From the NCBI GenBank assembly GCA_027486035.1, contig JAIXPX010000033.1, positions 1 through 64,000 on the forward strand: a stretch of DNA of 64,000 nucleotides, read 5' to 3'. The DNA comes from Erythrobacteraceae bacterium. Lineage in GTDB: Bacteria > Pseudomonadota > Alphaproteobacteria > Sphingomonadales > Sphingomonadaceae. A program made the position numbers and the translations under genes. This document shows, piece after piece, positions 1-64,000 of this stretch. Within the stretch, counting starts at the first letter, position 1. Every line of letters begins with the position of its first letter. Below the pieces are notes generated by a model. That model had not been told where the DNA came from, did no database searches, and saw only the letters and a list, made by a program, of their open reading frames with translations.

Positions 1-3000
1 GTCGAGATGCCGAGCGTGTCCTGCCCGGCCCGCTCGAACACCAGATCGGGGCTGCCGCGCGGGTTGTCGGGCGAGCGCAGGATCTTGCCCACCGCCGATC
101 CGAAGGGCTTCATCACCCGGTCCTGATAATCGCGCACTGCCGCCTTGAAGACCTCGATATCCACCTTGGCATCGGGCAGGCGCGGCATGGTGTCGGGCCA
201 GTGGAAATTCGCGCCCTCGCGGCGGCGGATGGACTCGAGGCTGACGATGCCTTCGATCGCGTCCTCGAGCCCCAGCGATTGCAGGAACTCGCGCTGCCCG
301 TCGGTGGTGGTGGCAATCACCGAGCGCGCGTTGAAACGCCGCGCCGCTTCGATCATTTCGAGCCCGGTCTCATCGAGCAGTTCGGAGGAGCCCGGCCCGT
401 AGAAGATCAGCACCGCCTCGCCGCCGCGAAGCTGGGCGCGCCGGAGCATCTCCTCGGGGGAAGCCGTTCCCGGCTTGCCCATGAAGCTGAAATGATAGCC
501 CGACGAGGCCCCGTAAAAGGCGAGCGTGCCCCCTTCCGCAAGCAGCTGGAACGAGCGCGGGAAGGCCGTCTCCCCCGCGTGGCTGACCACGTAATCGGCA
601 AGCTTGCCGCCATTGAGCGCCTTGTAGGCCTCGACCAGCGGCGCGCCTGCAGCTTCCCACGCCTGCGCCTCGGCCTTGTCTTCGGGCACCACGGAGTAGA
701 GGCTGGCAAAGCGCGGATCCTTGCGGTTGATCGCCCCGACAGCGCCCTGCACCTTGGTGATGAAATCGGCGCGCTCGCCAGACGACACCAGCCCCGTCAC
801 CTGCAAGCCCGTCCGCACCGACGACCGCAGCGCATCCAGCCCCGTCCCCGTCGCCGCACCCTCAACGAACAACGTCCGCCCCGGCGCGATTTGCAAGGTG
901 GTGAACAGGCAGCGCGCGATCGTGCCGAGGTTGAGCACATAGCTCCCCGCCTGCTCCAGCGTCAGATCGGGCGGCACCTTGTGCATCTGCGGGGCCTGCA
1001 CGGTGAGAAACTGCGCATGGCTACCGGTCTCGGTCTCGTAGCCCTGAATGCTGAAGTCAGCATACATCGGGTCATTGCCGACCAGCGGGCTCAGGAGATC
1101 ATTGGTGCCGGAATAGACCGTCACCAAGTCGCCGACCTTGATCCGCCCCTGCGCGCGCGTTTCGGAGCCCAGAGCCGCGACCAGCGCGATGCCGCCCGAT
1201 CCGGTGATCTGGACGTCTTCCTCGTGGCTGTCGAAGGGCGAGACCGGGATTCCGGTCAGAGCCCAGATGTCGTTGAAGTTGACCTCGCTCGTCAGCATGT
1301 AGAGCAGCGCCTCGTTGGGCGCAGGCTCGGGGGTTGTGACGATCAGCTCCTTCTCGTGGCTCGCCGGGGGGCCGAAGCGGGGCTGGCCCGTGTCGGGATC
1401 GCGGGCGATGCCGAAGGCATACTGATAGGGCGGGATCGGGGTCACGCCGGGGAAGAACGGCGCGCCGACCGGCAGGAGGTCGCCCGCTGCCTCAAGGGCT
1501 TGCGCACGCATCTCGTGCTCGGCATCGATCCACACCCCGTCGCGCCGCACCGGGAGCGGGGGCGCAACCTTGTCCATGAATTGCTTGATGCCGGTCTTCC
1601 CGCCCTCGGGATCGACGATGGCCTCGGAGAACAGCCGCGCCTCGCGCGCCGTGCCTTGCGTGATGCCATGTTCGAGCCCGGTGCGCACCGCGTCCAAGGC
1701 CCGCGCGCCCGCGACATCGCGGCCCGCCCAGGCGAGCTGGCGCAGGATGCGCTGGAGGAAGTCGTCTTCCAGAACCGCATCGAGCGACACATCCGCTGCG
1801 CTTTCCCAGCGCGCGGTTGCCGCCTGGCGCTCGGCAAAGGCGAAACCGAGCGCGCTGTCCGGCCCGCGCTTCACAAAGTTGCGCACCGCGGCGTGGGCGG
1901 CCGAAAGCGCATCTTCCGCGCCGTCCACCAATTGATCGACCACGCCGATAGCGGCGGCCTGCTCAGCGGTGATGCTGCGCCCGCCAAGAATCAGGTCGAG
2001 CGCATCGCGCACGCCCTCCGCGCCCCGCCGGTCGAGCAACAGGCGCGGCAGGCGCTGCGTGCCGCCATAGCCGGGGAGCAAGCGCAGCCGGATCTCCGGC
2101 TGGCCGAAGCGCGCCACGGGCTCGGCCACGCGGTAATGGCAGGCGAGCGCGAATTCCATGCCGCCGCCCAGCGCCACGCCCTGCACCGCCGCGACGCAGG
2201 GCTTGCCCATGCTCTCGATGGTGCGGAAAGCGAGGTGCGCATTGTTGGGGAGGACCATGGCCTCCTCGACCGTGTGGATCTCCTCCAGCATCTGGCGGAT
2301 GTCCGCCCCCGCCACGAAGGACGAGGTGCCCTCGCCGGTGAACACCACCGCGACCACCGAATCGTCACGGGCCAGCGTCGAGGTGACCAGCACCAGCTCG
2401 TCGATGGCGCGCTCGTTGAGCGCATTGACCGGCGCGTTGGTGACGGTGACCGTCGCCACCTGCTTGCCCGGCGCGACAGTGTTGTACTGCACGAGGAAAT
2501 AGCGGTGCCGGTCGAACAGCGCCTGCTCGTCCGACAAACGCTGCCTGCGCTGCCATTCGGTGATGACCTTGCGCAATTCGTCAAGCGCCTCGGGGTTGCG
2601 CAGCGTCGTGACGTCGCCGACATCCTCGCCCACCACCAGCGCGCGGACCATGCGGCGCATATACTTGCCCGAGCGCGTCTCGGGGAACTGCGAGACCTCG
2701 ATGAAGTCCGCCGGCACCGCGACCGCGCCTTTCTCGGTGCGCACCAGATCGAACAACCGGCGCTTGTCCTCGTGTGTCAGCTTGCGGCCCGCGACGGGCA
2801 CCACGAAGGCGAGCGGGGTCAGCCCCTTCTCGCGGTGCGGCGCGCCGACCACCAGCACATTGCCGACGGGCGAGTCCGGCGCCAGCGCCTTGTCGCGCAG
2901 CACCGCGCCCTCGATCTCCTCGGTCCCCATGCGGTGGCCCGAGACGTTGATCACGTCGTCCGAGCGGCCGTGGAAAGAGAAGGAGCCGTCCGCGTGCTGG

Positions 3001-5105
3001 ATCGCGAAATCGCCCTGGGTATAGGCCCAGGCGCCCTTCCAGCGCCGCCAGTAGCCTTCCTCCCAGCGCGTCGCATCGCCGCGCCAGGCGGGATCGACGC
3101 GGCCGTCCTCGACCTTGAAGCCGGCGATGTCGCCCCAGATCGTGCGCGCGAGATAGGGATAAGGCGCGGCGATCACGATCTCGCCCTTCTCGCCGATATC
3201 GGCCTTGCGCCACGGCACGCCGCCGTCTTCCGAGCGCGCGAAGGGAGCATGCGCGCCCGTGCCTTCATCGTCCTCGACCCACACATCGCCGACGATCCAC
3301 GGCAGCGGATAGGCGTGGGCATCGGGACGCAGCGGGAAATCCTCGTTGCCGAACATATGCGTCCACGCGATCCCACCGTGCTCGGTCGCCCAGTAGGAGT
3401 TGATGTAGCGGGGGGTGACGTGCTCCATCCCGAAGGCCTGCACGCTGGGGCTGACCGGCTCGGCGCAGAAGGTCGCCACGCGCAGCCCGCTCATGTCGTA
3501 GCGTTCGAGCTCGGCAAGGTTCGCCGGGTCCGACATGATCGCCTTGAGGAAAGTCACGCCCGCCTTGAAAATGCGGACATTGTGTCGCTCGATCATCGAG
3601 GCAAAGCGCCCCGCGTGGGGGAAGACCGGCGAGCCTTCGGAAACGAGCGTGGTCACCCGCGTCATCAGCGGCGCGCAGATGAGGTAGCTCTGCCCGGTGA
3701 TCCAGCCCGGATCGGCGACCACGAACAGCGTGTCCCCGGCGCGCGCGTCGAAGCTCGCCTTCATCGTTTCGGCCACGCCTGCGGCATAGCCGTGGCTGTG
3801 GACGATCCCCTTGGGCTTGCCCGTGCTGCCCGAGGTGTAGATGAAGAACATCGGGTAGTCGGCATCGACCGGCATGGGCTTGGAGGAAGCCCATATCGCG
3901 CGGACGAAATCGCCGTCCGCCAGCGCCATCAGCTCGGCTTCCGACTGGACGGCGAAGCCTGCGGCCCGCGCCTTCTCCAACACCGTGCCGAGCGCCGCCT
4001 CGGTCAGCGCGTGGCTCCAGCGGTCGCGCTCCTCGCGCCAGATCATGTCGGGCTGGTGCGTGTGCCGGCACACGATCACCGCCTCCACGCGCGGCGGCAG
4101 GGTCACGAGGCTCGAGGCGATGGCGATCCGCACACGGGCCGCATCGGCGCTGGTGATCCGCCCCTCGCTCCCGAGATTGATGAGCGCCTTGCCCACGCCG
4201 CGCATCACGTCGGAACGATCGACCGTGATCTCCCCGGCCAGCGCCTCGCGCACCGTCTCGAGGATCGCCGCGTGGCCACCTTCGGGCAGGCCGAGCTCAA
4301 GCCCGCCGAGGATCTCGAGCGCCGTCGTCACCGGTACGAAATTGTCGAGCGCCGGGTCGGTATAGGCGTTCTTGAACGCGGCGACCTGGGCGTTCCTGTA
4401 GGAACCGTCCGAGGTAACGATCACCCGCGCGCCGGTGTCGGCGATGCGGTCCGAGAGGGTCTTGTCGGAGAACCCGCCGAACACCGCCGTATAGACCACG
4501 CCCATGCGCTTGGCCGCCTCGGTCCAGTAGATCTGCGGCACGATGCTCGGCATGTTGAGCGCCATCCGGTCGCCCGCTTTCAGGCCCAGCGCTTCCAGCG
4601 CCACCGCGCACTTCGCCACTTCCAGCAGCAAGCGCTTGCGGCTGATCGTGAAGCAATCGATCGGCGCGCCCTTGCCGCCGCCCGCGCTCATGTCCCAGCG
4701 GTCGCCCTCGAAGATCAGCGCCGCTTCGGCCCCGTGCCCGGCGAGCACATGGCGATCGAGTTCGGAGAAGGCGGCATTGGTCCGGCCGCCGACAAACCAG
4801 CGCCAGTGCGGCGGGTTGGAACCGTCAAACCCGGTGTGCCACGGTGAAAAATCCTCTGGCAATTCAAGGAGCAAAGGCTCGGCCGAGACCGCGTCCCAAC
4901 CCTGCCAGCGCCCGTCCTCCTGCCGCGCGAGCCACGCGCCAGCGGGCCCTGCATCAGCCACGAACCAGTGCATGTTGCGCGCGGCAATCGCCCCGTGGAA
5001 GGCGCCGGGATCGGCAAGGGCCGCAGCGCGCATCGCGTCCCACTGGGCGCGGCTGCGCAGGCTGTTGGACCGGGCGGCAATCGGGCTTGCCGGCAGAGTG
5101 CTCAC
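1..5105 (-). CDS. pcs: propionyl-CoA synthase, trifunctional (partial, 3' end outside window)
   Basis: Converts 3-hydroxypropionate to propionyl-CoA by CoA ligation, dehydration to acryloyl-CoA and NADPH reduction within one polypeptide. The ORF track misses it because the stop is off the window. The minus frame was checked at several points and reads through for 1701 codons from a GTG at 5105. Domain 1 is an acetyl-CoA-synthetase-like ligase, with the ATP loop YTSGSTGKPKG near residues 422-432 and the acylation lysine K814 in RSGKYMRR. Domain 2 is an enoyl-CoA hydratase (SFVAGADIRQM near 925, GGGMEFALA near 980). Domain 3 is an MDR-type enoyl-CoA reductase resembling crotonyl-CoA reductases (EVNFNDIWALTG near 1273, GAATGTG near 1415). 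Known Pcs proteins are about 1,820 residues, so roughly 120 are missing. The GTG has no strong Shine-Dalgarno, so the start is approximate. The order of the three domains makes the call firm. Confidence 0.93.
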   Translation of the reverse strand, partial: MSTLPASPIAARSNSLRSRAQWDAMRAAALADPGAFHGAIAARNMHWFVADAGPAGAWLARQEDGRWQGWDAVSAEPLLLELPEDFSPWHTGFDGSNPPHWRWFVGGRTNAAFSELDRHVLAGHGAEAALIFEGDRWDMSAGGGKGAPIDCFTISRKRLLLEVAKCAVALEALGLKAGDRMALNMPSIVPQIYWTEAAKRMGVVYTAVFGGFSDKTLSDRIADTGARVIVTSDGSYRNAQVAAFKNAYTDPALDNFVPVTTALEILGGLELGLPEGGHAAILETVREALAGEITVDRSDVMRGVGKALINLGSEGRITSADAARVRIAIASSLVTLPPRVEAVIVCRHTHQPDMIWREERDRWSHALTEAALGTVLEKARAAGFAVQSEAELMALADGDFVRAIWASSKPMPVDADYPMFFIYTSGSTGKPKGIVHSHGYAAGVAETMKASFDARAGDTLFVVADPGWITGQSYLICAPLMTRVTTLVSEGSPVFPHAGRFASMIERHNVRIFKAGVTFLKAIMSDPANLAELERYDMSGLRVATFCAEPVSPSVQAFGMEHVTPRYINSYWATEHGGIAWTHMFGNEDFPLRPDAHAYPLPWIVGDVWVEDDEGTGAHAPFARSEDGGVPWRKADIGEKGEIVIAAPYPYLARTIWGDIAGFKVEDGRVDPAWRGDATRWEEGYWRRWKGAWAYTQGDFAIQHADGSFSFHGRSDDVINVSGHRMGTEEIEGAVLRDKALAPDSPVGNVLVVGAPHREKGLTPLAFVVPVAGRKLTHEDKRRLFDLVRTEKGAVAVPADFIEVSQFPETRSGKYMRRMVRALVVGEDVGDVTTLRNPEALDELRKVITEWQRRQRLSDEQALFDRHRYFLVQYNTVAPGKQVATVTVTNAPVNALNERAIDELVLVTSTLARDDSVVAVVFTGEGTSSFVAGADIRQMLEEIHTVEEAMVLPNNAHLAFRTIESMGKPCVAAVQGVALGGGMEFALACHYRVAEPVARFGQPEIRLRLLPGYGGTQRLPRLLLDRRGAEGVRDALDLILGGRSITAEQAAAIGVVDQLVDGAEDALSAAHAAVRNFVKRGPDSALGFAFAERQAATARWESAADVSLDAVLEDDFLQRILRQLAWAGRDVAGARALDAVRTGLEHGITQGTAREARLFSEAIVDPEGGKTGIKQFMDKVAPPLPVRRDGVWIDAEHEMRAQALEAAGDLLPVGAPFFPGVTPIPPYQYAFGIARDPDTGQPRFGPPASHEKELIVTTPEPAPNEALLYMLTSEVNFNDIWALTGIPVSPFDSHEEDVQITGSGGIALVAALGSETRAQGRIKVGDLVTVYSGTNDLLSPLVGNDPMYADFSIQGYETETGSHAQFLTVQAPQMHKVPPDLTLEQAGSYVLNLGTIARCLFTTLQIAPGRTLFVEGAATGTGLDALRSSVRTGLQVTGLVSSGERADFITKVQGAVGAINRKDPRFASLYSVVPEDKAEAQAWEAAGAPLVEAYKALNGGKLADYVVSHAGETAFPRSFQLLAEGGTLAFYGASSGYHFSFMGKPGTASPEEMLRRAQLRGGEAVLIFYGPGSSELLDETGLEMIEAARRFNARSVIATTTDGQREFLQSLGLEDAIEGIVSLESIRRREGANFHWPDTMPRLPDAKVDIEVFKAAVRDYQDRVMKPFGSAVGKILRSPDNPRGSPDLVFERAGQDTLGIS

Positions 5106-5333
5106 AGGAATGACGCTATCCCCCGTTGAGAGCAAAACTCGCAAGGGCGCGATCCCGAACGCCTGGGCGGTGTTGCATTAAAATTGCACGAAGCGAAACG
5201 CCTCGGCAAGAAAATGCCAAAGCATTGCTTGGATCGATAACGCCGCTGTGCCCCAAGGGTTCCAACACGAAGCCCGCGCGCCAGCGCTTCGGCCTGCGCC
5301 GCACACGGCGCGGCGCATTGGCGGGCCCGGCCA

Positions 5334-5349
5334 TGTTTCATGTGAAACA
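5334..5349. other. parS-like centromere site 1
   Basis: TGTTTCATGTGAAACA matches the chromosomal ParB-binding consensus TGTTNCACGTGAAACA at 15 of 16 positions; the only change is C to T in the central CACGTG. It lies in the roughly 350-bp gap between pcs and queF. Apart from this site and the repeat cluster just after it, I see no gene in that gap. A second near-match lies at 51692. No parA or parB is in the window. Confidence 0.6.
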
Positions 5350-5370
5350 TCGCCGGGCCGCCGATCTACA

Positions 5371-5412
5371 GGGGGTCTAGAGGAGGCTGGAGGGGGTCTG
5401 GCGGGGGTCTGG
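5371..5412 (+). repeat. GGGGGTCTRG decamer repeats beside parS-like site 1
   Basis: There are three copies: GGGGGTCTAG at 5371-5380, and GGGGGTCTGG at 5392-5401 and 5403-5412. They start 21 bases after the parS-like palindrome. The same decamer, inverted, sits beside the parS-like site at 51692. The function is unknown. Confidence 0.6.
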
Positions 5413-5456
5413 ACCGCGCTGGCGCTACGCCAGACCGCGCAGCCGCCCCCCTCAAC

Positions 5457-5927
5457 TCACCCGCGTCCGCGATAGGACGGCACGCCCTGGTCGGGCAGCC
5501 ACAGATCGGCTGGCGGCGCGCCCGATTGCCAGAACACGTCGATCGGGATGCCGCCACGCGGATACCAGTAACCGCCGATCCGCAGCCATTGCGGGCGCAT
5601 CTCCTCGAACAGGCGCACCCCGATGCCCACCGTCACATCCTCGTGGAAACCATTGTGGTTGCGGAACGAGCCGAGAAACAGCTTGAGGCTTTTGCTCTCG
5701 ACGATGGTCTCGCCCGGCACATAGTCGATCACCAGATGCGCGAAATCGGGCTGGCTGGTCACCGGGCACAGCGAGGTGAACTCGGGGCTCACGAAGCGCA
5801 CCAGATAGGTAAGGCCGGGCCGCGGATTGGGCACGTAGTCGAGCACCGCTTCCTCCGGAGAGGCCGGGAGCGGCGTGTCCTTCCCGAGGAACTGCGGGGC
5901 GGGCTTGTGCGGGGGTGTGCTTTCCAT
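5457..5927 (-). CDS. queF: NADPH-dependent 7-cyano-7-deazaguanine reductase
   Basis: Reduces the nitrile of preQ0 to the amine of preQ1 in the queuosine tRNA-modification pathway; cytosolic. At 156 residues it is the short unimodular type. The nucleophile is C54 in SLCPVTSQ and the proton donor is D61 in QPDFAH, almost the same numbering as Bacillus QueF (C55, D62). The family motif [20 protein letters not shown] follows. The ORF track starts 14 codons earlier at 5969. I prefer the internal ATG at 5927 (MESTPPHKP) because the extra residues are Arg/Gly-rich and outside the fold. It appears monocistronic, with the other queuosine genes elsewhere. Confidence 0.93.
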
Positions 5928-6300
5928 GCCGCGCTGTTGCCCCGATCCGCCGCGCCGCGCAAGCCGCAAGCTGGACGCGCGAGGGCCATGCGCCTTATGG
6001 CGTCAGCGCCGGTTCACCGCCGCTCGGGCAAGGATCCCGGCCCCGCACCACCGCCCGCCACCAACACGCCGCTGATCACACCGGGCGCGAGCGGCGATAC
6101 ACCGGCGGGCGTGCCGGTGCCTCCTGCCACACCGCCTTCTTCGCTGCCGTCGGCCCTGCCAGCGGTGCTCCCGCCCGGCGGCATGGCCGGCCTCGTCGCG
6201 CAGGCGATCACCCTTCCGCTACGGGCAGCGGCGGCCGCCTGAACCGGGCCCTTTGCCGCAGGCTTTGCAGCCGGGCGCGCAGGGCGCTAGGATGGCGGGC
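5928..6300. other. gap without a confident gene
   Basis: This stretch of about 370 bases separates queF (-) from sseA (+). A plus-strand frame from ATG 5988 to TGA 6242 would encode an 84-residue Pro/Ala/Thr-rich peptide with no recognisable domain, signal peptide or Shine-Dalgarno. Its third codon positions are GC-rich but no more so than shadow frames here. It should also contain the sseA promoter, which I could not pick out. Confidence 0.4.
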
Positions 6301-7158
6301 ATGACCCTGCTGCCCGCCCCGCTCGTGAGCACCCAATGGCTTGCCGCGCATTGCGATGCGCCCGGCCTCGTGGTGCTCGATGCCTCCTATCACCTGCCCG
6401 CGGCGAACCGCGACGCTGCCGCCGATTTCGCCGCCGCGCATATCCCCGGCGCGCGCTTCCTCGACCTCAAGACCCTGTTCGATCCCGCCTCGCCGGTGCC
6501 CTATGCCTTCCCGACGCCCGAGCAACTCGCCGCGCGGCTGGCGGGCCTCAGCGTTGCGCCGGATGCGGCGATCGTGATCTATGACGACAGCGCGATCCGC
6601 AGTGCGGCGCGGGCGTGGTTCGTCCTCACGGCAAGCGGCTGGAGTGACGTCGCGATCCTCGACGGCGGGCTGGCCAAGTGGCGCAGCGAGGGCCGTGCGC
6701 TGGAAAGCGGCACCTGCGACATCGCGCCCGCCGAACCTGCCAGCCTCGCCGCGCCCTCGCGGCTGCGCAGCAAGGCCGAGATGCTCGCCAACCTCGACAG
6801 CCGGGCCGAACAGGTGCTCGACGCGCGCGGAGCCGACCGGGTCTATGGCCGCGGCCTCGATCCGGTGCACGGCATGCCCAACGGGCGCATCCCCGGCAGT
6901 TGCAACCTCCCCTTCGGCGCGCTGTTCAACGATGATAGCACGTGGACGTCGCCAGATGCCATCAGGGGCGCTTTCACCGCCGCCGGGATCGACCTCGACG
7001 CGCCCGTCACCACCACTTGCGGCAGCGGCGTGACCGCGAGCGTGCTGCTGTTCGCCATGCACCTCCTCGGCAAGCACGACACCGCGCTTTATGACGGAAG
7101 CTGGAGCGAGTGGGGCGCCGATCCCGCGACCCCGAAGGCCCAGGGGCCTGAGGCATGA
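6301..7158 (+). CDS. sseA: 3-mercaptopyruvate sulfurtransferase, two-domain rhodanese
   Basis: Transfers sulfane sulfur from 3-mercaptopyruvate to thiol or cyanide acceptors; probably cytosolic, since no signal peptide is seen. Two rhodanese domains are present. The N-terminal one (about 10-135) has lost its cysteine. The C-terminal one (about 165-280) carries C240 in CGSGVTAS, the loop typical of mercaptopyruvate sulfurtransferases rather than thiosulfate sulfurtransferases. The track starts at 6253, but MTLLPAPLVS at 6301 begins where the family begins. The stop overlaps the metC start by four bases (ATGA), so the two are probably co-transcribed and co-translated, which fits cysteine and homocysteine metabolism. 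Confidence 0.9.
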   Translation: MTLLPAPLVSTQWLAAHCDAPGLVVLDASYHLPAANRDAAADFAAAHIPGARFLDLKTLFDPASPVPYAFPTPEQLAARLAGLSVAPDAAIVIYDDSAIRSAARAWFVLTASGWSDVAILDGGLAKWRSEGRALESGTCDIAPAEPASLAAPSRLRSKAEMLANLDSRAEQVLDARGADRVYGRGLDPVHGMPNGRIPGSCNLPFGALFNDDSTWTSPDAIRGAFTAAGIDLDAPVTTTCGSGVTASVLLFAMHLLGKHDTALYDGSWSEWGADPATPKAQGPEA

Positions 7159-8348
7159 GCGGCGGCGGCGATGGCAGGCATCTGAAGCCCGCCACCCGCC
7201 TCGTCCAGGGCGGGCGGCGCAAGGAATGGACCGGGCCGGTCGTCAATCCGCCCGTCTGGCGCGCCTCGACCCATCTCTATGAAACCGATGCCGAGCGGCA
7301 GGCGGCGGGCCACAGCAATGCCGACGGGCAGTTCTTCTACGGCAGGCGCGGCGCCCCGACCCAGTGGGCGCTGGCCGAGGCGCTGACCGCGATCGAACCG
7401 GGCGCGCATGGCACGGTGCTCTACCCGAGCGGGGTCGCGGCGATTGCCGGGATCATGCTTGCAGTACTCAAGCCGGGCGACCGGCTCCTGATGAGCGACA
7501 ATGCCTATGACCCGACCCGCAGCATGGCGACGGGGCTGCTGGCGCGGCTGGGGGTGACCACCAGCTTCTTCGACCCGCGCGACCCGGACGCCTTCCGCGC
7601 GCTCCTTGCCGATGGGGGCGTGAAGGCGGTGTGGCTGGAGAGCCCGGGCAGCCTGACCTTCGAGATGACCGATGTGCCGTTGCTCGCGCGTCTCGCCCGC
7701 GAGCATGGCGCGGTCTCGATCTGTGACAACACCTGGGCCAGCCCGCTCGGCTTTGCCGCACTGGAACAGGGCTGCGACATCGTGATGATGAGCCTGTCGA
7801 AGCATGTCGGCGGCCATTCCGACCTGATGATGGGCTCGGCCAGCGCGGGCCAGCGCTGGTACACGGCGCTGCGGAGCGTGTCGCAGGAGCTGGGGCAGGT
7901 CGTCTCGCCCGATGATGCGGCGCTGGCGGCGCGGGGGCTGAGGACGATGGGCGTGCGGCTCGCGGCGCAGACGGCGGCGGCGCTGAAGGTGGCCGGGTGG
8001 CTCGAGGTTCAGCCGCAGGTGGCGGAGGTGTTCTGCCCGATGCTGCCCTCGCATGGCGGCCACGCGATCTGGCGGCGCGATTTCACCGGCGGCTGCGGAT
8101 TGTTCTCCTTCGTGCTGGCGAGCGATGATCCGGCCGCCTCGGCCCGGGTTGCCGATGCGCTGGCGCTGTTCGGCATCGGCTATTCGTGGGGCGGGTACGA
8201 GAGCCTCGCCCTGCCGATCACGCCGCATACCTACCGCGAGGCCATGGCCTGCCCCTGCGCCGGACGGCCGGCGCTGCGGCTGTCGATCGGGCTGGAAGAC
8301 CCGGACGATCTGATCGCCGATCTGGCCGGGGCACTGAAGCTGGTCTGA
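7155..8348 (+). CDS. metC: cystathionine beta-lyase
   Basis: PLP-dependent lyase of the Cys/Met metabolism family, 397 residues, the usual length. It cleaves cystathionine to homocysteine, pyruvate and ammonia. K216 in SLSKHVGGHSD is the predicted Schiff-base lysine, and D191 in CDNTWASP should bind the pyridine nitrogen. The VNPPVWRAS and FFYGRRGAPT motifs near the N-terminus are typical of the MetC branch. It overlaps sseA by four bases and ends 78 bases before cobA. A different gamma/beta specificity within the family cannot be excluded from sequence. Confidence 0.88.
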   Translation: MSGGGDGRHLKPATRLVQGGRRKEWTGPVVNPPVWRASTHLYETDAERQAAGHSNADGQFFYGRRGAPTQWALAEALTAIEPGAHGTVLYPSGVAAIAGIMLAVLKPGDRLLMSDNAYDPTRSMATGLLARLGVTTSFFDPRDPDAFRALLADGGVKAVWLESPGSLTFEMTDVPLLARLAREHGAVSICDNTWASPLGFAALEQGCDIVMMSLSKHVGGHSDLMMGSASAGQRWYTALRSVSQELGQVVSPDDAALAARGLRTMGVRLAAQTAAALKVAGWLEVQPQVAEVFCPMLPSHGGHAIWRRDFTGGCGLFSFVLASDDPAASARVADALALFGIGYSWGGYESLALPITPHTYREAMACPCAGRPALRLSIGLEDPDDLIADLAGALKLV

Positions 8349-8426
8349 CGCGGCAATAGCTGCGCTTCGCGCCGGGCAATCCATTCTCGCTGGCGGGAGC
8401 GGCGCGGCTGGCCCATCTGCCCCCCC

Positions 8427-9185
8427 ATGCAGAACAGCGGCACCATATTTCTCGTCGGCGCGGGGCCGGGTCCGGTGGACCTCCTCACGCTGCGCGCCGC
8501 GCGCCTGATTTCCGAGGCGCGGGTGATCGTCCATGACGGGCTGATCGGCCCGGACATTCTCGGCCTGGCGCGGCCCGATGCGCGGCTGATTTCGGTCGCA
8601 AAACAGCGCGCCCGCCACACCATGCCGCAGGAAGACATCAACGCCCTGCTGGTGCGCGAGGCGCTCGCCGGTCACGATGTCGTGCGCCTGAAGGGCGGCG
8701 ATCCCTTCATCTTCGGGCGTGGCGGCGAGGAAGCCGAGGCTGCCCGCGCCGCTGGCATCCCTGTCGAGGTCGTCCCGGGCATCAGCGCCGCCAACGGCGC
8801 GGCCGCTGCCTCGCACATCGCCCTCACCCATCGCGAGGCGTCGAGCATCGTCAGCTTCGTGGCCGGCCAGTGCAAGGGCCTTGCCGAGCAGGACTGGTCG
8901 GGCCTTGCCGGCAAGGGGCGCACGCTGGTGATCTACATGGGCGTCTCGACCGCCGCGCAGATCGCCGAGAAGCTGATGGCGGACGGCCTCGCCCCCGGAA
9001 TGCCGGTCGCAGTGATCGAGAGGGCCGCGCGCCCCGAGATGCGGGTGCTGCGCGGGCTGCTCGCGGGCCTGCCGGAGATGGTCGAGGCGCACGCGGTCAA
9101 AAGCCCGGCGCTGATCATCATCGGCGAGGTGACGGCGCGCGAAGACCTGGCGCTCGCGGCGCTTGCGACGGAGGCGGCGCGATGA
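8427..9185 (+). CDS. cobA: uroporphyrinogen-III C-methyltransferase
   Basis: SAM-dependent methylation of uroporphyrinogen III to precorrin-2, the branch-point step to siroheme and cobalamin. At 252 residues it is the stand-alone SUMT domain without the CysG N-terminal dehydrogenase/ferrochelatase. Motifs in order: FLVGAGPGPVDLLTLRA at the N-terminus, RLKGGDPFIFGRGGEE near 88, VVPGISAANGAAA near 115, and LTHREASS where many homologues have LTHRD. It overlaps the next gene (TGA inside ATGA) and is followed by cysI, so here it most likely serves siroheme for sulfite reductase. The later siroheme enzymes are not in the window. Confidence 0.92.
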   Translation: MQNSGTIFLVGAGPGPVDLLTLRAARLISEARVIVHDGLIGPDILGLARPDARLISVAKQRARHTMPQEDINALLVREALAGHDVVRLKGGDPFIFGRGGEEAEAARAAGIPVEVVPGISAANGAAAASHIALTHREASSIVSFVAGQCKGLAEQDWSGLAGKGRTLVIYMGVSTAAQIAEKLMADGLAPGMPVAVIERAARPEMRVLRGLLAGLPEMVEAHAVKSPALIIIGEVTAREDLALAALATEAAR

Positions 9186-9481
9186 AGATCCTCACCGGCA
9201 ACGACCTGCGCAGCGGCGCGGTGACGTGGTGGAACGGCACCGGCTGGTCGCTGTTCGTCGACGATGCCGTGGACGTGGGCGAGGAGGCCGAGGAAATCCT
9301 CGCCCGCGAGGAAGCCGCGCGCCGCGTCAACGCGCCCTATGCTTGTCAAGCGACCATCGACGCCGCCGGCCACGTCCGGCCCGCGCATATCAAGGACCGG
9401 GTGCGCGCGCTCGGCCCGACCGTCCGGCGCGACCTTGCCGTGCCGACGGCGCAGAAAACCGGCTGGGACTGGGTGATCTGA
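9182..9481 (+). CDS. DUF2849 domain protein of the sulfite-reduction operon
   Basis: A 99-residue acidic protein without signal peptide or membrane segment. The N-terminal motif KILTGNDLRSGAVTWW and the central EEILAREEAARRVNAPY are characteristic of the DUF2849 family. That family is commonly found between the SUMT gene and cysI in alphaproteobacteria. Its molecular function is not established; a helper role for siroheme supply or CysI assembly is an inference from position. The start overlaps the cobA stop by four bases, and cysI begins one base after its stop, so the three genes are tightly linked. Confidence 0.85.
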   Translation: MKILTGNDLRSGAVTWWNGTGWSLFVDDAVDVGEEAEEILAREEAARRVNAPYACQATIDAAGHVRPAHIKDRVRALGPTVRRDLAVPTAQKTGWDWVI

Positions 9482-9482
9482 C

Positions 9483-11153
9483 ATGTACCGTTACGATTCA
9501 TACGACCAAGCCATGGTCGATGCCCGCGTCGCCGAATTCCGCGACCAGGCGCGCCGCCGCCTCGAAGGCAAGCTGACCGAGGACCAGTTCAAACCGCTGC
9601 GGCTGACGAACGGGCTCTATTTGCAGCTCCACGCCTATATGCTGCGCGTCGCGATCCCCTATGGCACGCTCGACAGCCGCCAGATGGCAATGCTGGCGAC
9701 AATCGCCGACAAGTATGACCGGGGCTACGGCCACTTCACCACCCGCCAGAACATTCAGTACAACTGGATCAAGCTGGAAGACTGCGCCGATGCGCTCGCC
9801 GATCTGGCGACGGTCGAGATGCACGCGATCCAGACCAGCGGCAACTGCATCCGCAACATCAGCTCCGATCACTTCGCGGGCGCGGCGGCGGACGAGGTGG
9901 TCGATCCCCGCCCCTATGCCGAGCTGATGCGCCAGTGGTCGAGCTTCCACCCGGAGTTCACCTACCTCCCCCGCAAGTTCAAGATCGCGGTGATCGCATC
10001 GGAAAAAGACCGGGCGGCGATGCGGCTGCACGATATCGGGGTGCGGATCGTCAAGCGTGACGGCGAAGTGGGCGCGCAGTTCTATGCGGGCGGCGGGATG
10101 GGCCGCACCCCGATGGTCGCCCCGCTGATCCGCGACTTCGTGCCGATCGACCAGTTCATCACCTATGCCGAGGCGTGCCTTCGCGTCTACAACCGCTATG
10201 GCCGGCGCGACAACAAGTACAAGGCGCGGATCAAGATCCTCGTCCATGAACTGGGCGCGGCAGAGTATATCCGCCAGGTCGAGGAGGAATTCGCGCACCT
10301 GCTTTCGGTCGGCGTCGAGCCGCCGCGCGAGGAACTGGCGCGGATTGCCGAATACTTCGCGCTTCCCCCCTTCCGTCATCCCAGCGAAAGCTGGGACCTA
10401 GAGCAATTGCAGAGCAAAGTCGCCGGAGATCCCAGCTTTCGCTGGGATGACGGGTTTGGTCAGTGGGTTCGCCAGAACACCCACCCCCACAAGGCACCGG
10501 GCTATGTCTCCGCCGTCATCAGCCTCAAGCCCGCTGGCGGCATTCCGGGCGATGCAACCTCCGATCAGATGCGCGTCGTCGCCCGGCTCGCGAAGGAATA
10601 CTCCTTCGATGAGCTGCGCGTGATGCACACCCAGAACCTGCTGCTGCCCCATGTCCGCATTGCCGACCTTCCGGCGGTGTGGGCGGCGCTCGACGCGGCC
10701 GGCCTCGGCAGCGCCAACATGGACACCATCGAGGACATCATCGCCTGTCCGGGCCTCGACTATTGCAGCCTCGCCAATGCGCGTTCGATCCCGCTGGCCC
10801 AGCGCATCTCCGAACGCTTTGCGCAAAGCGGGCGCACCGAGTTGGTGGGCGAATTGAAGCTGAAAATCTCCGGCTGCATCAATGCCTGCGGGCACCACCA
10901 CGCGGGCCATATCGGCATCCTCGGCGTCGACAAGAAGGGCAAGGAGAACTTCCAGCTCTCATTGGGCGGGTCGGAAGCCGAGGATGTCAGCCTCGCCAAG
11001 ATCACCGGCCCCGGCTTCGACGAGGACGGCGTGATCGCCGCGGTCGAGACAGTCACCGAGGTCTATCTCGCGTCGCGCACCGAGGGCGAGCGTTTCCTCG
11101 ACACCTATCGCCGCATCGGCATGGAGCCGTTCAAGGAGGCGCTTTATGGGTGA
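9483..11153 (+). CDS. cysI: sulfite/nitrite reductase hemoprotein with in-frame palindromic insert
   Basis: Six-electron reduction of sulfite to sulfide at a siroheme-[4Fe-4S] centre. 556 residues. The cluster cysteines are C422 and C428 (ACPGLDYC) and C465 and C469 (GCINAC), followed by the HHHAGHIGILGVDKKG segment of the siroheme pocket. Early motifs include YGHFTTRQNIQYNWI near 80. Residues about 298-324 are encoded by a palindromic repeat that is not part of the normal fold. Reading frame and all cysteines are intact, so the enzyme is probably functional. No CysJ flavoprotein is adjacent, so the electron donor is unknown (ferredoxin-dependent forms exist). DUF934 overlaps its end by eight bases. 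Confidence 0.92.
   Translation: MYRYDSYDQAMVDARVAEFRDQARRRLEGKLTEDQFKPLRLTNGLYLQLHAYMLRVAIPYGTLDSRQMAMLATIADKYDRGYGHFTTRQNIQYNWIKLEDCADALADLATVEMHAIQTSGNCIRNISSDHFAGAAADEVVDPRPYAELMRQWSSFHPEFTYLPRKFKIAVIASEKDRAAMRLHDIGVRIVKRDGEVGAQFYAGGGMGRTPMVAPLIRDFVPIDQFITYAEACLRVYNRYGRRDNKYKARIKILVHELGAAEYIRQVEEEFAHLLSVGVEPPREELARIAEYFALPPFRHPSESWDLEQLQSKVAGDPSFRWDDGFGQWVRQNTHPHKAPGYVSAVISLKPAGGIPGDATSDQMRVVARLAKEYSFDELRVMHTQNLLLPHVRIADLPAVWAALDAAGLGSANMDTIEDIIACPGLDYCSLANARSIPLAQRISERFAQSGRTELVGELKLKISGCINACGHHHAGHIGILGVDKKGKENFQLSLGGSEAEDVSLAKITGPGFDEDGVIAAVETVTEVYLASRTEGERFLDTYRRIGMEPFKEALYG
10374..10452. repeat. palindromic repeat element inserted in frame in cysI
   Basis: A 79-base element. The left arm begins CGTCATCCCAGCGAAAGCTG and the right arm is its reverse complement, 22 bases perfectly paired. 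Each arm is also a small hairpin (CCCAGC-GAAA-GCTGGG). In the cysI frame the arms read RHPSESWDL and GDPSFRWDDG. In another frame it gives the 'VIPAKAGT' peptide known from dispersed repeats in sphingomonads. A second copy is at 12384. Confidence 0.9.
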
Positions 11154-11607
11154 CACGCAGAACCTCGGCACCTCGCCCGACGAGGTGCAGTTCCGCTTCC
11201 GCGACGATGAGCCGGTCGATCACGCCGCCGTCACCGTCGATAGCGTGCTGGACCAGACCAACGCCGCCGCTGTCCGGATCGAGCCGGGCGACGATGCGCG
11301 CCTGCTGCTGCCCTTTCTCGATCGCCTCGCGCTGGTCGAGGTTAACTTTCCCGTGTTCGGCGACGGGCGCGGCTATTCGGCGGCCCGGATCCTGCGCGAG
11401 GCGGGCTATACCGGCGAGCTGCGCGCGGTGGGCGCAGTGCTCATCGACCTGCTCAGCCATATGCGCCGCTGCGGCTTCGACAGCTTCGCCCCCGACAAGC
11501 GCCTCGACGAGGAAGACGCCGCGCGCGCCTTTGCGACGTGGGCGAACGTCTACCAGCGTGCGGCAGATCGGCGGGCGACCATTGCGGACAAGCGCCATGA
11601 AGCCTGA
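11146..11607 (+). CDS. DUF934 domain protein
   Basis: A 153-residue soluble protein with the DUF934 signatures LVEVNFPVFGDGRGYSAARI (about 65-84) and GELRAVGAVLIDLL (about 90). DUF934 genes are conserved between cysI and cysH in alphaproteobacteria and are often labelled as putative sulfite/siroheme-associated oxidoreductase helpers, but no reaction is proven. It overlaps cysI by eight bases and cysH by eleven, so it is translated as part of the operon. A role in assimilatory sulfate reduction is inferred only from this conserved position. Confidence 0.87.
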   Translation: MGDTQNLGTSPDEVQFRFRDDEPVDHAAVTVDSVLDQTNAAAVRIEPGDDARLLLPFLDRLALVEVNFPVFGDGRGYSAARILREAGYTGELRAVGAVLIDLLSHMRRCGFDSFAPDKRLDEEDAARAFATWANVYQRAADRRATIADKRHEA

Positions 11608-12373
11608 ACTGCGGATCGCCCCCGGGGACCGCGCCCGCGACAGGCTCGACCTCGCGCCGCGCTTCACCGAGCATGATGCGGTGCGATTGAACCGCATGTT
11701 CCGCGGCAGCTCGACGCCCGAGATGCTCGAAGCGGTGATCCGTGACGGGCTGGCGGGCGATCTGGCCGTGGTCTCCAGCTTCGGCGCGGAGAGCGCGGTG
11801 CTGCTGCATCTGGTCGCCAGCGTCGATCCGAAGGTGCCGGTGCTGTTCCTCGACACCGGCAAGCACTTTGCCGAAACGCTCGAATACCGCGACCTTTTGG
11901 TCGAACGGCTCGGCCTCAACCTCGTTGTGCTGACCCCGGATGCGGCGGACCTCGCTGCGAAGGACGCAACCGGCCTCAGGTGGTCCTACGATCCCGATGG
12001 CTGCTGCGAGATCCGCAAGGTAAGGCCGCTCGAAAAGGCGCTGGCCGGCTATGACGCGAGCTTCACCGGCCGGAAAGCCTTCCAGGCCGCGACCCGCGCC
12101 AACCTCCCGCGCTTCGAGGTCGACACCTCGGACGCGCAGGGACGATTGAAGATCAACCCGCTGATCGATTGGGACGCGGGCCAGATCGAGGGGTATTTCA
12201 TCCAGCACGACCTCCCCCGCCACCCGCTGATCGCAAGCGGCTATCCCTCGATCGGCTGCTCGCCCTGCACCACGCAGGTCGCGCCGGGGGAAGACCCGCG
12301 CTCGGGCCGCTGGAAGGGCTGGGACAAGACCGAATGCGGCATCCACAAGCCGGGCGAGGAACCGTTTCTTTGA
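11597..12373 (+). CDS. cysH: phosphoadenylyl/adenylyl-sulfate reductase, [4Fe-4S] type
   Basis: Reduces APS (or PAPS) to sulfite with thioredoxin or glutaredoxin. 258 residues from ATG 11597; the track ORF from 10679 is a run-in through cysI in another frame. It has the cluster ligands C136-C137 (DGCCEIRK) and C221/C224 (IGCSPC), which mark the iron-sulfur branch that usually prefers APS. The catalytic cysteine is C247 in KTECGIHK near the C-terminus. The P-loop-like SSFGAESAVLLH lies near 60. It is the last gene of the sulfur operon, followed by a palindromic repeat that could end transcription. Confidence 0.93.
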   Translation: MKPELRIAPGDRARDRLDLAPRFTEHDAVRLNRMFRGSSTPEMLEAVIRDGLAGDLAVVSSFGAESAVLLHLVASVDPKVPVLFLDTGKHFAETLEYRDLLVERLGLNLVVLTPDAADLAAKDATGLRWSYDPDGCCEIRKVRPLEKALAGYDASFTGRKAFQAATRANLPRFEVDTSDAQGRLKINPLIDWDAGQIEGYFIQHDLPRHPLIASGYPSIGCSPCTTQVAPGEDPRSGRWKGWDKTECGIHKPGEEPFL

Positions 12374-12383
12374 TCTACCGACC

Positions 12384-12465
12384 CGTCATCCCAGCGGAAG
12401 CTGGGACCTAGGGCAACAAAGGGCAGTGCTCGCCACTCTAGGTCCCAACTTTCGCTGGGATGACG
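12384..12465. repeat. second copy of the palindromic repeat, between convergent genes
   Basis: An 82-base copy of the element in cysI. The arms pair at 26 of 28 positions (CGTCATCCCAGCGGAAGCTG and its counterpart). It fills the gap between cysH (+) and the epimerase gene (-), where a strong hairpin could act as a bidirectional terminator, though neither side has a clear T-run. Confidence 0.85.
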
Positions 12466-12478
12466 TGTGTTGTCAGAC

Positions 12479-13423
12479 CTAAAGCCACCCCTCGCGCCGA
12501 TACCATTCGGCGGTCGCCTTCAGCCCCTCGTCACCCGCAATCCTCGGCTGCCACAGGCCCGGCGGCGGCTTGCGGTCGGAGCGGGCGACCCAGTTGGGGT
12601 GGCACATGTAGCCGACGCGGTCAGCGGTGAGCTTGGCCCGGTCGCCGCGCGCAAGGCGGTCGGAGGCGGCGGAGGCATCGAGCACGATGCGGGGCAGATG
12701 CGGCGCGAAAACGCGGGCACGCCCCACGGCACGGCCGATCGCGGCGGCCAGGTCCTTGTGGCTCCATCCACCCTCCCGCCCGTCGTCGGGTTCGTAGGTC
12801 TGCTTGAAAGTTGCCTTCCGGCTTGCCGAGTCCTCAAGTCGCGAAGCGGTAGGACCGGCAAGCCCAACAAGAAGCCGCGCGAGATCGTCTGCGTGAATGA
12901 TCGAACTGGCCCCGCCGGGCGGGAGCGGCACGAAGCCCCATTTCGCCGTGCGGAACATGTCGAGGTAATCGACATCGCGCGGGCCATAGACGCCCGGCGG
13001 GCGCACCGTGGTCCAGTCGAGACCGGAGGCTTCGACCAGCCCCTCGGCCTTGGCCTTGGAGGCGCCATAGGCCGACAGCCCGGGCTTGCGCGCCGAGAGC
13101 GAGGAGACGAAGACGAGGCGCTTCACGCCGGCCGCACTCATGGCGGAAAGGACATTGGCGGTCCCGGTGACATTGGCGATCTCGAACGCGGCCGGATCGG
13201 GTGTGTTGGTCAGCCCGGCGACGTGGATCACCGCGTCTGCACCCTGCACCAATGCCGCGAGCGCAGCGGTGTCATTCAGATCGCCGCGCACCCATGTGAC
13301 GCCCTCCCGCGCAGGCTGATCGCGGCGGGCAAGCGCACGCACCTCATGGCCTTCTGCGCGCGCCGCATCGAGCACCGCAGAGCCGACGAAACCTGTCGCG
13401 CCGGTGATCGCGAGCCGCGTCAC
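12479..13423 (-). CDS. NAD(P)-dependent epimerase/dehydratase family protein (extended SDR)
   Basis: A 314-residue Rossmann-fold protein. The cofactor loop is GATGFVG at 7-13, followed by DLNDTAAL near 48. The catalytic pair is in SAYGASKAKAE (YxxxK) near 124, and the substrate-side motif RPPGVYGPRD follows near 141. This architecture fits nucleotide-sugar epimerases, NADH-ubiquinone 39-kDa-like proteins and related reductases; substrate is not predictable. It starts inside the proB stop (four-base overlap), so it is translated downstream of obgE-proB. No adjacent sugar-metabolism genes are seen. Confidence 0.82.
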   Translation of the reverse strand: MTRLAITGATGFVGSAVLDAARAEGHEVRALARRDQPAREGVTWVRGDLNDTAALAALVQGADAVIHVAGLTNTPDPAAFEIANVTGTANVLSAMSAAGVKRLVFVSSLSARKPGLSAYGASKAKAEGLVEASGLDWTTVRPPGVYGPRDVDYLDMFRTAKWGFVPLPPGGASSIIHADDLARLLVGLAGPTASRLEDSASRKATFKQTYEPDDGREGGWSHKDLAAAIGRAVGRARVFAPHLPRIVLDASAASDRLARGDRAKLTADRVGYMCHPNWVARSDRKPPPGLWQPRIAGDEGLKATAEWYRREGWL

Positions 13424-14538
13424 AGCAGCACCATGTGATCCCGGTGGATCACGCAGGAGCGCGGGGCATAGCCGAGGCGCTCGGCCTGATCCTCGGCGCG
13501 CTTGCCGGCGATGAGCTGCATTTCGGCCGCGTCATATTCGGCGAGGCCCTGCGCCAGCCGTTCGCCCTTCATGCTCAGGACGCTGACCAGATCGCCGCGG
13601 CGGAAATTGCCCGATACGCCGACGACTCCTGCCGCCAGCAGGCTCGCGCCGCCCCTCAGCGCCTCGGCGCAGCCCTTGTCGACGCGCAACTCGCCCGCAG
13701 GCGCCAGCCGCCCGCCGAGCCACGCCTTGCGGGCGCTGTCGGCGCGCACGGGCAGGAACAGCGTCCCCGTGCCCGCTGCGAGCGCATGGGCGATCGGCGC
13801 GTCATGTGTCCCGTTGAGGATGCCGAGCGCGATCCCGGCGCGGGTCGCGATCTGGGCGGCCTGCAACTTGGAGATCATGCCGCCCGAGCCGAGGCCCGAG
13901 GAGGACGCCCCGCTCGCCATGGCCATCACCTCCGGCGTCACGGCTTCGACCACCGGGATCAGCGCCGCGCCTTCGGTCCGGGGATCGCCGGTATATAGGC
14001 CGTCGACGTCCGACAGCAGCAGCACCAGATCGGCATTGGCCGCCTGCGCCACGCGTGCGGCGAGGCGGTCATTGTCGCCGAAGCGGATTTCCTCGGTGGC
14101 GACCGAATCGTTCTCGTTGATGACGGGGATCACGCCCGCCTCGAGCAGCCGGTCGAGCGTCGCAGCGGCATTGAGATAGCGGCGGCGGTCTTCGAGATCG
14201 CCCAGGGTCAGGAGCATCTGCGCCGCGGTGATCCCCTCACCCCCGAGAGCGCGGCTCCATAGGTCGGCGAGCGCGATCTGGCCCACGGCAGCGGCGGCCT
14301 GTGCGTCCGCGAGGCTCCCACGCCCCCCTTTCGCCAGCCCCAGCCGCGCCGCGCCGAGCGCAATCGCGCCGGAACTCACCACGATCACCTGCGCGCCCGC
14401 CCGCCGCAGCGCCGCGAGGTCGCCCGCCATGCGCGCCAGCCAGCCCTCGCGCGCCTTACCGCCGCCGACCAGCAGCGACGAGCCGATCTTGACCACGATC
14501 CGCCGCGCGGCGGGGATATCCGAAAGGCGGGTCAGCAT
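13420..14538 (-). CDS. proB: glutamate 5-kinase
   Basis: ATP-dependent phosphorylation of glutamate, the first step of proline synthesis. 372 residues from ATG 14538 (MLTRLSDIPAARRIVVKIGS); the 483-residue track ORF runs into obgE and is too long. The amino-acid kinase domain shows VVKIGSSLLV, IVVSSGAIALGAARLG and the NENDSVATEEIRFGDNDRLA active-site stretch. A C-terminal PUA domain begins near residue 280, as in E. coli ProB. It starts seven bases after the obgE stop, a gene order common in proteobacteria. proA is not in the window; proC is, at 21780. Confidence 0.94.
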   Translation of the reverse strand: MLTRLSDIPAARRIVVKIGSSLLVGGGKAREGWLARMAGDLAALRRAGAQVIVVSSGAIALGAARLGLAKGGRGSLADAQAAAAVGQIALADLWSRALGGEGITAAQMLLTLGDLEDRRRYLNAAATLDRLLEAGVIPVINENDSVATEEIRFGDNDRLAARVAQAANADLVLLLSDVDGLYTGDPRTEGAALIPVVEAVTPEVMAMASGASSSGLGSGGMISKLQAAQIATRAGIALGILNGTHDAPIAHALAAGTGTLFLPVRADSARKAWLGGRLAPAGELRVDKGCAEALRGGASLLAAGVVGVSGNFRRGDLVSVLSMKGERLAQGLAEYDAAEMQLIAGKRAEDQAERLGYAPRSCVIHRDHMVLL

Positions 14539-14545
14539 CGCAGGA

Positions 14546-15622
14546 TCAGAGCGGCGACCACTCAGGAGTGTCACCGTCGTCCTCCACCTCGACCGTCTTG
14601 GTCTCGGTCGCGGTGCGATCCGGCAGGTAGGCGAGCACCGCGTCGAGCAATTCCGGGATGCCCGCGCCGGTCGCGCCGGAGACGGCGAAGACCTGCTCCG
14701 CGCCGGCGGCCAGCAGCTCCTCGCGGAAGCCCTCGACCAGTTCGGCATCGGCCAGATCGAGCTTGTTGAGCACCACCAGCCGGGGCTTTTCGTCAAGGCG
14801 CGTGTGCTCCTTGTCGCCATAGGCGGCGAGTTCCTCCTCGACGATGCGCATCGCCTCGGCGGGGTCGGCATCCTCGGTGCCGGTGATGTCGATGAGGTGG
14901 ATCAGCACCCGGCAGCGCTCGATATGGCCGAGGAAGCGGTCGCCGATCCCGACGCCGTCCGCCGCGCCCTCGATCAACCCGGGAATGTCGGCGAGCACGA
15001 ATTCGCGGCCCTTGTGGCGCACCACGCCGAGCTTGGGGACGAGCGTGGTGAAGGCATAATCGCCGACCTTCGCCTGCGCGTTGGAGACGGCATTGATGAA
15101 GGTCGATTTGCCCGCATTGGGCAGGCCGACAAGGCCGACGTCGGCGAGCAGCTTGAGCCGCAGCCACACCCACATCTCCTCGCCCGGAATGCCGGGTTGG
15201 TGCTGGCGCGGGGCGCGGTTGGTCGAGGTCTTGTAGCTGGCATTCCCGCGCCCGCCCATGCCGCCTTCGAGGAAGACGATCCGCTGCCCGACCTCGGTGA
15301 AGTCGGCGAGCACCTCCTCCTTGTCCTCGGAGAGGATCTGCGTGCCCACCGGCACCTTGATGACCAGCGGCTCGGCCGAGGCGCCGGTGCGATCCTTGCC
15401 CATGCCGTGCCCGCCGCGCGGGGCCTTGAAGTGCTGCGAATAGCGGAAATCGATCAGCGTGTTGAGCCCGGCAACGGCCTCGAACACGATGTCGCCCCCG
15501 CGCCCGCCATTGCCGCCATCGGGGCCGCCATATTCGACATATTTCTCGCGGCGGAACGAGACGGCGCCGGGGCCGCCTCCGCCGGACTTCACGTAGATCT
15601 TGGCCTGGTCAAGGAAATGCAT
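14546..15622 (-). CDS. obgE: Obg family GTPase, ribosome assembly
   Basis: Essential GTPase that monitors 50S assembly and couples growth to the stringent response. 358 residues. The glycine-rich Obg domain (about 1-158, starting MHFLDQAKIYVKSGGGGPG) is followed by the G domain with P-loop GLPNAGKST near 167, DIPGLIEGA near 213 and NKLD near 283. The tail after 335 is short and acidic (VEVEDDGDTPEW), so the basic/acidic extension seen in some species is minimal. It is first in the obgE-proB-epimerase unit. A 48-base gap with an imperfect palindrome (TTCTCC...GGAGAA, 15640-15663) separates it from btuF. Confidence 0.95.
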   Translation of the reverse strand: MHFLDQAKIYVKSGGGGPGAVSFRREKYVEYGGPDGGNGGRGGDIVFEAVAGLNTLIDFRYSQHFKAPRGGHGMGKDRTGASAEPLVIKVPVGTQILSEDKEEVLADFTEVGQRIVFLEGGMGGRGNASYKTSTNRAPRQHQPGIPGEEMWVWLRLKLLADVGLVGLPNAGKSTFINAVSNAQAKVGDYAFTTLVPKLGVVRHKGREFVLADIPGLIEGAADGVGIGDRFLGHIERCRVLIHLIDITGTEDADPAEAMRIVEEELAAYGDKEHTRLDEKPRLVVLNKLDLADAELVEGFREELLAAGAEQVFAVSGATGAGIPELLDAVLAYLPDRTATETKTVEVEDDGDTPEWSPL

Positions 15623-15670
15623 GGGCGCCCCCTACGCATTTTCTCCCGCAATTGCGAGGAGAATGGCGGG

Positions 15671-16588
15671 TCAGAGCTTGCGGATGAAGGCTTGGAGGCG
15701 TTCGGGCACCGCGTCGGCTGCGTGCACGAGGCAGGCGAGCACCTCGGCGCTCTCGACCAGCCGGGGGCCGGGGCGGTTGAACAGGTGGTGGCCGTCGACC
15801 GCGAAGACCCGCCCCTCGCGCACCGCCCTGAGGCTCCGCCATGGCTCTTCAGCCAGCAGCGCGCGGGCTTCGGGCAGGGTCTGGGCGAGCTGGTAGCCGC
15901 AAGGCATGAAGGCGATGATATCGGGATCGGCGGCGACCACAGCCCCCGCCTCGATCCCGTGCGAATGCACTCCCGGCGCGGCGAGCAGGGGCTCGGCCCC
16001 GGCGGCCCTGATCAGTTCCGGCACCCAGTTGCCCGCGACCATCAGGGGCGCGATCCACTCGACCGCGAGGATGGTGGGGCGAATGGCAGGCGCGGCGGGG
16101 AGCGCGCCGAACCCGGCCCGCATCCGCGCCGCCGCCTCGGCTGCGCGCCCGGGCACGCCGGCGGCCCCGGCCACGCGGGCGAGATCGCCGAAGACGTCCG
16201 CCAGATCATCGGGCGCGAGCGAGACCAGCACGGGCGGCGCGCCGATCCACGTCGCCAGCGCCTCCTCGAGATCGGCAGGCGTCACCGCGCAGACCGCGCA
16301 TTGCGCCTGGGTCAGGATGACGTCGGGCCTAAGCGACTTCAGCAGCGGCGCATCGACATCATAGACCGACAGGCCCTGCTCGACGATCGCCTTCACCCGG
16401 TCCTCGATCGCCTGGGAGGACAGGCCCTTCTCCAGCTTGGTCGAAGTGCAAACGGGCAGCGCCTTCACCGTCGGCGGAAAGTCGCATTCGTGCGAGCGGC
16501 CGACGAGGCTTTCCTGCAACCCCAGCGCCACCGCGATCTCGGTGGCGCTGGGGAGCAGGGAGACGATCCGCAGGGACGCGGCGCTCAT
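15671..16588 (-). CDS. btuF: cobalamin-binding periplasmic protein (BtuF-like)
   Basis: Class III solute-binding protein for corrinoid import. 305 residues from ATG 16588, chosen because it overlaps the upstream stop (ATGA); the track start at 16660 lies inside the neighbour. N-terminal RIVSLLPSATEIAVALG and GRSHECDFP are diagnostic of the BtuF/cobalamin-binding family, as are LTQAQCAVCAVTP near 115 and FMPCGYQ near 224. No convincing signal peptide is seen, which is common in this subgroup and leaves its location uncertain. It is the last gene of the riboswitch-controlled B12 operon. No BtuC or BtuD gene is adjacent. Confidence 0.87.
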   Translation of the reverse strand: MSAASLRIVSLLPSATEIAVALGLQESLVGRSHECDFPPTVKALPVCTSTKLEKGLSSQAIEDRVKAIVEQGLSVYDVDAPLLKSLRPDVILTQAQCAVCAVTPADLEEALATWIGAPPVLVSLAPDDLADVFGDLARVAGAAGVPGRAAEAAARMRAGFGALPAAPAIRPTILAVEWIAPLMVAGNWVPELIRAAGAEPLLAAPGVHSHGIEAGAVVAADPDIIAFMPCGYQLAQTLPEARALLAEEPWRSLRAVREGRVFAVDGHHLFNRPGPRLVESAEVLACLVHAADAVPERLQAFIRKL

Positions 16589-17091
16589 CGCACCTGCCAC
16601 GCTGCCGGCATCGGCACGCGCCCGAGCACCTGCCAGCCAAGCCACAGCCCGGCGAACCACAGCGCGTCATTGAGCGCGATCAGCCCCACGATCTTCGGCG
16701 CAAACAGAGCCGGATCGCCGAAGGGGAGCGCATAGGCGAAGAGGCTCGCCTCGAAGGCCGCGAAGGCGGCAAGGAAGGCCGCAACCGGCCCTCCCCTGAC
16801 TGCCCGCGCAGCCGCACAGGCAAGAAGGCTCGAGACGAGTAACGAAAGCCCTGCCGCAAGGGTAGGCCCGTCCCACGGAAAGCCCATCAGCCCGAAGCCG
16901 AGCACCTGGTTGCCAAGCCAGCACGCCGCCACCGTCGCCATGGCCCGCGAAGGCGGCATGGCGAGCGCGGCGATGGTGGCAACAGCAGCGAAGGGCATCA
17001 TGCAGGCGAACACCACCGTCCCGCTGAGCGTGGTTGCGGCAAGGATCGCGGGAAGCGCCAATGATGGGAGCGACTTTTTCAGATCGGTCAT
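16585..17091 (-). CDS. small polytopic membrane protein of the B12 uptake operon
   Basis: 168 residues with about five or six predicted hydrophobic helices (15-35, 40-57, 72-95, 103-122, 128-150). I cannot assign it to a named family with certainty. It sits between btuB and btuF with four-base overlaps on both sides, downstream of a cobalamin riboswitch, which implies a role in corrinoid transport. Size and context resemble solitary ECF S-component-like B12 transporters such as BtuM. Conserved-looking residues include C30 (FACMMPF) and ACWLGNQVLGFGLMGFPWD near 56. Cobalt or precursor transport would be alternatives. Confidence 0.7.
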   Translation of the reverse strand: MTDLKKSLPSLALPAILAATTLSGTVVFACMMPFAAVATIAALAMPPSRAMATVAACWLGNQVLGFGLMGFPWDGPTLAAGLSLLVSSLLACAAARAVRGGPVAAFLAAFAAFEASLFAYALPFGDPALFAPKIVGLIALNDALWFAGLWLGWQVLGRVPMPAAWQVR

Positions 17092-19061
17092 CGTCCAGCC
17101 CTCCCTAAGAACCGCGCCTCGACGCCCACCACCGCCGAGCGGCCCGGCGAGACAAAGCTGAACACCTGTTCGTAGCGTTCATTCAGCAGGTTCTCGGCGC
17201 GGGCAAAGGCGCTGATCCCTTGCGCCAGCCTGACCCGCGCGTTGAGGTTGACGAGGGTGAAGTCGTCAAGCTGCACCCGCACCGGCACGAAGCTGGGATC
17301 GGTGAAGGCAACATCGCCCGTCGCCCCGTTGTGGCGCACCACCAGCGTTGCCGAAGCCTTGTCGCCCGATGCCGTCCATGTCAGCGCGGCGCTGGCAATA
17401 TGCGCGGGGCGGCGGACCTCCTCGACCCCGTTTTCCTCGGCATCGAGCCAGGAATAGGCGGCATCGAGGTTCCAGCCTTGGGCAAGGCGGGCGCCGAGCG
17501 ACACCTCGATCCCGCGCTGCGTGCTTGTCGTGGAGCGATTGGCCGGAGTGGCGATGAAGGCGGGCGGCGGGAAGGTGGTGAAGATTTCGCCGTCCAGTTT
17601 GCTGTCGAAATAGGTCACCGCCAGGCTGGCAGCCTCGCCCAGTTGCTGGTCGAGGCCCGCTTCCCAGCCTTCAGACCTCTCCGGGCGAAGCGCGGCATTG
17701 CCGATGAAGCGCCCGTCGACAAAGCCGTAAAGCTCGAAGAAGCCGGGGTTCTTGATCCCCGAGCCTGCCGCTGCCCTCAGCCGCGTTGCATCGGTCAGGC
17801 GGTACCCTGCCCCGAGCCGATAGGTGGTCGCGTCGCGGAAGATATCGTTGAAATCGTGGCGGATTGCGGCCGAAAGGTCGAGAGCCTCGCCGCTATAGCG
17901 ATATTCCCCGACCAGGCCGACCTGTTCGATCTCGCGCCGGCCGTTGAAGGCAAAGCCGCCCGGCGTGGTGTTGCGGAAGCCCTCCTGCTCGTAATCGGCC
18001 GCCAGGGTCAGGCTGTGCCCGTCGCCGGGCGCGAAGGCGCTGACATAGGAGAGCTTCACACGGTCGCCCGCGCTGCCCGAGGTGCGGCCGAAGGCAGCAA
18101 AGCTGTCGCGGGTGATGTCGGCCATCTGGGCCGAGAGATCATGCGTCCAGCGCCCCTCCAGCATATCCAGCCGCGCGCCGACAAGGGCATAGAAGGCCTC
18201 GTTGGTGAAGCGCGTGCCCGGACTGTCGATGGTCAGGCCGAAACGCGGGCTGGAGGCGTCGAAATCGCTGTTGTTGAACGGCCCCTCGGTGCGGATGAAG
18301 CGGGCCGCAGCGCGCAGCTCGAGACCATCCGTCACCGCAAGGCTGCCCTTGCCGGCCAACGTGTAGCTATCCCGTCCGATATCGCGGGTGCCGCCTCTGG
18401 CGTTGGGCTGGCCGTCGGTGCTGAGCACGACGGCAGAGAGCGCCGCGTCCCAGCCCGCGCCGAACGCGCCGTAGCGCACAGCACCATTGGCGGTCCCCTG
18501 CGTGCCGGCCTCGAGCCGCCCTGCCAGCCCGGCAATGCTGCTGCCGCGCGCGGTCTCGTAGGCGACCACGCCGCCGACCGCGTCCGAACCATAGAGCGCC
18601 GATTGCGGACCGCGCAGCACTTCGAGCCGCGCGCCGACATCGGCGGCAAGCGTGCCGATGTCGAATTCGCCGGCGAAGGGATCGGAAACTTCGATGCCGT
18701 CGACCAGCACCAGCACATGATTGGCTTCCGAGCCGCGAAGACGGATCTGGGTCTGTCCCGCCACGCCCGCAACCGCCACGCCCGGAACATCGCGCAGCAC
18801 ATCGGCGATGTCCCGGGTCTGGCGGGCTTCGAGCTGCGCATTGGTGATCACGGTGACCGAGCCGGGATAGCGCTCCGGCAGATCGCTCGCCCCGGACCGC
18901 GTCGTGCTGACGATGATATCGCCGCGCATGGCGTCGGCGATGACGACCTCGTCCTCGCCCGGCTTCTCCGGCGCGCGCGCAGCCGCGTCCTGCGCCGCCA
19001 CAGGCACGCCCCAACCCAGCGCTGCCACGGCAACGCTATCCAGCAATGTCCAGTTTTTCAC
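17088..19061 (-). CDS. btuB: TonB-dependent outer membrane cobalamin receptor
   Basis: A 657-residue outer-membrane transporter for vitamin B12. The N-terminal 25 or so residues form a signal peptide (MKNWTLLDSVAVAALGWG, cleavage after VAAQ or nearby). The plug domain follows (DIIVSTTRSGASDLPERYPG, DVLRDVPGVAVAG, QTQIRLRGSEANHVLVLVDG, LEVLRGPQSALYGSDAVGG). The barrel runs to the end; the C-terminus (VGVEARFLGRAGR) has the usual aromatic near the end but an extra short tail. Identity as BtuB rather than another receptor rests on plug similarity plus the upstream cobalamin riboswitch and downstream btuF. Confidence 0.9.
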   Translation of the reverse strand: MKNWTLLDSVAVAALGWGVPVAAQDAAARAPEKPGEDEVVIADAMRGDIIVSTTRSGASDLPERYPGSVTVITNAQLEARQTRDIADVLRDVPGVAVAGVAGQTQIRLRGSEANHVLVLVDGIEVSDPFAGEFDIGTLAADVGARLEVLRGPQSALYGSDAVGGVVAYETARGSSIAGLAGRLEAGTQGTANGAVRYGAFGAGWDAALSAVVLSTDGQPNARGGTRDIGRDSYTLAGKGSLAVTDGLELRAAARFIRTEGPFNNSDFDASSPRFGLTIDSPGTRFTNEAFYALVGARLDMLEGRWTHDLSAQMADITRDSFAAFGRTSGSAGDRVKLSYVSAFAPGDGHSLTLAADYEQEGFRNTTPGGFAFNGRREIEQVGLVGEYRYSGEALDLSAAIRHDFNDIFRDATTYRLGAGYRLTDATRLRAAAGSGIKNPGFFELYGFVDGRFIGNAALRPERSEGWEAGLDQQLGEAASLAVTYFDSKLDGEIFTTFPPPAFIATPANRSTTSTQRGIEVSLGARLAQGWNLDAAYSWLDAEENGVEEVRRPAHIASAALTWTASGDKASATLVVRHNGATGDVAFTDPSFVPVRVQLDDFTLVNLNARVRLAQGISAFARAENLLNERYEQVFSFVSPGRSAVVGVEARFLGRAGR

Positions 19062-19183
19062 GGATTCCTCCCGTCACAAGCAACATGGTAGCTGCAAGGG
19101 GATGCCTCCCCCGCAGCTCAGCGATGTCGCTCACAACGAAAGTCTGTTTCCGCGCCTGGCCAACCCCTGAACCAAGCAAAGAG

Positions 19184-19372
19184 CGACACGCCCCGGTCGG
19201 TCTCCTGGCTCGCGGGTCAGCGCATGAGGTGCTCACCTTCCCAGGGCATTGCCGCCCCAGTGGCTGCCCCCTTCCGGTCAAAGACCTTTAGGGGCGCGCA
19301 CGCCATACTCGCCGCTTACAGTTGCAGGGACAGCTGCGGAATCGAACCGCATTCCCGTTACCTTGGCGCGTT
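19184..19372 (-). promoter_or_regulatory. cobalamin riboswitch upstream of btuB
   Basis: On the minus strand this holds the B12 box GCGAGCCAGGAGACCGACC (plus 19196-19214), preceded by GCAGCTGTCCCTGCAACTGT and the GGTTCGATTCCGCAGCTG core typical of this class. The end is about 120 bases before the btuB ATG. Binding of adenosyl- or methylcobalamin should switch off btuB, the membrane gene and btuF. Limits are approximate because P1 was paired by eye. Confidence 0.9.
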
Positions 19373-19418
19373 TATGTTTTACGCGCTCGCCTGCGCGAGC
19401 GCAATCCTCGCTCATGCT

Positions 19419-19564
19419 GGCTTCGTCAGCGTCGCTGCGGGCGCGCGGTCGCGCTTGCGGCCCTGCGGGCCGTTACAGCGCCAGAATGTGAGGATGAAGG
19501 GGAAGACCCTCGGCCCGAAGGGCCGCAAGCGCGAACGCGCGTCGCCGCTTATGCGGCGGAAGCC
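19419..19564. repeat. 146-bp inverted-repeat element between tRNA-Ala and the riboswitch
   Basis: Two 54-base arms (19419-19472 and 19511-19564) align without gaps as inverted repeats at 41 of 54 positions, around a 38-base spacer. The outermost GGCTTC is identical, and the inner 26 bases differ at only two or three positions, including TCGCGCTTGCGGCCC. Each arm ends in its own hairpin (CGGCCC-TTCG/TGCG-GGGCCG type). No ORF is convincing here. It may be a MITE-like repeat or a large structured transcript end. The nearby 19382-19401 is another small hairpin. Confidence 0.7.
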
Positions 19565-19614
19565 AAGGCGGACGGATGTCCGCCGCCCGGCGTCTGAGGG
19601 CGAAAACAAGGAAC

Positions 19615-19690
<76 letters not shown>

Positions 19691-19701
19691 GTTCCAGTTG
19701 T

Positions 19702-19736
19702 CTCGCCCGCCAAGGCCCCTCAGGGGGGCGGGCGAG
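19702..19736. terminator. hairpin between tRNA-Ala and the lipoprotein gene
   Basis: CTCGCCCGCC pairs perfectly with GGCGGGCGAG around a 15-base loop that is itself partly paired. It lies just downstream of the lipoprotein gene (-) and upstream of the tRNA. No T-run follows, so termination is only likely, not shown. Confidence 0.4.
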
Positions 19737-19803
19737 GGCGCGCATTAGCTCGAAGCCAGGGCCCATGCAACGGGCATTTTGCGCCCGCGCCCCGCGGCTT
19801 TCG

Positions 19804-20709
19804 CTACTTGCCGGGCGCGGCCGCCGGCTTGGGCGCGATCGGCTGGATGACTGGCTGCGCGGTGACGCTTTCGTTCACCGGAATGACCGGCACAGGAAGG
19901 CCGGTCATGGGGTCGATCACCCCCTGGTCGGCGCCCGTCGGCGAGCCGGTCGCTGCGCCCGCGCGGGCCTGTTGCGCGGCCACCCAGCCCGGCTGCGAGG
20001 GCCCGTACATCGCGCCCCACTTCGCATCCCATTCGGCGGCGGCCTGCTGATAGGCCTCATATTCGTCGAAGAAATGCTCGAAGGGCAGCATAAGACCGGC
20101 GAAATTCGCCCGAGCAAAGGTCAGCGGATCGGTGGCCGGCGCCGCCGCTGCGCGGACTGCCATGTCAAGCGCCGCGCGGCAGAACCCGGCGCGCGCGGCC
20201 GGCTCGGCGAAGAAGTTGTAGACCTGCGTGGTATAGGCATCGCGGGCCACAACCGCCTCGCGGCGAACCTTGAAGCGGCTGGTATAGCTCTTTTCGATCC
20301 GGTCGTTCACCGCCTTCAGCGTCTTCACGTTCTTCGTCAGGAAGGTGCGGTAGCCTTGAAGGATGGGATCATAATCGGGCGCGAGGCAGTTCAAGGCCGC
20401 GACGTTCCAGGCCGATCGCAGGTTCCAGACCAGCTGGTCATCGCCGAGGTTGGAGTTGACGGTCAGCCGCCGCCCATCGGGCCCGCGTGCCGGCAGGGTC
20501 ATGACGTAATGCGCGCCGCCCGGCGGGAGCGGGCGGTAGGGCACGGGCTCGGCCCTCACCACCGGCGCGGGCGCGGGGGGCGGCGGCGGCGGCAGGGGAG
20601 CCTTGGCAGCACAGCCGGCGAGCACCGCAGCGCCTGCCAGCGCGGCAAGCGCAAGGCCCGGGGAGGTGCGGTGACGGGAGAGGGCGGGCGTACGGGGGGA
20701 CGCGCTCAT
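19804..20709 (-). CDS. conserved lipoprotein, function unknown
   Basis: 301 residues from ATG 20709 ([20 protein letters not shown]); the track start at 20862 adds 51 residues without signal features. A lipobox ([10 protein letters not shown], Cys about 33) follows a hydrophobic stretch, so it should be lipidated at the inner or outer membrane. A Pro-rich run ([13 protein letters not shown]) then leads to a globular, mostly helical domain (about 70-240) and a low-complexity Ala/Pro tail. I do not recognise a catalytic motif. It resembles sphingomonad-specific hypothetical lipoproteins in design. It looks monocistronic. Confidence 0.75.
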
Positions 20710-20899
20710 GGGGTCAATCTCTCTTGCTGCGATCCGGGGGCTGCCGGCGCGGGAAGGCGCAGCCGCCGCTTGCTCCCGCCTGAGCCAAGCGATAGCCGCG
20801 TGCCGCAACAAAGCAAATGCCCGGAAAGCCGCAAGGCTCCCGGGCATTCGATGTTTCAACAAGCTTGCGACAGACCGAAGGCCCGCCCGCTGCCTGCGC

Positions 20900-21643
20900 C
20901 TATTCGCGGTTGCCGAGGAAGCGCAGCAGGAACATGAACATGTTGATGAAGTCGAGATAGAGGTTCAGCGCCCCCATGATCACGACCTTGCCCATCATCT
21001 CGGTGCCGCGCACGTAGCTGTACTGCTCCTTGAGGCGCTGCGTATCATAGGCAGTGAGACCCGCGAAGATCAGCACCCCGAGCGCGCTGATCACCAGAGC
21101 AAGCGTGCCCGACTGCAGGAACAGATTGAGCAACGATGCGATGATCAGCCCGAACACCCCCATGATCAGGAAGGTGCCGAAGCCCGACAGGTCCTTCTTG
21201 GCGGTGTAGCCGTAGAGCGACAGGCCCGCAAAGGCACCGGCGGTGGCGAAGAAGGTCGTGGCGATCGATTCCCCGGTGAAGACCAGGAAGATCGTCGACA
21301 TCGACAGGCCCATCACGATCGCGAAGGACCAGAACAGCGCCTGCAGCGTGCCCTGGCTCATGCGGTTGAGGCCGAAGCTCATCGCCATGACAAAGCCGAG
21401 CGGTGCCAGCGCCACGATCCACATCAGCGGGCCGGAAGCAAAGGCATAGGCAAGCCCGGTGCTCGCCGCGACAAGCGCGACAATGCCGGTCAGCAGCACG
21501 CCAGAGGTCATGTAGTTGTAGATCGAGAGCATGTACTTGCGCAGGCCCTCGTCATAGGTCACGCGGCCGGTGACGTCGCCTCCGGCCCGCGGCACGGAGC
21601 CGAGCCGCTGCGCATTGCGCGAGGTGTCATTCCAGTCAGCCAT
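20900..21643 (-). CDS. Bax inhibitor-1/YccA family membrane protein
   Basis: 247 residues from ATG 21643 (MADWNDTSRNAQRLGSV); the upstream track start adds residues without support. Seven hydrophobic helices span about 45-240, ending NLYLDFINMFMFLLRFLGNRE, which is the family C-terminus. The TAYDTQRLKEQY motif near 200 matches the conserved Asp/Gln region associated with pH-dependent calcium leak in BsYetJ. In bacteria, relatives (YccA, YbhL) interact with FtsH or act as ion leak channels; the role here is unknown. It appears to be a single gene with about 136 bases upstream to proC. Confidence 0.88.
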   Translation of the reverse strand: MADWNDTSRNAQRLGSVPRAGGDVTGRVTYDEGLRKYMLSIYNYMTSGVLLTGIVALVAASTGLAYAFASGPLMWIVALAPLGFVMAMSFGLNRMSQGTLQALFWSFAIVMGLSMSTIFLVFTGESIATTFFATAGAFAGLSLYGYTAKKDLSGFGTFLIMGVFGLIIASLLNLFLQSGTLALVISALGVLIFAGLTAYDTQRLKEQYSYVRGTEMMGKVVIMGALNLYLDFINMFMFLLRFLGNRE

Positions 21644-21779
21644 TGCTAAACCCTTAGCCTTTCCATCGGAGCGCGACAGCCGCGCTCTCCATGGGGGGAA
21701 TATCGGTGTTTCGGCGGCGCATTTCAAGCGAAACCGGACAGCCGGTGCTACGGCATGTTCAGCTTAATGCCTGTTAACA

Positions 21780-22574
21780 TTAAGCCCCGCGCGAGAGCGC
21801 CGCGCCTTTCTCCGCCGTGGCCCTGAGGGTCGCGGCCAGCAGGCGGCGCAATGCCGCCCCCTCGTCAAGCACGTCGAGGCCCTCGCGGGTCATGCCGCCC
21901 GGGCTCGCCACGCGGTCGGCAAGGGTCGCCGGATCGACGTCCGAGGCCGCCGCCAGTGCTGCCGCACCCTCGACCGTGGCGAGTGCAAGGGCGGCAGCAG
22001 TAGCCTTGTCGAGCCCGAGATCAGCGGCCGCACCGGCCAGCGCGTCAATGAAACGGTAGACAAAGCCCGGCCCCGATCCGGCAAGCGCGGTGACGAGATC
22101 GAAACGCGCCTCGTCCGCAAGCCAGACGGCGCTGCCAAGCGCGTCGAACAGCGCAAAGACAGCATCGCGGCCGCCTGCGTCGAGCCCGCGCCCGGCGAGG
22201 ATTACCGGCGACTTGTTGATGCGCGCGGCAAGGTTTGGCATCACCCGGACGTGGGCACCGGCCGCCGGGAAGGCGGCTGCGAGCTGGTCGAGCGTGATCC
22301 CCGCAAGCAGCGAGAATAGGGCCCTTCCCCGGGTCACACCCTGCAATCCCGGCCCGAGCCGGCCAAGCTGCTGCGGCTTGAAGCCGAGCAGCACTGCATC
22401 ATGCGTTCCGGGCACTTCGGCACCGTCGCGGTAGAGCGCCACGCCCGCCGGTGCTTCGGCCAGCGCCGGGTCGAGTACGCTGAAGCGCGCGGGGCTCTCT
22501 CCGGCAGCCAGCCACCCGGCGAGCATCGCGCCGCCCATGTTGCCGCAGCCGATGATGAGGAGGTGTTGGGTCAT
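21780..22574 (-). CDS. proC: pyrroline-5-carboxylate reductase
   Basis: NADPH-dependent last step of proline synthesis. 264 residues with the Rossmann motif IIGCGNMGGAMLAGW at 7-21, LLGFKPQQ near 63, VRVMPNLAARINKSP near 110 and the substrate-site signature ALAGSGPGFVYRFIDAL near 166. The C-terminal VASPGGMTREGLDVL segment closes the active site in the dimer. It lies 15 bases downstream of the YbjN-like gene, so the two may be co-transcribed. With proB at 13420, two of the three proline genes are in the window but not in one operon. Confidence 0.93.
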   Translation of the reverse strand: MTQHLLIIGCGNMGGAMLAGWLAAGESPARFSVLDPALAEAPAGVALYRDGAEVPGTHDAVLLGFKPQQLGRLGPGLQGVTRGRALFSLLAGITLDQLAAAFPAAGAHVRVMPNLAARINKSPVILAGRGLDAGGRDAVFALFDALGSAVWLADEARFDLVTALAGSGPGFVYRFIDALAGAAADLGLDKATAAALALATVEGAAALAAASDVDPATLADRVASPGGMTREGLDVLDEGAALRRLLAATLRATAEKGAALSRGA

Positions 22575-22589
22575 CGCGCCGGAGGCGTA

Positions 22590-23081
22590 TCAGGCCTCGC
22601 CCGCCGCGTCGACCATCGCCGCCTCGAGCGCGGCGCGAGGGGATTTGCCGCCCCACAGCACGAACTGGAAGGCGGGATAGAAGCGGTCGCATTCGTCGAT
22701 CGCGCTCTCGACCAGCGCCTGCGCCATGTCGAGGCTGAGGCGCCCGCCATCGCCCAGCAGCGCGCCGTGGCGGTAAAGCAGGACGTCGCCGTTCGACCAG
22801 ATATCGAAATGGCCGAGCCACATCTGCTCGTTGACGAGGCAGAGCAGCTCGTAAGCAGCCGCGCGCTTGTCGTCGGTGACGCGGATGTCGGGCAGGCACA
22901 GGAACTGCAGCACCCCGTCCTCGGCCCGCCAGATCGCGCGCAGCTGGTAATTGGCCCAGCTGCCCTGCACCTCGCCGGTCATCTCGTCCTCCGATACCAT
23001 CTCGCAGGGCCACCCGCGCGCGGCGAAGAGGCTGGCCAGCATATCGACGGGGGCGGCATCGTCCTCGGCGGAATAGTCCAT
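22590..23081 (-). CDS. YbjN domain-containing protein
   Basis: 163 residues from ATG 23081 (MDYSAEDDAAPVDM); an ATG five codons earlier (23096) is equally possible. It is acidic and soluble, with the YbjN-type core (ANYQLRAIWRAEDGVLQFLC, LLCLVNEQMWLGHFDIW). The family resembles type III secretion chaperones in fold and in E. coli affects motility and stress tolerance; the alphaproteobacterial members have no assigned role. The gene precedes proC by 15 bases, an arrangement I recall as common in Sphingomonadales. No partner protein is evident. Confidence 0.83.
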   Translation of the reverse strand: MDYSAEDDAAPVDMLASLFAARGWPCEMVSEDEMTGEVQGSWANYQLRAIWRAEDGVLQFLCLPDIRVTDDKRAAAYELLCLVNEQMWLGHFDIWSNGDVLLYRHGALLGDGGRLSLDMAQALVESAIDECDRFYPAFQFVLWGGKSPRAALEAAMVDAAGEA

Positions 23082-23255
23082 GTCAGCTGCTCTCATCGCC
23101 GGGCTTTCGCGGGGGTTAGGGACGGGGAAACGATGGCTGGCAGGATTGGACGCGAAGCGGGGGACTTGGCAATCACATGGGCTGGAGCGGCTGGGGAGAA
23201 TTGGACAGAGCTGTGCAAAGCCTGTGCACAGAACCTCCCAGCGCGCCGAAAGGCG

Positions 23256-24692
23256 TCACTTAAGCGGTTGAACAGGCTCGCCTTCGTCGCTCAGCCACAG
23301 GAATACGTCCATACCCTTCTTCTTCAGTTCGCGCACCAGCGCCTCGGCCTTGTCGCGGCTCGCAAGCGGGCCGACGAGAAGGCGCGTGTTGGCACCCCAT
23401 TTGGCGGTGTGCGGCTGGTAGGCAGCAAGCGGCTTGCCGCCCTCCTTGGAGATCCGCTTCCAGTCGAAGGCGAGCGCGTCGATCTTGCGGCCCGTGGCGA
23501 CCTGCACCCAGGCGCGACTCGGGTGCTTCGGCTTGGGCGGCTCCTTGGGCTTGGGCTTGGCCTTCTCGGCGGGCTTGGCAGACTCGGGCGCTGACGGCGT
23601 GGCCGGCAGCGCGGTCGTCTCGCGGCGCACCTCGAGGCGCGCGATGTCGACCGCATCCGCGCCCGCGCGCGCATCGGGCAGCGGGGCGCCGAGATCGGCG
23701 AAGGCATCGGCAACGCGCGAGGATGGCGGGCTGGCGGGCCTGACCGGCGTGGCACTCGCCGCGCGGGCCGCAGCAGGCGCAGGCGCAGGCTTCGCGGGCG
23801 GCGCTGCCGGGGGGCGCGAACCCAGAGGCGCACCGGCGGGAGCAAGGCGACTGTCGGCGCGTTCTTCGGCAGCGAATCGCGCGAGGCGTGGATCATCGCG
23901 GCCAATGTCGGCAGCGCGGGGGAAGATCCCGAGGTTGGCAGCCGCAGCCTGCTGCGGCTTGGTGAGGCGCGGCATGTAGCCGAGATAGGGCACCAGCCGG
24001 GTCGCAAGATCGCGCGGCATGACCTGTTCGACGATCGCCGTCGCCCGCTCGTTGTCGCCGAGGATCGCCAGACCGAAGGCCCGCGCGCGTTGCGCGGCCA
24101 TGTCGCGCCGGTCGAGCAGCGGCCGCAGCACCTCCTCGAAGCGCGCGCGGTTGCCGCTGATGGCATAGCTCACCGCCAGCCGCCGCCGCGCCTCATCGTC
24201 GCCGGGATCGGCCTCGATTGCGCGCAGGTAGGCCGCCTGCGCCGCCGGATGCTCGCCGACCAGATCAAGCGTCAGTGCCCGGTCGGTAAGGAGCGATTGT
24301 TCGGTGACGCCGGCGGCCAGCGCCTTGTCGAACTGCACGAGCGCCTCTCCGGCCCGGCCCGAGCGCAGGTAGACCGCGCCGAGCCCCCGGGCGACGCCGG
24401 GATGGCCGGGATCGACATCGGCGGCACGTCCGAAAAAGCCGATCGCCGCCTCGAGATCATCGACCCCGAGTGCGGCCTGGCCGGCCTCGATCAGCGTATC
24501 GCGGTCGCGCGGGGCCTTGGCGAGCGCCAGCAGAGCGCGGTTCAAGCGCTGCCCTTCGGGCGAAGGCAGTGGCTGCACCACCGGCTGGGCAACCGATTCC
24601 TGTGCCGCAAGGCCCGCTCCGGCGGGCAGCAGGGCAAGGCCGAGCGTCAGCGGCAGAACGGACGGACAGGTGAAAGGGAAGCGCGACATCAT
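23256..24692 (-). CDS. exported TPR and SPOR domain protein
   Basis: 478 residues from ATG 24692 (MMSRFPFTCPSVLPLTLGLA), which gives a signal peptide cleaved near GLAAQ. TPR-like helical repeats fill about 45-240 (IGFFGRAADVDPGHPGVARG and following). A Pro/Ala/Lys-rich linker follows (about 285-395), and a SPOR domain closes the protein (about 400-475: WVQVATGRKIDALAFDW to VRELKKKGMDVFLW). SPOR domains bind denuded septal peptidoglycan, so this periplasmic protein is probably recruited to the division site. That fits its position about 80 bases after ftsZ, on the same strand at the end of the dcw cluster. Confidence 0.85.
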   Translation of the reverse strand: MMSRFPFTCPSVLPLTLGLALLPAGAGLAAQESVAQPVVQPLPSPEGQRLNRALLALAKAPRDRDTLIEAGQAALGVDDLEAAIGFFGRAADVDPGHPGVARGLGAVYLRSGRAGEALVQFDKALAAGVTEQSLLTDRALTLDLVGEHPAAQAAYLRAIEADPGDDEARRRLAVSYAISGNRARFEEVLRPLLDRRDMAAQRARAFGLAILGDNERATAIVEQVMPRDLATRLVPYLGYMPRLTKPQQAAAANLGIFPRAADIGRDDPRLARFAAEERADSRLAPAGAPLGSRPPAAPPAKPAPAPAAARAASATPVRPASPPSSRVADAFADLGAPLPDARAGADAVDIARLEVRRETTALPATPSAPESAKPAEKAKPKPKEPPKPKHPSRAWVQVATGRKIDALAFDWKRISKEGGKPLAAYQPHTAKWGANTRLLVGPLASRDKAEALVRELKKKGMDVFLWLSDEGEPVQPLK

Positions 24693-24772
24693 CGCTCGTG
24701 CTCTATCCTCGCGGCCGCATTGTGCCCGCGGCCGTGACGCAGGGCGCATCGGTCCGCGGGCCGGGGCCTGCC

Positions 24773-26503
24773 CTACTGGTTGTTCTGGCGACCGAGGAAG
24801 CGCGGGATGCTGATCGCGGGGCCATCATCATCGCCGTCATCATCCTCGTCACGCGCGGTGTTGCGCGACAGGTTCGCCATGCGCTCGAACAGGGTGCTGC
24901 CCGAGCCCGAGCCGCCACCGGCTCCCTCGCCGGCACCGCCGCCGAGCAGCGAACGGCGGCGGCCGCCGCCAAGACGGGCATCGACCGGACGATCGCCCGC
25001 CGCCCCGCCAACGCCCGCTCCGCCGAGCAGATCGTTCTGCACCGGCCTTGCGGGCTGATCATCGCCATAGGCGGCAAAGCCTTCATCAAGATCGAGCGGC
25101 TCGTCGGCAGGCTTGGCCGCGCCGTAGCCATAGCTGCCGCGTTCCTCGGCGTTGCGCAGACCCGCCAGCGGATCGACGATGCTATCGACATCGTCCTCAT
25201 ATTCCTCGCCGTCATAGTCGCCCGCCTGCATACCGGTCAGATCGAATGCGGCAGCGGGGGTGTGGGCGTCTTCCTCGTCATCGAGAACGTCATCGAGCGC
25301 GTCATCGAGCGCATCGGCGAGATCCAGCGCCTCTTCATCCTCGGCCGGAGCCTCGACGACCGAGGAGGCGAAGCCGAGGAACGGCGTTTGCGCCGGAGCG
25401 GGCTCGGGCTCGGGCTCGGGCTCGACCGCCGAAACCTCGGCAAGCCCTGCGTTCTCGGAGAGTTCGAGCACCGGACGCTTGGGCGGACGCGCGCCGCCCA
25501 GCGGGACCGGCTGCGGACGATCGATCGCGCCGATCGCACCCTGCTCGATCCCCGTGGCGACCACCGAGACACGGATCTTGCCCTTGAGGTCCGGGTTGAA
25601 GGCCGAGCCCCAGATGATGTTGGCGTCTTCATCCACCAGCTCGCGGATATGGTTCGCCGCCTCGTCAACTTCGAGCAGGCGCATATCCTCGCCGCCGATG
25701 ATCGAGATGATGACGCCCTTGGCACCCGCCATCGAAACGCCGTCGAGCAACGGGTTGGCGATGGCTTGTTCTGCGGCTTCGAGCGCGCGGTTCTCGCCCT
25801 CGCCCTCGCCGGTGCCCATCATCGCCTTGCCCATTTCGCTCATCACCGAGCGCACGTCGGCAAAGTCGAGATTGATGAGGCCGGGCATGACCATCAGGTC
25901 GGTAATCGAACGCACGCCCTGCTGGAGCACTTCGTCGGCGAGCTGGAAGGCTTCCTTGAAGGTCGTCTCGGCCTTGGCGACGAGAAACAGGTTCTGGTTG
26001 GGGATGACGATCAGCGTGTCGACATGGCGCTGGAGCTCGTCGATACCGGCTTCGGCAGCGCGCATCCGGCGGGTGCCTTCGAAGAGGAAGGGCTTGGTGA
26101 CGACGCCGACGGTGAGCACGCCCATCCGGCGGGCGATCTCGGCGATCACCGGCGCAGCGCCGGTGCCGGTGCCGCCGCCCATGCCGGCCGCGATGAAGCA
26201 CATGTTGACGCCTTCGAGGGCACGCTCGATATCGGCGACGGTTTCCTCGGCCGCGGCCTTGCCGACTTCGGGACGCGCGCCTGCGCCGAGCCCGCCGGTG
26301 ATGTCGGGACCGAGCTGGATGCGCTTTTCGGCCGGGCTGGTGGCGAGCGCCTGGGCATCGGTGTTGGCGACGATGAACTCGACACCCTCGATCTCGGCCG
26401 CGATCATGTTGGCGATGGCATTGCCGCCGGCACCGCCGATCCCGATCACGGTGATGCGCGGGCGCAGGTCATCGCTTGCCGCGAGTCCGATATTGATGGT
26501 CAT
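24773..26503 (-). CDS. ftsZ: cell division protein FtsZ
   Basis: Tubulin-like GTPase forming the Z ring. 576 residues, long for the family (E. coli 383). The excess is an acidic, Glu/Ala/Pro-rich linker from about 325 to 560. GTPase features: [14 protein letters not shown] at 21-34, the tubulin signature GMGGGTGTG at 107-115, and the synergy-loop region [11 protein letters not shown] near 208. The C-terminal peptide [13 protein letters not shown] is the docking site for FtsA and other partners, with a few extra residues after the usual end. A 146-base gap to ftsA contains a DnaA box, suggesting a separate promoter. Confidence 0.97.
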
Positions 26504-26604
26504 GAGCTGGTCCTCCAGGCGCAGGGTCGCGATTTGTTCGTGCTGGTCCCCGCTTATAGCGTCTCTGGCATAATCACGGGCATCATTTTATAGCAGCAGC
26601 CGCC

Positions 26605-26613
26605 TTATCCACA
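26605..26613 (+). promoter_or_regulatory. perfect DnaA box in the ftsZ upstream region
   Basis: TTATCCACA is an exact DnaA 9-mer, about 100 bases before the ftsZ ATG in the ftsA-ftsZ gap. The surrounding sequence is AT-richer than the rest (TATAAAATG on the minus strand), consistent with an ftsZ promoter. DnaA activates ftsZ transcription in Caulobacter; direct control here is inferred. Confidence 0.5.
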
Positions 26614-26649
26614 GCATCAGCCCCCGCCTTGCCTAGGGCGGCGGACCGG

Positions 26650-27972
26650 TCAGAAATACTCGCGCACCGCCCTCATCAGACGGGCGGCAAGCGCCATGAC
26701 GCCGGTCTCGCGGGCGAAGGCCCTGTAAACGCCGCCGCGCCCTGCCCCGACCGCACGGATATCGACCGGATCATCGGCCGCGTAGAGGCACAGGCCCGCC
26801 AGCGTCGAGAAGGCGGGCGCGTGATGCGCCTCGGGCATCCCGGTGAGCTGCGGCGGACGGCCGATCCGCACTGGCTGGCCGAGCGCGCTCTGCATGAAGT
26901 CCGCCATTCCGGCGAGCTCCGCCCCGCCGCCGGTGAGCACGACCTGCCCCGCCCGCGCGCCCGAGAAGCCGATCGCCTTCAGCGCCTTGCCGATCTCGGC
27001 GGTGAGCAGCCCGAGCTGCTGGGTGACAACGGCCACCAGCTCGGCCCGCACGATGCGGTTCTTGTCGTCCGCCCCGCGCGCAAGCGGCCCGGCAGGCACG
27101 CCCTCCCCGCTTTCGCCCGGCGGGCTGACGGGGATCAGCTCGCGGTGGTCCGACGGACTGGCGATGGCCGAGCCGGCGACACATTTCAGGCGTTCGGCCT
27201 GACTGCGGCGGATGCCGAAGCTCGAGGCGATCGCATCGGTGATCGAGCCCGAGCCCATCGGCACGGCCTGGAGGCCCAGCAGCATCCCGCCCGCGAACAC
27301 CGCGACATTGGTGATGTCCGCCCCGATCTCGACCAGCGCCACCCCGAGCTCGCGCTCCTCGGGGGTGAGGCAGGCGTGCCCTGCCGCCAGCGGCGCGGCG
27401 ACCACGCCCTCGACATCGAGATGGGCGTTCTGCACCGCCTCGGTAAGGTTCCTGACCGGCGCGCCATCGGCAAGCATCACGTGGATATCGACCCCCAGCC
27501 GCTCGGCATGAAGCCCGCGCGGGTTGGCGACGCCGTGCGCGCCGTCGAGCGTGTAATGCGCCGGCTGCGCGTGCAGCACCTTGCGGCCATCGGGCTGGAT
27601 CATGTCCTGCGCCTCGATCAGCAATTGCTCGACGTCCTCGTCCTCGATCCGGCGGCCGCCGATCTCGATATCGACCGATACGACATTGCTGGCGAGCCCG
27701 GCGCCCGCGCAGGCGATCCAGACAGAGCGCACCGAGACGCCGGTGTCCTTCTCCGCCCGCTCGACCGCGTCGCGGATCGCATGGGCGGCGGCATCCATGT
27801 CGGTGACATAGCCGCGCTTGATCCCGGCGCTGGCGCGATGCCCGCTGCCGAGCACCTGCAGGTCGCCGTTCTCGGTTTCGCCCATGATCATGGCCGAGAT
27901 GCGGAACGAGCCGATATTGACCGCCGCATAGGTGCGGGCAAGGCGGCGCTGGTTGGCTGCACGGGACGCCAT
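26650..27972 (-). CDS. ftsA: cell division protein FtsA
   Basis: Actin-like ATPase that tethers FtsZ to the inner membrane and recruits the divisome. 440 residues. N-terminal AAVNIGSFRISAMI is the phosphate-1 motif, EIGADITNVAVF near 225 the phosphate-2 motif, and VLTGGGAELAGM near 352 the adenosine motif; the 1C domain lies between. The C-terminus (ALAARLMRAVREYF) is an amphipathic helix suited to membrane targeting. Its start overlaps the ftsQ stop by one base. Conserved order ftsQ-ftsA-ftsZ supports the call. Confidence 0.96.
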   Translation of the reverse strand: MASRAANQRRLARTYAAVNIGSFRISAMIMGETENGDLQVLGSGHRASAGIKRGYVTDMDAAAHAIRDAVERAEKDTGVSVRSVWIACAGAGLASNVVSVDIEIGGRRIEDEDVEQLLIEAQDMIQPDGRKVLHAQPAHYTLDGAHGVANPRGLHAERLGVDIHVMLADGAPVRNLTEAVQNAHLDVEGVVAAPLAAGHACLTPEERELGVALVEIGADITNVAVFAGGMLLGLQAVPMGSGSITDAIASSFGIRRSQAERLKCVAGSAIASPSDHRELIPVSPPGESGEGVPAGPLARGADDKNRIVRAELVAVVTQQLGLLTAEIGKALKAIGFSGARAGQVVLTGGGAELAGMADFMQSALGQPVRIGRPPQLTGMPEAHHAPAFSTLAGLCLYAADDPVDIRAVGAGRGGVYRAFARETGVMALAARLMRAVREYF

Positions 27973-28922
27973 CAGGTGGGGTCCTCCTCACTCTCGGCCC
28001 CGACCTCGGCCCCGTCGGCAGCCGCGTCCTTGGGCGCACCGACCGCATCGGGCAGGCGCAGGTAGAGCCGCGGCGGGGTACGCATGTCGAACGCCACCAC
28101 CTTGCCGCCGAGCAGCCGGTTCTTGCCGTCGAGCCGCGCGAACTTGACGAGCGCACTCGCCGCCTCGACCTCGCCTTCCGGCAGCGCGAGCAATTGCCCG
28201 GTGGTGAAGGTGAGGTTCCAGCGGCGATTGCCGACCCACTCGGCCGCCTCGACCTTGGGCGCGAGCGCGGGGGCAGCGGCAAGCAGCGCCTCGAGCGCCT
28301 GCGCCTGTCTGCCCGCGCCCGGGCCGGCAAGGCGCAGCAGGCCCTTGGCCTTGTCGGCAGCCACGGGTTCGAGCTCCACGCCGCTCGCGTCGATCAGCAC
28401 CAGCCGGTCGGGCTTTTCGAGCACCGCGTGCGGGGTCCGCTCGACAATGTCGATGGCAAGCGTGTGGGGAAGCTGGATCGAGACCCGCGCGTCCTTGACC
28501 CAGCGCAGCTGTTCACGCAGGCGCGTGCGGATCGTGACGGGATCGACCTGCGGCATCGGCTGGCCGAGCTGGTCGGCAACCAGCGCATAGACTTGGCCTT
28601 CGTCCATCCGCTGGTTGCCGGTCACGCGCAGGCCTTCAACCTTGAACCCCGCGTCGGCAGCGACCTTCGCCACCTGCACATGCACCAATGCCGGAACGCC
28701 CGCGAGGCTGGCGATGACGAGCGCCAGCGCGACAGCGCCGCCGATGATCGCGGCGAGCCAGATGCGGCTCCACTGATCCTCGGTGAAGGGCAGCACCCCC
28801 ATCGCCTTGTCGACCACGCCGCTCGCCTGCCCGCGCGCCTTGCGGGCGGTGAGGCTGCGGCTTTCGGCCTTGGCGACGCGGCGGACGCTCGAGGCGCTGC
28901 TACGCCTGATCTGCTGCGCCAT
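27972..28922 (-). CDS. ftsQ: cell division protein FtsQ
   Basis: Bitopic inner-membrane divisome protein that links early and late division proteins through FtsB and FtsL. 316 residues: a basic cytoplasmic N-terminus (about 1-50), one membrane helix (about 55-77, IWLAAIIGGAVALALVIASL), a POTRA domain beginning at VAADAGFKVEGLRVTGNQRM, and the FtsQ beta domain (to about 285). An acidic tail closes the protein. The ddl reading frame runs 23 bases into its start, and ftsA follows by a one-base overlap. Confidence 0.93.
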   Translation of the reverse strand: MAQQIRRSSASSVRRVAKAESRSLTARKARGQASGVVDKAMGVLPFTEDQWSRIWLAAIIGGAVALALVIASLAGVPALVHVQVAKVAADAGFKVEGLRVTGNQRMDEGQVYALVADQLGQPMPQVDPVTIRTRLREQLRWVKDARVSIQLPHTLAIDIVERTPHAVLEKPDRLVLIDASGVELEPVAADKAKGLLRLAGPGAGRQAQALEALLAAAPALAPKVEAAEWVGNRRWNLTFTTGQLLALPEGEVEAASALVKFARLDGKNRLLGGKVVAFDMRTPPRLYLRLPDAVGAPKDAAADGAEVGAESEEDPT

Positions 28923-29889
28923 GCGCGCCTCCCTTTTTCAGGGCATGGACCCGAAGCGCCTCGGCACACAGCATCTCGACGAGATCGGCATAGGCAATGC
29001 CGCAGCCCGCCGCCTGTTCGGGAACGAGGCTCAAGGGCGTCATGCCCGGCTGGGTGTTGGTTTCGAGCACGAAGAGCCCGTCCTCCCCCTGCTCCTCGTC
29101 CCAGCGGAAATCGGTGCGGCTGGTGCCGTGGCAGCCGAGCACCTGATGCGCCTTGACCGCATGGGCCTCGCACAGAGCGGTGATTTCGGGCGGGAGCTTG
29201 GCGGGGAAGATGTGCTCGGTGCGCCCGGCGGTGTATTTGTTCTCGTAATCGTAGAAGCCGTTGGCGACGACGAGTTCGGTAACGCCCAGCGCGCGCGGGC
29301 CGTCGGGGCCGTCGAGCACCGCCGCCGTCAGCTCGCGGCCCTTGATGAAGGGCTCGGCGAGGAGTTCGGCGAATTCCTGCCACGGGCCCTTGGCGTCCGG
29401 CGAGATCGGGTTGCCGACATTGCTGTCCGCGGTGACGATGGCGACACCCACCGAAGAGCCTTCGTTGACGGGCTTCAAGACATAGGGCCGCGGCAGCGGA
29501 TCACGCTCATAGAGCTCATCGCGCGTCACGATCCGCCCGCCGGGCATGGGGATGCCGTGCGGCACCAGCGCCTGCTTGGTCAGTTGCTTGTCAATCGCGA
29601 TCACCGAGGTGGCGAGGCCGGAGTGGGTGTAGGCCAGCCCCATCAGGTCGAGCATCCCCTGCACCGTCCCGTCCTCCCCCGGCACGCCGTGGAGCGCGTT
29701 GAAGACAACATCGGGCTTGGCCTCATGGAGCCGCAGCGCGACATCGCGCCCCATATCGATGCGGGTGACCCGGTGCCCCTTGCTCTCGAGCGCATCGGCG
29801 ACGCCCGCGCCGCTGGTGAGCGAGACCTGCCGCTCGTTCGCCCAGCCGCCCATCAGGACGGCGACGTGGAGTTTTCTGTCGAGGCTCAC
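28900..29889 (-). CDS. ddl: D-alanine--D-alanine ligase
   Basis: ATP-grasp ligase making the D-Ala-D-Ala dipeptide for UDP-MurNAc-pentapeptide. 329 residues from GTG 29889, which overlaps the murB stop (GTGA). An ATG nine codons upstream (29916) is the alternative; the long track ORF is not real. Motifs: VLMGGWANERQVSLTSG near 10, NALHGVPGEDGTVQGMLD near 70, KPVNEGSSVGV near 150 and ETNTQPGMTPLSLVPEQA near 275 for metal and substrate. The cluster position makes it DdlB. Confidence 0.94.
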   Translation of the reverse strand: MSLDRKLHVAVLMGGWANERQVSLTSGAGVADALESKGHRVTRIDMGRDVALRLHEAKPDVVFNALHGVPGEDGTVQGMLDLMGLAYTHSGLATSVIAIDKQLTKQALVPHGIPMPGGRIVTRDELYERDPLPRPYVLKPVNEGSSVGVAIVTADSNVGNPISPDAKGPWQEFAELLAEPFIKGRELTAAVLDGPDGPRALGVTELVVANGFYDYENKYTAGRTEHIFPAKLPPEITALCEAHAVKAHQVLGCHGTSRTDFRWDEEQGEDGLFVLETNTQPGMTPLSLVPEQAAGCGIAYADLVEMLCAEALRVHALKKGGAHGAADQA

Positions 29890-30851
29890 GGCCGTCCCAC
29901 TCTCTGGATTTCCCATTCGAGGCTCACGCCGGTCGCGGCGTAGACCTTGTCGCGCACCATTTCGCCCAGCCCTTCGATGTCGGCGCTGGTGGCGGTGCCG
30001 GTGTTGATCAGGAAGTTGGTGTGCTTCTCGCTGACCTGCGCGCCGCCCAGGGTGAGGCCCCGGCAGCCCGCGCGGTCGACCAGTTCCCACGCCTTTTCGC
30101 CCGGCGGGTTCTTGAAGGTCGATCCGCCGGTCTTGGTGCGCAGGGGTTGCGAGGCTTCGCGCGCGGCGGCGATGCGGTCCATCTCGGCGCCGATCGCGGC
30201 AGGCTCTCCCGGGTGGCCCCGGAAGCGCGCCGAGACGACAATCGCGCCGTCGGGCAGGGCCGAGTGGCGGTAGGAGTAGTCGAGTTCCTCGGCATTCAGG
30301 GTGATGAAGCTGCCGTCGTTGAGGATCACCGCGCAATCGATCAGCACGTCCGCCACCTCGCGGCCATAGGCCCCGCCGTTCATCCGCACGAAGCCGCCGA
30401 CCGTGCCGGGGATGCCGCGCAGGAATTCGAGCCCCGCGATGCCCTGATCACGCGCGGTCGAGGCGACGAGGATGCCGCTTGCTCCGCCGCCGCAGGTCAG
30501 TTCCAGCTCGCCCGTGTGCTGGACGCCCGCGAAGGCCTTGCCGAGCCGCACCACGACGCCGGGCACCCCGCCGTCGCGCACGATCATGTTCGAGCCGAGG
30601 CCCAGCGCCATGACCGGGATCTCGCCATCGAGCCTTTCAAGAAAGCCCTTGAGGTCTTCGAGGTCGGCGGGCTCGAACAGCCAGTCGGCAGGGCCACCGG
30701 TCTTGAACCAGGTGTAGGGTGCGAGCGGGGCCTTGTTGGTGAGCTTGCCGCGGATGCCTTCCAGCGGCACGGGCGCGCTCACCCCGCCCTCGACCGCACA
30801 GGTCGGCGCCATGCCCGCGCCGCCGATCCAGGTGTCACCGGGCTGGTTCAC
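29886..30851 (-). CDS. murB: UDP-N-acetylmuramate dehydrogenase
   Basis: FAD enzyme reducing UDP-GlcNAc-enolpyruvate to UDP-MurNAc with NADPH. 321 residues from GTG 30851, which overlaps the murC stop (GTGA); ATG 30812 is a fallback. The FAD domain shows [29 protein letters not shown] and [18 protein letters not shown]. The catalytic serine is in the [10 protein letters not shown] stretch, and the C-terminal [13 protein letters not shown] completes the active site. The length and missing loop put it with type IIb MurB. Confidence 0.95.
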
Positions 30852-32290
30852 GCCGCCCCCCGCTTTGCGGTGATCGCGGGCGCGAGGGCAGCGGCCCACT
30901 TGGTGATGTCGCCTGCGCCGAGGCAGACCACCATGTCTCCGGGCTGGACCTCGCCCGCCAGAATATCGGCCAGGGCATCGGCCCCGGCGATCTCGCGGGC
31001 GGCGCGGTGCCCGCGCGCCTTCATCCCCGCGACCAGCGCGGCGTGATCGACACCCGGGATCGGCTCCTCGCCCGCCGGGTAGACCGGGGCGACATAGGCA
31101 ATGTCGGCGTCGTCGAAGCAGGACTGGAAGTCGTTCATCAGGTCATTCAGGCGCGAATAGCGGTGCGGCTGGGCGACGGCGATCACGCGCCCGCCCTCGG
31201 CCACCGCCTCGCGCGCGGCGGCAAGCACGGCGCGGATCTCGACCGGGTGGTGCGCATAGTCGTCGATCACGGTGACCTTGCCGCCTGCCAGCTCCACCGC
31301 GCCCACTCGCGTGAAGCGCCGCCGCACGCCGCCGAAACGGGCAAAGCCGGTGCGGATCACCTCGTCCGAGCAGCCCATCTCGATCGCCACCGCAATCGCG
31401 GCAAGCGCGTTCTGGACATTGTGGCGGCCCGGCATCGGCAGGTGAACGCCCTCGATCCGGCGGTCCTGCGTGCTGTCCCTTGGCCCACGCTGGCGCACGA
31501 TCACGTCGAAGCTGTTGCCCCCGTCCTCGGAATGGACGTTGACGCCGCAGATGTCGGCCTGGAGCGAGAAGCCGTAGGTCACGACCTTGCGGTCGCGCAC
31601 GTCGCCGATCACGGCCTGCACCACCGGATGGTCCACGCACAGCACCGCCGCCCCGTAGAAGGGCACGTTGTGGATGAACTCCACAAAAGCCCGCTTCACC
31701 CCGTCGAAATCGCCGTAGTGATCCAGATGCTCGGGATCGATGTTGGTGACGACCGCGATGGTGCCGTCGAGGCGCAGGAAGCTGCCGTCGCTCTCGTCGG
31801 CCTCGACCACCATCCAGTCGCTGTCGCCAAGGCGGGCGTTGGAGCCATATTGCTCGATGATCCCGCCATTGATGACCGTCGGGTCGATCCCGCCCGCATC
31901 GAGCAGGGTCGCGATCATCGAGGTGGTGGTGGTCTTGCCGTGGGTGCCGGCCACCGCGACAGTGGACTTCAGCCGCATCAGCTCGGCGAGCATCTCGGCG
32001 CGGCGCACCACGGGGACGCGGGCTTCCAAGGCGGCGGCGACTTCGGGGTTGGAGCGGCGCACCGCTGTCGAGGTGACGACAACGGCCACCCCCGCAACGT
32101 TCTCCGCACGGTGGCCGACATGGACAGTGATCCCGCGCGCGCGCAGCCGCTCCACGCTCGGCCCCTCGGCGATGTCGCTGCCCTGCACGCGGTAGCCGAG
32201 GTTGTGCATCACCTCGGCAATGCCCGACATGCCGATCCCACCGATCCCGACGAAGTGGATCGTGCCGATATCAGTCCCGACACCTTTCAT
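30848..32290 (-). CDS. murC: UDP-N-acetylmuramate--L-alanine ligase
   Basis: Adds L-Ala to UDP-MurNAc, the first amino-acid ligase of muropeptide synthesis. 480 residues from ATG 32290, overlapping the murG stop by four bases; the track start at 32464 lies inside murG. Motifs: [17 protein letters not shown] at the UDP site, [18 protein letters not shown] as the ATP P-loop, [10 protein letters not shown], and [11 protein letters not shown] for Mg/ATP in the central and C-terminal domains. Standard Mur-ligase length and architecture. Confidence 0.96.
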
Positions 32291-33516
32291 GCCGCGCTGC
32301 GCTCCCCGGTCTTTTCGCCGCCGGCCGCAGCGGTGGAGGCGCGGGCGCGCAGGCGGGTTGCCGCGGGGGCCGCCTCGCCGACGCGAATCACGTCCATCAG
32401 GTCGATCCCGCTCATCGTCTCGACGAGGTCCGCGAGGTCCCTGGCCGCATCGGGCCGGCCGCAATTGAAGGCGCAGTGCGCCGCGTTAGCGAGGCTCTGC
32501 GGGTTCATGGCCATGACCTGGATCTGCTTGGCGAGCTCCTTGGGCTGGAAGGCGTCCTGCCGGATCATCCGCGCACCGCCCCCCTTGACCATCTCGCGGG
32601 TGTTGACCGCTTGGTGATCGTCGGTCGCAATCGGAAGCGGCACGAGGATCGCCGGGCGGCCCACGGCGGTCAGCTCGGCGATGGTCGAGGCACCCGCGCG
32701 GCCGATGAACAGGTGGGCATCGGCCAGCCGTTCGTGCATGTCCTCGAAATAGGTGCCGAGTTCGGCCGGGATGTCGTGATTGGCATAGCGGCTGCGCACC
32801 GCCTCGAGATCCTCGGGGCGGCATTGCTGGGTGACCTGCAAGCGCTGGCGCAGCGCCGGCGGGAGCATGGCGAGTCCGTCCGGCACCACTTCGGACAGGA
32901 CACGCGCGCCCTGCGATCCCCCGGTGACGAGGATGCGCAAAAGGCTCTCGTCGGTGAAGGCGGGAAAATCCTGTTCGCGCAAGGTCAGCACCTCGGGCCG
33001 CACCGGGTTGCCGGTAAGGTGGACCTTGTGCGCGTGCTTGGGGCTGAGCCGGTCGACCACGTCATAGGAAGTGGCAATGGCATCGACACGCCCCGCCAGA
33101 AGGCGGTTGACCCTGCCCAGCACCGCGTTCTGTTCGTGGACGATGCTCGGCAATCCGGCCGAGGTGGCAGCGAGCAGCGCGGGGAGCGCCGGATAGCCCC
33201 CGAAGCCGATAACGGCGGAAGGCTCGAAGCTCTCGAACAGGCGCAGCGCCATCGAGCGGCCTTCGAGCACCGCGCGCACACCTGCCGGCCAACCGAGCGG
33301 GTTCGTGCCGAAGCGCCCGGCCGGCAGAACGTGGGCAGGCATGAAGTCGGGCTTGCCCGGGATGTTCGCCCCGCGCTCGTCGGTGATCAGCGCGAGGTGA
33401 TGCCCGCGCGCGTGAAGCTCGGTGGCGAGCGCAAAGGCCGGGATCAGGTGCCCGCCCGTGCCCCCTGCGGCGAGCACGACGTGGCGGGACGCGCCGCTGC
33501 GCACCTCGCTGGTCAT
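32287..33516 (-). CDS. murG: undecaprenyldiphospho-muramoylpentapeptide GlcNAc transferase
   Basis: GT28 glycosyltransferase that converts lipid I to lipid II on the inner face of the membrane. 409 residues from ATG 33516, overlapping the ftsW stop (ATGA); the 828-residue track ORF joins it to a shadow frame in ftsW. Donor and acceptor motifs: [19 protein letters not shown] near 16, [12 protein letters not shown] near 100, [11 protein letters not shown] near 130, [12 protein letters not shown] near 200 and [18 protein letters not shown] near 265. The C-terminal extra 30 or so Ala/Arg-rich residues are beyond the fold. Confidence 0.95.
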
Positions 33517-34742
33517 GGGCGTTCCTCCTTGCGTTCGATCAGTTCGCGCAAGGATCCTCCCTCGCTGGCGAGGAACGGGTTGCGCCGGGTGATCGCGAGC
33601 AATAGCCCAAGCGTGAAGCACACCGCCAGTGTCGATGAGCCCCCGTAGGAGATCAGCGGCAAGGTCATCCCCTTGGAGGGAAAAAGCTTCAGGTTCACGA
33701 GGATGTTGATGAAGGCCTGCCCCCCGAACTGGGTGATGAGGCCCGCTGCGGCAAGCAGCGCGAAGAGGTTGTCCTCGCCCGTCAGCCGCACCAGCGCGCG
33801 GATCACCAGCCCGCAGTAGAGCAGCACGATCACCGCACACATAAGGAGGCCGAACTCCTCGCCGATCACCGAGAAGATGTAGTCGGTATGGGCCTCGGGC
33901 AGGTTCATCTTGCGGATGCCGAGCCACAGGCCGGTGCCGGTCCAGCCGCCCGCCGTGATGGTGCGCTGGGCAAGGTCCACCTGGTCGAAGGCCGTGCCGC
34001 CGCCGAGGAAGCCGTCGATGCGGTGGCGCGCGTTGTCGTAGAACAGGTAGGCGAGCGTCAGGCCGACCACGCCGACCCCGCCGAGCGCGGCGATGCGCTG
34101 CCACGGCATCCCGGCCAGAAGCACCATGACCAGCCAGATTCCGCCAAAAAGGATCGCATCGCCCAGATTGGGCTGGAGCATCAGCAGCCCTGCGATAAGA
34201 CCGAAGAAGCCGCTCACGTACCAGATCACCGGCAGGTGCGGATCGCGCAGCCGCCAGCTCAGCACCCAGGCGCAGATGATCGCGAAGCCGGGTTTGAGGA
34301 ACTCGGAAGGCTGCAGGCTCATGCCGACATTGATCCAGCGCCGCGCGCCGTTCTTCTCCTCGCCGATGACCGGCACGACGAACAGCAGCGCCAGCATCAC
34401 CGCGCCGACGAGAATACCGAGCCGGCGCGCCTGATCGCGGCTCAGGACACTGAGGCCGATCATCAGCGTCAGGCCCATCAGCTGGAAGACGATATGGCGC
34501 TTGAAGAACATGAAGCCGTCGAGCCGCTCCTTGACGGTCGAGAGCTGGTCGGCGCTGGCAGGCGAGGCAGCGGCGACCGCGACAAGGCCGATGCCCATCA
34601 GCACGAGGATCAGCAGCAACAGCACCTTGTCGATCTCGCGCCACCAGACCCGCAGGGCATCGCGCCAGCGGCGCCGCACCGTCGCGGGCGGCAAGTAGCT
34701 TCCGCCCGCACGCGGCGAGGTCGAGACGAGCGGCGCGGTCAC
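33513..34742 (-). CDS. ftsW: peptidoglycan glycosyltransferase FtsW
   Basis: SEDS-family polymerase that builds septal peptidoglycan with FtsI. 409 residues with about ten membrane helices after a cytoplasmic N-terminus. Typical stretches: GARRWINVGMSLQPSEFLKPGF near 150, QPNLGDAILFGGIWLVMVLLAG near 185 (the SEDS Asp region), and YGGSSTLAVCFTLGLLLAITR near 375. It overlaps murD by four bases upstream and murG by four bases downstream, so translation of the membrane steps is coupled. Confidence 0.95.
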   Translation of the reverse strand: MTAPLVSTSPRAGGSYLPPATVRRRWRDALRVWWREIDKVLLLLILVLMGIGLVAVAAASPASADQLSTVKERLDGFMFFKRHIVFQLMGLTLMIGLSVLSRDQARRLGILVGAVMLALLFVVPVIGEEKNGARRWINVGMSLQPSEFLKPGFAIICAWVLSWRLRDPHLPVIWYVSGFFGLIAGLLMLQPNLGDAILFGGIWLVMVLLAGMPWQRIAALGGVGVVGLTLAYLFYDNARHRIDGFLGGGTAFDQVDLAQRTITAGGWTGTGLWLGIRKMNLPEAHTDYIFSVIGEEFGLLMCAVIVLLYCGLVIRALVRLTGEDNLFALLAAAGLITQFGGQAFINILVNLKLFPSKGMTLPLISYGGSSTLAVCFTLGLLLAITRRNPFLASEGGSLRELIERKEERP

Positions 34743-36124
34743 GGCAGGAGGCTCCGGTCGGCGGCCACGTCATCGCAGGTGTCGCAGCCGGTGATCACGC
34801 CCACCATCTGGCGGAAATGGTGCCCGCGCTTCTCGTAGTCGCGGAACTGGTCATAGGAGGCGCAGGCGGGCGAGAGGAGCACGATCTCGCCCGGACGCGC
34901 GACTTCCTCGGCGCGGCGGACGGCTTCGCTGATGAGCTCGCAGCGCTCGACCCGCACCTGCCCCTCGAGATGCTCGGCAAACATCGGCCCGGCCTCGCCC
35001 ACCGTATAGGCCGCTGCGACATTGCCGAGGTGGTCGGCGCAGGCGCCCAGACCATCCTCCTTGGGCAGCCCGCCGACGATCCAGTGGATGCGAGGGAGCC
35101 CGCCATTGATCGCCGGATCGGGCGGGAAGGCCGCAAGCGCGGGCGCGGCCGAAGCGGCATTGGTCGCCTTGCTGTCGTTGATATAGGTCACGCCCCTCGC
35201 CTCGCAGACCCGCTCCATGCGGTGCGGCAGGCCGCGATAGGTGGCGAGGCCCTTGGCGATCTGTTCGTCCGAAAGGCCGAGCTGGCGGCAGATCGCCACC
35301 GCGACGGCGGCGTTCTGGGCATTGTGCGGCCCGGCCAGCGCAGGCGAGCGCCCGGCCGCGAGCCCGGCCGCCTCGAGATCGGCGGTCCTGACCCGCACCG
35401 GCGCCTTGCCCGCCGCCTCGCGGCGCCCCGCGATGGCAAGCGTCGGCGCGTCCTCGTCGCAGATGACCGCCGTGCCCGTCTGCTGCATCTGGAACAGCCG
35501 TTCCTTGGCCGCGGCATAGGCCGCGAAATCGGCATAGCGATCGAGGTGGTCCGGGGTGATGTTGGTCAGCGCGGCGATATCGCAATCAAGCGTGAAGGTG
35601 AGGTCGATCTGGAAGCTCGACAGTTCGAGCACATAGACGCCGACGCCCTTGTCATTGGGGGCAAGCGGCGCCTGCCCGAGGATCGGATCGCCGATATTGC
35701 CGCCCATCACGCTGGGCACGCCCGCGCTCTTGAGGATGTGGTGGACCAGCGCCGTGGTGGTCGACTTGCCGTTGGTGCCGGTGATCCCGACCACCTTGTG
35801 CGGCGGCAGGCTCACGCGGGCCATCGCAAACAGCTCGATATCGCCGATCACCGGCAGGCCGTATTGCCTGCTGTGCGGGCCGATGGGGTGGGTGTTGAGC
35901 GGCACGCCGGGCGAGACCACCACACCGGCAAATCCGGTGAGGTCGAGCTCCAGCGGGTCGATCAACCGGCAGCGTCCCTCATAGGGTTCGCGCGCATGGG
36001 GCTGGCGGTCCCAGCCGATCACCTCCGCGCCGCTCGCCAGCAAGGCCTCCGCCGCCGCCGCGCCCGAGCGCGCAAGGCCGAGCACCGCGAAGCGCTTTCC
36101 CTTGAAGGCGGAGGAGGTGATCAC
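34739..36124 (-). CDS. murD: UDP-N-acetylmuramoylalanine--D-glutamate ligase
   Basis: Adds D-Glu to UDP-MurNAc-L-Ala. 461 residues. FAVLGLARSGAAAAEALLASG opens the UDP domain, VVGITGTNGKSTTTALVHHIL is the P-loop, NITPDHLDRYADFAAYAAAK a central motif, and YINDSKATNAASAAPAL near 320 the signature of MurD. Within the dcw cluster it lies between mraY (16-base gap) and ftsW (four-base overlap). Confidence 0.96.
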   Translation of the reverse strand: MITSSAFKGKRFAVLGLARSGAAAAEALLASGAEVIGWDRQPHAREPYEGRCRLIDPLELDLTGFAGVVVSPGVPLNTHPIGPHSRQYGLPVIGDIELFAMARVSLPPHKVVGITGTNGKSTTTALVHHILKSAGVPSVMGGNIGDPILGQAPLAPNDKGVGVYVLELSSFQIDLTFTLDCDIAALTNITPDHLDRYADFAAYAAAKERLFQMQQTGTAVICDEDAPTLAIAGRREAAGKAPVRVRTADLEAAGLAAGRSPALAGPHNAQNAAVAVAICRQLGLSDEQIAKGLATYRGLPHRMERVCEARGVTYINDSKATNAASAAPALAAFPPDPAINGGLPRIHWIVGGLPKEDGLGACADHLGNVAAAYTVGEAGPMFAEHLEGQVRVERCELISEAVRRAEEVARPGEIVLLSPACASYDQFRDYEKRGHHFRQMVGVITGCDTCDDVAADRSLLP

Positions 36125-36140
36125 GCCTTGCGCCCCTCCC

Positions 36141-37211
36141 TTACCTGAGCTTCAGCGTCGACAGGCCGATCAGCGCGAGCACGATGGCGATGATCCAGAA
36201 GCGGATCACGACCTTGCTCTCGCTCCAGCCGAGCTGTTCGAAATGGTGGTGGATCGGGGCCATGCGGAACACCCGCTTGCCGGTGCGCTTGAACCAGAAC
36301 ACCTGGACGATGACGCTCACCGCCTCGAGCACGAACAGCCCGCCGACGATCGCCAGCACGACCTCGTGGTGCGAGGCGACCGCGATCGCGCCGAGCGCAC
36401 CGCCCAGGGCAAGGCTGCCGGTGTCGCCCATGAACACCGCGGCCGGGGGCGCGTTGAACCACAGGAAGGCGAGGCCCGCCCCCATGATCGCGGCGCAGAA
36501 GATCGCAAGGTCGCCCACGCCCGGCACATGGGGAATGCCGAGATAGGTGGAATAGTCCGCCCGGCCCGCAAGATAGCAGATGATCGCGAAAGTCCCCGCA
36601 GCGATGATTACCGGCATGATCGCGAGGCCGTCCAATCCGTCGGTGAGGTTCACTGCATTGCCCGCGCCGACGATCACGAAGGCGGCAAAGACGTAATAGG
36701 CCGGCCCCAGCGGAATGCTCACGCCGGTCAGGAAGGGCAGGTAGAGATTGGTGTTGATCTGGCTGACGATCAGCCAGGCAGCCACCCCGGCCACCACGAA
36801 CTCCGCCAGCAGACGCACCCGCGCCGGCACGCCCGCGTGGCTGTTCTTGGAGACCTTGTCGTAATCATCGAGGAAGCCGATGATTCCGAAGCCGATCGTC
36901 ACCGCAAAGCACGCCCACACGAAAGGGCTGGCAAGGTTCATCCAGATCAGCAGCGAAAGCGTCAGCGAGACGAGGATCATCAGCCCGCCCATTGTCGGCG
37001 TGCCGCGCTTGGCAAGGTGCGATTGCGGGCCGTCCTCGCGGATCGGCTGGCCCTTGCCCTGCCGCACGCGCAAGAGGTTGATGAAGCGCGGGCCGATGAC
37101 AAGGCCGATCAGCAGCGCAGTCATCAGCGTCGCCCCGGCGCGGAAGCTCTGGTAGCGCACCAGGTTGAGGATGCCTTCGAAGCCAAGCCACTCGGCAAGC
37201 AGATAGAGCAT
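36141..37211 (-). CDS. mraY: phospho-N-acetylmuramoyl-pentapeptide transferase
   Basis: Integral-membrane enzyme transferring phospho-MurNAc-pentapeptide to undecaprenyl phosphate to form lipid I. 356 residues with about ten helices. Signatures: [20 protein letters not shown] near 65, [15 protein letters not shown] near 112 (the Asp-Asp pair), [17 protein letters not shown] near 190 and [20 protein letters not shown] near 312 (HHH motif). A 34-base gap separates it from murF. Confidence 0.96.
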
Positions 37212-37245
37212 TCAATAGTCCTTTGGTGCCCGCAAAGCGCGGGCG

Positions 37246-38724
37246 TCAGCCTCCCGCGCGGGCGTCCTCGGTATAATGTGCCACGAGCCTGCCCAATCCG
37301 ACCGAATTGGAACCCTTCACCAGCACCGCATCCCCCGCCGCAAGGCCGAAAGCATCAAGCGCCGCAATCGCTTCGGCAGGTGAACCGCAATGGGCGAAGG
37401 TGAGCCCCTTGCCAAGCAAGGGGGCTCCACCTTTCCCCAGTTCCTCGGCAAGCGCGCGCATCTCGTCGCCCACCAGGATCGCGTGAACGACCTCGGCCTC
37501 GGCCAGAGGCGCTGCCAGCTGGCGGTGGAAGGCATCGGCGAAGTCGCCGAGCTCCTTCATCGAACCCAGCACCGCGATCCGCCGCGCGGCATTGGTCGCG
37601 GCGAGCGCCTTCAATGTCGCGCGCATCGAGGCGGGGTTGGCATTGTAGCTTTCGTCGATCAGCAGCGCGCTGCCGCCCGGAACCTTCAGCGCATGCCGCG
37701 CGCCGCGCCCCTTCAATCCGCCCATCTCGGCCAGCGCAAGGCCGGCGCTGGCAAGATCGCCGCCCGCTGCCCGCACGGCGGCGATCACACCCAGCGAGTT
37801 GACGATCCAGTGTTCGCCGGGCTCGGCCACGGTGTAGCACACGCGCCGGTCGCCGAGATCGGCGGTAACGAGCGAACCGCCGCCGGCCGCAGGAATGGCG
37901 TCAAGCAGCCGCACATCCGCACCCGCGGCGCGCCCGAAGGTGACGATCTTCACATCCAGCGCCCTGGCATTGGCGATCATCCGCTCGGCCCATTCGCTGT
38001 CGGCGGGGATGATCGCGACGCCGCCGGGCACGAGGCCGGTGAAGATCTGCGACTTCTCGTCCGCGATCGCCTCGAGGCTGCCGAGGTTCTCGATATGCGC
38101 GGGCGCGATGGTGGTGATCAGCGCCACGTGGGGCTTGGCGTGGGCCGAGAGCGGCGCGATCTCGCCCTGGTGGTTCATGCCCATCTCGAACACCCCGAAC
38201 TTCGCCCGGGCGGGCATCCGCGCAAGGCTGAGCGGCACACCGACATGGTTGTTGTAGCTGCGCACCGAGCGATGCGCCGCGCCGCGGCTGGCGCGGTCGA
38301 GGCAGGCGAAGATCGCTTCCTTCACGCCGGTCTTGCCGACCGAGCCGGTGATCCCGATCCGCACCGCGTCCACGGCGCGGTCGCGCGCGGCGTGGGCGAG
38401 ATCGTGGAGCGCCTGCGTCGTGTCCTTCACCAGCACGTGGGGAAAATCGACAGGCCGGTCGACGATGGCGGCAACGGCACCCTTTTCAAAGGCCTGGGCG
38501 ATGAACCTGTGGCCATCCATCGCCTCGCCCTTCAGGGCGACGAAGACGTCGCCCGGCTTGACGTCACGCGAATCCATCTCGACGCCCGAAGCCTCGAAAT
38601 CGTGGCTGGCGATGCCGCCGGTGGCTGCTTCGATAGCGGCCGCGCTCCACAGCGCGAGCGGCAGTGCGTCACGGGCCGCGAGCGGCCACGGGTGCAGCAT
38701 CGGGTGAGCGAGCGGGGCATTCAC
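37246..38724 (-). CDS. murF: UDP-N-acetylmuramoyl-tripeptide--D-alanyl-D-alanine ligase
   Basis: Adds D-Ala-D-Ala to complete the pentapeptide. 492 residues from GTG 38724, which overlaps the murE stop (GTGA); the track start seven codons earlier is less likely. Motifs: EMDSRDVKPGDVFVALKGE (uracil-binding), IGITGSVGKTGVKEAIFACL as P-loop, FEMGMNHQGEI, and LLIDESYNANPASMRATL near 350. Slightly longer than E. coli MurF (452). The final residues (YTEDARAGG) are normal. Confidence 0.95.
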   Translation of the reverse strand: MNAPLAHPMLHPWPLAARDALPLALWSAAAIEAATGGIASHDFEASGVEMDSRDVKPGDVFVALKGEAMDGHRFIAQAFEKGAVAAIVDRPVDFPHVLVKDTTQALHDLAHAARDRAVDAVRIGITGSVGKTGVKEAIFACLDRASRGAAHRSVRSYNNHVGVPLSLARMPARAKFGVFEMGMNHQGEIAPLSAHAKPHVALITTIAPAHIENLGSLEAIADEKSQIFTGLVPGGVAIIPADSEWAERMIANARALDVKIVTFGRAAGADVRLLDAIPAAGGGSLVTADLGDRRVCYTVAEPGEHWIVNSLGVIAAVRAAGGDLASAGLALAEMGGLKGRGARHALKVPGGSALLIDESYNANPASMRATLKALAATNAARRIAVLGSMKELGDFADAFHRQLAAPLAEAEVVHAILVGDEMRALAEELGKGGAPLLGKGLTFAHCGSPAEAIAALDAFGLAAGDAVLVKGSNSVGLGRLVAHYTEDARAGG

Positions 38725-40193
38725 AGCTTTGCACTCCCGGCGCATTCACGCGCCACTTCGACATCATCGAACGCTTCGATCCGCATTTTGTCTCCCGATC
38801 CGAAAATCTGGCCCTGTTCGTGGCCCTTGCCCGCAATCAGCACAATGTCGCGCGAACCGGCTTCCCCGATGGCAGCGGCAATCGCGGCCCGGCGGTCGCC
38901 GATGTCGCGGGCTTTCCCGCCAGCGCCTTCGAGGATCGCGGCGCGGATGGCGGCGGGATCCTCGGAGCGCGGGTTGTCGTCGGTGACGATCGCAAGGTCG
39001 GCAGCGCGTGCGGCGACCGCACCCATCTCCGGGCGCTTGCCCGCGTCGCGGTCACCGCCTGCACCAAAGACGACAATCAGGCGGCCGCCCTCGGCCACGT
39101 GCGGACGCAGGGCGGCAATCGCGGCCTCGAGCGCGTCGGGTGTGTGGGCGTAATCGACATAGGCGGGCGCGCCGGCGGCATTGATCGCAGCGCGCTCGAG
39201 GCGGCCACGCACCGGCTGGAGCCGCGAAAGCGCGTCAAAGGTCGCCGAAGCGGAAACGCCGGTCGCCATGGCGAGGCCCGCCGCGACGAGCGCATTGGCG
39301 GCCTGATAGGCACCGATCAGCGGCAGATTGACCTTCCGGCCCACGCCTTCATGCTCGATGTGAAGAAGCTGCCCCAACTGTCCGGGTTCACGGGCGATCA
39401 GCCTGAGGAAGCGGCCGCCCTCGCCGACGGTCATCACCGCGAGCCCGCGCGCGTCCGCCTCAGCGATGGCGCGTGCCGTCCATTCCGAGCCCTCGCCCGC
39501 GTCATGGATCACCGCCGGGCTGCCGGGCGCAACGACCTCGGTGAACAGCCGCATCTTGGCCGCGAAGTAGTTCTCCATCGTGCCATGGTAGTCGAGGTGG
39601 TCGCGGCTGAAGTTGGTGAAGGCGCTGGCGGCGAGGGTCAGCCCCTCGTTGCGGTACTGGTGAAGCCCATGGCTCGAAGCCTCGTAGGCGACATGGCTGA
39701 CACCCTCGCGCGCCAGGCCTGCCATGTTGGCGAGGAAGGTCACGATGTCGGGCGTCGTCAACCCGGTCGAGACCGAGCCGTCGGGGGTGGTGACGCCGAG
39801 CGTGCCGATACTCGCCGCGCGCTCGCCCGCCATGCGCCAGATCTGGCGGGTCATCTCGACGGTGGAGGTCTTGCCGTTGGTGCCGGTCACCGCAACGATG
39901 GTGGCGGGATAGGGCGCGAAAAAGCCGGCTGCGAGACGCGCAAAGGCGCGGCGCGGGTTGGCATCGGCGATGTGGAGCGCGCCTGCGACCTGCGCCTCGG
40001 GCCGGGCGACCACCGCGATCGCGCCTGCCTCGATGGCGGCGGGGATGAAGTCCTCGCCATTGACACTCGCACCCTCGAAAGCGCCGAATACGGTGCCCGG
40101 CGCGACCTTGCGGTGATCAATGGCAAATCCGGTGACCGCTGCGTCACCACCGCCCTCGCGGCCCGCTGCGCGCAGCAATTCGCCCAGCCTCAT
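38721..40193 (-). CDS. murE: UDP-N-acetylmuramoyl-L-alanyl-D-glutamate--2,6-diaminopimelate ligase
   Basis: Adds meso-diaminopimelate to the muropeptide. 490 residues from ATG 40193 (MRLGELLRAAGREGGG); the 603-residue track ORF extends into ftsI in a different frame. Motifs: AVTGTNGKTSTVEMTRQIW P-loop, TNFSRDHLDYHGTMENYFAA, YAHTPDALEAAI, and DDNPRSEDPAAIRAAILEG near 405. The DNPR sequence is the determinant for DAP rather than lysine. It follows ftsI after 10 bases. Confidence 0.96.
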   Translation of the reverse strand: MRLGELLRAAGREGGGDAAVTGFAIDHRKVAPGTVFGAFEGASVNGEDFIPAAIEAGAIAVVARPEAQVAGALHIADANPRRAFARLAAGFFAPYPATIVAVTGTNGKTSTVEMTRQIWRMAGERAASIGTLGVTTPDGSVSTGLTTPDIVTFLANMAGLAREGVSHVAYEASSHGLHQYRNEGLTLAASAFTNFSRDHLDYHGTMENYFAAKMRLFTEVVAPGSPAVIHDAGEGSEWTARAIAEADARGLAVMTVGEGGRFLRLIAREPGQLGQLLHIEHEGVGRKVNLPLIGAYQAANALVAAGLAMATGVSASATFDALSRLQPVRGRLERAAINAAGAPAYVDYAHTPDALEAAIAALRPHVAEGGRLIVVFGAGGDRDAGKRPEMGAVAARAADLAIVTDDNPRSEDPAAIRAAILEGAGGKARDIGDRRAAIAAAIGEAGSRDIVLIAGKGHEQGQIFGSGDKMRIEAFDDVEVARECAGSAKL

Positions 40194-40203
40194 TGACGCT
40201 GCC

Positions 40204-41991
40204 TCATTCCGTCTCGCCCTTGTCCACCAGATAGCGCAGGTCGGAAATGTCGACATCGCGCCTGTCGTCGGGCTGGACACCGAGCATCGGGCCGATACGG
40301 GGCACGAGCTTTCCGACGATCGGCGCGGAGGTGAAGGCGGCGGTGCGCTGGAAGCTGCTGGCGAGGGTGCCCTTGGGTTCGTCGACCACGACCACCACGA
40401 CATAGCGCGGCGCATCCATCGGGAAGGCAGCGGCAAAGGAGGAGACGAGCGCGGTCTTGTTGTAGCCGCCCACGCCTGCCTTCTCGGCCGAACCGGTCTT
40501 GCCGCCGATGCGGTAGCCCGGCGCATCGGCACTGCGGCCGGTGCCGTAGAGCGTGATCATGCGCAGCATCTGGCGCATCCGCGAGGAGGTCGATTCCTTG
40601 AAAACGCGGCGCCCGCGGGGGGCCTTGGCGGGATCGATCTTCATCAGCGTCGCCGGACGCCAGATGCCGCCATTGACCATCGCCGCATAGGCGCTGGCAA
40701 GGTGCAGCGGGGTGACGGCAAGGCCGTGCCCGAAGGCGACCGTCATGTTGGTCACGCGGCTCCAATGGCCCTTGGGGAACAGCGGCTTGCCCTTGGCGGG
40801 CAGCTCGACATCAGGGCGACGGTCCATGCCGAGATCGATCATCGCGCGGCGCATCTTTTCCGCGCCCAGCGCATCGCCGATCCGTGCGGTGACCGTGTTC
40901 GAGGAATGCACCAGCGCCTGGGGCACATTGAGGCTGGCGCCCAGCGGGTGCGAATCCTTGATCGTGCGCGTGCCGACCGGAACCGGATTGGCATCCCACT
41001 GCTTGGCAAGATCGCGCACCACGCCCGCGTCCATCGCCGCCGCGACGCTGATCGGCTTGAAGGTAGAGCCGAGCTCGTAGACCCCGTTGGTGGCGCGGTT
41101 GAAGACATTGGCCGCCCCGCTCGCGCCGGCGGTGTTGGGATCGAAATCGGGGAGCGAGGCCATCGCCATGATCTCCCCGGTATCGACGTCGAGCACGATG
41201 CCCGCCGCGCCCAGCGCATTGGTCGCCAGCATCCCGCGGCGCAGTTCGTCCTCGAGCGCGCCCTGCACCCGCACATCGACCGACAGCGCCACCGGCTCGG
41301 TGCGCAGCTCGGCATTGCCGAGGCGCTTCTCGAGCACCTCCTCCATGCCGACCTTGCCGCCCTCGCCCTCGACCACATAGCCCAGAACATGCGCGGCAAG
41401 CGTGCCTTGCGGGTAGTAACGGTCGGTCTCGCGCGGGATCTCGAGCGCGATCTCGCCCAGCGCGAAGACCTTGTTGGCTTCCTCGGGCAGGATGCGGCGG
41501 CGCAGGTAACCTGCCTTGCCCGAAGCGAGACGCTGGGCCATGCGCGCCTCGTCGATGTCGGGGAAGATCGCCTTCAATTGCCGCGCCACCTCCTGCGGCG
41601 AATGCACCAGCGGCGTGCCGCTGTCGCCCATCGCGGTCGGCTCGAACCACAGGGCATAGGCGGGAAAGGCCCGGGCGAGCGGCGCGCCGTTGCGGTCAGT
41701 GATCTCGCCGCGCGGCGGCAGCAGGGCTTCTTCAAGGCTCGTGCGCTGCGGCGCGTTGCCGACAAAGCCGAGCGAGACGATGCGCATCAGCGCGACCAGC
41801 GCGATCAGTGCGAAGCCCGCCAGCAGCACCAGCAGCCGGACCCGCGCATCCCACAGCAACCGCGCCCGCAGCGTGATGCTGGGGGGGCATCCGGCGGGGA
41901 TGACTGGGGTGGCGGCGAGCCCGGCGGGGGGGGCGGTGCGAGAAGCGGAACGGTGTGCATGAGCGGTCAGGGAGACCGCCATCATTTTCAT
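40204..41991 (-). CDS. ftsI: peptidoglycan D,D-transpeptidase FtsI (PBP3)
   Basis: Septal class B penicillin-binding protein that crosslinks peptidoglycan with FtsW. 595 residues. One membrane helix lies at about 50-72; before it is an unusually long, low-complexity cytoplasmic tail with C8 and C7 homopolymers. The pedestal domain follows. Transpeptidase motifs: STFK (GSTFKPISVAAAM near 310), SSN (HSSNTVTARIGDA) and KTGSA (IGGKTGSAEKAG near 500). The ATG at 41991 overlaps the ftsL stop; a downstream start before the helix remains possible given the tail composition. Confidence 0.93.
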   Translation of the reverse strand: MKMMAVSLTAHAHRSASRTAPPAGLAATPVIPAGCPPSITLRARLLWDARVRLLVLLAGFALIALVALMRIVSLGFVGNAPQRTSLEEALLPPRGEITDRNGAPLARAFPAYALWFEPTAMGDSGTPLVHSPQEVARQLKAIFPDIDEARMAQRLASGKAGYLRRRILPEEANKVFALGEIALEIPRETDRYYPQGTLAAHVLGYVVEGEGGKVGMEEVLEKRLGNAELRTEPVALSVDVRVQGALEDELRRGMLATNALGAAGIVLDVDTGEIMAMASLPDFDPNTAGASGAANVFNRATNGVYELGSTFKPISVAAAMDAGVVRDLAKQWDANPVPVGTRTIKDSHPLGASLNVPQALVHSSNTVTARIGDALGAEKMRRAMIDLGMDRRPDVELPAKGKPLFPKGHWSRVTNMTVAFGHGLAVTPLHLASAYAAMVNGGIWRPATLMKIDPAKAPRGRRVFKESTSSRMRQMLRMITLYGTGRSADAPGYRIGGKTGSAEKAGVGGYNKTALVSSFAAAFPMDAPRYVVVVVVDEPKGTLASSFQRTAAFTSAPIVGKLVPRIGPMLGVQPDDRRDVDISDLRYLVDKGETE

Positions 41992-42548
41992 TCGCCCAGC
42001 CCCTGCGCGGCAAGCGCCTTGGCGACACGCCGGGTCTCGGCCTTGGCGGGCCGGATCGGGGAGGCATCGACGAGGAAGTCGCCGAAGGCCTGGGTGAAGA
42101 CCGCGCCCGCGCTCTTCTCGGTGGAGGCAGACGCAAGCGTGACCTTCGCGCCCGAGACCGGCGAGCGCATCGGCGCATCGGCGGCGGCAGCAGCAGCAAC
42201 ATCGCCAGCGTCGGCCTTGGCCAGACGGATCGGGTTCGGAGCGTCAGGCCCGCGCACCTCGCCGAGGCTCGCGAGCTGGCGCTCTCCCTCGAGGAACTGG
42301 CCCGAGCGCGGCGCGCCATAGCCGAATTCGACCTGGTTCCACTCGGCGAGCTGGCGCTGGTTGGCGCGGGTCTCGAACTCGGTCTCGAGCAGCAGCTTCT
42401 CGCGCTCGAGCGCGATCAGCTGGCGCTCGGCGAGGAGCACCTGACTCTTGACCGCGTGGACCTTGAAACTGAGCACCGTCATCACCGCAAGGCAGACCGA
42501 CAGAACGGCGGCCCAACCCAGCGACCGGACCTGAGAGCTGTTCATCAT
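41988..42548 (-). CDS. ftsL: cell division protein FtsL
   Basis: A 186-residue bitopic membrane protein. The N-terminus is followed by one helix (about 9-28, [19 protein letters not shown]) and a leucine/glutamate-rich coiled coil (about 32-70: [20 protein letters not shown]). FtsL pairs with FtsB to activate FtsWI. The C-terminal half is Ala-rich and poorly conserved, making it longer than E. coli FtsL (121). Sequence alone is weak evidence; the position between rsmH and ftsI, with four-base overlaps on both sides, makes the assignment reliable. Confidence 0.88.
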
Positions 42549-43501
42549 GCGGCGAGGCTCCTCGGTGATGCGGTGGTGCGGACAGCGTGACGCAGGGTGG
42601 ACGACCGCGCGCGGGGGTTGCGGGCGATTTCGGCCTCGGACGGACGGATGGCCTTCGAGACCTGGGCGAAAGTCGGCGGGGGACCGGCGATTTCTCCCGG
42701 AAGATGGCGCGAAACCGCTCGGCCAGCCGCAGAAGCGCCGCGCAGGAATTGCTTGACGATCCGGTCCTCGAGGCTGTGGAAGCTGACCACCGCCAACACC
42801 CCGCCCGGCCGCAGAAGCGCCTCGGCCGCGGCAAGGCCCGCCTCGAGCTCGCCGAGCTCGTCGTTCACATGGATGCGCACCGCCTGGAAGGTGCGGGTCG
42901 CCGGGTCTTTCTTGTCGTGCGGGCGGTGCCCGAGCGCACGGCGCACCACGCGGGCCAGCTCGCCGGTGGTCGCCAACGGGCGTGCGGCGACGATGGCGCG
43001 GGCGACGCGGCGCGACTGGCGCTCCTCGCCATAGCGGTAGAGCACGTCGGCGATCGCTTCCTCGTCGGCGGTGTTGAGGAATTCCGCCGCGCTCTCGCCG
43101 TCCTGGCTCATGCGCATGTCGAGCGGGCCATCATGCATGAAGGCAAAGCCGCGTGCCCCCTGGTCGAGCTGCATCGAGGAAACGCCGATGTCCATCACGA
43201 CGGCATCGACCTGGGTGACGCCGATGGCGGCCAGCTCCTCGCGCATCGCCGAAAAGCGGGCCGGATGGAGCGCGAGGCGACCATCGTGGCGCGCCACCAG
43301 CGCCTGCCCGGCAGCGACGGCATCGGGATCGCGGTCGAAGGCGTGGACACTGGCACCGGCCTCGAGCAGCGCGGTGGTGTAGCCGCCCGCGCCAAAGGTG
43401 GCATCGACGATGGTCATGCCCGCCTGCGGCTGGAGCGCGGCGAGCACTTCATCGAGCAGCACCGGGATGTGGGGAGCCGAGCCGGAGAGTTCGGGCGTCA
43501 T
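42545..43501 (-). CDS. rsmH: 16S rRNA (cytosine(1402)-N(4))-methyltransferase
   Basis: SAM-dependent methylation of C1402 in the 16S decoding centre. 318 residues from ATG 43501, overlapping the mraZ stop (ATGA); the track ORF from 43846 reads through mraZ in a shadow frame. Motifs: [13 protein letters not shown] at the start, [18 protein letters not shown] for [22 protein letters not shown] near 110, [18 protein letters not shown] near 220, and [16 protein letters not shown] near 255. It is the second gene of the dcw cluster, as in most bacteria. Confidence 0.95.
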
Positions 43502-43992
43502 TCCGCGACTCCCTTGCGGGCGGCGGCGACAAGCTTGGCGCAGCTTGCCTGCGCGCCCTTCCATTCCGGCCCCATGCGGGCAAGCTCGGCCGGGTTCCAG
43601 ATGAAGAAGAACTCGCCCGCGCCCTGGAAATAGAGCCCGCCCTCGATCTTGCCGAGATCGCGCAGATGATCGGGCATGACGAAACGGCCGCTGTCGTCGA
43701 ACGGCAGCTGCTCGAAGCCGAACAATTGCTGGGCGCGGACATCGCGGTCGAAGTCTGCCAGGCCGAGACGGATCGCGCGCTCTTCCTCGCGCTCGAGCTG
43801 GGCTTCGAGCTTTTCGGTGCGCGACAGGCCGAAGCCGACGAGGCAATCAAAGCGGTCATGGGCGGCAAGGCACAGTATGCGGCCCTGCGAGCTGTCCTTC
43901 ACGGCCTTGCGGAAGGCGGAGGGCAGGACAAAGCGACCCTTGTCGCCTGCCGGCGAGAAGGCCTGTCCGCTATATCCTCCAAAGGCAGACAC
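43498..43992 (-). CDS. mraZ: transcriptional regulator MraZ
   Basis: Dimeric SpoVT-AbrB-type regulator of the dcw operon. 164 residues from GTG 43992 ([20 protein letters not shown]), with AGGGG about 11 bases upstream; the track start at 44151 would add 53 non-family residues. Two MraZ repeats are present: [15 protein letters not shown] near 17, and the second repeat [16 protein letters not shown] near 100. E. coli MraZ binds TGGGN repeats spaced ten bases apart upstream of its own gene and represses it. Comparable GGGA arrays are present here at 44176 and 44329. Confidence 0.93.
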
Positions 43993-44175
43993 GTGCCTGC
44001 AATCCCCTTTACCCCGGGCAGAGCACCTTGCGGCAGCTCCGCGACAATCGACGCGCTCGCATTCCCCCGGACAGGCCCTCCATGCTCCGGTCCGCGCGCA
44101 CGCGACCCGGCTGCGCCGACCGAAAGGGCCGGACGCGAGACATTCAGGCATGTCTGATGGACTCCGGTAATATCG

Positions 44176-44220
44176 GGGATGGCGCGGGGATGGAAGGGAA
44201 AATTGCGGGATTTCACGGGA
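44176..44220 (+). promoter_or_regulatory. GGGA repeat array, candidate MraZ operator (proximal)
   Basis: Five GGGA units begin at 44176, 44187, 44196, 44207 and 44217, i.e. 11, 9, 11 and 10 bases apart, all on the plus strand (opposite to mraZ). The last two lie in GCGGGATTTCACGGGATA. The roughly one-turn phasing resembles the TGGGN operators of E. coli MraZ. Confidence 0.5.
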
Positions 44221-44328
44221 TAACTTGATATTTTTCTGAATTTAAAGCGTTTTCGTGGCAGATTTGCGATGCCACACGCGGCGCATTCCGCCAAAAAGCC
44301 GCGCAAAAAGCGCCCGGAACCGCGATTT

Positions 44329-44385
44329 TCCCGTGATTTCCCGCAGGACTCGGGGGCTGCGTGCCCCCTGCTCCCGCGATTTCCC
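44329..44385 (-). promoter_or_regulatory. GGGA repeat pairs, candidate MraZ operator (distal)
   Basis: On the mraZ coding strand, GGGA occurs in two pairs of exactly ten-base spacing (plus-strand TCCC at 44329 and 44339, and at 44372 and 44382). The first pair lies in GCGGGAAATCACGGGAAAA, nearly identical to the proximal array but inverted, so the two arrays face each other across the AT-rich promoter. Confidence 0.45.
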
Positions 44386-44394
44386 CGATCGTGG

Positions 44395-45201
44395 CTAACG
44401 CAGGGCCGCGTCGATCAGCGCGGTGAGGCCAAGGCCGCCTGCGCCCGCCAGTTCGCTGTGTTCGAAGATTGCGGCATCGGCGATCAGCGTCACCTGCCCC
44501 TTGCCCACCCGGCAGCGGGCGGCGGCGCCCTCTGCCAGCAGCGTGCAGCAGCCGGCAGCTCCAGGAGGGGCAAGGCTGATCCGTCCCGTCAGGGCCAGCG
44601 GCAGCGGGGCATCACCGAGGCGGCTGGCGATCACCCCCGGTGCCTGGTCCGGATCGAAGCCGATGCCCATCCCCCAGCGCCCCACCACCGGCGGGATCGG
44701 CGCGCTATCCACGGGCCGCCGCGGATCGCCCAGCGGCAGGTCATATTCGCCCGTGAGCGCCGGATCGAGCACCAGCAGCAGCCGGCCTCCGGCGCGCACC
44801 CAATCGTCGAGCGCGACATTGTCGGCCGGGGAAAGCCCGCGCGGCTGGATCACCGCCAGCCGCGCAAGGCCCGCCAGCGGGTCGATATCGGGTGCATCGG
44901 GTGACAGCGCGGGGATCGGGGAAAGCGTGTCGAGCGGCTCGATGACATAGGCCGCCTCAAGCGCCTCGCGCTGCCACGGCACACCCGCAGCGCCCCCCGC
45001 GATCGCGCCGACATCGGCGCCCAGCGGCCAAACCAGCGGCAGGCTGCTCATCAGCCCGATCCGCGCGAGCGGTGCCGCGCCCGCAGGCTTTTCCTCGGGC
45101 GGGGCGTCCGCTGCCGGAGCAGCATTGCAGGCGGCCAGGAGCAGCGTCGGCAGCAGGGCGCGCAGCGGGCCTGCCAGACGGCTATTGCGCGGGCGCGGCA
45201 T
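44395..45201 (-). CDS. lipoprotein, DUF4350/GldG-like
   Basis: 268 residues from ATG 45201 (MPRPRNSRLAGPLRALLPTL), giving a lipoprotein signal with lipobox LLLAAC (Cys about 24); the 368-residue track ORF extends into the neighbour's shadow. The central region AVIQPRGLSPADNVALDDWV followed by RAGGRLLLVLDPALTGEYDL resembles the GATase-like fold of DUF4350 and GldG-type ABC-associated proteins. The end (GKGQVTLIADAAIFEHSEL) continues that fold. Its start overlaps the upstream membrane protein by 20 bases. No ABC transporter is adjacent, so the role is unknown. Confidence 0.72.
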   Translation of the reverse strand: MPRPRNSRLAGPLRALLPTLLLAACNAAPAADAPPEEKPAGAAPLARIGLMSSLPLVWPLGADVGAIAGGAAGVPWQREALEAAYVIEPLDTLSPIPALSPDAPDIDPLAGLARLAVIQPRGLSPADNVALDDWVRAGGRLLLVLDPALTGEYDLPLGDPRRPVDSAPIPPVVGRWGMGIGFDPDQAPGVIASRLGDAPLPLALTGRISLAPPGAAGCCTLLAEGAAARCRVGKGQVTLIADAAIFEHSELAGAGGLGLTALIDAALR

Positions 45202-45592
45202 TGCCGGGCGCGCCCTGCGGGGCCGACGGCAGATCGGGCGTCTTGACCGCCGGAGACCCGCTCGGCTCGGCAGGCATATCGGGCACCACACCGGCATCGG
45301 CGAGCGGGTTGTTCTGTGCCGGCGGCGCGCCCGGCTCGACGCTGGGAGCGGCCTCGGGCACGGCGAGCTGGTCGTTCCTGTCGGCCTGTCCGCCGATGAT
45401 GCTGGCAAGGCCCACGAGCAGGACCATCGCGCCGATCCCGAACAGGCCGACCTGCAGGCGCTGCACCGCCTCGGCGCGGGCGAGGCCCGTGCCCGGCGCA
45501 TCCTCGTCGGTGGCGACCTCGTGGGCGACAGGGTGGAACAGGCTGCGCTGGTTCATCCGCCGCAGCCGCTCGATCAGCGAGAGCCGGCTCAT
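45182..45592 (-). CDS. single-pass membrane protein, function unknown
   Basis: 136 residues from ATG 45592, overlapping the cysK stop (ATGA). The N-terminal 45 residues are charged and cytoplasmic (MSRLSLIERLRRMNQRSLFH), followed by one membrane helix (about 46-67, LQVGLFGIGAMVLLVGLASI) and a Pro/Ala-rich periplasmic tail without clear fold. I do not recognise a family. Overlaps with cysK and with the downstream lipoprotein gene suggest the pair works together at the inner membrane. Confidence 0.68.
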   Translation of the reverse strand: MSRLSLIERLRRMNQRSLFHPVAHEVATDEDAPGTGLARAEAVQRLQVGLFGIGAMVLLVGLASIIGGQADRNDQLAVPEAAPSVEPGAPPAQNNPLADAGVVPDMPAEPSGSPAVKTPDLPSAPQGAPGNAAPAQ

Positions 45593-46626
45593 GCCGCGCT
45601 CCCGGTGGCGGACGGCGTGCGCGCCAGCCAGCCCATCACCGGCAGGCCTTTGGCGGCCAGCCACTCGGGATTGTAGAGCGTCGAGAGGTAGCGGAAGCCC
45701 GTATCGCACAGGATCGTCACCACCTGCGGATCGGGGCGGCCTTCCGCGACGAGTTCCCGGCCGAGCGCCACCGCGCCCGCAACGTTGATGCCGGAGGAGA
45801 GGCCGAGGCACAGCCCCTGGTCGCGCAGCAGCCGCTCGACCCAGACGAGGCCCTCCTCGTCGGAGATGCGGTACTGCGTGTCGATCGGCGCGCCTTCGAG
45901 ATTGGCGGTGATCCGCCCCTGCCCGATCCCCTCGGCGACCGAGGTGCCCTCGGCCTTCAATTCGCCGTGGGCATAGTAATTGTAGAGCGCCGCGCCGTGG
46001 GGGTCGGTGAGCGCGATGCGGATCTCGGGGTTCTTCTCCTTCAACCCCATGCCCACGCCGGCAATCGTGCCCCCGGTGCCCGCCGCACAGGTGAAGCCGT
46101 CGATCCGCCCGCCGGTCTGCTCCCACAGCTCCTGCGAGGTGCCTTCGATATGCGCCTTGCGGTTGGCGACATTGTCGAACTGCCCGGCCCACACCGCGCC
46201 GGGCGTCTCCTCGGCCAGGCGGCGCGAGACGTGCTGGAAATGGCCCGGATCGGAATATTTTGTCGGCGGGACGAGCACCAGTTCGGCACCCAGAGCCCGC
46301 AGCGTGTCCATCTTCTCCTTGGACTGGTTGTCGGGCATGACGATGATCGTCTTGTAGCCCAGCGCATTGGCGACGAGCGCGATGCCGATGCCGGTGTTGC
46401 CCGCCGTTCCCTCGATCACCGTGCCGCCGGGCCTGAGTTCGCCGCGACTTTCGGCATCGCGGATCATCCACAGGGCCGCGCGGTCCTTCACCGACGAGCC
46501 GGGGTTGGCGAATTCGCACTTGCCCCAGATGTCGCAGCCCGCCTCGGCCGAAGGACCGGCGAGGCGGACGAGCGGGGTGTTGCCGATGAGCGCGAGCGTG
46601 TCGCCAAAGGGGCGGGTGATATTCAT
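45589..46626 (-). CDS. cysK: cysteine synthase A
   Basis: PLP-dependent O-acetylserine sulfhydrylase joining sulfide to O-acetylserine. 345 residues from ATG 46626 (MNITRPFGDTLALIGNTPLV), the family start; the track adds 12 residues. The Schiff-base lysine is in NPGSSVKDRAALWMI near 45. The substrate loop TAGNTGIGIAL follows near 75, and the PLP phosphate site CAAGTGGTIAGVGMG near 185. Its C-terminal region is longer than E. coli CysK (323). It is not in the cysI-cysH operon but supplies the next step of the pathway. Confidence 0.9.
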   Translation of the reverse strand: MNITRPFGDTLALIGNTPLVRLAGPSAEAGCDIWGKCEFANPGSSVKDRAALWMIRDAESRGELRPGGTVIEGTAGNTGIGIALVANALGYKTIIVMPDNQSKEKMDTLRALGAELVLVPPTKYSDPGHFQHVSRRLAEETPGAVWAGQFDNVANRKAHIEGTSQELWEQTGGRIDGFTCAAGTGGTIAGVGMGLKEKNPEIRIALTDPHGAALYNYYAHGELKAEGTSVAEGIGQGRITANLEGAPIDTQYRISDEEGLVWVERLLRDQGLCLGLSSGINVAGAVALGRELVAEGRPDPQVVTILCDTGFRYLSTLYNPEWLAAKGLPVMGWLARTPSATGSAA

Positions 46627-46673
46627 AGGGAGAGAATTAGGCGCTCGGGACGCGGGGGGCAAGCCGCAGGTCT

Positions 46674-47048
46674 TCAGGCCAGCGCGAGCACCGCCTCGAT
46701 CTCGCTGCCCTCGGCGATCTTCTCGGCCTTACGCACGGCGGCCTTCAAGGGGAGCAGCCAGCCGCCAGCCTGTTTCGACGGGAACAGCGACGTGCGCCAG
46801 GTCGTGCCGCCGATGGTCGCCTCGACATAGACCGAGCCCCAGGCGGCGGCGTTGACGGCATGGGCGCGGATCGCCTGCGCGGTCTCGCCGTCGATGGTCA
46901 GAAAATACCACGAGCCCTTGGCCGGAGCGCCGTCGGAGCCCTGCCACAGCCACACGGTGCCACGCACCGCCCACGGGCCGACCGCACCGGAACCCTCGGG
47001 CGCATGGCCCAGTTCATCGCGCAGGAAACGGGCGAGGTCGGCGTCCAC
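46674..47048 (-). CDS. DUF1905 domain-containing protein
   Basis: A 124-residue soluble protein. The YFLTIDGETAQAIR stretch and the WGSVYVEATIGGTTWRTSLF strand pattern, ending FPSKQAGGWLLPLKAAVRKAE, are those of the DUF1905 beta-barrel family. Function is unknown across the family. It ends 47 bases before the cysK start and begins 18 bases after the ferredoxin stop, so co-transcription with the ferredoxin is likely. Confidence 0.85.
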   Translation of the reverse strand: MDADLARFLRDELGHAPEGSGAVGPWAVRGTVWLWQGSDGAPAKGSWYFLTIDGETAQAIRAHAVNAAAWGSVYVEATIGGTTWRTSLFPSKQAGGWLLPLKAAVRKAEKIAEGSEIEAVLALA

Positions 47049-47066
47049 CGGCTCGCCCTCCTCGCC

Positions 47067-47384
47067 TCAGTCTTCCGGAGCGATGGTGACGTGCAGGCCG
47101 TCAAGCTCGGCCGTGAAGGGAATCTGGCACGACAGGCGCGAGGTCGGGGCGCGGTGGTCGGAGGATTCGAGCAGGTCGTCCTCGTCCTCGCTGATCTTGG
47201 GCAGCTTGTCGGCGAAGGCGGGATCGACGACGACGTGGCACGTCGCGCAGGAACAGCACCCGCCGCACAGCGCCAGCAGCTCGTCAAAGCCATTGTCGCG
47301 GATCGCTTCCATCACGGTGAGGCCGTCGCCGACCTCGATCTCGCTGGTGGCGCCTTCGCGATTGGTGACGACCAGTCTGGGCAT
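47067..47384 (-). CDS. 2Fe-2S ferredoxin, adrenodoxin type
   Basis: A 105-residue electron carrier. The cluster ligands are in [13 protein letters not shown] (CX5CX2C spacing) and the distal LSCQIPF near 86, the pattern of adrenodoxin/putidaredoxin-like ferredoxins. The loop has an extra cysteine (GGCCSC). The acidic [12 protein letters not shown] segment before the last ligand would bind a reductase or P450 partner. No P450 or reductase is adjacent. It faces the AlkA-type gene across 105 bases. Confidence 0.9.
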
Positions 47385-47489
47385 GGATTTCGGTTCCTTT
47401 TCCGGCTTGAGCGCAAGAATGTGCGCTGTGAGAGTGTGTGGCGGCTGCTAAGGCAGTCTCGGGATCAAGGCAAGTTAAGGAAAGTGCGA

Positions 47490-48107
47490 GTGGGGCTGAG
47501 CACGGAAAAATTGCGCGGTGATCTGGATGCCCTCGCCCTGCGCGAGCCGCGCATCGCAGCGGCGCTCGGGCGGGTCGGCTATCCCGAACCGCGCCTCAGA
47601 GAGCGCGGCTTCACGACAATGCTGCGCACCATCGTCGGCCAGCAGGTCTCGGTCGCGGCCGCCGCTTCGATGTGGCGCAAGCTCGAGGCGGAGCTGGGGC
47701 CGGACTTCACCCCGGGATGCCTCCTCCAGCGCGATTTCGACACCCTGCGCGCCTGCGGGCTTTCGCGGCAGAAGCAGGGCTATGCGCGCAGCCTGTGCGA
47801 GCTGGTCGCGGCGGGCGAACTCGATTTCGCGGCGCTCCCCGAGGACGACGAGGAAGCCATCGCGCTCCTCACCCGCATCAAAGGCATCGGCCGCTGGTCG
47901 GCGGAAATCTACCTCCTCTTCGCCGAGGGCCGCCCCGACATCTGGCCGGCGGGCGATCTTGCGGTGCAGGAGGGGGTGAAGCGGCTGCTCGGGCTGGAAG
48001 AGCGCCCGGCGGAGAAGGTCACCCGTCAGCTTGCCGAGGGCTGGTCGCCCCAGCGGGGGGCGATGGCGATCTTCACCTGGCATTTCTATGCCAACCCGGC
48101 GCTCTGA
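47490..48107 (+). CDS. DNA-3-methyladenine glycosylase II (AlkA-like HhH-GPD)
   Basis: Base-excision repair glycosylase removing alkylated purines. 205 residues from GTG 47490, preceded by TAAGGA at good spacing; GTG 47484 and the very long track ORF are less likely. The helix-hairpin-helix is in LTRIKGIGRWSAEIYLLFA near 130, and the catalytic aspartate lies in PAGDLAVQEGVKRL near 155. FTTMLRTIVGQQVSVAAA near 37 is the conserved start of the helical domain. It lacks the N-terminal beta domain of E. coli AlkA, as in MagIII/short AlkA forms. Confidence 0.88.
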   Translation: MGLSTEKLRGDLDALALREPRIAAALGRVGYPEPRLRERGFTTMLRTIVGQQVSVAAAASMWRKLEAELGPDFTPGCLLQRDFDTLRACGLSRQKQGYARSLCELVAAGELDFAALPEDDEEAIALLTRIKGIGRWSAEIYLLFAEGRPDIWPAGDLAVQEGVKRLLGLEERPAEKVTRQLAEGWSPQRGAMAIFTWHFYANPAL

Positions 48108-48212
48108 TTTCCCGTTGGCCGCCCGCCGCCGTGCGTTCCCCCCACTCTGCCTGCTGACAAGCGTGTCAGTTCGCTCTAGATGGGTTGCAAGCAGCAATTC
48201 GAAGGGATCACC

Positions 48213-49028
48213 ATGACGTCAAACAGCACCGGGCGCTCCATCTTCATCACCGGCGGCGGCTCCGGCATCGGGCGCGCGGCCGCGCTGCATTTCGCCGCGC
48301 GCGGCTGGTTCGTGGGGGTCGCCGACATCAACGAGGCCGGGATGGCCGAGACCCTGGGGCAGATCGCGGGGGACGCCAAGTGGTCGGGCAAGCTCGACGT
48401 GCGCGACCGCAAGGGCTGGGACGAGGCGCTCGCCGCCTTCGCCGCGGCCGCCGGGGGGTGGATCGATGCGCTGGTCAACAATGCCGGGATCGGCACGGGC
48501 GGCTCGCTTTCGGAGCTTGATCCCGAAGAGATCGACCGCTGCCTCGACATCAACCTCAAGGGCGTGCTCTACGGCGCGCAGGCGGTCTACCCCTACCTTC
48601 AGAAGACCGCCCCGGGCTCGGCGCTCGTCAACATCGCCAGCGCCGCCGGCATCGCGGGCTCGGCGGGCATGAGCGTCTATTGCGCCACCAAGTTCGGCGT
48701 GCGCGCCGTGACCGAGAGCCTCGATGCCGAATGGGCGCCCGACGGGATCACGGTCGCCTCGGTATGCCCGAGCTTCATCGACACCCCCCTCCTCAACGGC
48801 ACCGGCAACCGCAAGTCGAACGAGCCGATCCGCGAACGGGTCAAGGCGGCGGGGCTGGAGATCACCCCGGTCAGCCACGTCGCGCAGGCGGTGTGGGACG
48901 CGGTGCACGGCACGAAGCTCGACTATTTCGTGGGCGAGACCAGCAAGCGCATGGCCTTTGCCAAGCGCTGGATGCCGGGCCGGGTGCGCAAGCAGCTCAG
49001 GAACAGCCTTCGGCCGCTAGGGCAGTAG
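48213..49028 (+). CDS. short-chain dehydrogenase/reductase
   Basis: Classical SDR, 271 residues from ATG 48213, preceded by GAAGGGATCACC; the track adds 11 residues upstream. The cofactor motif is [11 protein letters not shown] near 12, with [10 protein letters not shown] near 88, catalytic YCATK near 158 and the preceding serine in [10 protein letters not shown] near 143. [11 protein letters not shown] near 187 closes the site. The C-terminal [14 protein letters not shown] is basic and could touch membranes. The substrate cannot be told from sequence. Its 3' end overlaps phhB (-) by 12 bases. Confidence 0.87.
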
Positions 49029-49310
49029 CGCCTCCACTGCCGCCGCCATCTTCGCATCGCGCGCCGACAGCCCGCCCGCGTCATGGGTGGTCAGCGTGAT
49101 CTCCACCCGGTTGTAGACGTTGAACCATTCCGGGTGGTGGTCCTGCGCCTCGGCGAGCAGGGCGACGCGGTTCATGAAGCCCCAGGCTTCCGAGAAATCC
49201 TTGAAGCGGAAGGTCCGCGCGATCGCCTTGCCCTCGCGCGCCAGCGACCATTCGGCGTGCGCCGCCAGCAGCGCGGCGATTTCGTCAGCGGTGAGTTCGG
49301 GAACGGACAT
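49017..49310 (-). CDS. phhB: 4a-hydroxytetrahydrobiopterin dehydratase (PCD/DCoH)
   Basis: 97 residues from ATG 49310 ([18 protein letters not shown]). It dehydrates pterin-4a-carbinolamine, the product of aromatic amino-acid hydroxylases; bacterial members also appear without such hydroxylases. The signature is [20 protein letters not shown] near 57, with the two catalytic histidines, and [12 protein letters not shown] near 77. No phenylalanine hydroxylase is nearby. The gene converges on the SDR with a 12-base overlap. Confidence 0.93.
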
Positions 49311-49373
49311 GAAGGCACTCCGCAAAAGAGGATCGCTTGTTTGCGCCCCGGCTTTTCCCTAGGCAGGCGGCCA

Positions 49374-49979
49374 ATGCAAGCCGCAAACCCCTCGCTGATT
49401 GCCGAGAACCTCGCCTGCCGGCGCGGCGAGCGGCTCTTGTTCCGGCGGCTGTCCTTCGCGCTCGCGCCGGGCGCGGCGTGCCATGTGACGGGCGCCAACG
49501 GCGCGGGCAAGACCACCCTGATCCGGGCGCTCGCGGGCCTCACGAAGCCCTATGCCGGCGAGGTCCGCCGCGAGGGCGCCCTCGCCCTGCTCGACGAGCG
49601 GTCGGGGCTCGATCCGGATCTGCCGCTGGCAAGGTCGCTTGCCTTCTGGTTCGGGCTCGACAGCGTGGCCGACCCCGCCGCGATCATGGCCCGCCTCCGG
49701 CTCGAAACCCTGGCCGAGGTGCCGGTCGGCTACCTTTCGACCGGGCAGCGGAAGCGCGCCGCGCTGGCCCGCGTAATCGGCCAGAACGCCGCCGTCTGGT
49801 TGCTCGACGAGCCGCTCTCGGGCCTCGACACCGCCTCGCAGGACCTCGTCAGCACACTCGTGTGCGAGCATTGCGAAAGCGGCGGGATCGCGCTCATCGC
49901 CTCGCACCAGCCGCTCGACGTGCCGGGCATGACGAGCTTCGCGATCGAGGATTTCGCGCCTGCCGAGGCCGAGGCCTGA
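49374..49979 (+). CDS. ccmA: heme exporter ATP-binding protein CcmA
   Basis: ATPase of the CcmAB(CD) system that loads heme for cytochrome c maturation. 201 residues from ATG 49374, the family start. Walker A GANGAGKTT near 40, ABC signature YLSTGQRKRAALARV near 122, Walker B WLLDEPLSGLD near 142 and the His switch IASHQP near 178. It is followed at once by ccmB (one-base overlap). The remaining ccm genes (ccmC, ccmE and others) are not in the window. Confidence 0.94.
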   Translation: MQAANPSLIAENLACRRGERLLFRRLSFALAPGAACHVTGANGAGKTTLIRALAGLTKPYAGEVRREGALALLDERSGLDPDLPLARSLAFWFGLDSVADPAAIMARLRLETLAEVPVGYLSTGQRKRAALARVIGQNAAVWLLDEPLSGLDTASQDLVSTLVCEHCESGGIALIASHQPLDVPGMTSFAIEDFAPAEAEA

Positions 49980-50629
49980 TGCTCGCGCAGCTCCTGCGCC
50001 GCGATCTCGCGCAGTTCTTCCCCTTCACGGGGAGCGGCGCCGCGCTGCCGGTGGTGTTCTTTGTCGCGGTCGCCATGCTGTTTCCCTTCGCGGTCGGGCC
50101 GGATGCCAACCTGATGCTCAAGACCGGCGGCGGCGTGGTGTGGATCGCGGCGCTGCTGGCGGCGATCCTGCCGCTGGAGAAGCTGGTCGCCGGCGACATC
50201 GCGCTGGGCTTTTTCGACCAGCTCCGCCTGCGCGGGTTTGCCGAGGAAGCGATGATGGCGGTGCGCCTGCTCGCCCACTGGCTGAGCTTCGGCCCGCCGC
50301 TGCTGCTGGCGACCTTTCCGGCGGCCGCGCTGCTCAAGATCGAGGGCGAGACCTTCGATATCCTGCTGCTCGGCCTGCTGGCCGGCACACCGGGTCTGGC
50401 GGCGATTGGGTTGATGATCGCGGCGCTGACCGCTTCGCTGAGGGCAGGCGCGGCGCTATCGGGCCTGCTGCTGATCCCGCTCGCGCTGCCGATCCTGATC
50501 TTCGGCGCGGGTGCGCTGGCGCGTCAGGACGTCGCCAGCATCGGCTTCGTCGGCGCAATCAGCCTCGCGCTGGTGGCGATAGCGCCCTTCGCCGCAGGGG
50601 CGGCGATAAGGGCTGCGCGGGAGGGTTGA
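49979..50629 (+). CDS. ccmB: heme exporter permease CcmB
   Basis: 216 residues with six hydrophobic helices, the size and topology of CcmB. The N-terminal LLRRDLAQFFPF and the first-loop VVWIAALLAAILPLEKLVAG correspond to the conserved start and WxxxL region, and GFFDQLRLRGFAEEAMMAVR follows. It overlaps the ccmA stop by one base. A GC-rich hairpin lies after its stop, before the convergent map gene. Confidence 0.92.
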   Translation: MLAQLLRRDLAQFFPFTGSGAALPVVFFVAVAMLFPFAVGPDANLMLKTGGGVVWIAALLAAILPLEKLVAGDIALGFFDQLRLRGFAEEAMMAVRLLAHWLSFGPPLLLATFPAAALLKIEGETFDILLLGLLAGTPGLAAIGLMIAALTASLRAGAALSGLLLIPLALPILIFGAGALARQDVASIGFVGAISLALVAIAPFAAGAAIRAAREG

Positions 50630-50657
50630 TCGGCCCGCAAGGAAGAAGGAAGCGGGG

Positions 50658-50676
50658 CCCCGGGTCAAGCCCGGGG
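50658..50676. terminator. hairpin between convergent ccmB and map
   Basis: CCCCGGG-TCAAG-CCCGGGG is a perfect 7-bp stem in the 68-base gap between two convergent genes. It resembles another dispersed repeat of related genomes. No T-run is next to it, so it may be an attenuating or repeat hairpin rather than a classic terminator. Confidence 0.45.
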
Positions 50677-50697
50677 AGACGCTAGGGTTTGAAAAAT

Positions 50698-51525
50698 CTA
50701 GAAATAAGGCGGGCAATCCCGCCCGGTCGGGCTCTTGGTGAAGATCTCGTTGCCCGTTTCCGTGATCGCGATCGAGTGTTCGAACTGCGCTGAAAGCGAT
50801 TTGTCACGCGTCACCGCGGTCCAGCCGTCGCCCAGCACCTTGGCCCAGGGCTTGCCGAGGTTGATCATCGGCTCGATGGTGAAGAACATCCCCGGCTTCA
50901 GCTCCGGTCCGGTGCCCGCGCGCGCGGCATGGACCACTTCGGGCGCGTCGTGGAACAGGCGGCCGAGGCCATGACCGCAGAACTCGCGCACCACGCCGTA
51001 GCGGAACTGGCTGGCATGGGCTTCGATCGCCGCGCCGATATCGCCGAGCCGCGCGCCGGGCTGCGCGGCGGCGATGCCGAGCATCAGGCATTCATAGGTC
51101 ACCTCGACGAGCTTGCGCGCCTTCAGCGAAGGCTCGCCCGCGTAGAACATCCGGCTCGTGTCGCCGTGCCAGCCGTCGACCAGCGGGGTCACGTCGATGT
51201 TGAGGATGTCGCCATCCTTCAGCACCTTGTCGCCCGGAATGCCGTGGCAGATCACGTGGTTGATCGAGATGCACGAGGAGTGCGCATAGCCGCGGTAGCC
51301 TAGCGTCGCGGGGATCGCACCGGCATCGAGCATCATGCCGCGGATCGCATCGTCGATGCTCCCCGTGGTGACGCCGGGCTTCACCAGCTCCACGCAGGCA
51401 TCGAGGATCTCGGCGGCGAGGCGGCCGGCCTTGCGCATCCCTTCGAAGCCAGCGGCGGTGTGCAGTTTGATGGAGCCGTCGCGGTAGACGGTCTCATCGC
51501 CGTCGACGAGTTGGTAATCGTGCAT
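50698..51525 (-). CDS. map: methionine aminopeptidase, type I
   Basis: Removes initiator methionine from nascent proteins; essential. 275 residues from ATG 51525 (MHDYQLVDGDE); an ATG four codons earlier (51537) is possible. Metal ligands are in NIDVTPLVDGWHGDTS (Asp pair), FCGHGLGRLFHD (His), TIEPMINLG (Glu) and QFEHSIAI (Glu). The catalytic histidine is in HVICHGIP near 104. The end is about 30 residues longer than the E. coli core. It stands alone, convergent with ccmB, and the parS-like region lies upstream. Confidence 0.95.
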   Translation of the reverse strand: MHDYQLVDGDETVYRDGSIKLHTAAGFEGMRKAGRLAAEILDACVELVKPGVTTGSIDDAIRGMMLDAGAIPATLGYRGYAHSSCISINHVICHGIPGDKVLKDGDILNIDVTPLVDGWHGDTSRMFYAGEPSLKARKLVEVTYECLMLGIAAAQPGARLGDIGAAIEAHASQFRYGVVREFCGHGLGRLFHDAPEVVHAARAGTGPELKPGMFFTIEPMINLGKPWAKVLGDGWTAVTRDKSLSAQFEHSIAITETGNEIFTKSPTGRDCPPYF

Positions 51526-51660
51526 GGGGTGTCCCATAGCGAGTGATGCGGCGGATTGCTACTTGAACGGCGCTGGCGGCGGCGCGCCATGCGCGTTTCG
51601 CGGGGTGCCAGCCGGGATGCAGGCCGGCGGTCGCGCGTCGTAGACTCGTTTAGCCCCCCT

Positions 51661-51682
51661 CCAGACCCCTTCCAGACCCCCC
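51661..51682 (-). repeat. GGGGGTCTGG decamer repeats beside parS-like site 2
   Basis: CCAGACCCC at 51661-51669 and CCAGACCCCC at 51672-51681 are the reverse complement of the decamer beside site 1. They end 10 bases before the parS-like palindrome. Relative to the palindrome they point the same way as at site 1. I noticed no other cluster in the window. Confidence 0.6.
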
Positions 51683-51691
51683 GCGCGCAAG

Positions 51692-51707
51692 GGTTTCACG
51701 TGAAACA
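51692..51707. other. parS-like centromere site 2
   Basis: GGTTTCACGTGAAACA matches the ParB-binding consensus TGTTNCACGTGAAACA at 15 of 16 positions; the core CACGTG is intact and only the first T is G. It lies in the 251-base gap between map and the aminopeptidase, which otherwise holds the decamer repeats and the promoters of both genes. Confidence 0.65.
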
Positions 51708-51776
51708 TTGCCATCGGCGGGGATCACGCGCCAAATCGGCTGGTGACATCGGGCGAGCGGCGATTATGGAACAGGC

Positions 51777-53162
51777 ATGAGCGAGCCCAGAGCATTGATC
51801 CGCCCCGACCGCGGCGAGGACGCGGTTGCCATCCACCTCGTGAGCAAGGACAGTTTCGAAGCCTTCGCCAAGGGACTCACCGCCGCCCAACGCGCCAGCC
51901 TTGCCGGGCAGAGATTCGAGGGCGCTGGATACCAGATCGCGATCGTTCCCGAGGGGGATTCCTGGTTTGTTGTCAGTGGGGTAGTGCACCCCGACAAGCT
52001 CTCGGCCTGGTGCCTGGCCAAGCTCGCAGAGGAGCTGCCCGAGGGGGTTTACCGCCTCGCCAATGCCGAAGCCGGGCCAGCGATGTTCGGGTGGGTGACG
52101 GGCCAGCACCGCTTCACCCGCTACAAGAGCGAGGACAAGGGCACCGGGCCGCGCGTCCTGCTGACCGGTCAGGCCGGCCAGATCGATGCGCAAGTCGCTG
52201 AAGCGGAAGCGGAATGTCTGGTCCGCGACCTCGTCAACACGCCGCCCGAGGACATGGGTCCGGCGGCGCTCGAAGCCCGGTGCGAGCGCCTCGCCAAGGC
52301 GCACAAGGCCGAGCTGACGGTGGTGCGCGGCGAGGCGCTGGAGCGGGACTATCCGATGATCCACGCCGTCGGCCGGGCCGCCACCCGCGCCCACGCGCCG
52401 CGTCTGTTGCATCTCGCCTGGGGCGATCCAACCCACCCTGTGCTGGCGGTGGTCGGCAAGGGGGTGTGCTTCGATTCCGGGGGCCTGAACATCAAGCCGG
52501 GATCGGGCATGCGGCTGATGAAGAAGGACATGGGGGGGGCGGCCCATGCGCTCGCGCTGGCCGATCTGGTAATGGGTGCGCGGCTCAAGGTGCGACTCCA
52601 CCTCCTGATCCCCGCGGTGGAGAACGCCATTTCCGGTGGGGCCTTCCGGCCGGGGGACATCCTCAAGAGCCGCAAGGGCCTCACCGTCGAGATCGACAAT
52701 ACCGATGCCGAAGGGCGCCTGATCCTTGGCGATGCGCTCACCCGGGCTTCCGAGGAAACCCCTGATCTGATTGTCGATTTTGCGACCCTGACGGGCGCGG
52801 CACGGGTTGCGCTCGGCCCTGACCTGCCAGCCCTGATGGCCCGAAGCGACGATACGGCGGAGGCCTTTCTGGCTGCGGGGAAGGCCCATGACGATCCGGT
52901 CTGGCGCTTGCCACTGCCGGAGGCCTACCGCGAATATCTCGCCTCGGATGTGGCCGACATGGCGAATTCCGCTGCCAACCCCTACGCCGGGGCGAGCGTG
53001 GCCGGCCTGTTCCTCGACCGCTTCGTGGGAGAGGGGATCGACTGGGTGCATTTTGACACCTTCGCCTGGAATCCGTCGCCCAAGCCCGGCCGTGCGCGCG
53101 GTGGGCGCGGGATCGGCCTCAGGGCGGCATGGCATGCGATCCGCTCCCGTTACGGCAGCTAA
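51777..53162 (+). CDS. leucyl aminopeptidase family protein (M17)
   Basis: Di-zinc peptidase of the PepA family, 461 residues, a little shorter than E. coli PepA (503). The catalytic C-terminal domain shows GKGVCFDSGGLNIKPGSGMR near 235 (metal ligands), KKDMGGAAHALAL, and the family signature NTDAEGRLILGDAL near 300, with DFATLTGAARVALG following. The N-terminal domain (about 1-140) is divergent, as in alphaproteobacterial forms. Start ATG 51777 is 70 bases after the parS-like site. Confidence 0.92.
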   Translation: MSEPRALIRPDRGEDAVAIHLVSKDSFEAFAKGLTAAQRASLAGQRFEGAGYQIAIVPEGDSWFVVSGVVHPDKLSAWCLAKLAEELPEGVYRLANAEAGPAMFGWVTGQHRFTRYKSEDKGTGPRVLLTGQAGQIDAQVAEAEAECLVRDLVNTPPEDMGPAALEARCERLAKAHKAELTVVRGEALERDYPMIHAVGRAATRAHAPRLLHLAWGDPTHPVLAVVGKGVCFDSGGLNIKPGSGMRLMKKDMGGAAHALALADLVMGARLKVRLHLLIPAVENAISGGAFRPGDILKSRKGLTVEIDNTDAEGRLILGDALTRASEETPDLIVDFATLTGAARVALGPDLPALMARSDDTAEAFLAAGKAHDDPVWRLPLPEAYREYLASDVADMANSAANPYAGASVAGLFLDRFVGEGIDWVHFDTFAWNPSPKPGRARGGRGIGLRAAWHAIRSRYGS

Positions 53163-53256
53163 GCTTGCCCCGCGCTGCGCTTGCCGCTAACGGCCCTGCC
53201 ACGCCGCGCCGGCGGGGGAGCATGCGGCAACAGCAGGGAAGGCAGACGGAACGCAG

Positions 53257-53616
53257 ATGAGCGCAGTGCGCGACGGAACGGATTACGCAGTGCCGACAGG
53301 CGTGCTGGGCCTCAAGGGTCCGGTCGAGAAGCCTGCGCCCGGCACCCTGCCGCTGCGCGGCGATCTGGCACATATCGCGCTCGCCGGGAGCCATCTCGCG
53401 GCGCACTACGTGATCCCCCATGCCCGCGCCCTCGGGGCAGCAGGTGCTGGCCTGCGCCTCGCCCCGCGCGACGATGCCGAGATTTTCACCACCCTGCCCG
53501 CCGCCAGCCGGTTCGAATTGCTCGACGTGGCGGGGGAATGGGTCTGGGGCTGTCCCGGCCCCCAAGGCCCCTCGGGCTGGTGCCGCGCGAGCGACCTCGC
53601 CCCCGAAGAAGCCTGA
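53257..53616 (+). CDS. SH3-like domain protein, function unknown
   Basis: 119 residues without a signal peptide. The C-terminal half (about 60-115: LRLAPRDDAEIFTTLPAASR, then LLDVAGEWVWG and GWCRASDLAP) has the strand pattern of bacterial SH3-like domains that often bind cell-wall peptides. The N-terminus (VPTGVLGLKGPVEKPAPGTL) is extended. I cannot name a function. It lies six bases before argC and may be co-transcribed. Confidence 0.72.
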   Translation: MSAVRDGTDYAVPTGVLGLKGPVEKPAPGTLPLRGDLAHIALAGSHLAAHYVIPHARALGAAGAGLRLAPRDDAEIFTTLPAASRFELLDVAGEWVWGCPGPQGPSGWCRASDLAPEEA

Positions 53617-53622
53617 GGCAAA

Positions 53623-54552
53623 GTGGCGACCCGCCTGTTCATTGACGGCGCGGCCGGCACCACCGGACTCGAGATCCGCGAGCGCCTGTCGGGCCGCAGC
53701 GAGTTCGAGTTGCTGGTGCTCGACGATGCCCAGCGCAAGGACGAGGCTGCCCGCCGCGAGGCTCTGCATGCGGCCGACATCGCGATCCTTTGCCTTCCCG
53801 ATGATGCCGCCCGAGAGGCAGTGAAGCTTGCACAGGGATCGGGCACACGCCTCATCGACGCCTCTTCCGCGCACCGCGTCGCGGCGGGCTGGGCCTATGG
53901 TTTTCCCGAGCTGATCGGGCGCGAAACCATCGCCTCTGCCCAATTCTTGAGCAACCCCGGCTGCTATCCCACGGGCTTCCTCGCCCTGGTCGCACCCCTG
54001 GTCCGTGCTGCATTGCTGCCGGCGTCCTTTCCCTTCACGGTCAACGCGGTGAGCGGCTATTCGGGGGGCGGCAACGCTCTCATCGACCGCTTCCAGGCTG
54101 ATGCCGATATCGCGTTCCGGGCCTACGGGCTCCAGCTTGGCCACAAGCACCTGCCCGAGATGCGGGAATATGCCGGGCTCGCCCATGCACCGGTCTTCTC
54201 GCCGAGCGTGGTTCCCGCGCATCGCGGCATGATCGTCGATGTGCCGCTGCCGCTCGCTGCCCTCCCCGCGCGACCGAGCGCCGAAGCTCTGCACGCGGCG
54301 CTGGCCGCGTTTTACCAAGACAGCCCCGTCGTGACCCTGGCACCGCTTGGACCTCCGGCGGCAGAGTTGTTGCTGCACAGGTCGGCGGCCGGGTGGGACG
54401 GAATGGCGCTTCACGTCTTCGCCGATGCCGGGAGCACCCAGGCCCGGCTGGTCGCGGTGCTCGACAATCTCGGCAAGGGTGCCTCGGGTGCGGCAATCCA
54501 GAACCTCAACATCATGTGCGGCCTGCCCGAGACCAGCGGGCTGCATCTGTAG
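53623..54552 (+). CDS. argC: N-acetyl-gamma-glutamyl-phosphate reductase, type 2
   Basis: NADPH-dependent third step of arginine synthesis. 309 residues from GTG 53623, the shorter type 2 form common in alphaproteobacteria. The cofactor loop IDGAAGTTGLEIRERL starts the protein. The nucleophile cysteine is in LSNPGCYPTGFLAL near 112, and the substrate-binding VNAVSGYSGGGNALID near 140 and HKHLPEMREYA near 175 follow. A perfect small palindrome (TGCCTA-AAATA-TAGGCA, 54565-54581) lies just after the stop. Confidence 0.95.
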   Translation: MATRLFIDGAAGTTGLEIRERLSGRSEFELLVLDDAQRKDEAARREALHAADIAILCLPDDAAREAVKLAQGSGTRLIDASSAHRVAAGWAYGFPELIGRETIASAQFLSNPGCYPTGFLALVAPLVRAALLPASFPFTVNAVSGYSGGGNALIDRFQADADIAFRAYGLQLGHKHLPEMREYAGLAHAPVFSPSVVPAHRGMIVDVPLPLAALPARPSAEALHAALAAFYQDSPVVTLAPLGPPAAELLLHRSAAGWDGMALHVFADAGSTQARLVAVLDNLGKGASGAAIQNLNIMCGLPETSGLHL

Positions 54553-54578
54553 AAAGCGCCAGACTGCCTAAAATATAG

Positions 54579-55121
<543 letters not shown>

Positions 55122-55198
55122 ACTCCCACCCTTTCCTGCCTGCCGCAGCGGCGGGCCGGCCAGCAACACACAGCCAATTTACCGGAGGCACACTACCA

Positions 55199-56608
55199 AT
55201 GTCGAAAGCGAAAGACGTCCTGAAGAAGATCAAGGACGAGGAAATCGAGTGGGTTGATCTGCGCTTCACCGACCCCAAGGGCAAGTGGCAGCATCTCACC
55301 ATGGTGGCGAGCGTCATGGGCGAGGACGAGCTCGAGGACGGCCTGATGTTCGACGGCTCGTCGATCGCGGGCTGGAAGGTCATCAACGAGAGCGACATGA
55401 TCCTCAAGCCCGACCTCACCGAAACCTGGGTCGATCCGTTCAGCGCCACCCCGATGCTGATCATCAACTGCGACATCGTCGAGCCTTCGACCGGCGACTG
55501 GTATGCCCGCGACCCGCGCACCACTGCCAAGCGCGCCGAGGCCTATCTCAAGTCGACCGGCATCGGTGACACCGTCTATGTCGGCCCCGAAGCCGAATTC
55601 TTCATGTTCGACGATGTGCGCTTCGAGGACGGCTATGCCGGATCGGGCTTCGCGATCGACGACATCGAATTGCCGGGCAACACCAGCAAGGAATACGAGA
55701 ACGGCAACATGGGCCACCGCCCGCGTGCCAAGGGCGGCTACTTCCCGGTTGCGCCGGTCGACTCCGCTGTCGACATTCGCGCCGAGATGGTCTCGACCAT
55801 GCTGGAAATGGGCCTTCCCTGCGACAAGCACCACCACGAAGTCGCCGCCGCCCAGCACGAACTGGGCCTGACCTTCGGGACGCTGGTGCAGACCGCGGAC
55901 CGGATGCAGATCTACAAGTATGTCGTGCACCAGGTCGCCCATGCCTATGGCAAGACCGCGACCTTCATGCCGAAGCCGATCAAGGCCGACAACGGCTCGG
56001 GGATGCACACCCACATCTCGATCTGGAAGGAAGGCAAGCCGATGTTTGCCGGCAACGAATATGCCGGTCTCTCGGAAACCTGCCTCTACTTCATCGGCGG
56101 CGTCATCAAGCACGCCAAGGCGCTCAATGCCTTCACCAACCCGACCACCAACAGCTACAAGCGCCTGGTGCCGGGCTTCGAAGCGCCGGTGCTGCTGGCC
56201 TATTCGGCCCGCAACCGCTCGGCCTCGTGCCGCATTCCTTACGGTGCGGGCGACAAGGCGAAGCGCGTCGAGTTCCGCTTCCCCGATGCGATGGCCAACC
56301 CCTACCTGTGCTACTCGGCACTGCTGATGGCTGGCCTCGACGGGATCGAGAACAAGATCCACCCGGGCGAGGCGATGGACAAGAACCTCTACGATCTGCC
56401 GCCGGCCGAACTCGCCGAAGTGCCGACCGTGTGCGGTTCGCTCCGCGAGGCGCTCGACAGCCTGGCCGCCGACCACGAGTTCCTGCTCAAGGGCGACGTC
56501 TTCACCAAGGACCAGATCGAAGCCTATGCCGAGCTCAAGTGGGAAGAGGTGATCCGCACCGAGACCACGCCGTGCCCGGTCGAATTCGACATGTACTACT
56601 CGATGTAA
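55199..56608 (+). CDS. glnA: glutamine synthetase, type I
   Basis: ATP-dependent ammonia assimilation into glutamine. 469 residues of the GSI-beta class. Features: [17 protein letters not shown] near 50, [12 protein letters not shown] near 130 (metal ligands), [17 protein letters not shown] near 263, [19 protein letters not shown] near 343, and Y398 in KNLYDLPP, the adenylylation tyrosine. It is co-transcribed with glnB from the sigma-54 promoter, and a strong terminator follows 38 bases after the stop. Confidence 0.97.
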
Positions 56609-56646
56609 CCACCATTCGGGTCCTCACCGCAAGGTGTCTGGTTGAG

Positions 56647-56677
56647 GGGCGGGAGAAAGCGATTCTCCCGCCCTTTT
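56647..56677 (+). terminator. Rho-independent terminator of glnBA
   Basis: GGGCGGGAGAA pairs perfectly with TTCTCCCGCCC around the AGCGA loop and is followed by TTTT. The rest of the 295-base gap up to the autotransporter holds no gene. It is AT-richer near 56750-56790 and probably contains that gene's promoter. Confidence 0.85.
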
Positions 56678-56903
56678 GCTTGCGCAACCATCTCACAGGG
56701 GGCTCAAAGCGGCGCTCCTCGGCGGATTTGCGAAGCCGGAAGTAAGGACGAAGATAACTTCAGTCATTTGCATATGATGCAGGAATGCAACGTTTGCGCG
56801 AAAAATTCAGCGGCTCTTGCTCCACCCACAGCGACGGGTAGTTTGCCGCGCCTAACGCGGGATGTGATAGCGCATCCTCGGTCGCACAGAGGGGCTTATT
56901 TCG

Positions 56904-59900
56904 ATGATCAAGAATGATCGCCGGTTCCGTCCGGCGCTAATGACGAGTGTTGCACTTGCCGGTCTGGTCATGGGTGCAGGTGCTGCACATGCGCAATCGA
57001 CCTTGGCGGTGGGCTCCCCCCGCCTCGATCCCACCGAAGTCGAGGATGCGCGCCACCGCGTGTCGGCGCTCAGCGTCGAAGAAGTGCAGGACGAGCGCCA
57101 CAATCCGGCCCGCGCGCCGCTCACGTCCATCAGCACCTACAAGGACGAGATCGAGGTCGTGAACGACCCGTCGATCGTGATTTCGGTTCCCGGAACGCCG
57201 ACAACCGCGCGAGACCCGGTGAACATCAACGGCATCGGCCAGATGATTGTCAGCACCCCGGGTGCCAATGGCGGCGTCTCGCTCGGCCTGTGCACCGGCA
57301 CGCTGATCAATCCGCGCACCGTGCTCTTCGCGGCGCACTGCGTGAACACCCGTCCGGCGACCGCCTACGGCTCCGAATCCGGTGGCGTGGCTATCGCTTT
57401 CGGGTTCAACAACGCCAACAACACCACCCAGCCGGGCCAGCCCGCGGGCACCTCGCCGCTGCTCAACTGGCTGTTCGGTTCGGCCGCGCAGGGCCGCGCA
57501 CCCAACACCACCAGCACCGCCGAGTTCTTCTACACGGTCAACGGGCTGGTCTATAATAACCTTTCGCTTGAGCCGGCTGCGGCAGGCTTCCTCTACGGCG
57601 ACGTGGCGATCGCCTCGCTCGACACGCCTGCGCGCAACATCCCGACCTGGGCGATCCTCCTGTCAGCGCTGACCCCGCCGTCGCAGATCTCCGCCGCGAA
57701 CGGCACCGGCTATCACGTTACCATCAGCGGCTACGGTGCGAACGGTATCGGCACCACGGGCGCCACCGGCGCGATCGACTATCGTCGCCGCGTGGCCGAA
57801 AACTGGCTGGGCGGCCTGACCTCGCTCAATGTGCGCGACACGCTGCTGTTCGGCGGGTTCAGCGTCAACCGCCCGCAGAACCTCTACTGGATCGACTTCG
57901 ACGATCCGCGTCGCGGCACCGCCTCGGCCACGCCGTTCGACTTCAACGTGTTCCGCGACAATCCCCTACCCAACGAAGGAACCACCTCGGGCGGAAACTC
58001 GGGTGGTCCGCTGATCCTCGACCGCACCTTCGCGCAGCAGATCGTCATCGGCGTGCTGTCGGGCGGTTCGCGTTTCTTCAGCGCACAGCCGGGTTCGAGC
58101 TACGGCACGGCCTCGTTCTACCAGCCGATCTACCTCTACTGGGACTGGATCGCCGCGAACAACCCGTATCGCTACGTCGGCGCGAACGCTGGTAACGGCA
58201 ACTGGGAAGACCCCACGCGCTGGGTCTCGCTGCAGGACCCCAACTTCTTCATCATCGGCGCCAACGGGCAGCTGGTGAACGGGGTTCCCTCAGCTCGCGG
58301 CGAGCAAAACCTTGGCACCTCGGGCCAGTTCGGCCAGGTCTGTATCCAGGGCCCGGCTGCGGGCGCTGGCACGCAGGGTTGCACCGATCTGTCGACAGGC
58401 CGCTTCATCCCGACCACCGGCGGAGTCGGCGGCGCCAACGCCCCGTCCGACGCCCCGGGCCTCAGCAACAACTTCGGCACGGCCTCGATCGGGAACGATG
58501 GTTCCATCGATCCGCAATCGCCCGCCGATATGTCCGGCGCCGTACAGGAGCCGCAGAACACCGGCCCGGCGCTTCCGGCTCCCACGATCGCCAACGGCCT
58601 TCCGGGCGCGACGGGCTTCGTGCCCAACAACACCCCGGGCAATCGCCTCGCCGGTGTGCTGCCGCGCTACTTCGACGTGACGCTTGCCAATAGCGGCACG
58701 ACGACCCTGAGCAGCACCGTCACCATCGACCGACTGACGGTGCGCGGCTCGGCCGGGCTGACCATTGCTTCGGACGGCCGCCTCAACTCGCTCATCGATA
58801 TCACCCAGCTGGGCGGCATCATGAGCGTCAACGGCACACTGACCTCGGTCGGCGACTACACCGTCATGGGTGGCCTGCTGCAGGGCACCGGGACGATCAC
58901 CGCGCCCTTCGTGAACAGCGTCGCCGGTCAGATCGCGCCCGGCACCGTCGGGACCGTCGGTACCCTCTCGATCAACGGCAATCTGGTCCTCGCCTCGGGC
59001 AACCAGTTCCTCGTCGATGTCGTGGGCACCACGGCCGACCGCATCACCGTCACCGGGCAGGCGAACATCGGCGGCCAGGTGGTGGTCGGTGCGGGGGTTG
59101 CCGGTCAGGTCAACGGTCTGGGCCGGCAGTTCACGATCCTCTCCGCCACTGGCGGCGTGACCGGCACCTTCACCGCGCAGAGCCTCTCGCCGATCCTCAG
59201 CCAGCAGTTCACCTACCAGCAGAACGCGGTGCTGATGCAGATTCGTGCGGCGAGCTACGCCTCCGTCATCAGCTCGGGCAACCGCGTCCAGACCGCCTAC
59301 GCCCAGCTGCTCGACCAGAACCGTTCGAACGCTGCCCTGTCGGGGCTCTATGCTCTCGACTTTGCCTCGGTCGATACGATCCGCAACACCTTCAACGCGC
59401 TTGCTCCAGTCAACGAGCAGGCGGTGCGGTCGATCGCGGGCCAGTCGGTCAACGTCATCCAGAACTTCAACGATGCGCGCCTGCGCAAGGCTGACAGAGA
59501 GAACGCCGGCGGCAAGATCGCCATCACCGGGCGCCCCCTCGAACTCGCCCAGATGAGCATTTCGCCGGTCGGCCAGCCGCTCGGCGGCGCGCTCATGGCG
59601 CTGCAGGAAGGCGCTGCGGAGACCGAGGCAACCGAAGCGAACCTGCCGGACAATCTCGGCATGTTCCTCTCGGCCGGCTTCATCAACGGCGACATCGCGG
59701 CTCTCCCGGGCTACTCGGCGCCGCGCAAGATGGACGGCTACTACATCTCCGGCGGCCTTGAGTTCTATCCGGGTGACGAGACCATGCTGGGTCTGTCGGG
59801 CTACTACAACTCGCTCGACGCCGAGACCCCGCTGGCTCAGGCGGTGAGCAGCGAGACCTATGCGGCCTCGCTCTACATGCGCCACAAGACTGACGGCGGC

Positions 59901-60470
59901 ATCGTTGTCGACGGGCAGTTCACGATGGGTTCGCTCGGTTTTGACACCACCCGTCAGGTGCAGCTCCTTGGGGCCGCGCAGACCCTGACCTCGTCTTCGG
60001 ACGATCTGCTGGTCTCCGGTGCCTTGGGCGTCTCCTTTGACCTCAAGACCGGCATCGGCACGCTGTCGCCCGGCATCGAGGCGCGCTACGCCAGCGTCGA
60101 TCTCACCAATGTGCGTGAAAACGGCGGCACGCTGGGCCTCGCAATCGATCGCGAGAACTTCAAGAGCTCGCAAGTGCGCTTCGGCCTTGACTACGAGAAG
60201 CGCGGCGAACTGTTGGGCCTCGTCGCCAACGCACAGCTCGTGTGGGAATTCGAGGATGGCCCGCAGCTGCTCGGCGCCAATTTTGCGCAGGGCACGGGTC
60301 CGAATGCCAACTTCGTGCTCGCCACGGCCGACCAGACCTGGGCTGAAGTGGGTGTGGCTGCGGTGTTCGGAAACGGGCCACTGCAGTTCAGCGCGGGCTT
60401 CGACACGACCATCGGCCGCACCAATGCCGATGCACAGGTGATCAGCGGTTCGGCCACCTACCGCTTCTGA
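56904..60470 (+). CDS. autotransporter with trypsin-like serine protease passenger
   Basis: Type Va secreted protein, 1188 residues. A signal peptide covers 1-30 (LVMGAGAAHAQ). The passenger begins with an S1-like protease domain: H145 in FAAHCVN, an Asp at 233 or 240 (YGDVAIASLD) and S366 in TSGGNSGGP, so the triad looks complete. Residues about 600-780 are beta-helix-like (LTVRGSAGLTIASDGRLNSL and repeats). The last 270 or so form an autotransporter barrel ending in TYRF. AGAGGGG-type Shine-Dalgarno (AGAGGGGC) precedes the ATG. It stands alone between two terminators. Target proteins are unknown. Confidence 0.9.
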   Translation: MIKNDRRFRPALMTSVALAGLVMGAGAAHAQSTLAVGSPRLDPTEVEDARHRVSALSVEEVQDERHNPARAPLTSISTYKDEIEVVNDPSIVISVPGTPTTARDPVNINGIGQMIVSTPGANGGVSLGLCTGTLINPRTVLFAAHCVNTRPATAYGSESGGVAIAFGFNNANNTTQPGQPAGTSPLLNWLFGSAAQGRAPNTTSTAEFFYTVNGLVYNNLSLEPAAAGFLYGDVAIASLDTPARNIPTWAILLSALTPPSQISAANGTGYHVTISGYGANGIGTTGATGAIDYRRRVAENWLGGLTSLNVRDTLLFGGFSVNRPQNLYWIDFDDPRRGTASATPFDFNVFRDNPLPNEGTTSGGNSGGPLILDRTFAQQIVIGVLSGGSRFFSAQPGSSYGTASFYQPIYLYWDWIAANNPYRYVGANAGNGNWEDPTRWVSLQDPNFFIIGANGQLVNGVPSARGEQNLGTSGQFGQVCIQGPAAGAGTQGCTDLSTGRFIPTTGGVGGANAPSDAPGLSNNFGTASIGNDGSIDPQSPADMSGAVQEPQNTGPALPAPTIANGLPGATGFVPNNTPGNRLAGVLPRYFDVTLANSGTTTLSSTVTIDRLTVRGSAGLTIASDGRLNSLIDITQLGGIMSVNGTLTSVGDYTVMGGLLQGTGTITAPFVNSVAGQIAPGTVGTVGTLSINGNLVLASGNQFLVDVVGTTADRITVTGQANIGGQVVVGAGVAGQVNGLGRQFTILSATGGVTGTFTAQSLSPILSQQFTYQQNAVLMQIRAASYASVISSGNRVQTAYAQLLDQNRSNAALSGLYALDFASVDTIRNTFNALAPVNEQAVRSIAGQSVNVIQNFNDARLRKADRENAGGKIAITGRPLELAQMSISPVGQPLGGALMALQEGAAETEATEANLPDNLGMFLSAGFINGDIAALPGYSAPRKMDGYYISGGLEFYPGDETMLGLSGYYNSLDAETPLAQAVSSETYAASLYMRHKTDGGIVVDGQFTMGSLGFDTTRQVQLLGAAQTLTSSSDDLLVSGALGVSFDLKTGIGTLSPGIEARYASVDLTNVRENGGTLGLAIDRENFKSSQVRFGLDYEKRGELLGLVANAQLVWEFEDGPQLLGANFAQGTGPNANFVLATADQTWAEVGVAAVFGNGPLQFSAGFDTTIGRTNADAQVISGSATYRF

Positions 60471-60489
60471 TCGATTGCACCGACACAAG

Positions 60490-60524
60490 AAAGGGGCGCT
60501 CGCAGCGATGCGGGCGCCCCTTTT
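60490..60524 (+). terminator. Rho-independent terminator of the autotransporter gene
   Basis: AAAGGGGCGC pairs with GCGCCCCTTTT around a 14-base loop, 20 bases after the stop codon. The flanking A and T runs make it potentially bidirectional, also serving the membrane-protein gene on the other strand. Confidence 0.85.
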
Positions 60525-60542
60525 GCTTGAGACAGGGCGCGC

Positions 60543-61199
60543 TCAGCGCGGCGCGAGCATGCCGCGTCGGCCGACAACCACAAAGCTTGCCACCAGAACA
60601 AGACCATAGAACAGCGTCAACAAATCGAGTGGCGCAGGGGCGGTGACATAGCCGAGATGTGCCGCAATCGCCCAGAGCCCCACGACCAAGAGCGCCAGAG
60701 TATAGCTTAAGGCACCAGCCTCGAGATTGACGGCGCGCATCAGCTCGTCACAGGCGCGGTGGACAAGGACGGAGAGAAGCGATCCGCCCAGGAGGCCGCA
60801 ACCACCGATCACCAGTGCGGCAACCGAAGGCAATGGCCCGTCGGGCGCCGCAAGAGCAAGGGCGATGAGACACCCGCCCCACAAGAGCATCGAAATGCCC
60901 GACAGGCCGAGCATCCGTTTCTGCTCGTGGAGCTCTTCGGCATCCTCGACATTCAGGAACCGCGAACCGAGGCGCGGGTTCGCGACACCGATCGCTATAC
61001 CCAGGCCAATAACGGCATAAAGCATCCCAACCAGCGACGCGATGGTCGCCGATTCGCTCAAACCGCCGACAGCCTCGCTATCGATGAAGCGCATCATCGC
61101 AGCGCTAGCCGCAAAGCCCGCGATACCGCCGATTGCACCGGGAACAAGCAACTTGCGAAACCAGCGGGGCGTGGCGGCGGGCTTATCCTCAATCATCAT
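60543..61199 (-). CDS. polytopic membrane protein paired with an XRE regulator
   Basis: 218 residues from ATG 61199, preceded by GGAGG (ATG 61196 is also possible); the track start lies inside the regulator. Six hydrophobic segments span about 15-215, with the soluble loop NVEDAEELHEQKRMLG in the middle. I do not recognise a family with certainty; comparable membrane proteins are found beside YozG-type regulators in Sphingomonadales. It overlaps the regulator's end by 11 bases, so the two form an operon. Confidence 0.75.
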   Translation of the reverse strand: MMIEDKPAATPRWFRKLLVPGAIGGIAGFAASAAMMRFIDSEAVGGLSESATIASLVGMLYAVIGLGIAIGVANPRLGSRFLNVEDAEELHEQKRMLGLSGISMLLWGGCLIALALAAPDGPLPSVAALVIGGCGLLGGSLLSVLVHRACDELMRAVNLEAGALSYTLALLVVGLWAIAAHLGYVTAPAPLDLLTLFYGLVLVASFVVVGRRGMLAPR

Positions 61200-61401
61200 C
61201 TTGTGGCCTCCAATCGTCGATAAACAGGTCCGGCACCGCGACGCCGAACAGGCGGGACATGCGGAGCGCGAGGGGCAGGGAAGGATCGTACTTGTCGGTC
61301 TCGACCGCATTGATCGTCTGACGCGACACGCCGAGTCTGCGGGCGAGTTCGCCCTGACTCCACCCTCTTGCCTCGCGGTGTTGCTTCAGACGGTTTTCCA
61401 A
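61189..61401 (-). CDS. small XRE-family transcriptional regulator (YozG-like)
   Basis: 70 residues, essentially one helix-turn-helix: RLKQHREARGWSQGELARRL then GVSRQTINAVETDKYDPSL. This is the classic signature of small Cro/CI-like regulators of this type. I place the start at TTG 61401 (LENRLKQ), where relatives begin; the track's 61485 is also a TTG and would put the start inside an operator repeat. It is followed by the membrane-protein gene, and three palindromes lie just upstream, so autoregulation is likely. Confidence 0.8.
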   Translation of the reverse strand: MENRLKQHREARGWSQGELARRLGVSRQTINAVETDKYDPSLPLALRMSRLFGVAVPDLFIDDWRPQDDD

Positions 61402-61480
61402 GCGGTGGCTGTCCGTGCAAATTGATAAGGTACATCCCTCATCCGCTTTTGCGTCTTGCTGACGACCGACGCGGATAGCT

Positions 61481-61530
61481 GACAAGAGCTCTTTACAGAC
61501 AAGAACTCTTGTCAGTCAAGAACTCTTGTC
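61481..61530. promoter_or_regulatory. triple 17-bp-spaced palindromic operator
   Basis: Three 16-base palindromes start at 61481 (GACAAGAGCTCTTTAC, degenerate), 61498 (GACAAGAACTCTTGTC) and 61515 (GTCAAGAACTCTTGTC), each exactly 17 bases apart. They lie between the XRE gene and the lysozyme gene, overlapping a minus-strand TTGACT that could be the -35 of the regulator. Confidence 0.75.
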
Positions 61531-61608
61531 ACCTCCGGACAAAACCGTTTTCCTACTCCGCACAGACCTGCTTCATCCCCTGGCCTCAAGCCAACGGAGG
61601 CCCCGCCC

Positions 61609-62115
61609 ATGCCCGACAGCACTGTCCATGCCACCTCTGCCCGCCGCATCAGCGCGGAAGGCATCGCCCTGATCCGCCGCTTCGAGGGCTGCGCGCAGCT
61701 CGCCACCGACGGGATGATCGATGCCTATCCCGATCCGGCCACCGGCGGCCCGCCATGGACCATCGGCTGGGGCGCGACAGGACGCGACAGCTTCAACGGC
61801 GGCCGCATTCACAAAGGCACGCGCTGGACGCAGGCACAGTGCGACGCGCGGCTCGCCGAGGATCTCGCCCGTGTCGCCGATGAAGTCTCAGCCGCAATCG
61901 GCGATGTGCCGACCTCGCAGTGCCAGTTCGATGCTCTCGTCAGCTTCCACTACAATACTGGCGCGATTGGACGGGCAACCCTCACGAAAAAGCACATCGC
62001 GCGTGACAGCAAGGGCACCGCACGGGAGTTCGGGCGCTGGAACCGCGCTGGGGCGCGCGTCCTCAAGGGGCTTACGAGACGGCGCATGGCCGAGGCAGAA
62101 ATGTATCTTGGCTAG
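61609..62115 (+). CDS. GH24 lysozyme (phage-type endolysin)
   Basis: A 168-residue muramidase without signal peptide. ATG 61609 is preceded by CGGAGG. The catalytic glutamate is E26 in IRRFEGC. The GH24 signature follows as AYPDPATGGPPWTIGWGATG (D42, T51), with a longer E-to-D spacing than in T4 lysozyme, and FHYNTGAIG near 113. The Cys residues (28, 79, 104) are unusual for a cytosolic enzyme. It has no holin, Rz or phage genes beside it; it is either a remnant or a domesticated lysozyme. tamB ends four bases after it, convergently. Confidence 0.85.
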   Translation: MPDSTVHATSARRISAEGIALIRRFEGCAQLATDGMIDAYPDPATGGPPWTIGWGATGRDSFNGGRIHKGTRWTQAQCDARLAEDLARVADEVSAAIGDVPTSQCQFDALVSFHYNTGAIGRATLTKKHIARDSKGTAREFGRWNRAGARVLKGLTRRRMAEAEMYLG

Positions 62116-62118
62116 CTC

Positions 62119-64000
62119 TCAGTAATCCCGCGACACCTGGACAAGCAGCGAATCCCGTCCGATTGTCGAAACCGTTCCGAGAAGCGCCAGCCAACTGGTG
62201 ATGCGGTATTCGACCTGTGTCGCGCTGTAACCGCGCCCGTCGGTGACCAGTTCGACATAGATCGAGCGGGTGATGTTCTTGCCGATGGCAACGCCGGTGC
62301 CCCGTCCCGTCAAGGGATCGGCGCTGACGATCCGCAGCTGATCGAGGCCGATCGAGCGGCGCAGTTTACCGATTGGGTCGAGCCCGCCGCCCCCGCCCTG
62401 CAAGGCCGCGAGTGCTGCGGCAAGCTGCACCGCGTCGGTCGCCGAAAGCGATGTCACCGATCCGCCGAACAATAGGCGGGCGAGGATTTCCTCCTCGGGC
62501 AGCGCGGGATCGGAGGCGAAGGCAATGGCCGGCGACAGAGCGTTGCCGGTAATCGCGATGTCGACATTGGTGCCGTTCTTGCGCGTCTCCGCCAGCACGT
62601 CGAGGCGCGGATTGATCGGTTCGTTGCCATCGAAGAATATGCGCCCACGGGTCAGCTCGAAGCGCGTGCCCGCGAAGGTGTAATCGCCGCGCACCAGCCG
62701 CGCCGAACCGGCGATGCGCGGGTCTGCAACGGTGCCGCGCAGCGCGATATCGATGCCCCATTCGCTCTCCAAGCCCAGGCCCTCGACCGCGACGCGGTTG
62801 GGTGCCGAGGCATTGACGAGGTAGCGCCACGCCGCGTCGCGGCCTGACAGGCGGGTCCGGCTCTCCCCGTCATCGCCATTGATCTCCCGGGTGGCGATGC
62901 GCGGCAGGGCGACGTCCTCGTCGGCGTTGCCCAGAGCCCAGCGCGCGCGCTCGAGACGCACCCGGCCGGCGATCGTTCCGCCCAACCCGTTGGAGACAAT
63001 CCGCAAGGGGCCGGTGATCGTGGCGTCGAGACCATTGGCGTTGAGCAGCCGCGCCCGGATCGCCGCAGCACGCAGATCAAGACTGGGGCCGCGCGTTGCA
63101 CTGATGCCCGCAAGGTCGACTGTCCCGCTGCCCGTCACGGTGCCGCCGCCAGCAGTCTCCCCGGCAAAACGCACCAGTTCGAGCCGTGATCCGGCAAAGC
63201 GCCCGCGCGCGCTGACATTGGTGATCCGGGTACCGGTGAGGGCGCTCTGCACCGTCATGACGTCACTCGCAAGCGTCCCGGCAATGCGCGGATCGGCCAG
63301 CGTACCGCTGGCGCGTGCGGCAATCCGCACCGGGCCGGCGAGGTCGAAGGCCTCGATCGCAGCAAGCCGCCAGAGGGTCTCGGCCGCACCGTCGAAGGCA
63401 AGCCGCGCCTGAAGCCGTCCGCGCATCAGCCGGTCGGTCAACCCGCCATCTGGGGCAAGGCCGCCGACCGCAAGCGCAATGTCCCCGCGCGGTTCCGTGC
63501 CCTCGAAGAGGCGCACTGCGGCGGTAAGGCGGGGCGCGGTGAGATCGATCACGCCCAAGACGTTGATGGGCTTGGAGGACAGGACAAGCCCTGCCCGGCT
63601 GAACCGGTCGATCCGGCCGCGCGCCGTGGCCACAGGAGGCGTGCGTCCCGTTTGACGATAGTCGATCACCCCGGTCAGGTGTCCCCCGAGACCGAGGTCG
63701 CTCCCCGTCAGGTCGAGCAGGCGCAACGGCATTTGCGACAGCTTCAATACGAGACCTGTGGATCCGTCGCCGAAACTGCCGCTGACGATGGCGAAGCCCC
63801 CGCCATAGCCGACCTGGGTCGGCGCAAGGCTCCACCCGCCGCCTTCGATCGCGGTCAGGACGGCCCGGCGCGGCATTCTGATTTCGGACTGGCCATAGGC
63901 CCCGCGCGCCACTGCAGCGATACGGCCGGGCGCGACCTCCGCGTCGAAATTGAGCGCGAGGCGGTCACGGCGGCGGCCGGCGAGCGTGCCGGTCACCTTG
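62119..64000 (-). CDS. tamB: translocation and assembly module TamB (partial, 5' end outside window)
   Basis: C-terminal 627 or so residues of a DUF490 protein; the reading frame continues beyond 64000, and the track's GTG start at 63996 is internal. TamB spans from the inner membrane to TamA and feeds lipids or proteins to the outer membrane. Visible: long beta-taco repeats (TLADPRIAGTLASD, GTVADPRIAGSARLVRGDYT) and the conserved end RIFFDGNEPINPRLDVLAET, then PEEEILARLLFGGSVTSLSA, finishing LVQVSRDY. It converges with the lysozyme gene. Confidence 0.9.
   Translation of the reverse strand, partial: KVTGTLAGRRRDRLALNFDAEVAPGRIAAVARGAYGQSEIRMPRRAVLTAIEGGGWSLAPTQVGYGGGFAIVSGSFGDGSTGLVLKLSQMPLRLLDLTGSDLGLGGHLTGVIDYRQTGRTPPVATARGRIDRFSRAGLVLSSKPINVLGVIDLTAPRLTAAVRLFEGTEPRGDIALAVGGLAPDGGLTDRLMRGRLQARLAFDGAAETLWRLAAIEAFDLAGPVRIAARASGTLADPRIAGTLASDVMTVQSALTGTRITNVSARGRFAGSRLELVRFAGETAGGGTVTGSGTVDLAGISATRGPSLDLRAAAIRARLLNANGLDATITGPLRIVSNGLGGTIAGRVRLERARWALGNADEDVALPRIATREINGDDGESRTRLSGRDAAWRYLVNASAPNRVAVEGLGLESEWGIDIALRGTVADPRIAGSARLVRGDYTFAGTRFELTRGRIFFDGNEPINPRLDVLAETRKNGTNVDIAITGNALSPAIAFASDPALPEEEILARLLFGGSVTSLSATDAVQLAAALAALQGGGGGLDPIGKLRRSIGLDQLRIVSADPLTGRGTGVAIGKNITRSIYVELVTDGRGYSATQVEYRITSWLALLGTVSTIGRDSLLVQVSRDY

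Follow-up and report, generated by a model that had tools for sequence, protein, structure and literature searches.

Facing, helically phased GGGA arrays as a putative autoregulatory MraZ operator upstream of the dcw cluster in Erythrobacter-type genomes

The stretch of DNA considered here (the window, 64,000 nucleotides) carries mraZ and rsmH, the first two genes of a dcw cluster, on its minus strand. The gap between mraZ and the next gene upstream on the same strand is occupied by two arrays of a GGGA repeat that face each other. The genes and arrays are as follows.

42545..43501, minus strand: rsmH (mraW), second gene of the dcw cluster (PF01795, 306 bits)
43498..43992, minus strand: mraZ, encoding a divergent MraZ transcriptional regulator (PF02381), with a GTG start at 43992 and rsmH/mraW as the next gene
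44175..44220, plus strand: proximal array of five GGGA units, which are CCC units on the mraZ sense strand
44329..44342, minus strand: distal array, pair 2, GGGAAATCACGGGA, with a further GCGG 10 bp on
44372..44385, minus strand: distal array, pair 1, GGGAAATCGCGGGA, 43 bp from pair 2
44395..45201, minus strand: upstream gene, ABC_transp_aux/DUF4350-like by a resemblance that lies below the Pfam cut-offs

The arrays sit upstream of the first gene of the dcw cluster, the location expected of an MraZ operator. The initial annotation described five GGGA units at 9- to 11-base steps on one strand, two pairs at exactly ten bases on the other, and near-identical inverted core blocks, and all three descriptions hold. 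The proximal units are direct repeats at 44176, 44187, 44196, 44207, and 44217 of the plus strand (steps of 11, 9, 11, and 10). On the minus strand, the distal GGGA pairs (TCCC on the plus strand) lie at 44329/44339 and 44372/44382 with a spacing of exactly 10 within each pair, and the two pairs are direct repeats of each other, 43 bp apart. The core blocks at 44204-44223 and 44326-44345 are inverted copies of 20 nt that are 85% complementary. The proximal chain of five is the sole GGGA chain of at least three units at 9- to 11-base steps on either strand of the 64-kb window, in which single copies of GGGA number 201 and 212 on the two strands. The pattern GGGAWNNNNCGGGA has 19 copies in the 2.55-Mb genome, three of which fall inside the 180-bp array stretch; a reversed control pattern has 8.

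For comparison, mraZ upstream regions were collected from ~80 members of the Erythrobacter-type genus, which named relatives of the window MraZ identify as Erythrobacter/Porphyrobacter, and from ~60 genomes elsewhere in the family and order. The two arrays are found again in the ~80 Erythrobacter-type genomes and throughout the family. Alignment of the genus members is nearly gap-free over the five CCC units (mraZ sense), which are followed by GATATTACC and TCCATCRGACATG. Chains of at least four CCC units at 9- to 12-bp steps are present in 106 of 149 upstream regions, compared with 3 of 745 shuffled sequences. The initial annotation had held that an operator would be disproved by loss of the phased repeats in close relatives; a motif search upstream of mraZ in relatives finds them kept. 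That the arrays are coincidental, GGGA being common in a G+C-rich genome, is contradicted by all of the shuffle controls and by the genus- and family-wide conservation; we rejected this explanation and consider its probability to be vanishingly small.

A profile of the proximal array (R1) was searched against ten genomes and gave one strong match per genome, always at mraZ, in 10 of 10. In four of them, that of the window included (G000, G078, G209, and G050), the match that follows is to the distal array at that locus, in inverted orientation; these scores are weak (E 0.08-3.8, 4 of 10 genomes), with the match in the window at 44326-44345. As to a wider MraZ regulon, neither R1 nor the pair pattern revealed a convincing further locus in the window's own genome. 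One occurrence of GGGAATTTGCGGGA, at C42:186922, ~95 bp past the end of a TonB-receptor-like gene, was considered as a second site and judged to be due to chance.

With five G-runs of 3-4 on one strand, the proximal array could be thought to form a G-quadruplex, as has been proposed for the S. aureus mraZ promoter (PMC11796246). The loops between the runs are 7, 6, 8, and 7 nt, however, such that every set of four runs exceeds the usual limit of 7, and a quadruplex would leave the helical spacing, the bases flanking GGG, and the phase with the opposite-strand array all unexplained. We rejected this structure on the basis of loop lengths and flanking conservation and regard it as very unlikely.

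The distal array is also periodic. In the distal zone of 72 genus members, GGGA pairs at exactly 10 bp number 109, compared with 1.5 expected, and in 53 other genomes of the family, they number 43, compared with 0.6 expected; TCCC has no 10-bp peak in this zone. A second GGGA peak at 33/43 bp reflects two pairs fixed 43 bp apart, which is conserved in the genus, and the 10-bp pair is absent in 9 of 77 genus members. The description of the minus-strand side as two pairs is accurate for the window; in relatives, the pairs are part of a longer phased array with slots of ~10.5 bp.

Distances from a distal unit to the first proximal unit are 83, 93, 114, 124, 135, 146, 156, 167, 177, and 187, and on a 10.5-bp ruler, they give an R of 0.78 (372 units), compared with 0.07-0.29 for control 4-mers. 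Genome mean phases agree with an R of 0.89-0.90, also among 18 genomes that are <60% identical over the block (permutation p<1e-4), and the phase relation extends to other genera (31 genomes, R 0.67-0.74, p<1e-4). Phasing is weaker for the distance to the upstream stop codon (0.44 at 10.5). The slots of the ruler are filled differently in different genomes, and the median block identity of 0.57 is little above that of shuffled sequence, 0.51. The facing arrays sit on the same helix face. Part of the conservation of helical phase could be due to a scarcity of indels since these genomes shared an ancestor, and the distal array, situated at the upstream gene's 3' end, might have another role.

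These distances bear on whether the arrays act together. MraZ could instead bind the two arrays independently, with the distal array as an auxiliary site that either blocks transcription reading through from the upstream gene or serves as a local reservoir, with no bridge or loop and with the phase inherited. Consistent with such a role, the distal array begins ~10 bp past the upstream stop codon in the window and in most genus members, and inverted arrays would be awkward for one rotationally symmetric ring. A roadblock, however, would not have to be in phase with the promoter array, and inheritance fits poorly with distances that are quantised at 10.5 bp but occupy different slots in different genomes, also in other genera. 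Independent binding is possible, but we consider it on the whole unlikely.

The presumed binder is itself unusual. A PF02381 domain is found in the window MraZ by hmmscan (28.5 bits over a cut-off of 23, in two stretches); a PF02381 search of the window's own genome gave no match, a limit of sensitivity as hmmscan does find the domain. The NCBIfam MraZ/TIGR00242 equivalogs match at E 1e-13 but under their cut-offs (51.4 compared with 162 and 20.9 compared with 98.35), and comparison with E. coli MraZ gives E 0.0017 over 116 columns. By these matches, the window MraZ is a divergent member of the family. Its loop reads A-G-D-K-G-R, in which the Arg of canonical D-x-K-G-R is retained and the first Asp is Gly. 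This loop Asp of canonical MraZ is Gly across nearly the whole Erythrobacter-like clade (AGDKGR/RGEKGR; 43933-43950 on the minus strand of the window), a change that sits in an otherwise highly conserved MraZ signature. Structure prediction for the monomer from an 11-sequence alignment was poor (pLDDT 54). A sequence search of solved structures with the window MraZ did not recover MraZ entries, whereas canonical MraZ recovers 1n0e as well as 9qlg, 9qlr, 9sx6, and others. One genus member (G066; C127, C41; L081, L083) has two mraZ-like genes with 54% and 47% identity to that of the window; the assembly is listed as 7% contaminated, and the pair may reflect a mixture.

The box sequence is where the arrays depart from expectation. 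The initial annotation had invoked the TGGGN repeats of E. coli MraZ, but the boxes here are CGGGA/GGGGA and not the TGGGN/GTG core: the proximal units read GGGGA, GGGGA, AGGGA, CGGGA, and CGGGA, with T before GGG in none, and the distal array has GCGGGAAATCACGGGA compared with GTGGGAAATTGTGGGGCAAAGTGGGAATAAGGGG / GTGGGAAATTGTGGGG in E. coli. In outgroups of the order and in some family members, CCCAT recurs two to four times at 10 bp in the same place, which corresponds to canonical ATGGG boxes of MraZ, and the outgroups with ATGGG repeats have the canonical D-x-K-G-R loop. In the clade of the window, CGGG boxes accompany a G-[DE]-K-G-R loop. The fraction of TGGG boxes is 0.70 with the loop Asp and 0.07 without it, and the distal boxes follow the loop as well (47 with C and 2 with T where Asp is absent; 5 with T and 5 with C where it is present). 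Because the evolutionary events are few, with three changes of loop residue and six of box on the tree, this co-change is suggestive and is not an independent statistical test.

Four small, AT-rich genomes of genus g50 (G171, G255, G311, and G354; L206, L203, L202, and L204) have only an unrecognisable ORF of ~124-131 aa upstream of rsmH, at the expected place of mraZ. MraZ is unrecognised in these genomes, and an array upstream of rsmH was not seen by eye, which together represent one evolutionary event; mraZ may have decayed or diverged extremely in this genus.

Could a DNA-binding protein other than MraZ use the arrays? The link of MraZ to the sequence is indirect, the box departs from the published TGGGN/GTG core, and the MraZ is as divergent from its E. 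coli counterpart as described above. Against this idea, the arrays have the same place and the same 10-bp periodicity as the outgroup ATGGG boxes, to which there is a continuous transition, R1 finds no further strong genomic site, and the array is not seen where MraZ is unrecognisable. We find another protein quite improbable. That the arrays are an MraZ operator, most likely one with an altered box and a two-part layout, is well supported, and the original proposal of a candidate MraZ operator, with phased arrays upstream of mraZ that are conserved in relatives, survives in this form.

Candidate elements of a promoter and of a bending site lie in and next to the proximal array.

44167..44174, minus strand: putative −10 element, GATATTAC, of GCTANAWC type, adjoining the last array unit; GATATTACC is kept in the genus
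44190..44195, minus strand: putative −35 element, TTCCAT, inside the proximal array and 17 bp from TATTAC; CCCTTCCATCCC is conserved
44229..44241, minus strand: position of an IHF-like site, with genus consensus AAATCAnnnnnTTACC and a degenerate ATTCAGAAAAATA in this genome

An AT-rich promoter between the arrays, as envisaged in the initial annotation, is not what these elements indicate; the likely promoter is inside the plus-strand array, with the −10 beside the last unit. This conserved −10 fits the alphaproteobacterial GCTANAWC type. The putative −35 is a weak match to TTGAC, and a sigma-70 consensus scan found no promoter at this region. The putative promoter probably overlaps the proximal array.

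This overlap can be read in two ways. With a −35 as poor as TTCCAT, the array could be an activator site of class II, for MraZ or another protein, and MraZ is described as an activator in mycoplasmas in work cited in PMC7761207. The MraZ proteins of E. coli and M. genitalium, however, are reported to be repressors (PMC8475190), and a protein at this position would collide with RNA polymerase. An activator site strikes us as improbable, and we favor a repressor site.

The AT-rich middle between the arrays carries an IHF-like site in relatives. The sequence WATCAANNNNTTR, the IHF consensus, is present with at most one mismatch within 75 bp in 45 of 82 genus members, compared with 6.5 expected, and 40 of these 45 sites are at one exact offset, between the arrays. 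In other genera, such sites number 16 of 33, compared with 1.6 expected. The site in the window genome has three mismatches and does not qualify as an IHF site; genes for IHF alpha, IHF beta, and HU are present in the genome.

The mraZ mRNA also has a conserved structured leader.

44065..44162, minus strand: structured 5' leader of the mraZ mRNA, conserved, ~97 nt (covariance model R2, 74 bits; covariation)

Model R2 recovers the leader in the same position at ~30 loci from other genera. The leader is conserved in length, and its closing stem, GACATGCC...GGCRTGTC, has compensatory changes in 8 of 13 pairs and is 91% paired, compared with 20-58% when slid. No Rfam family matches the leader, and the single-sequence fold of the window leader is not better than shuffles (z −0.2), the support being comparative only. 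We consider the leader to be a candidate new RNA motif, conserved across the family (L158, L183, L184, L164, and others). By analogy, its role may resemble that of UpsM, likewise a long structured 5' leader of mraZ, in the dcw cluster of Rhodobacteraceae (PMC5089854). The R. sphaeroides UpsM leader contains a terminator and yields an sRNA (PMC5089854), whereas a ~97-nt structured core is seen here, and a scan found no terminator in the window. A separate short hairpin lies between the distal pairs (44352-44368 of the window; GGGGGC/GCCCCC in mraZ sense). The corresponding position in near relatives reads GGGACTCGG...CCGAGTCCC, without a T-run, and the hairpin is perhaps a terminator of the upstream gene.

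We propose that the cluster's own divergent MraZ recognises the arrays, which would constitute an autoregulatory operator of the dcw cluster. MraZ rings would assemble on the five-unit proximal array, overlapping the −35/−10 of the mraZ promoter, and as MraZ levels rise, mraZ-rsmH-dcw transcription would be shut off. The distal inverted array, separated from the proximal one by 8 to 18 helical turns and on the same face of the helix, would offer MraZ a second site and would most likely strengthen repression through cooperative contact of two bound rings in a short loop. In many relatives, this loop could be aided by an IHF-type bend beside the proximal array. Replacement of TGGGA by CGGGA in this clade matches the changed DNA-binding loop, G-D-K-G-R for D-x-K-G-R. 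That MraZ represses from the proximal array and that the distal array adds cooperative binding seems likely to us. The fuller proposal for MraZ of Sphingomonadaceae, a bipartite operator in which inverted phased arrays are joined by ring-ring contact across an IHF bend and in which the box switch from TGGG to CGGG evolved together with loss of the loop Asp, we put forward more tentatively, at somewhat less than even chances. If it is correct, this locus would present, to our knowledge, the first MraZ operator that loops DNA, together with a naturally occurring switch of specificity among MraZ proteins.

An octameric toroid has been described for MraZ (PMC7761207). The initial annotation suggested that an MraZ ring bridges both sides of the promoter. 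The shared motif and the helical phase are as a loop requires, and bridging of both arrays by MraZ is plausible, but a single ring spanning both is the part of this suggestion that fares poorly. Because one rotationally symmetric ring in a simple U-turn needs direct, not inverted, arrays, one ring holding both would be geometrically awkward, and two rings, one per arm, should fit better.

In most bacteria, MraZ governs the beginning of the division and cell-wall cluster, and this locus allows one to ask why its ring carries a greater number of DNA-binding faces than a single four-box site would use. With two arrays on one helix face, the ring question is testable with spacing mutants, and the natural change of box and loop offers a direct route to the residue that reads the first base of the box.

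The locus can be compared with known MraZ sites and with looping systems. Like the MraZ box region (MRB) of E. coli Pmra, it has xGGG repeats at 10-bp steps just upstream of mraZ, the first dcw gene. The E. coli MRB is one array within ~45 bp of the start codon, with its G-strand on the mraZ sense strand, whereas here the core has C for T (unit GCGGGAAATC compared with GTGGGAAATT in E. coli), the near array is inverted relative to the gene and >180 bp from the start codon, and a second facing array is added. The MraZ sites of Burkholderia cenocepacia and Mollicutes are likewise short phased repeat series at the mraZ promoter but have a GTG core in a single array, with no facing array described in the accessible parts of these sources (PMC7761207, PMC8475190). 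Outgroups from this order and family (L085, L089, L196, and L205) carry ATGGG arrays that share strand and place but have TGGG boxes and a canonical D-x-K-G-R MraZ; these arrays are probably the ancestral state of the window array. The literature searched, from which the original E. coli paper was absent, treats MraZ sites as single repeat arrays and does not describe facing arrays, a CGGG box, or MraZ looping; for this judgment of novelty, the MraZ PDB entries of the 9qlg group were considered by name only. Repressors that loop DNA between two phased operators form the GalR/HU and LacI class, and in these systems, as here, two sites on one helix face flank the site of a bending protein. The operator proposed here differs in having multi-unit arrays and a ring-shaped regulator, with a loop that is putative.
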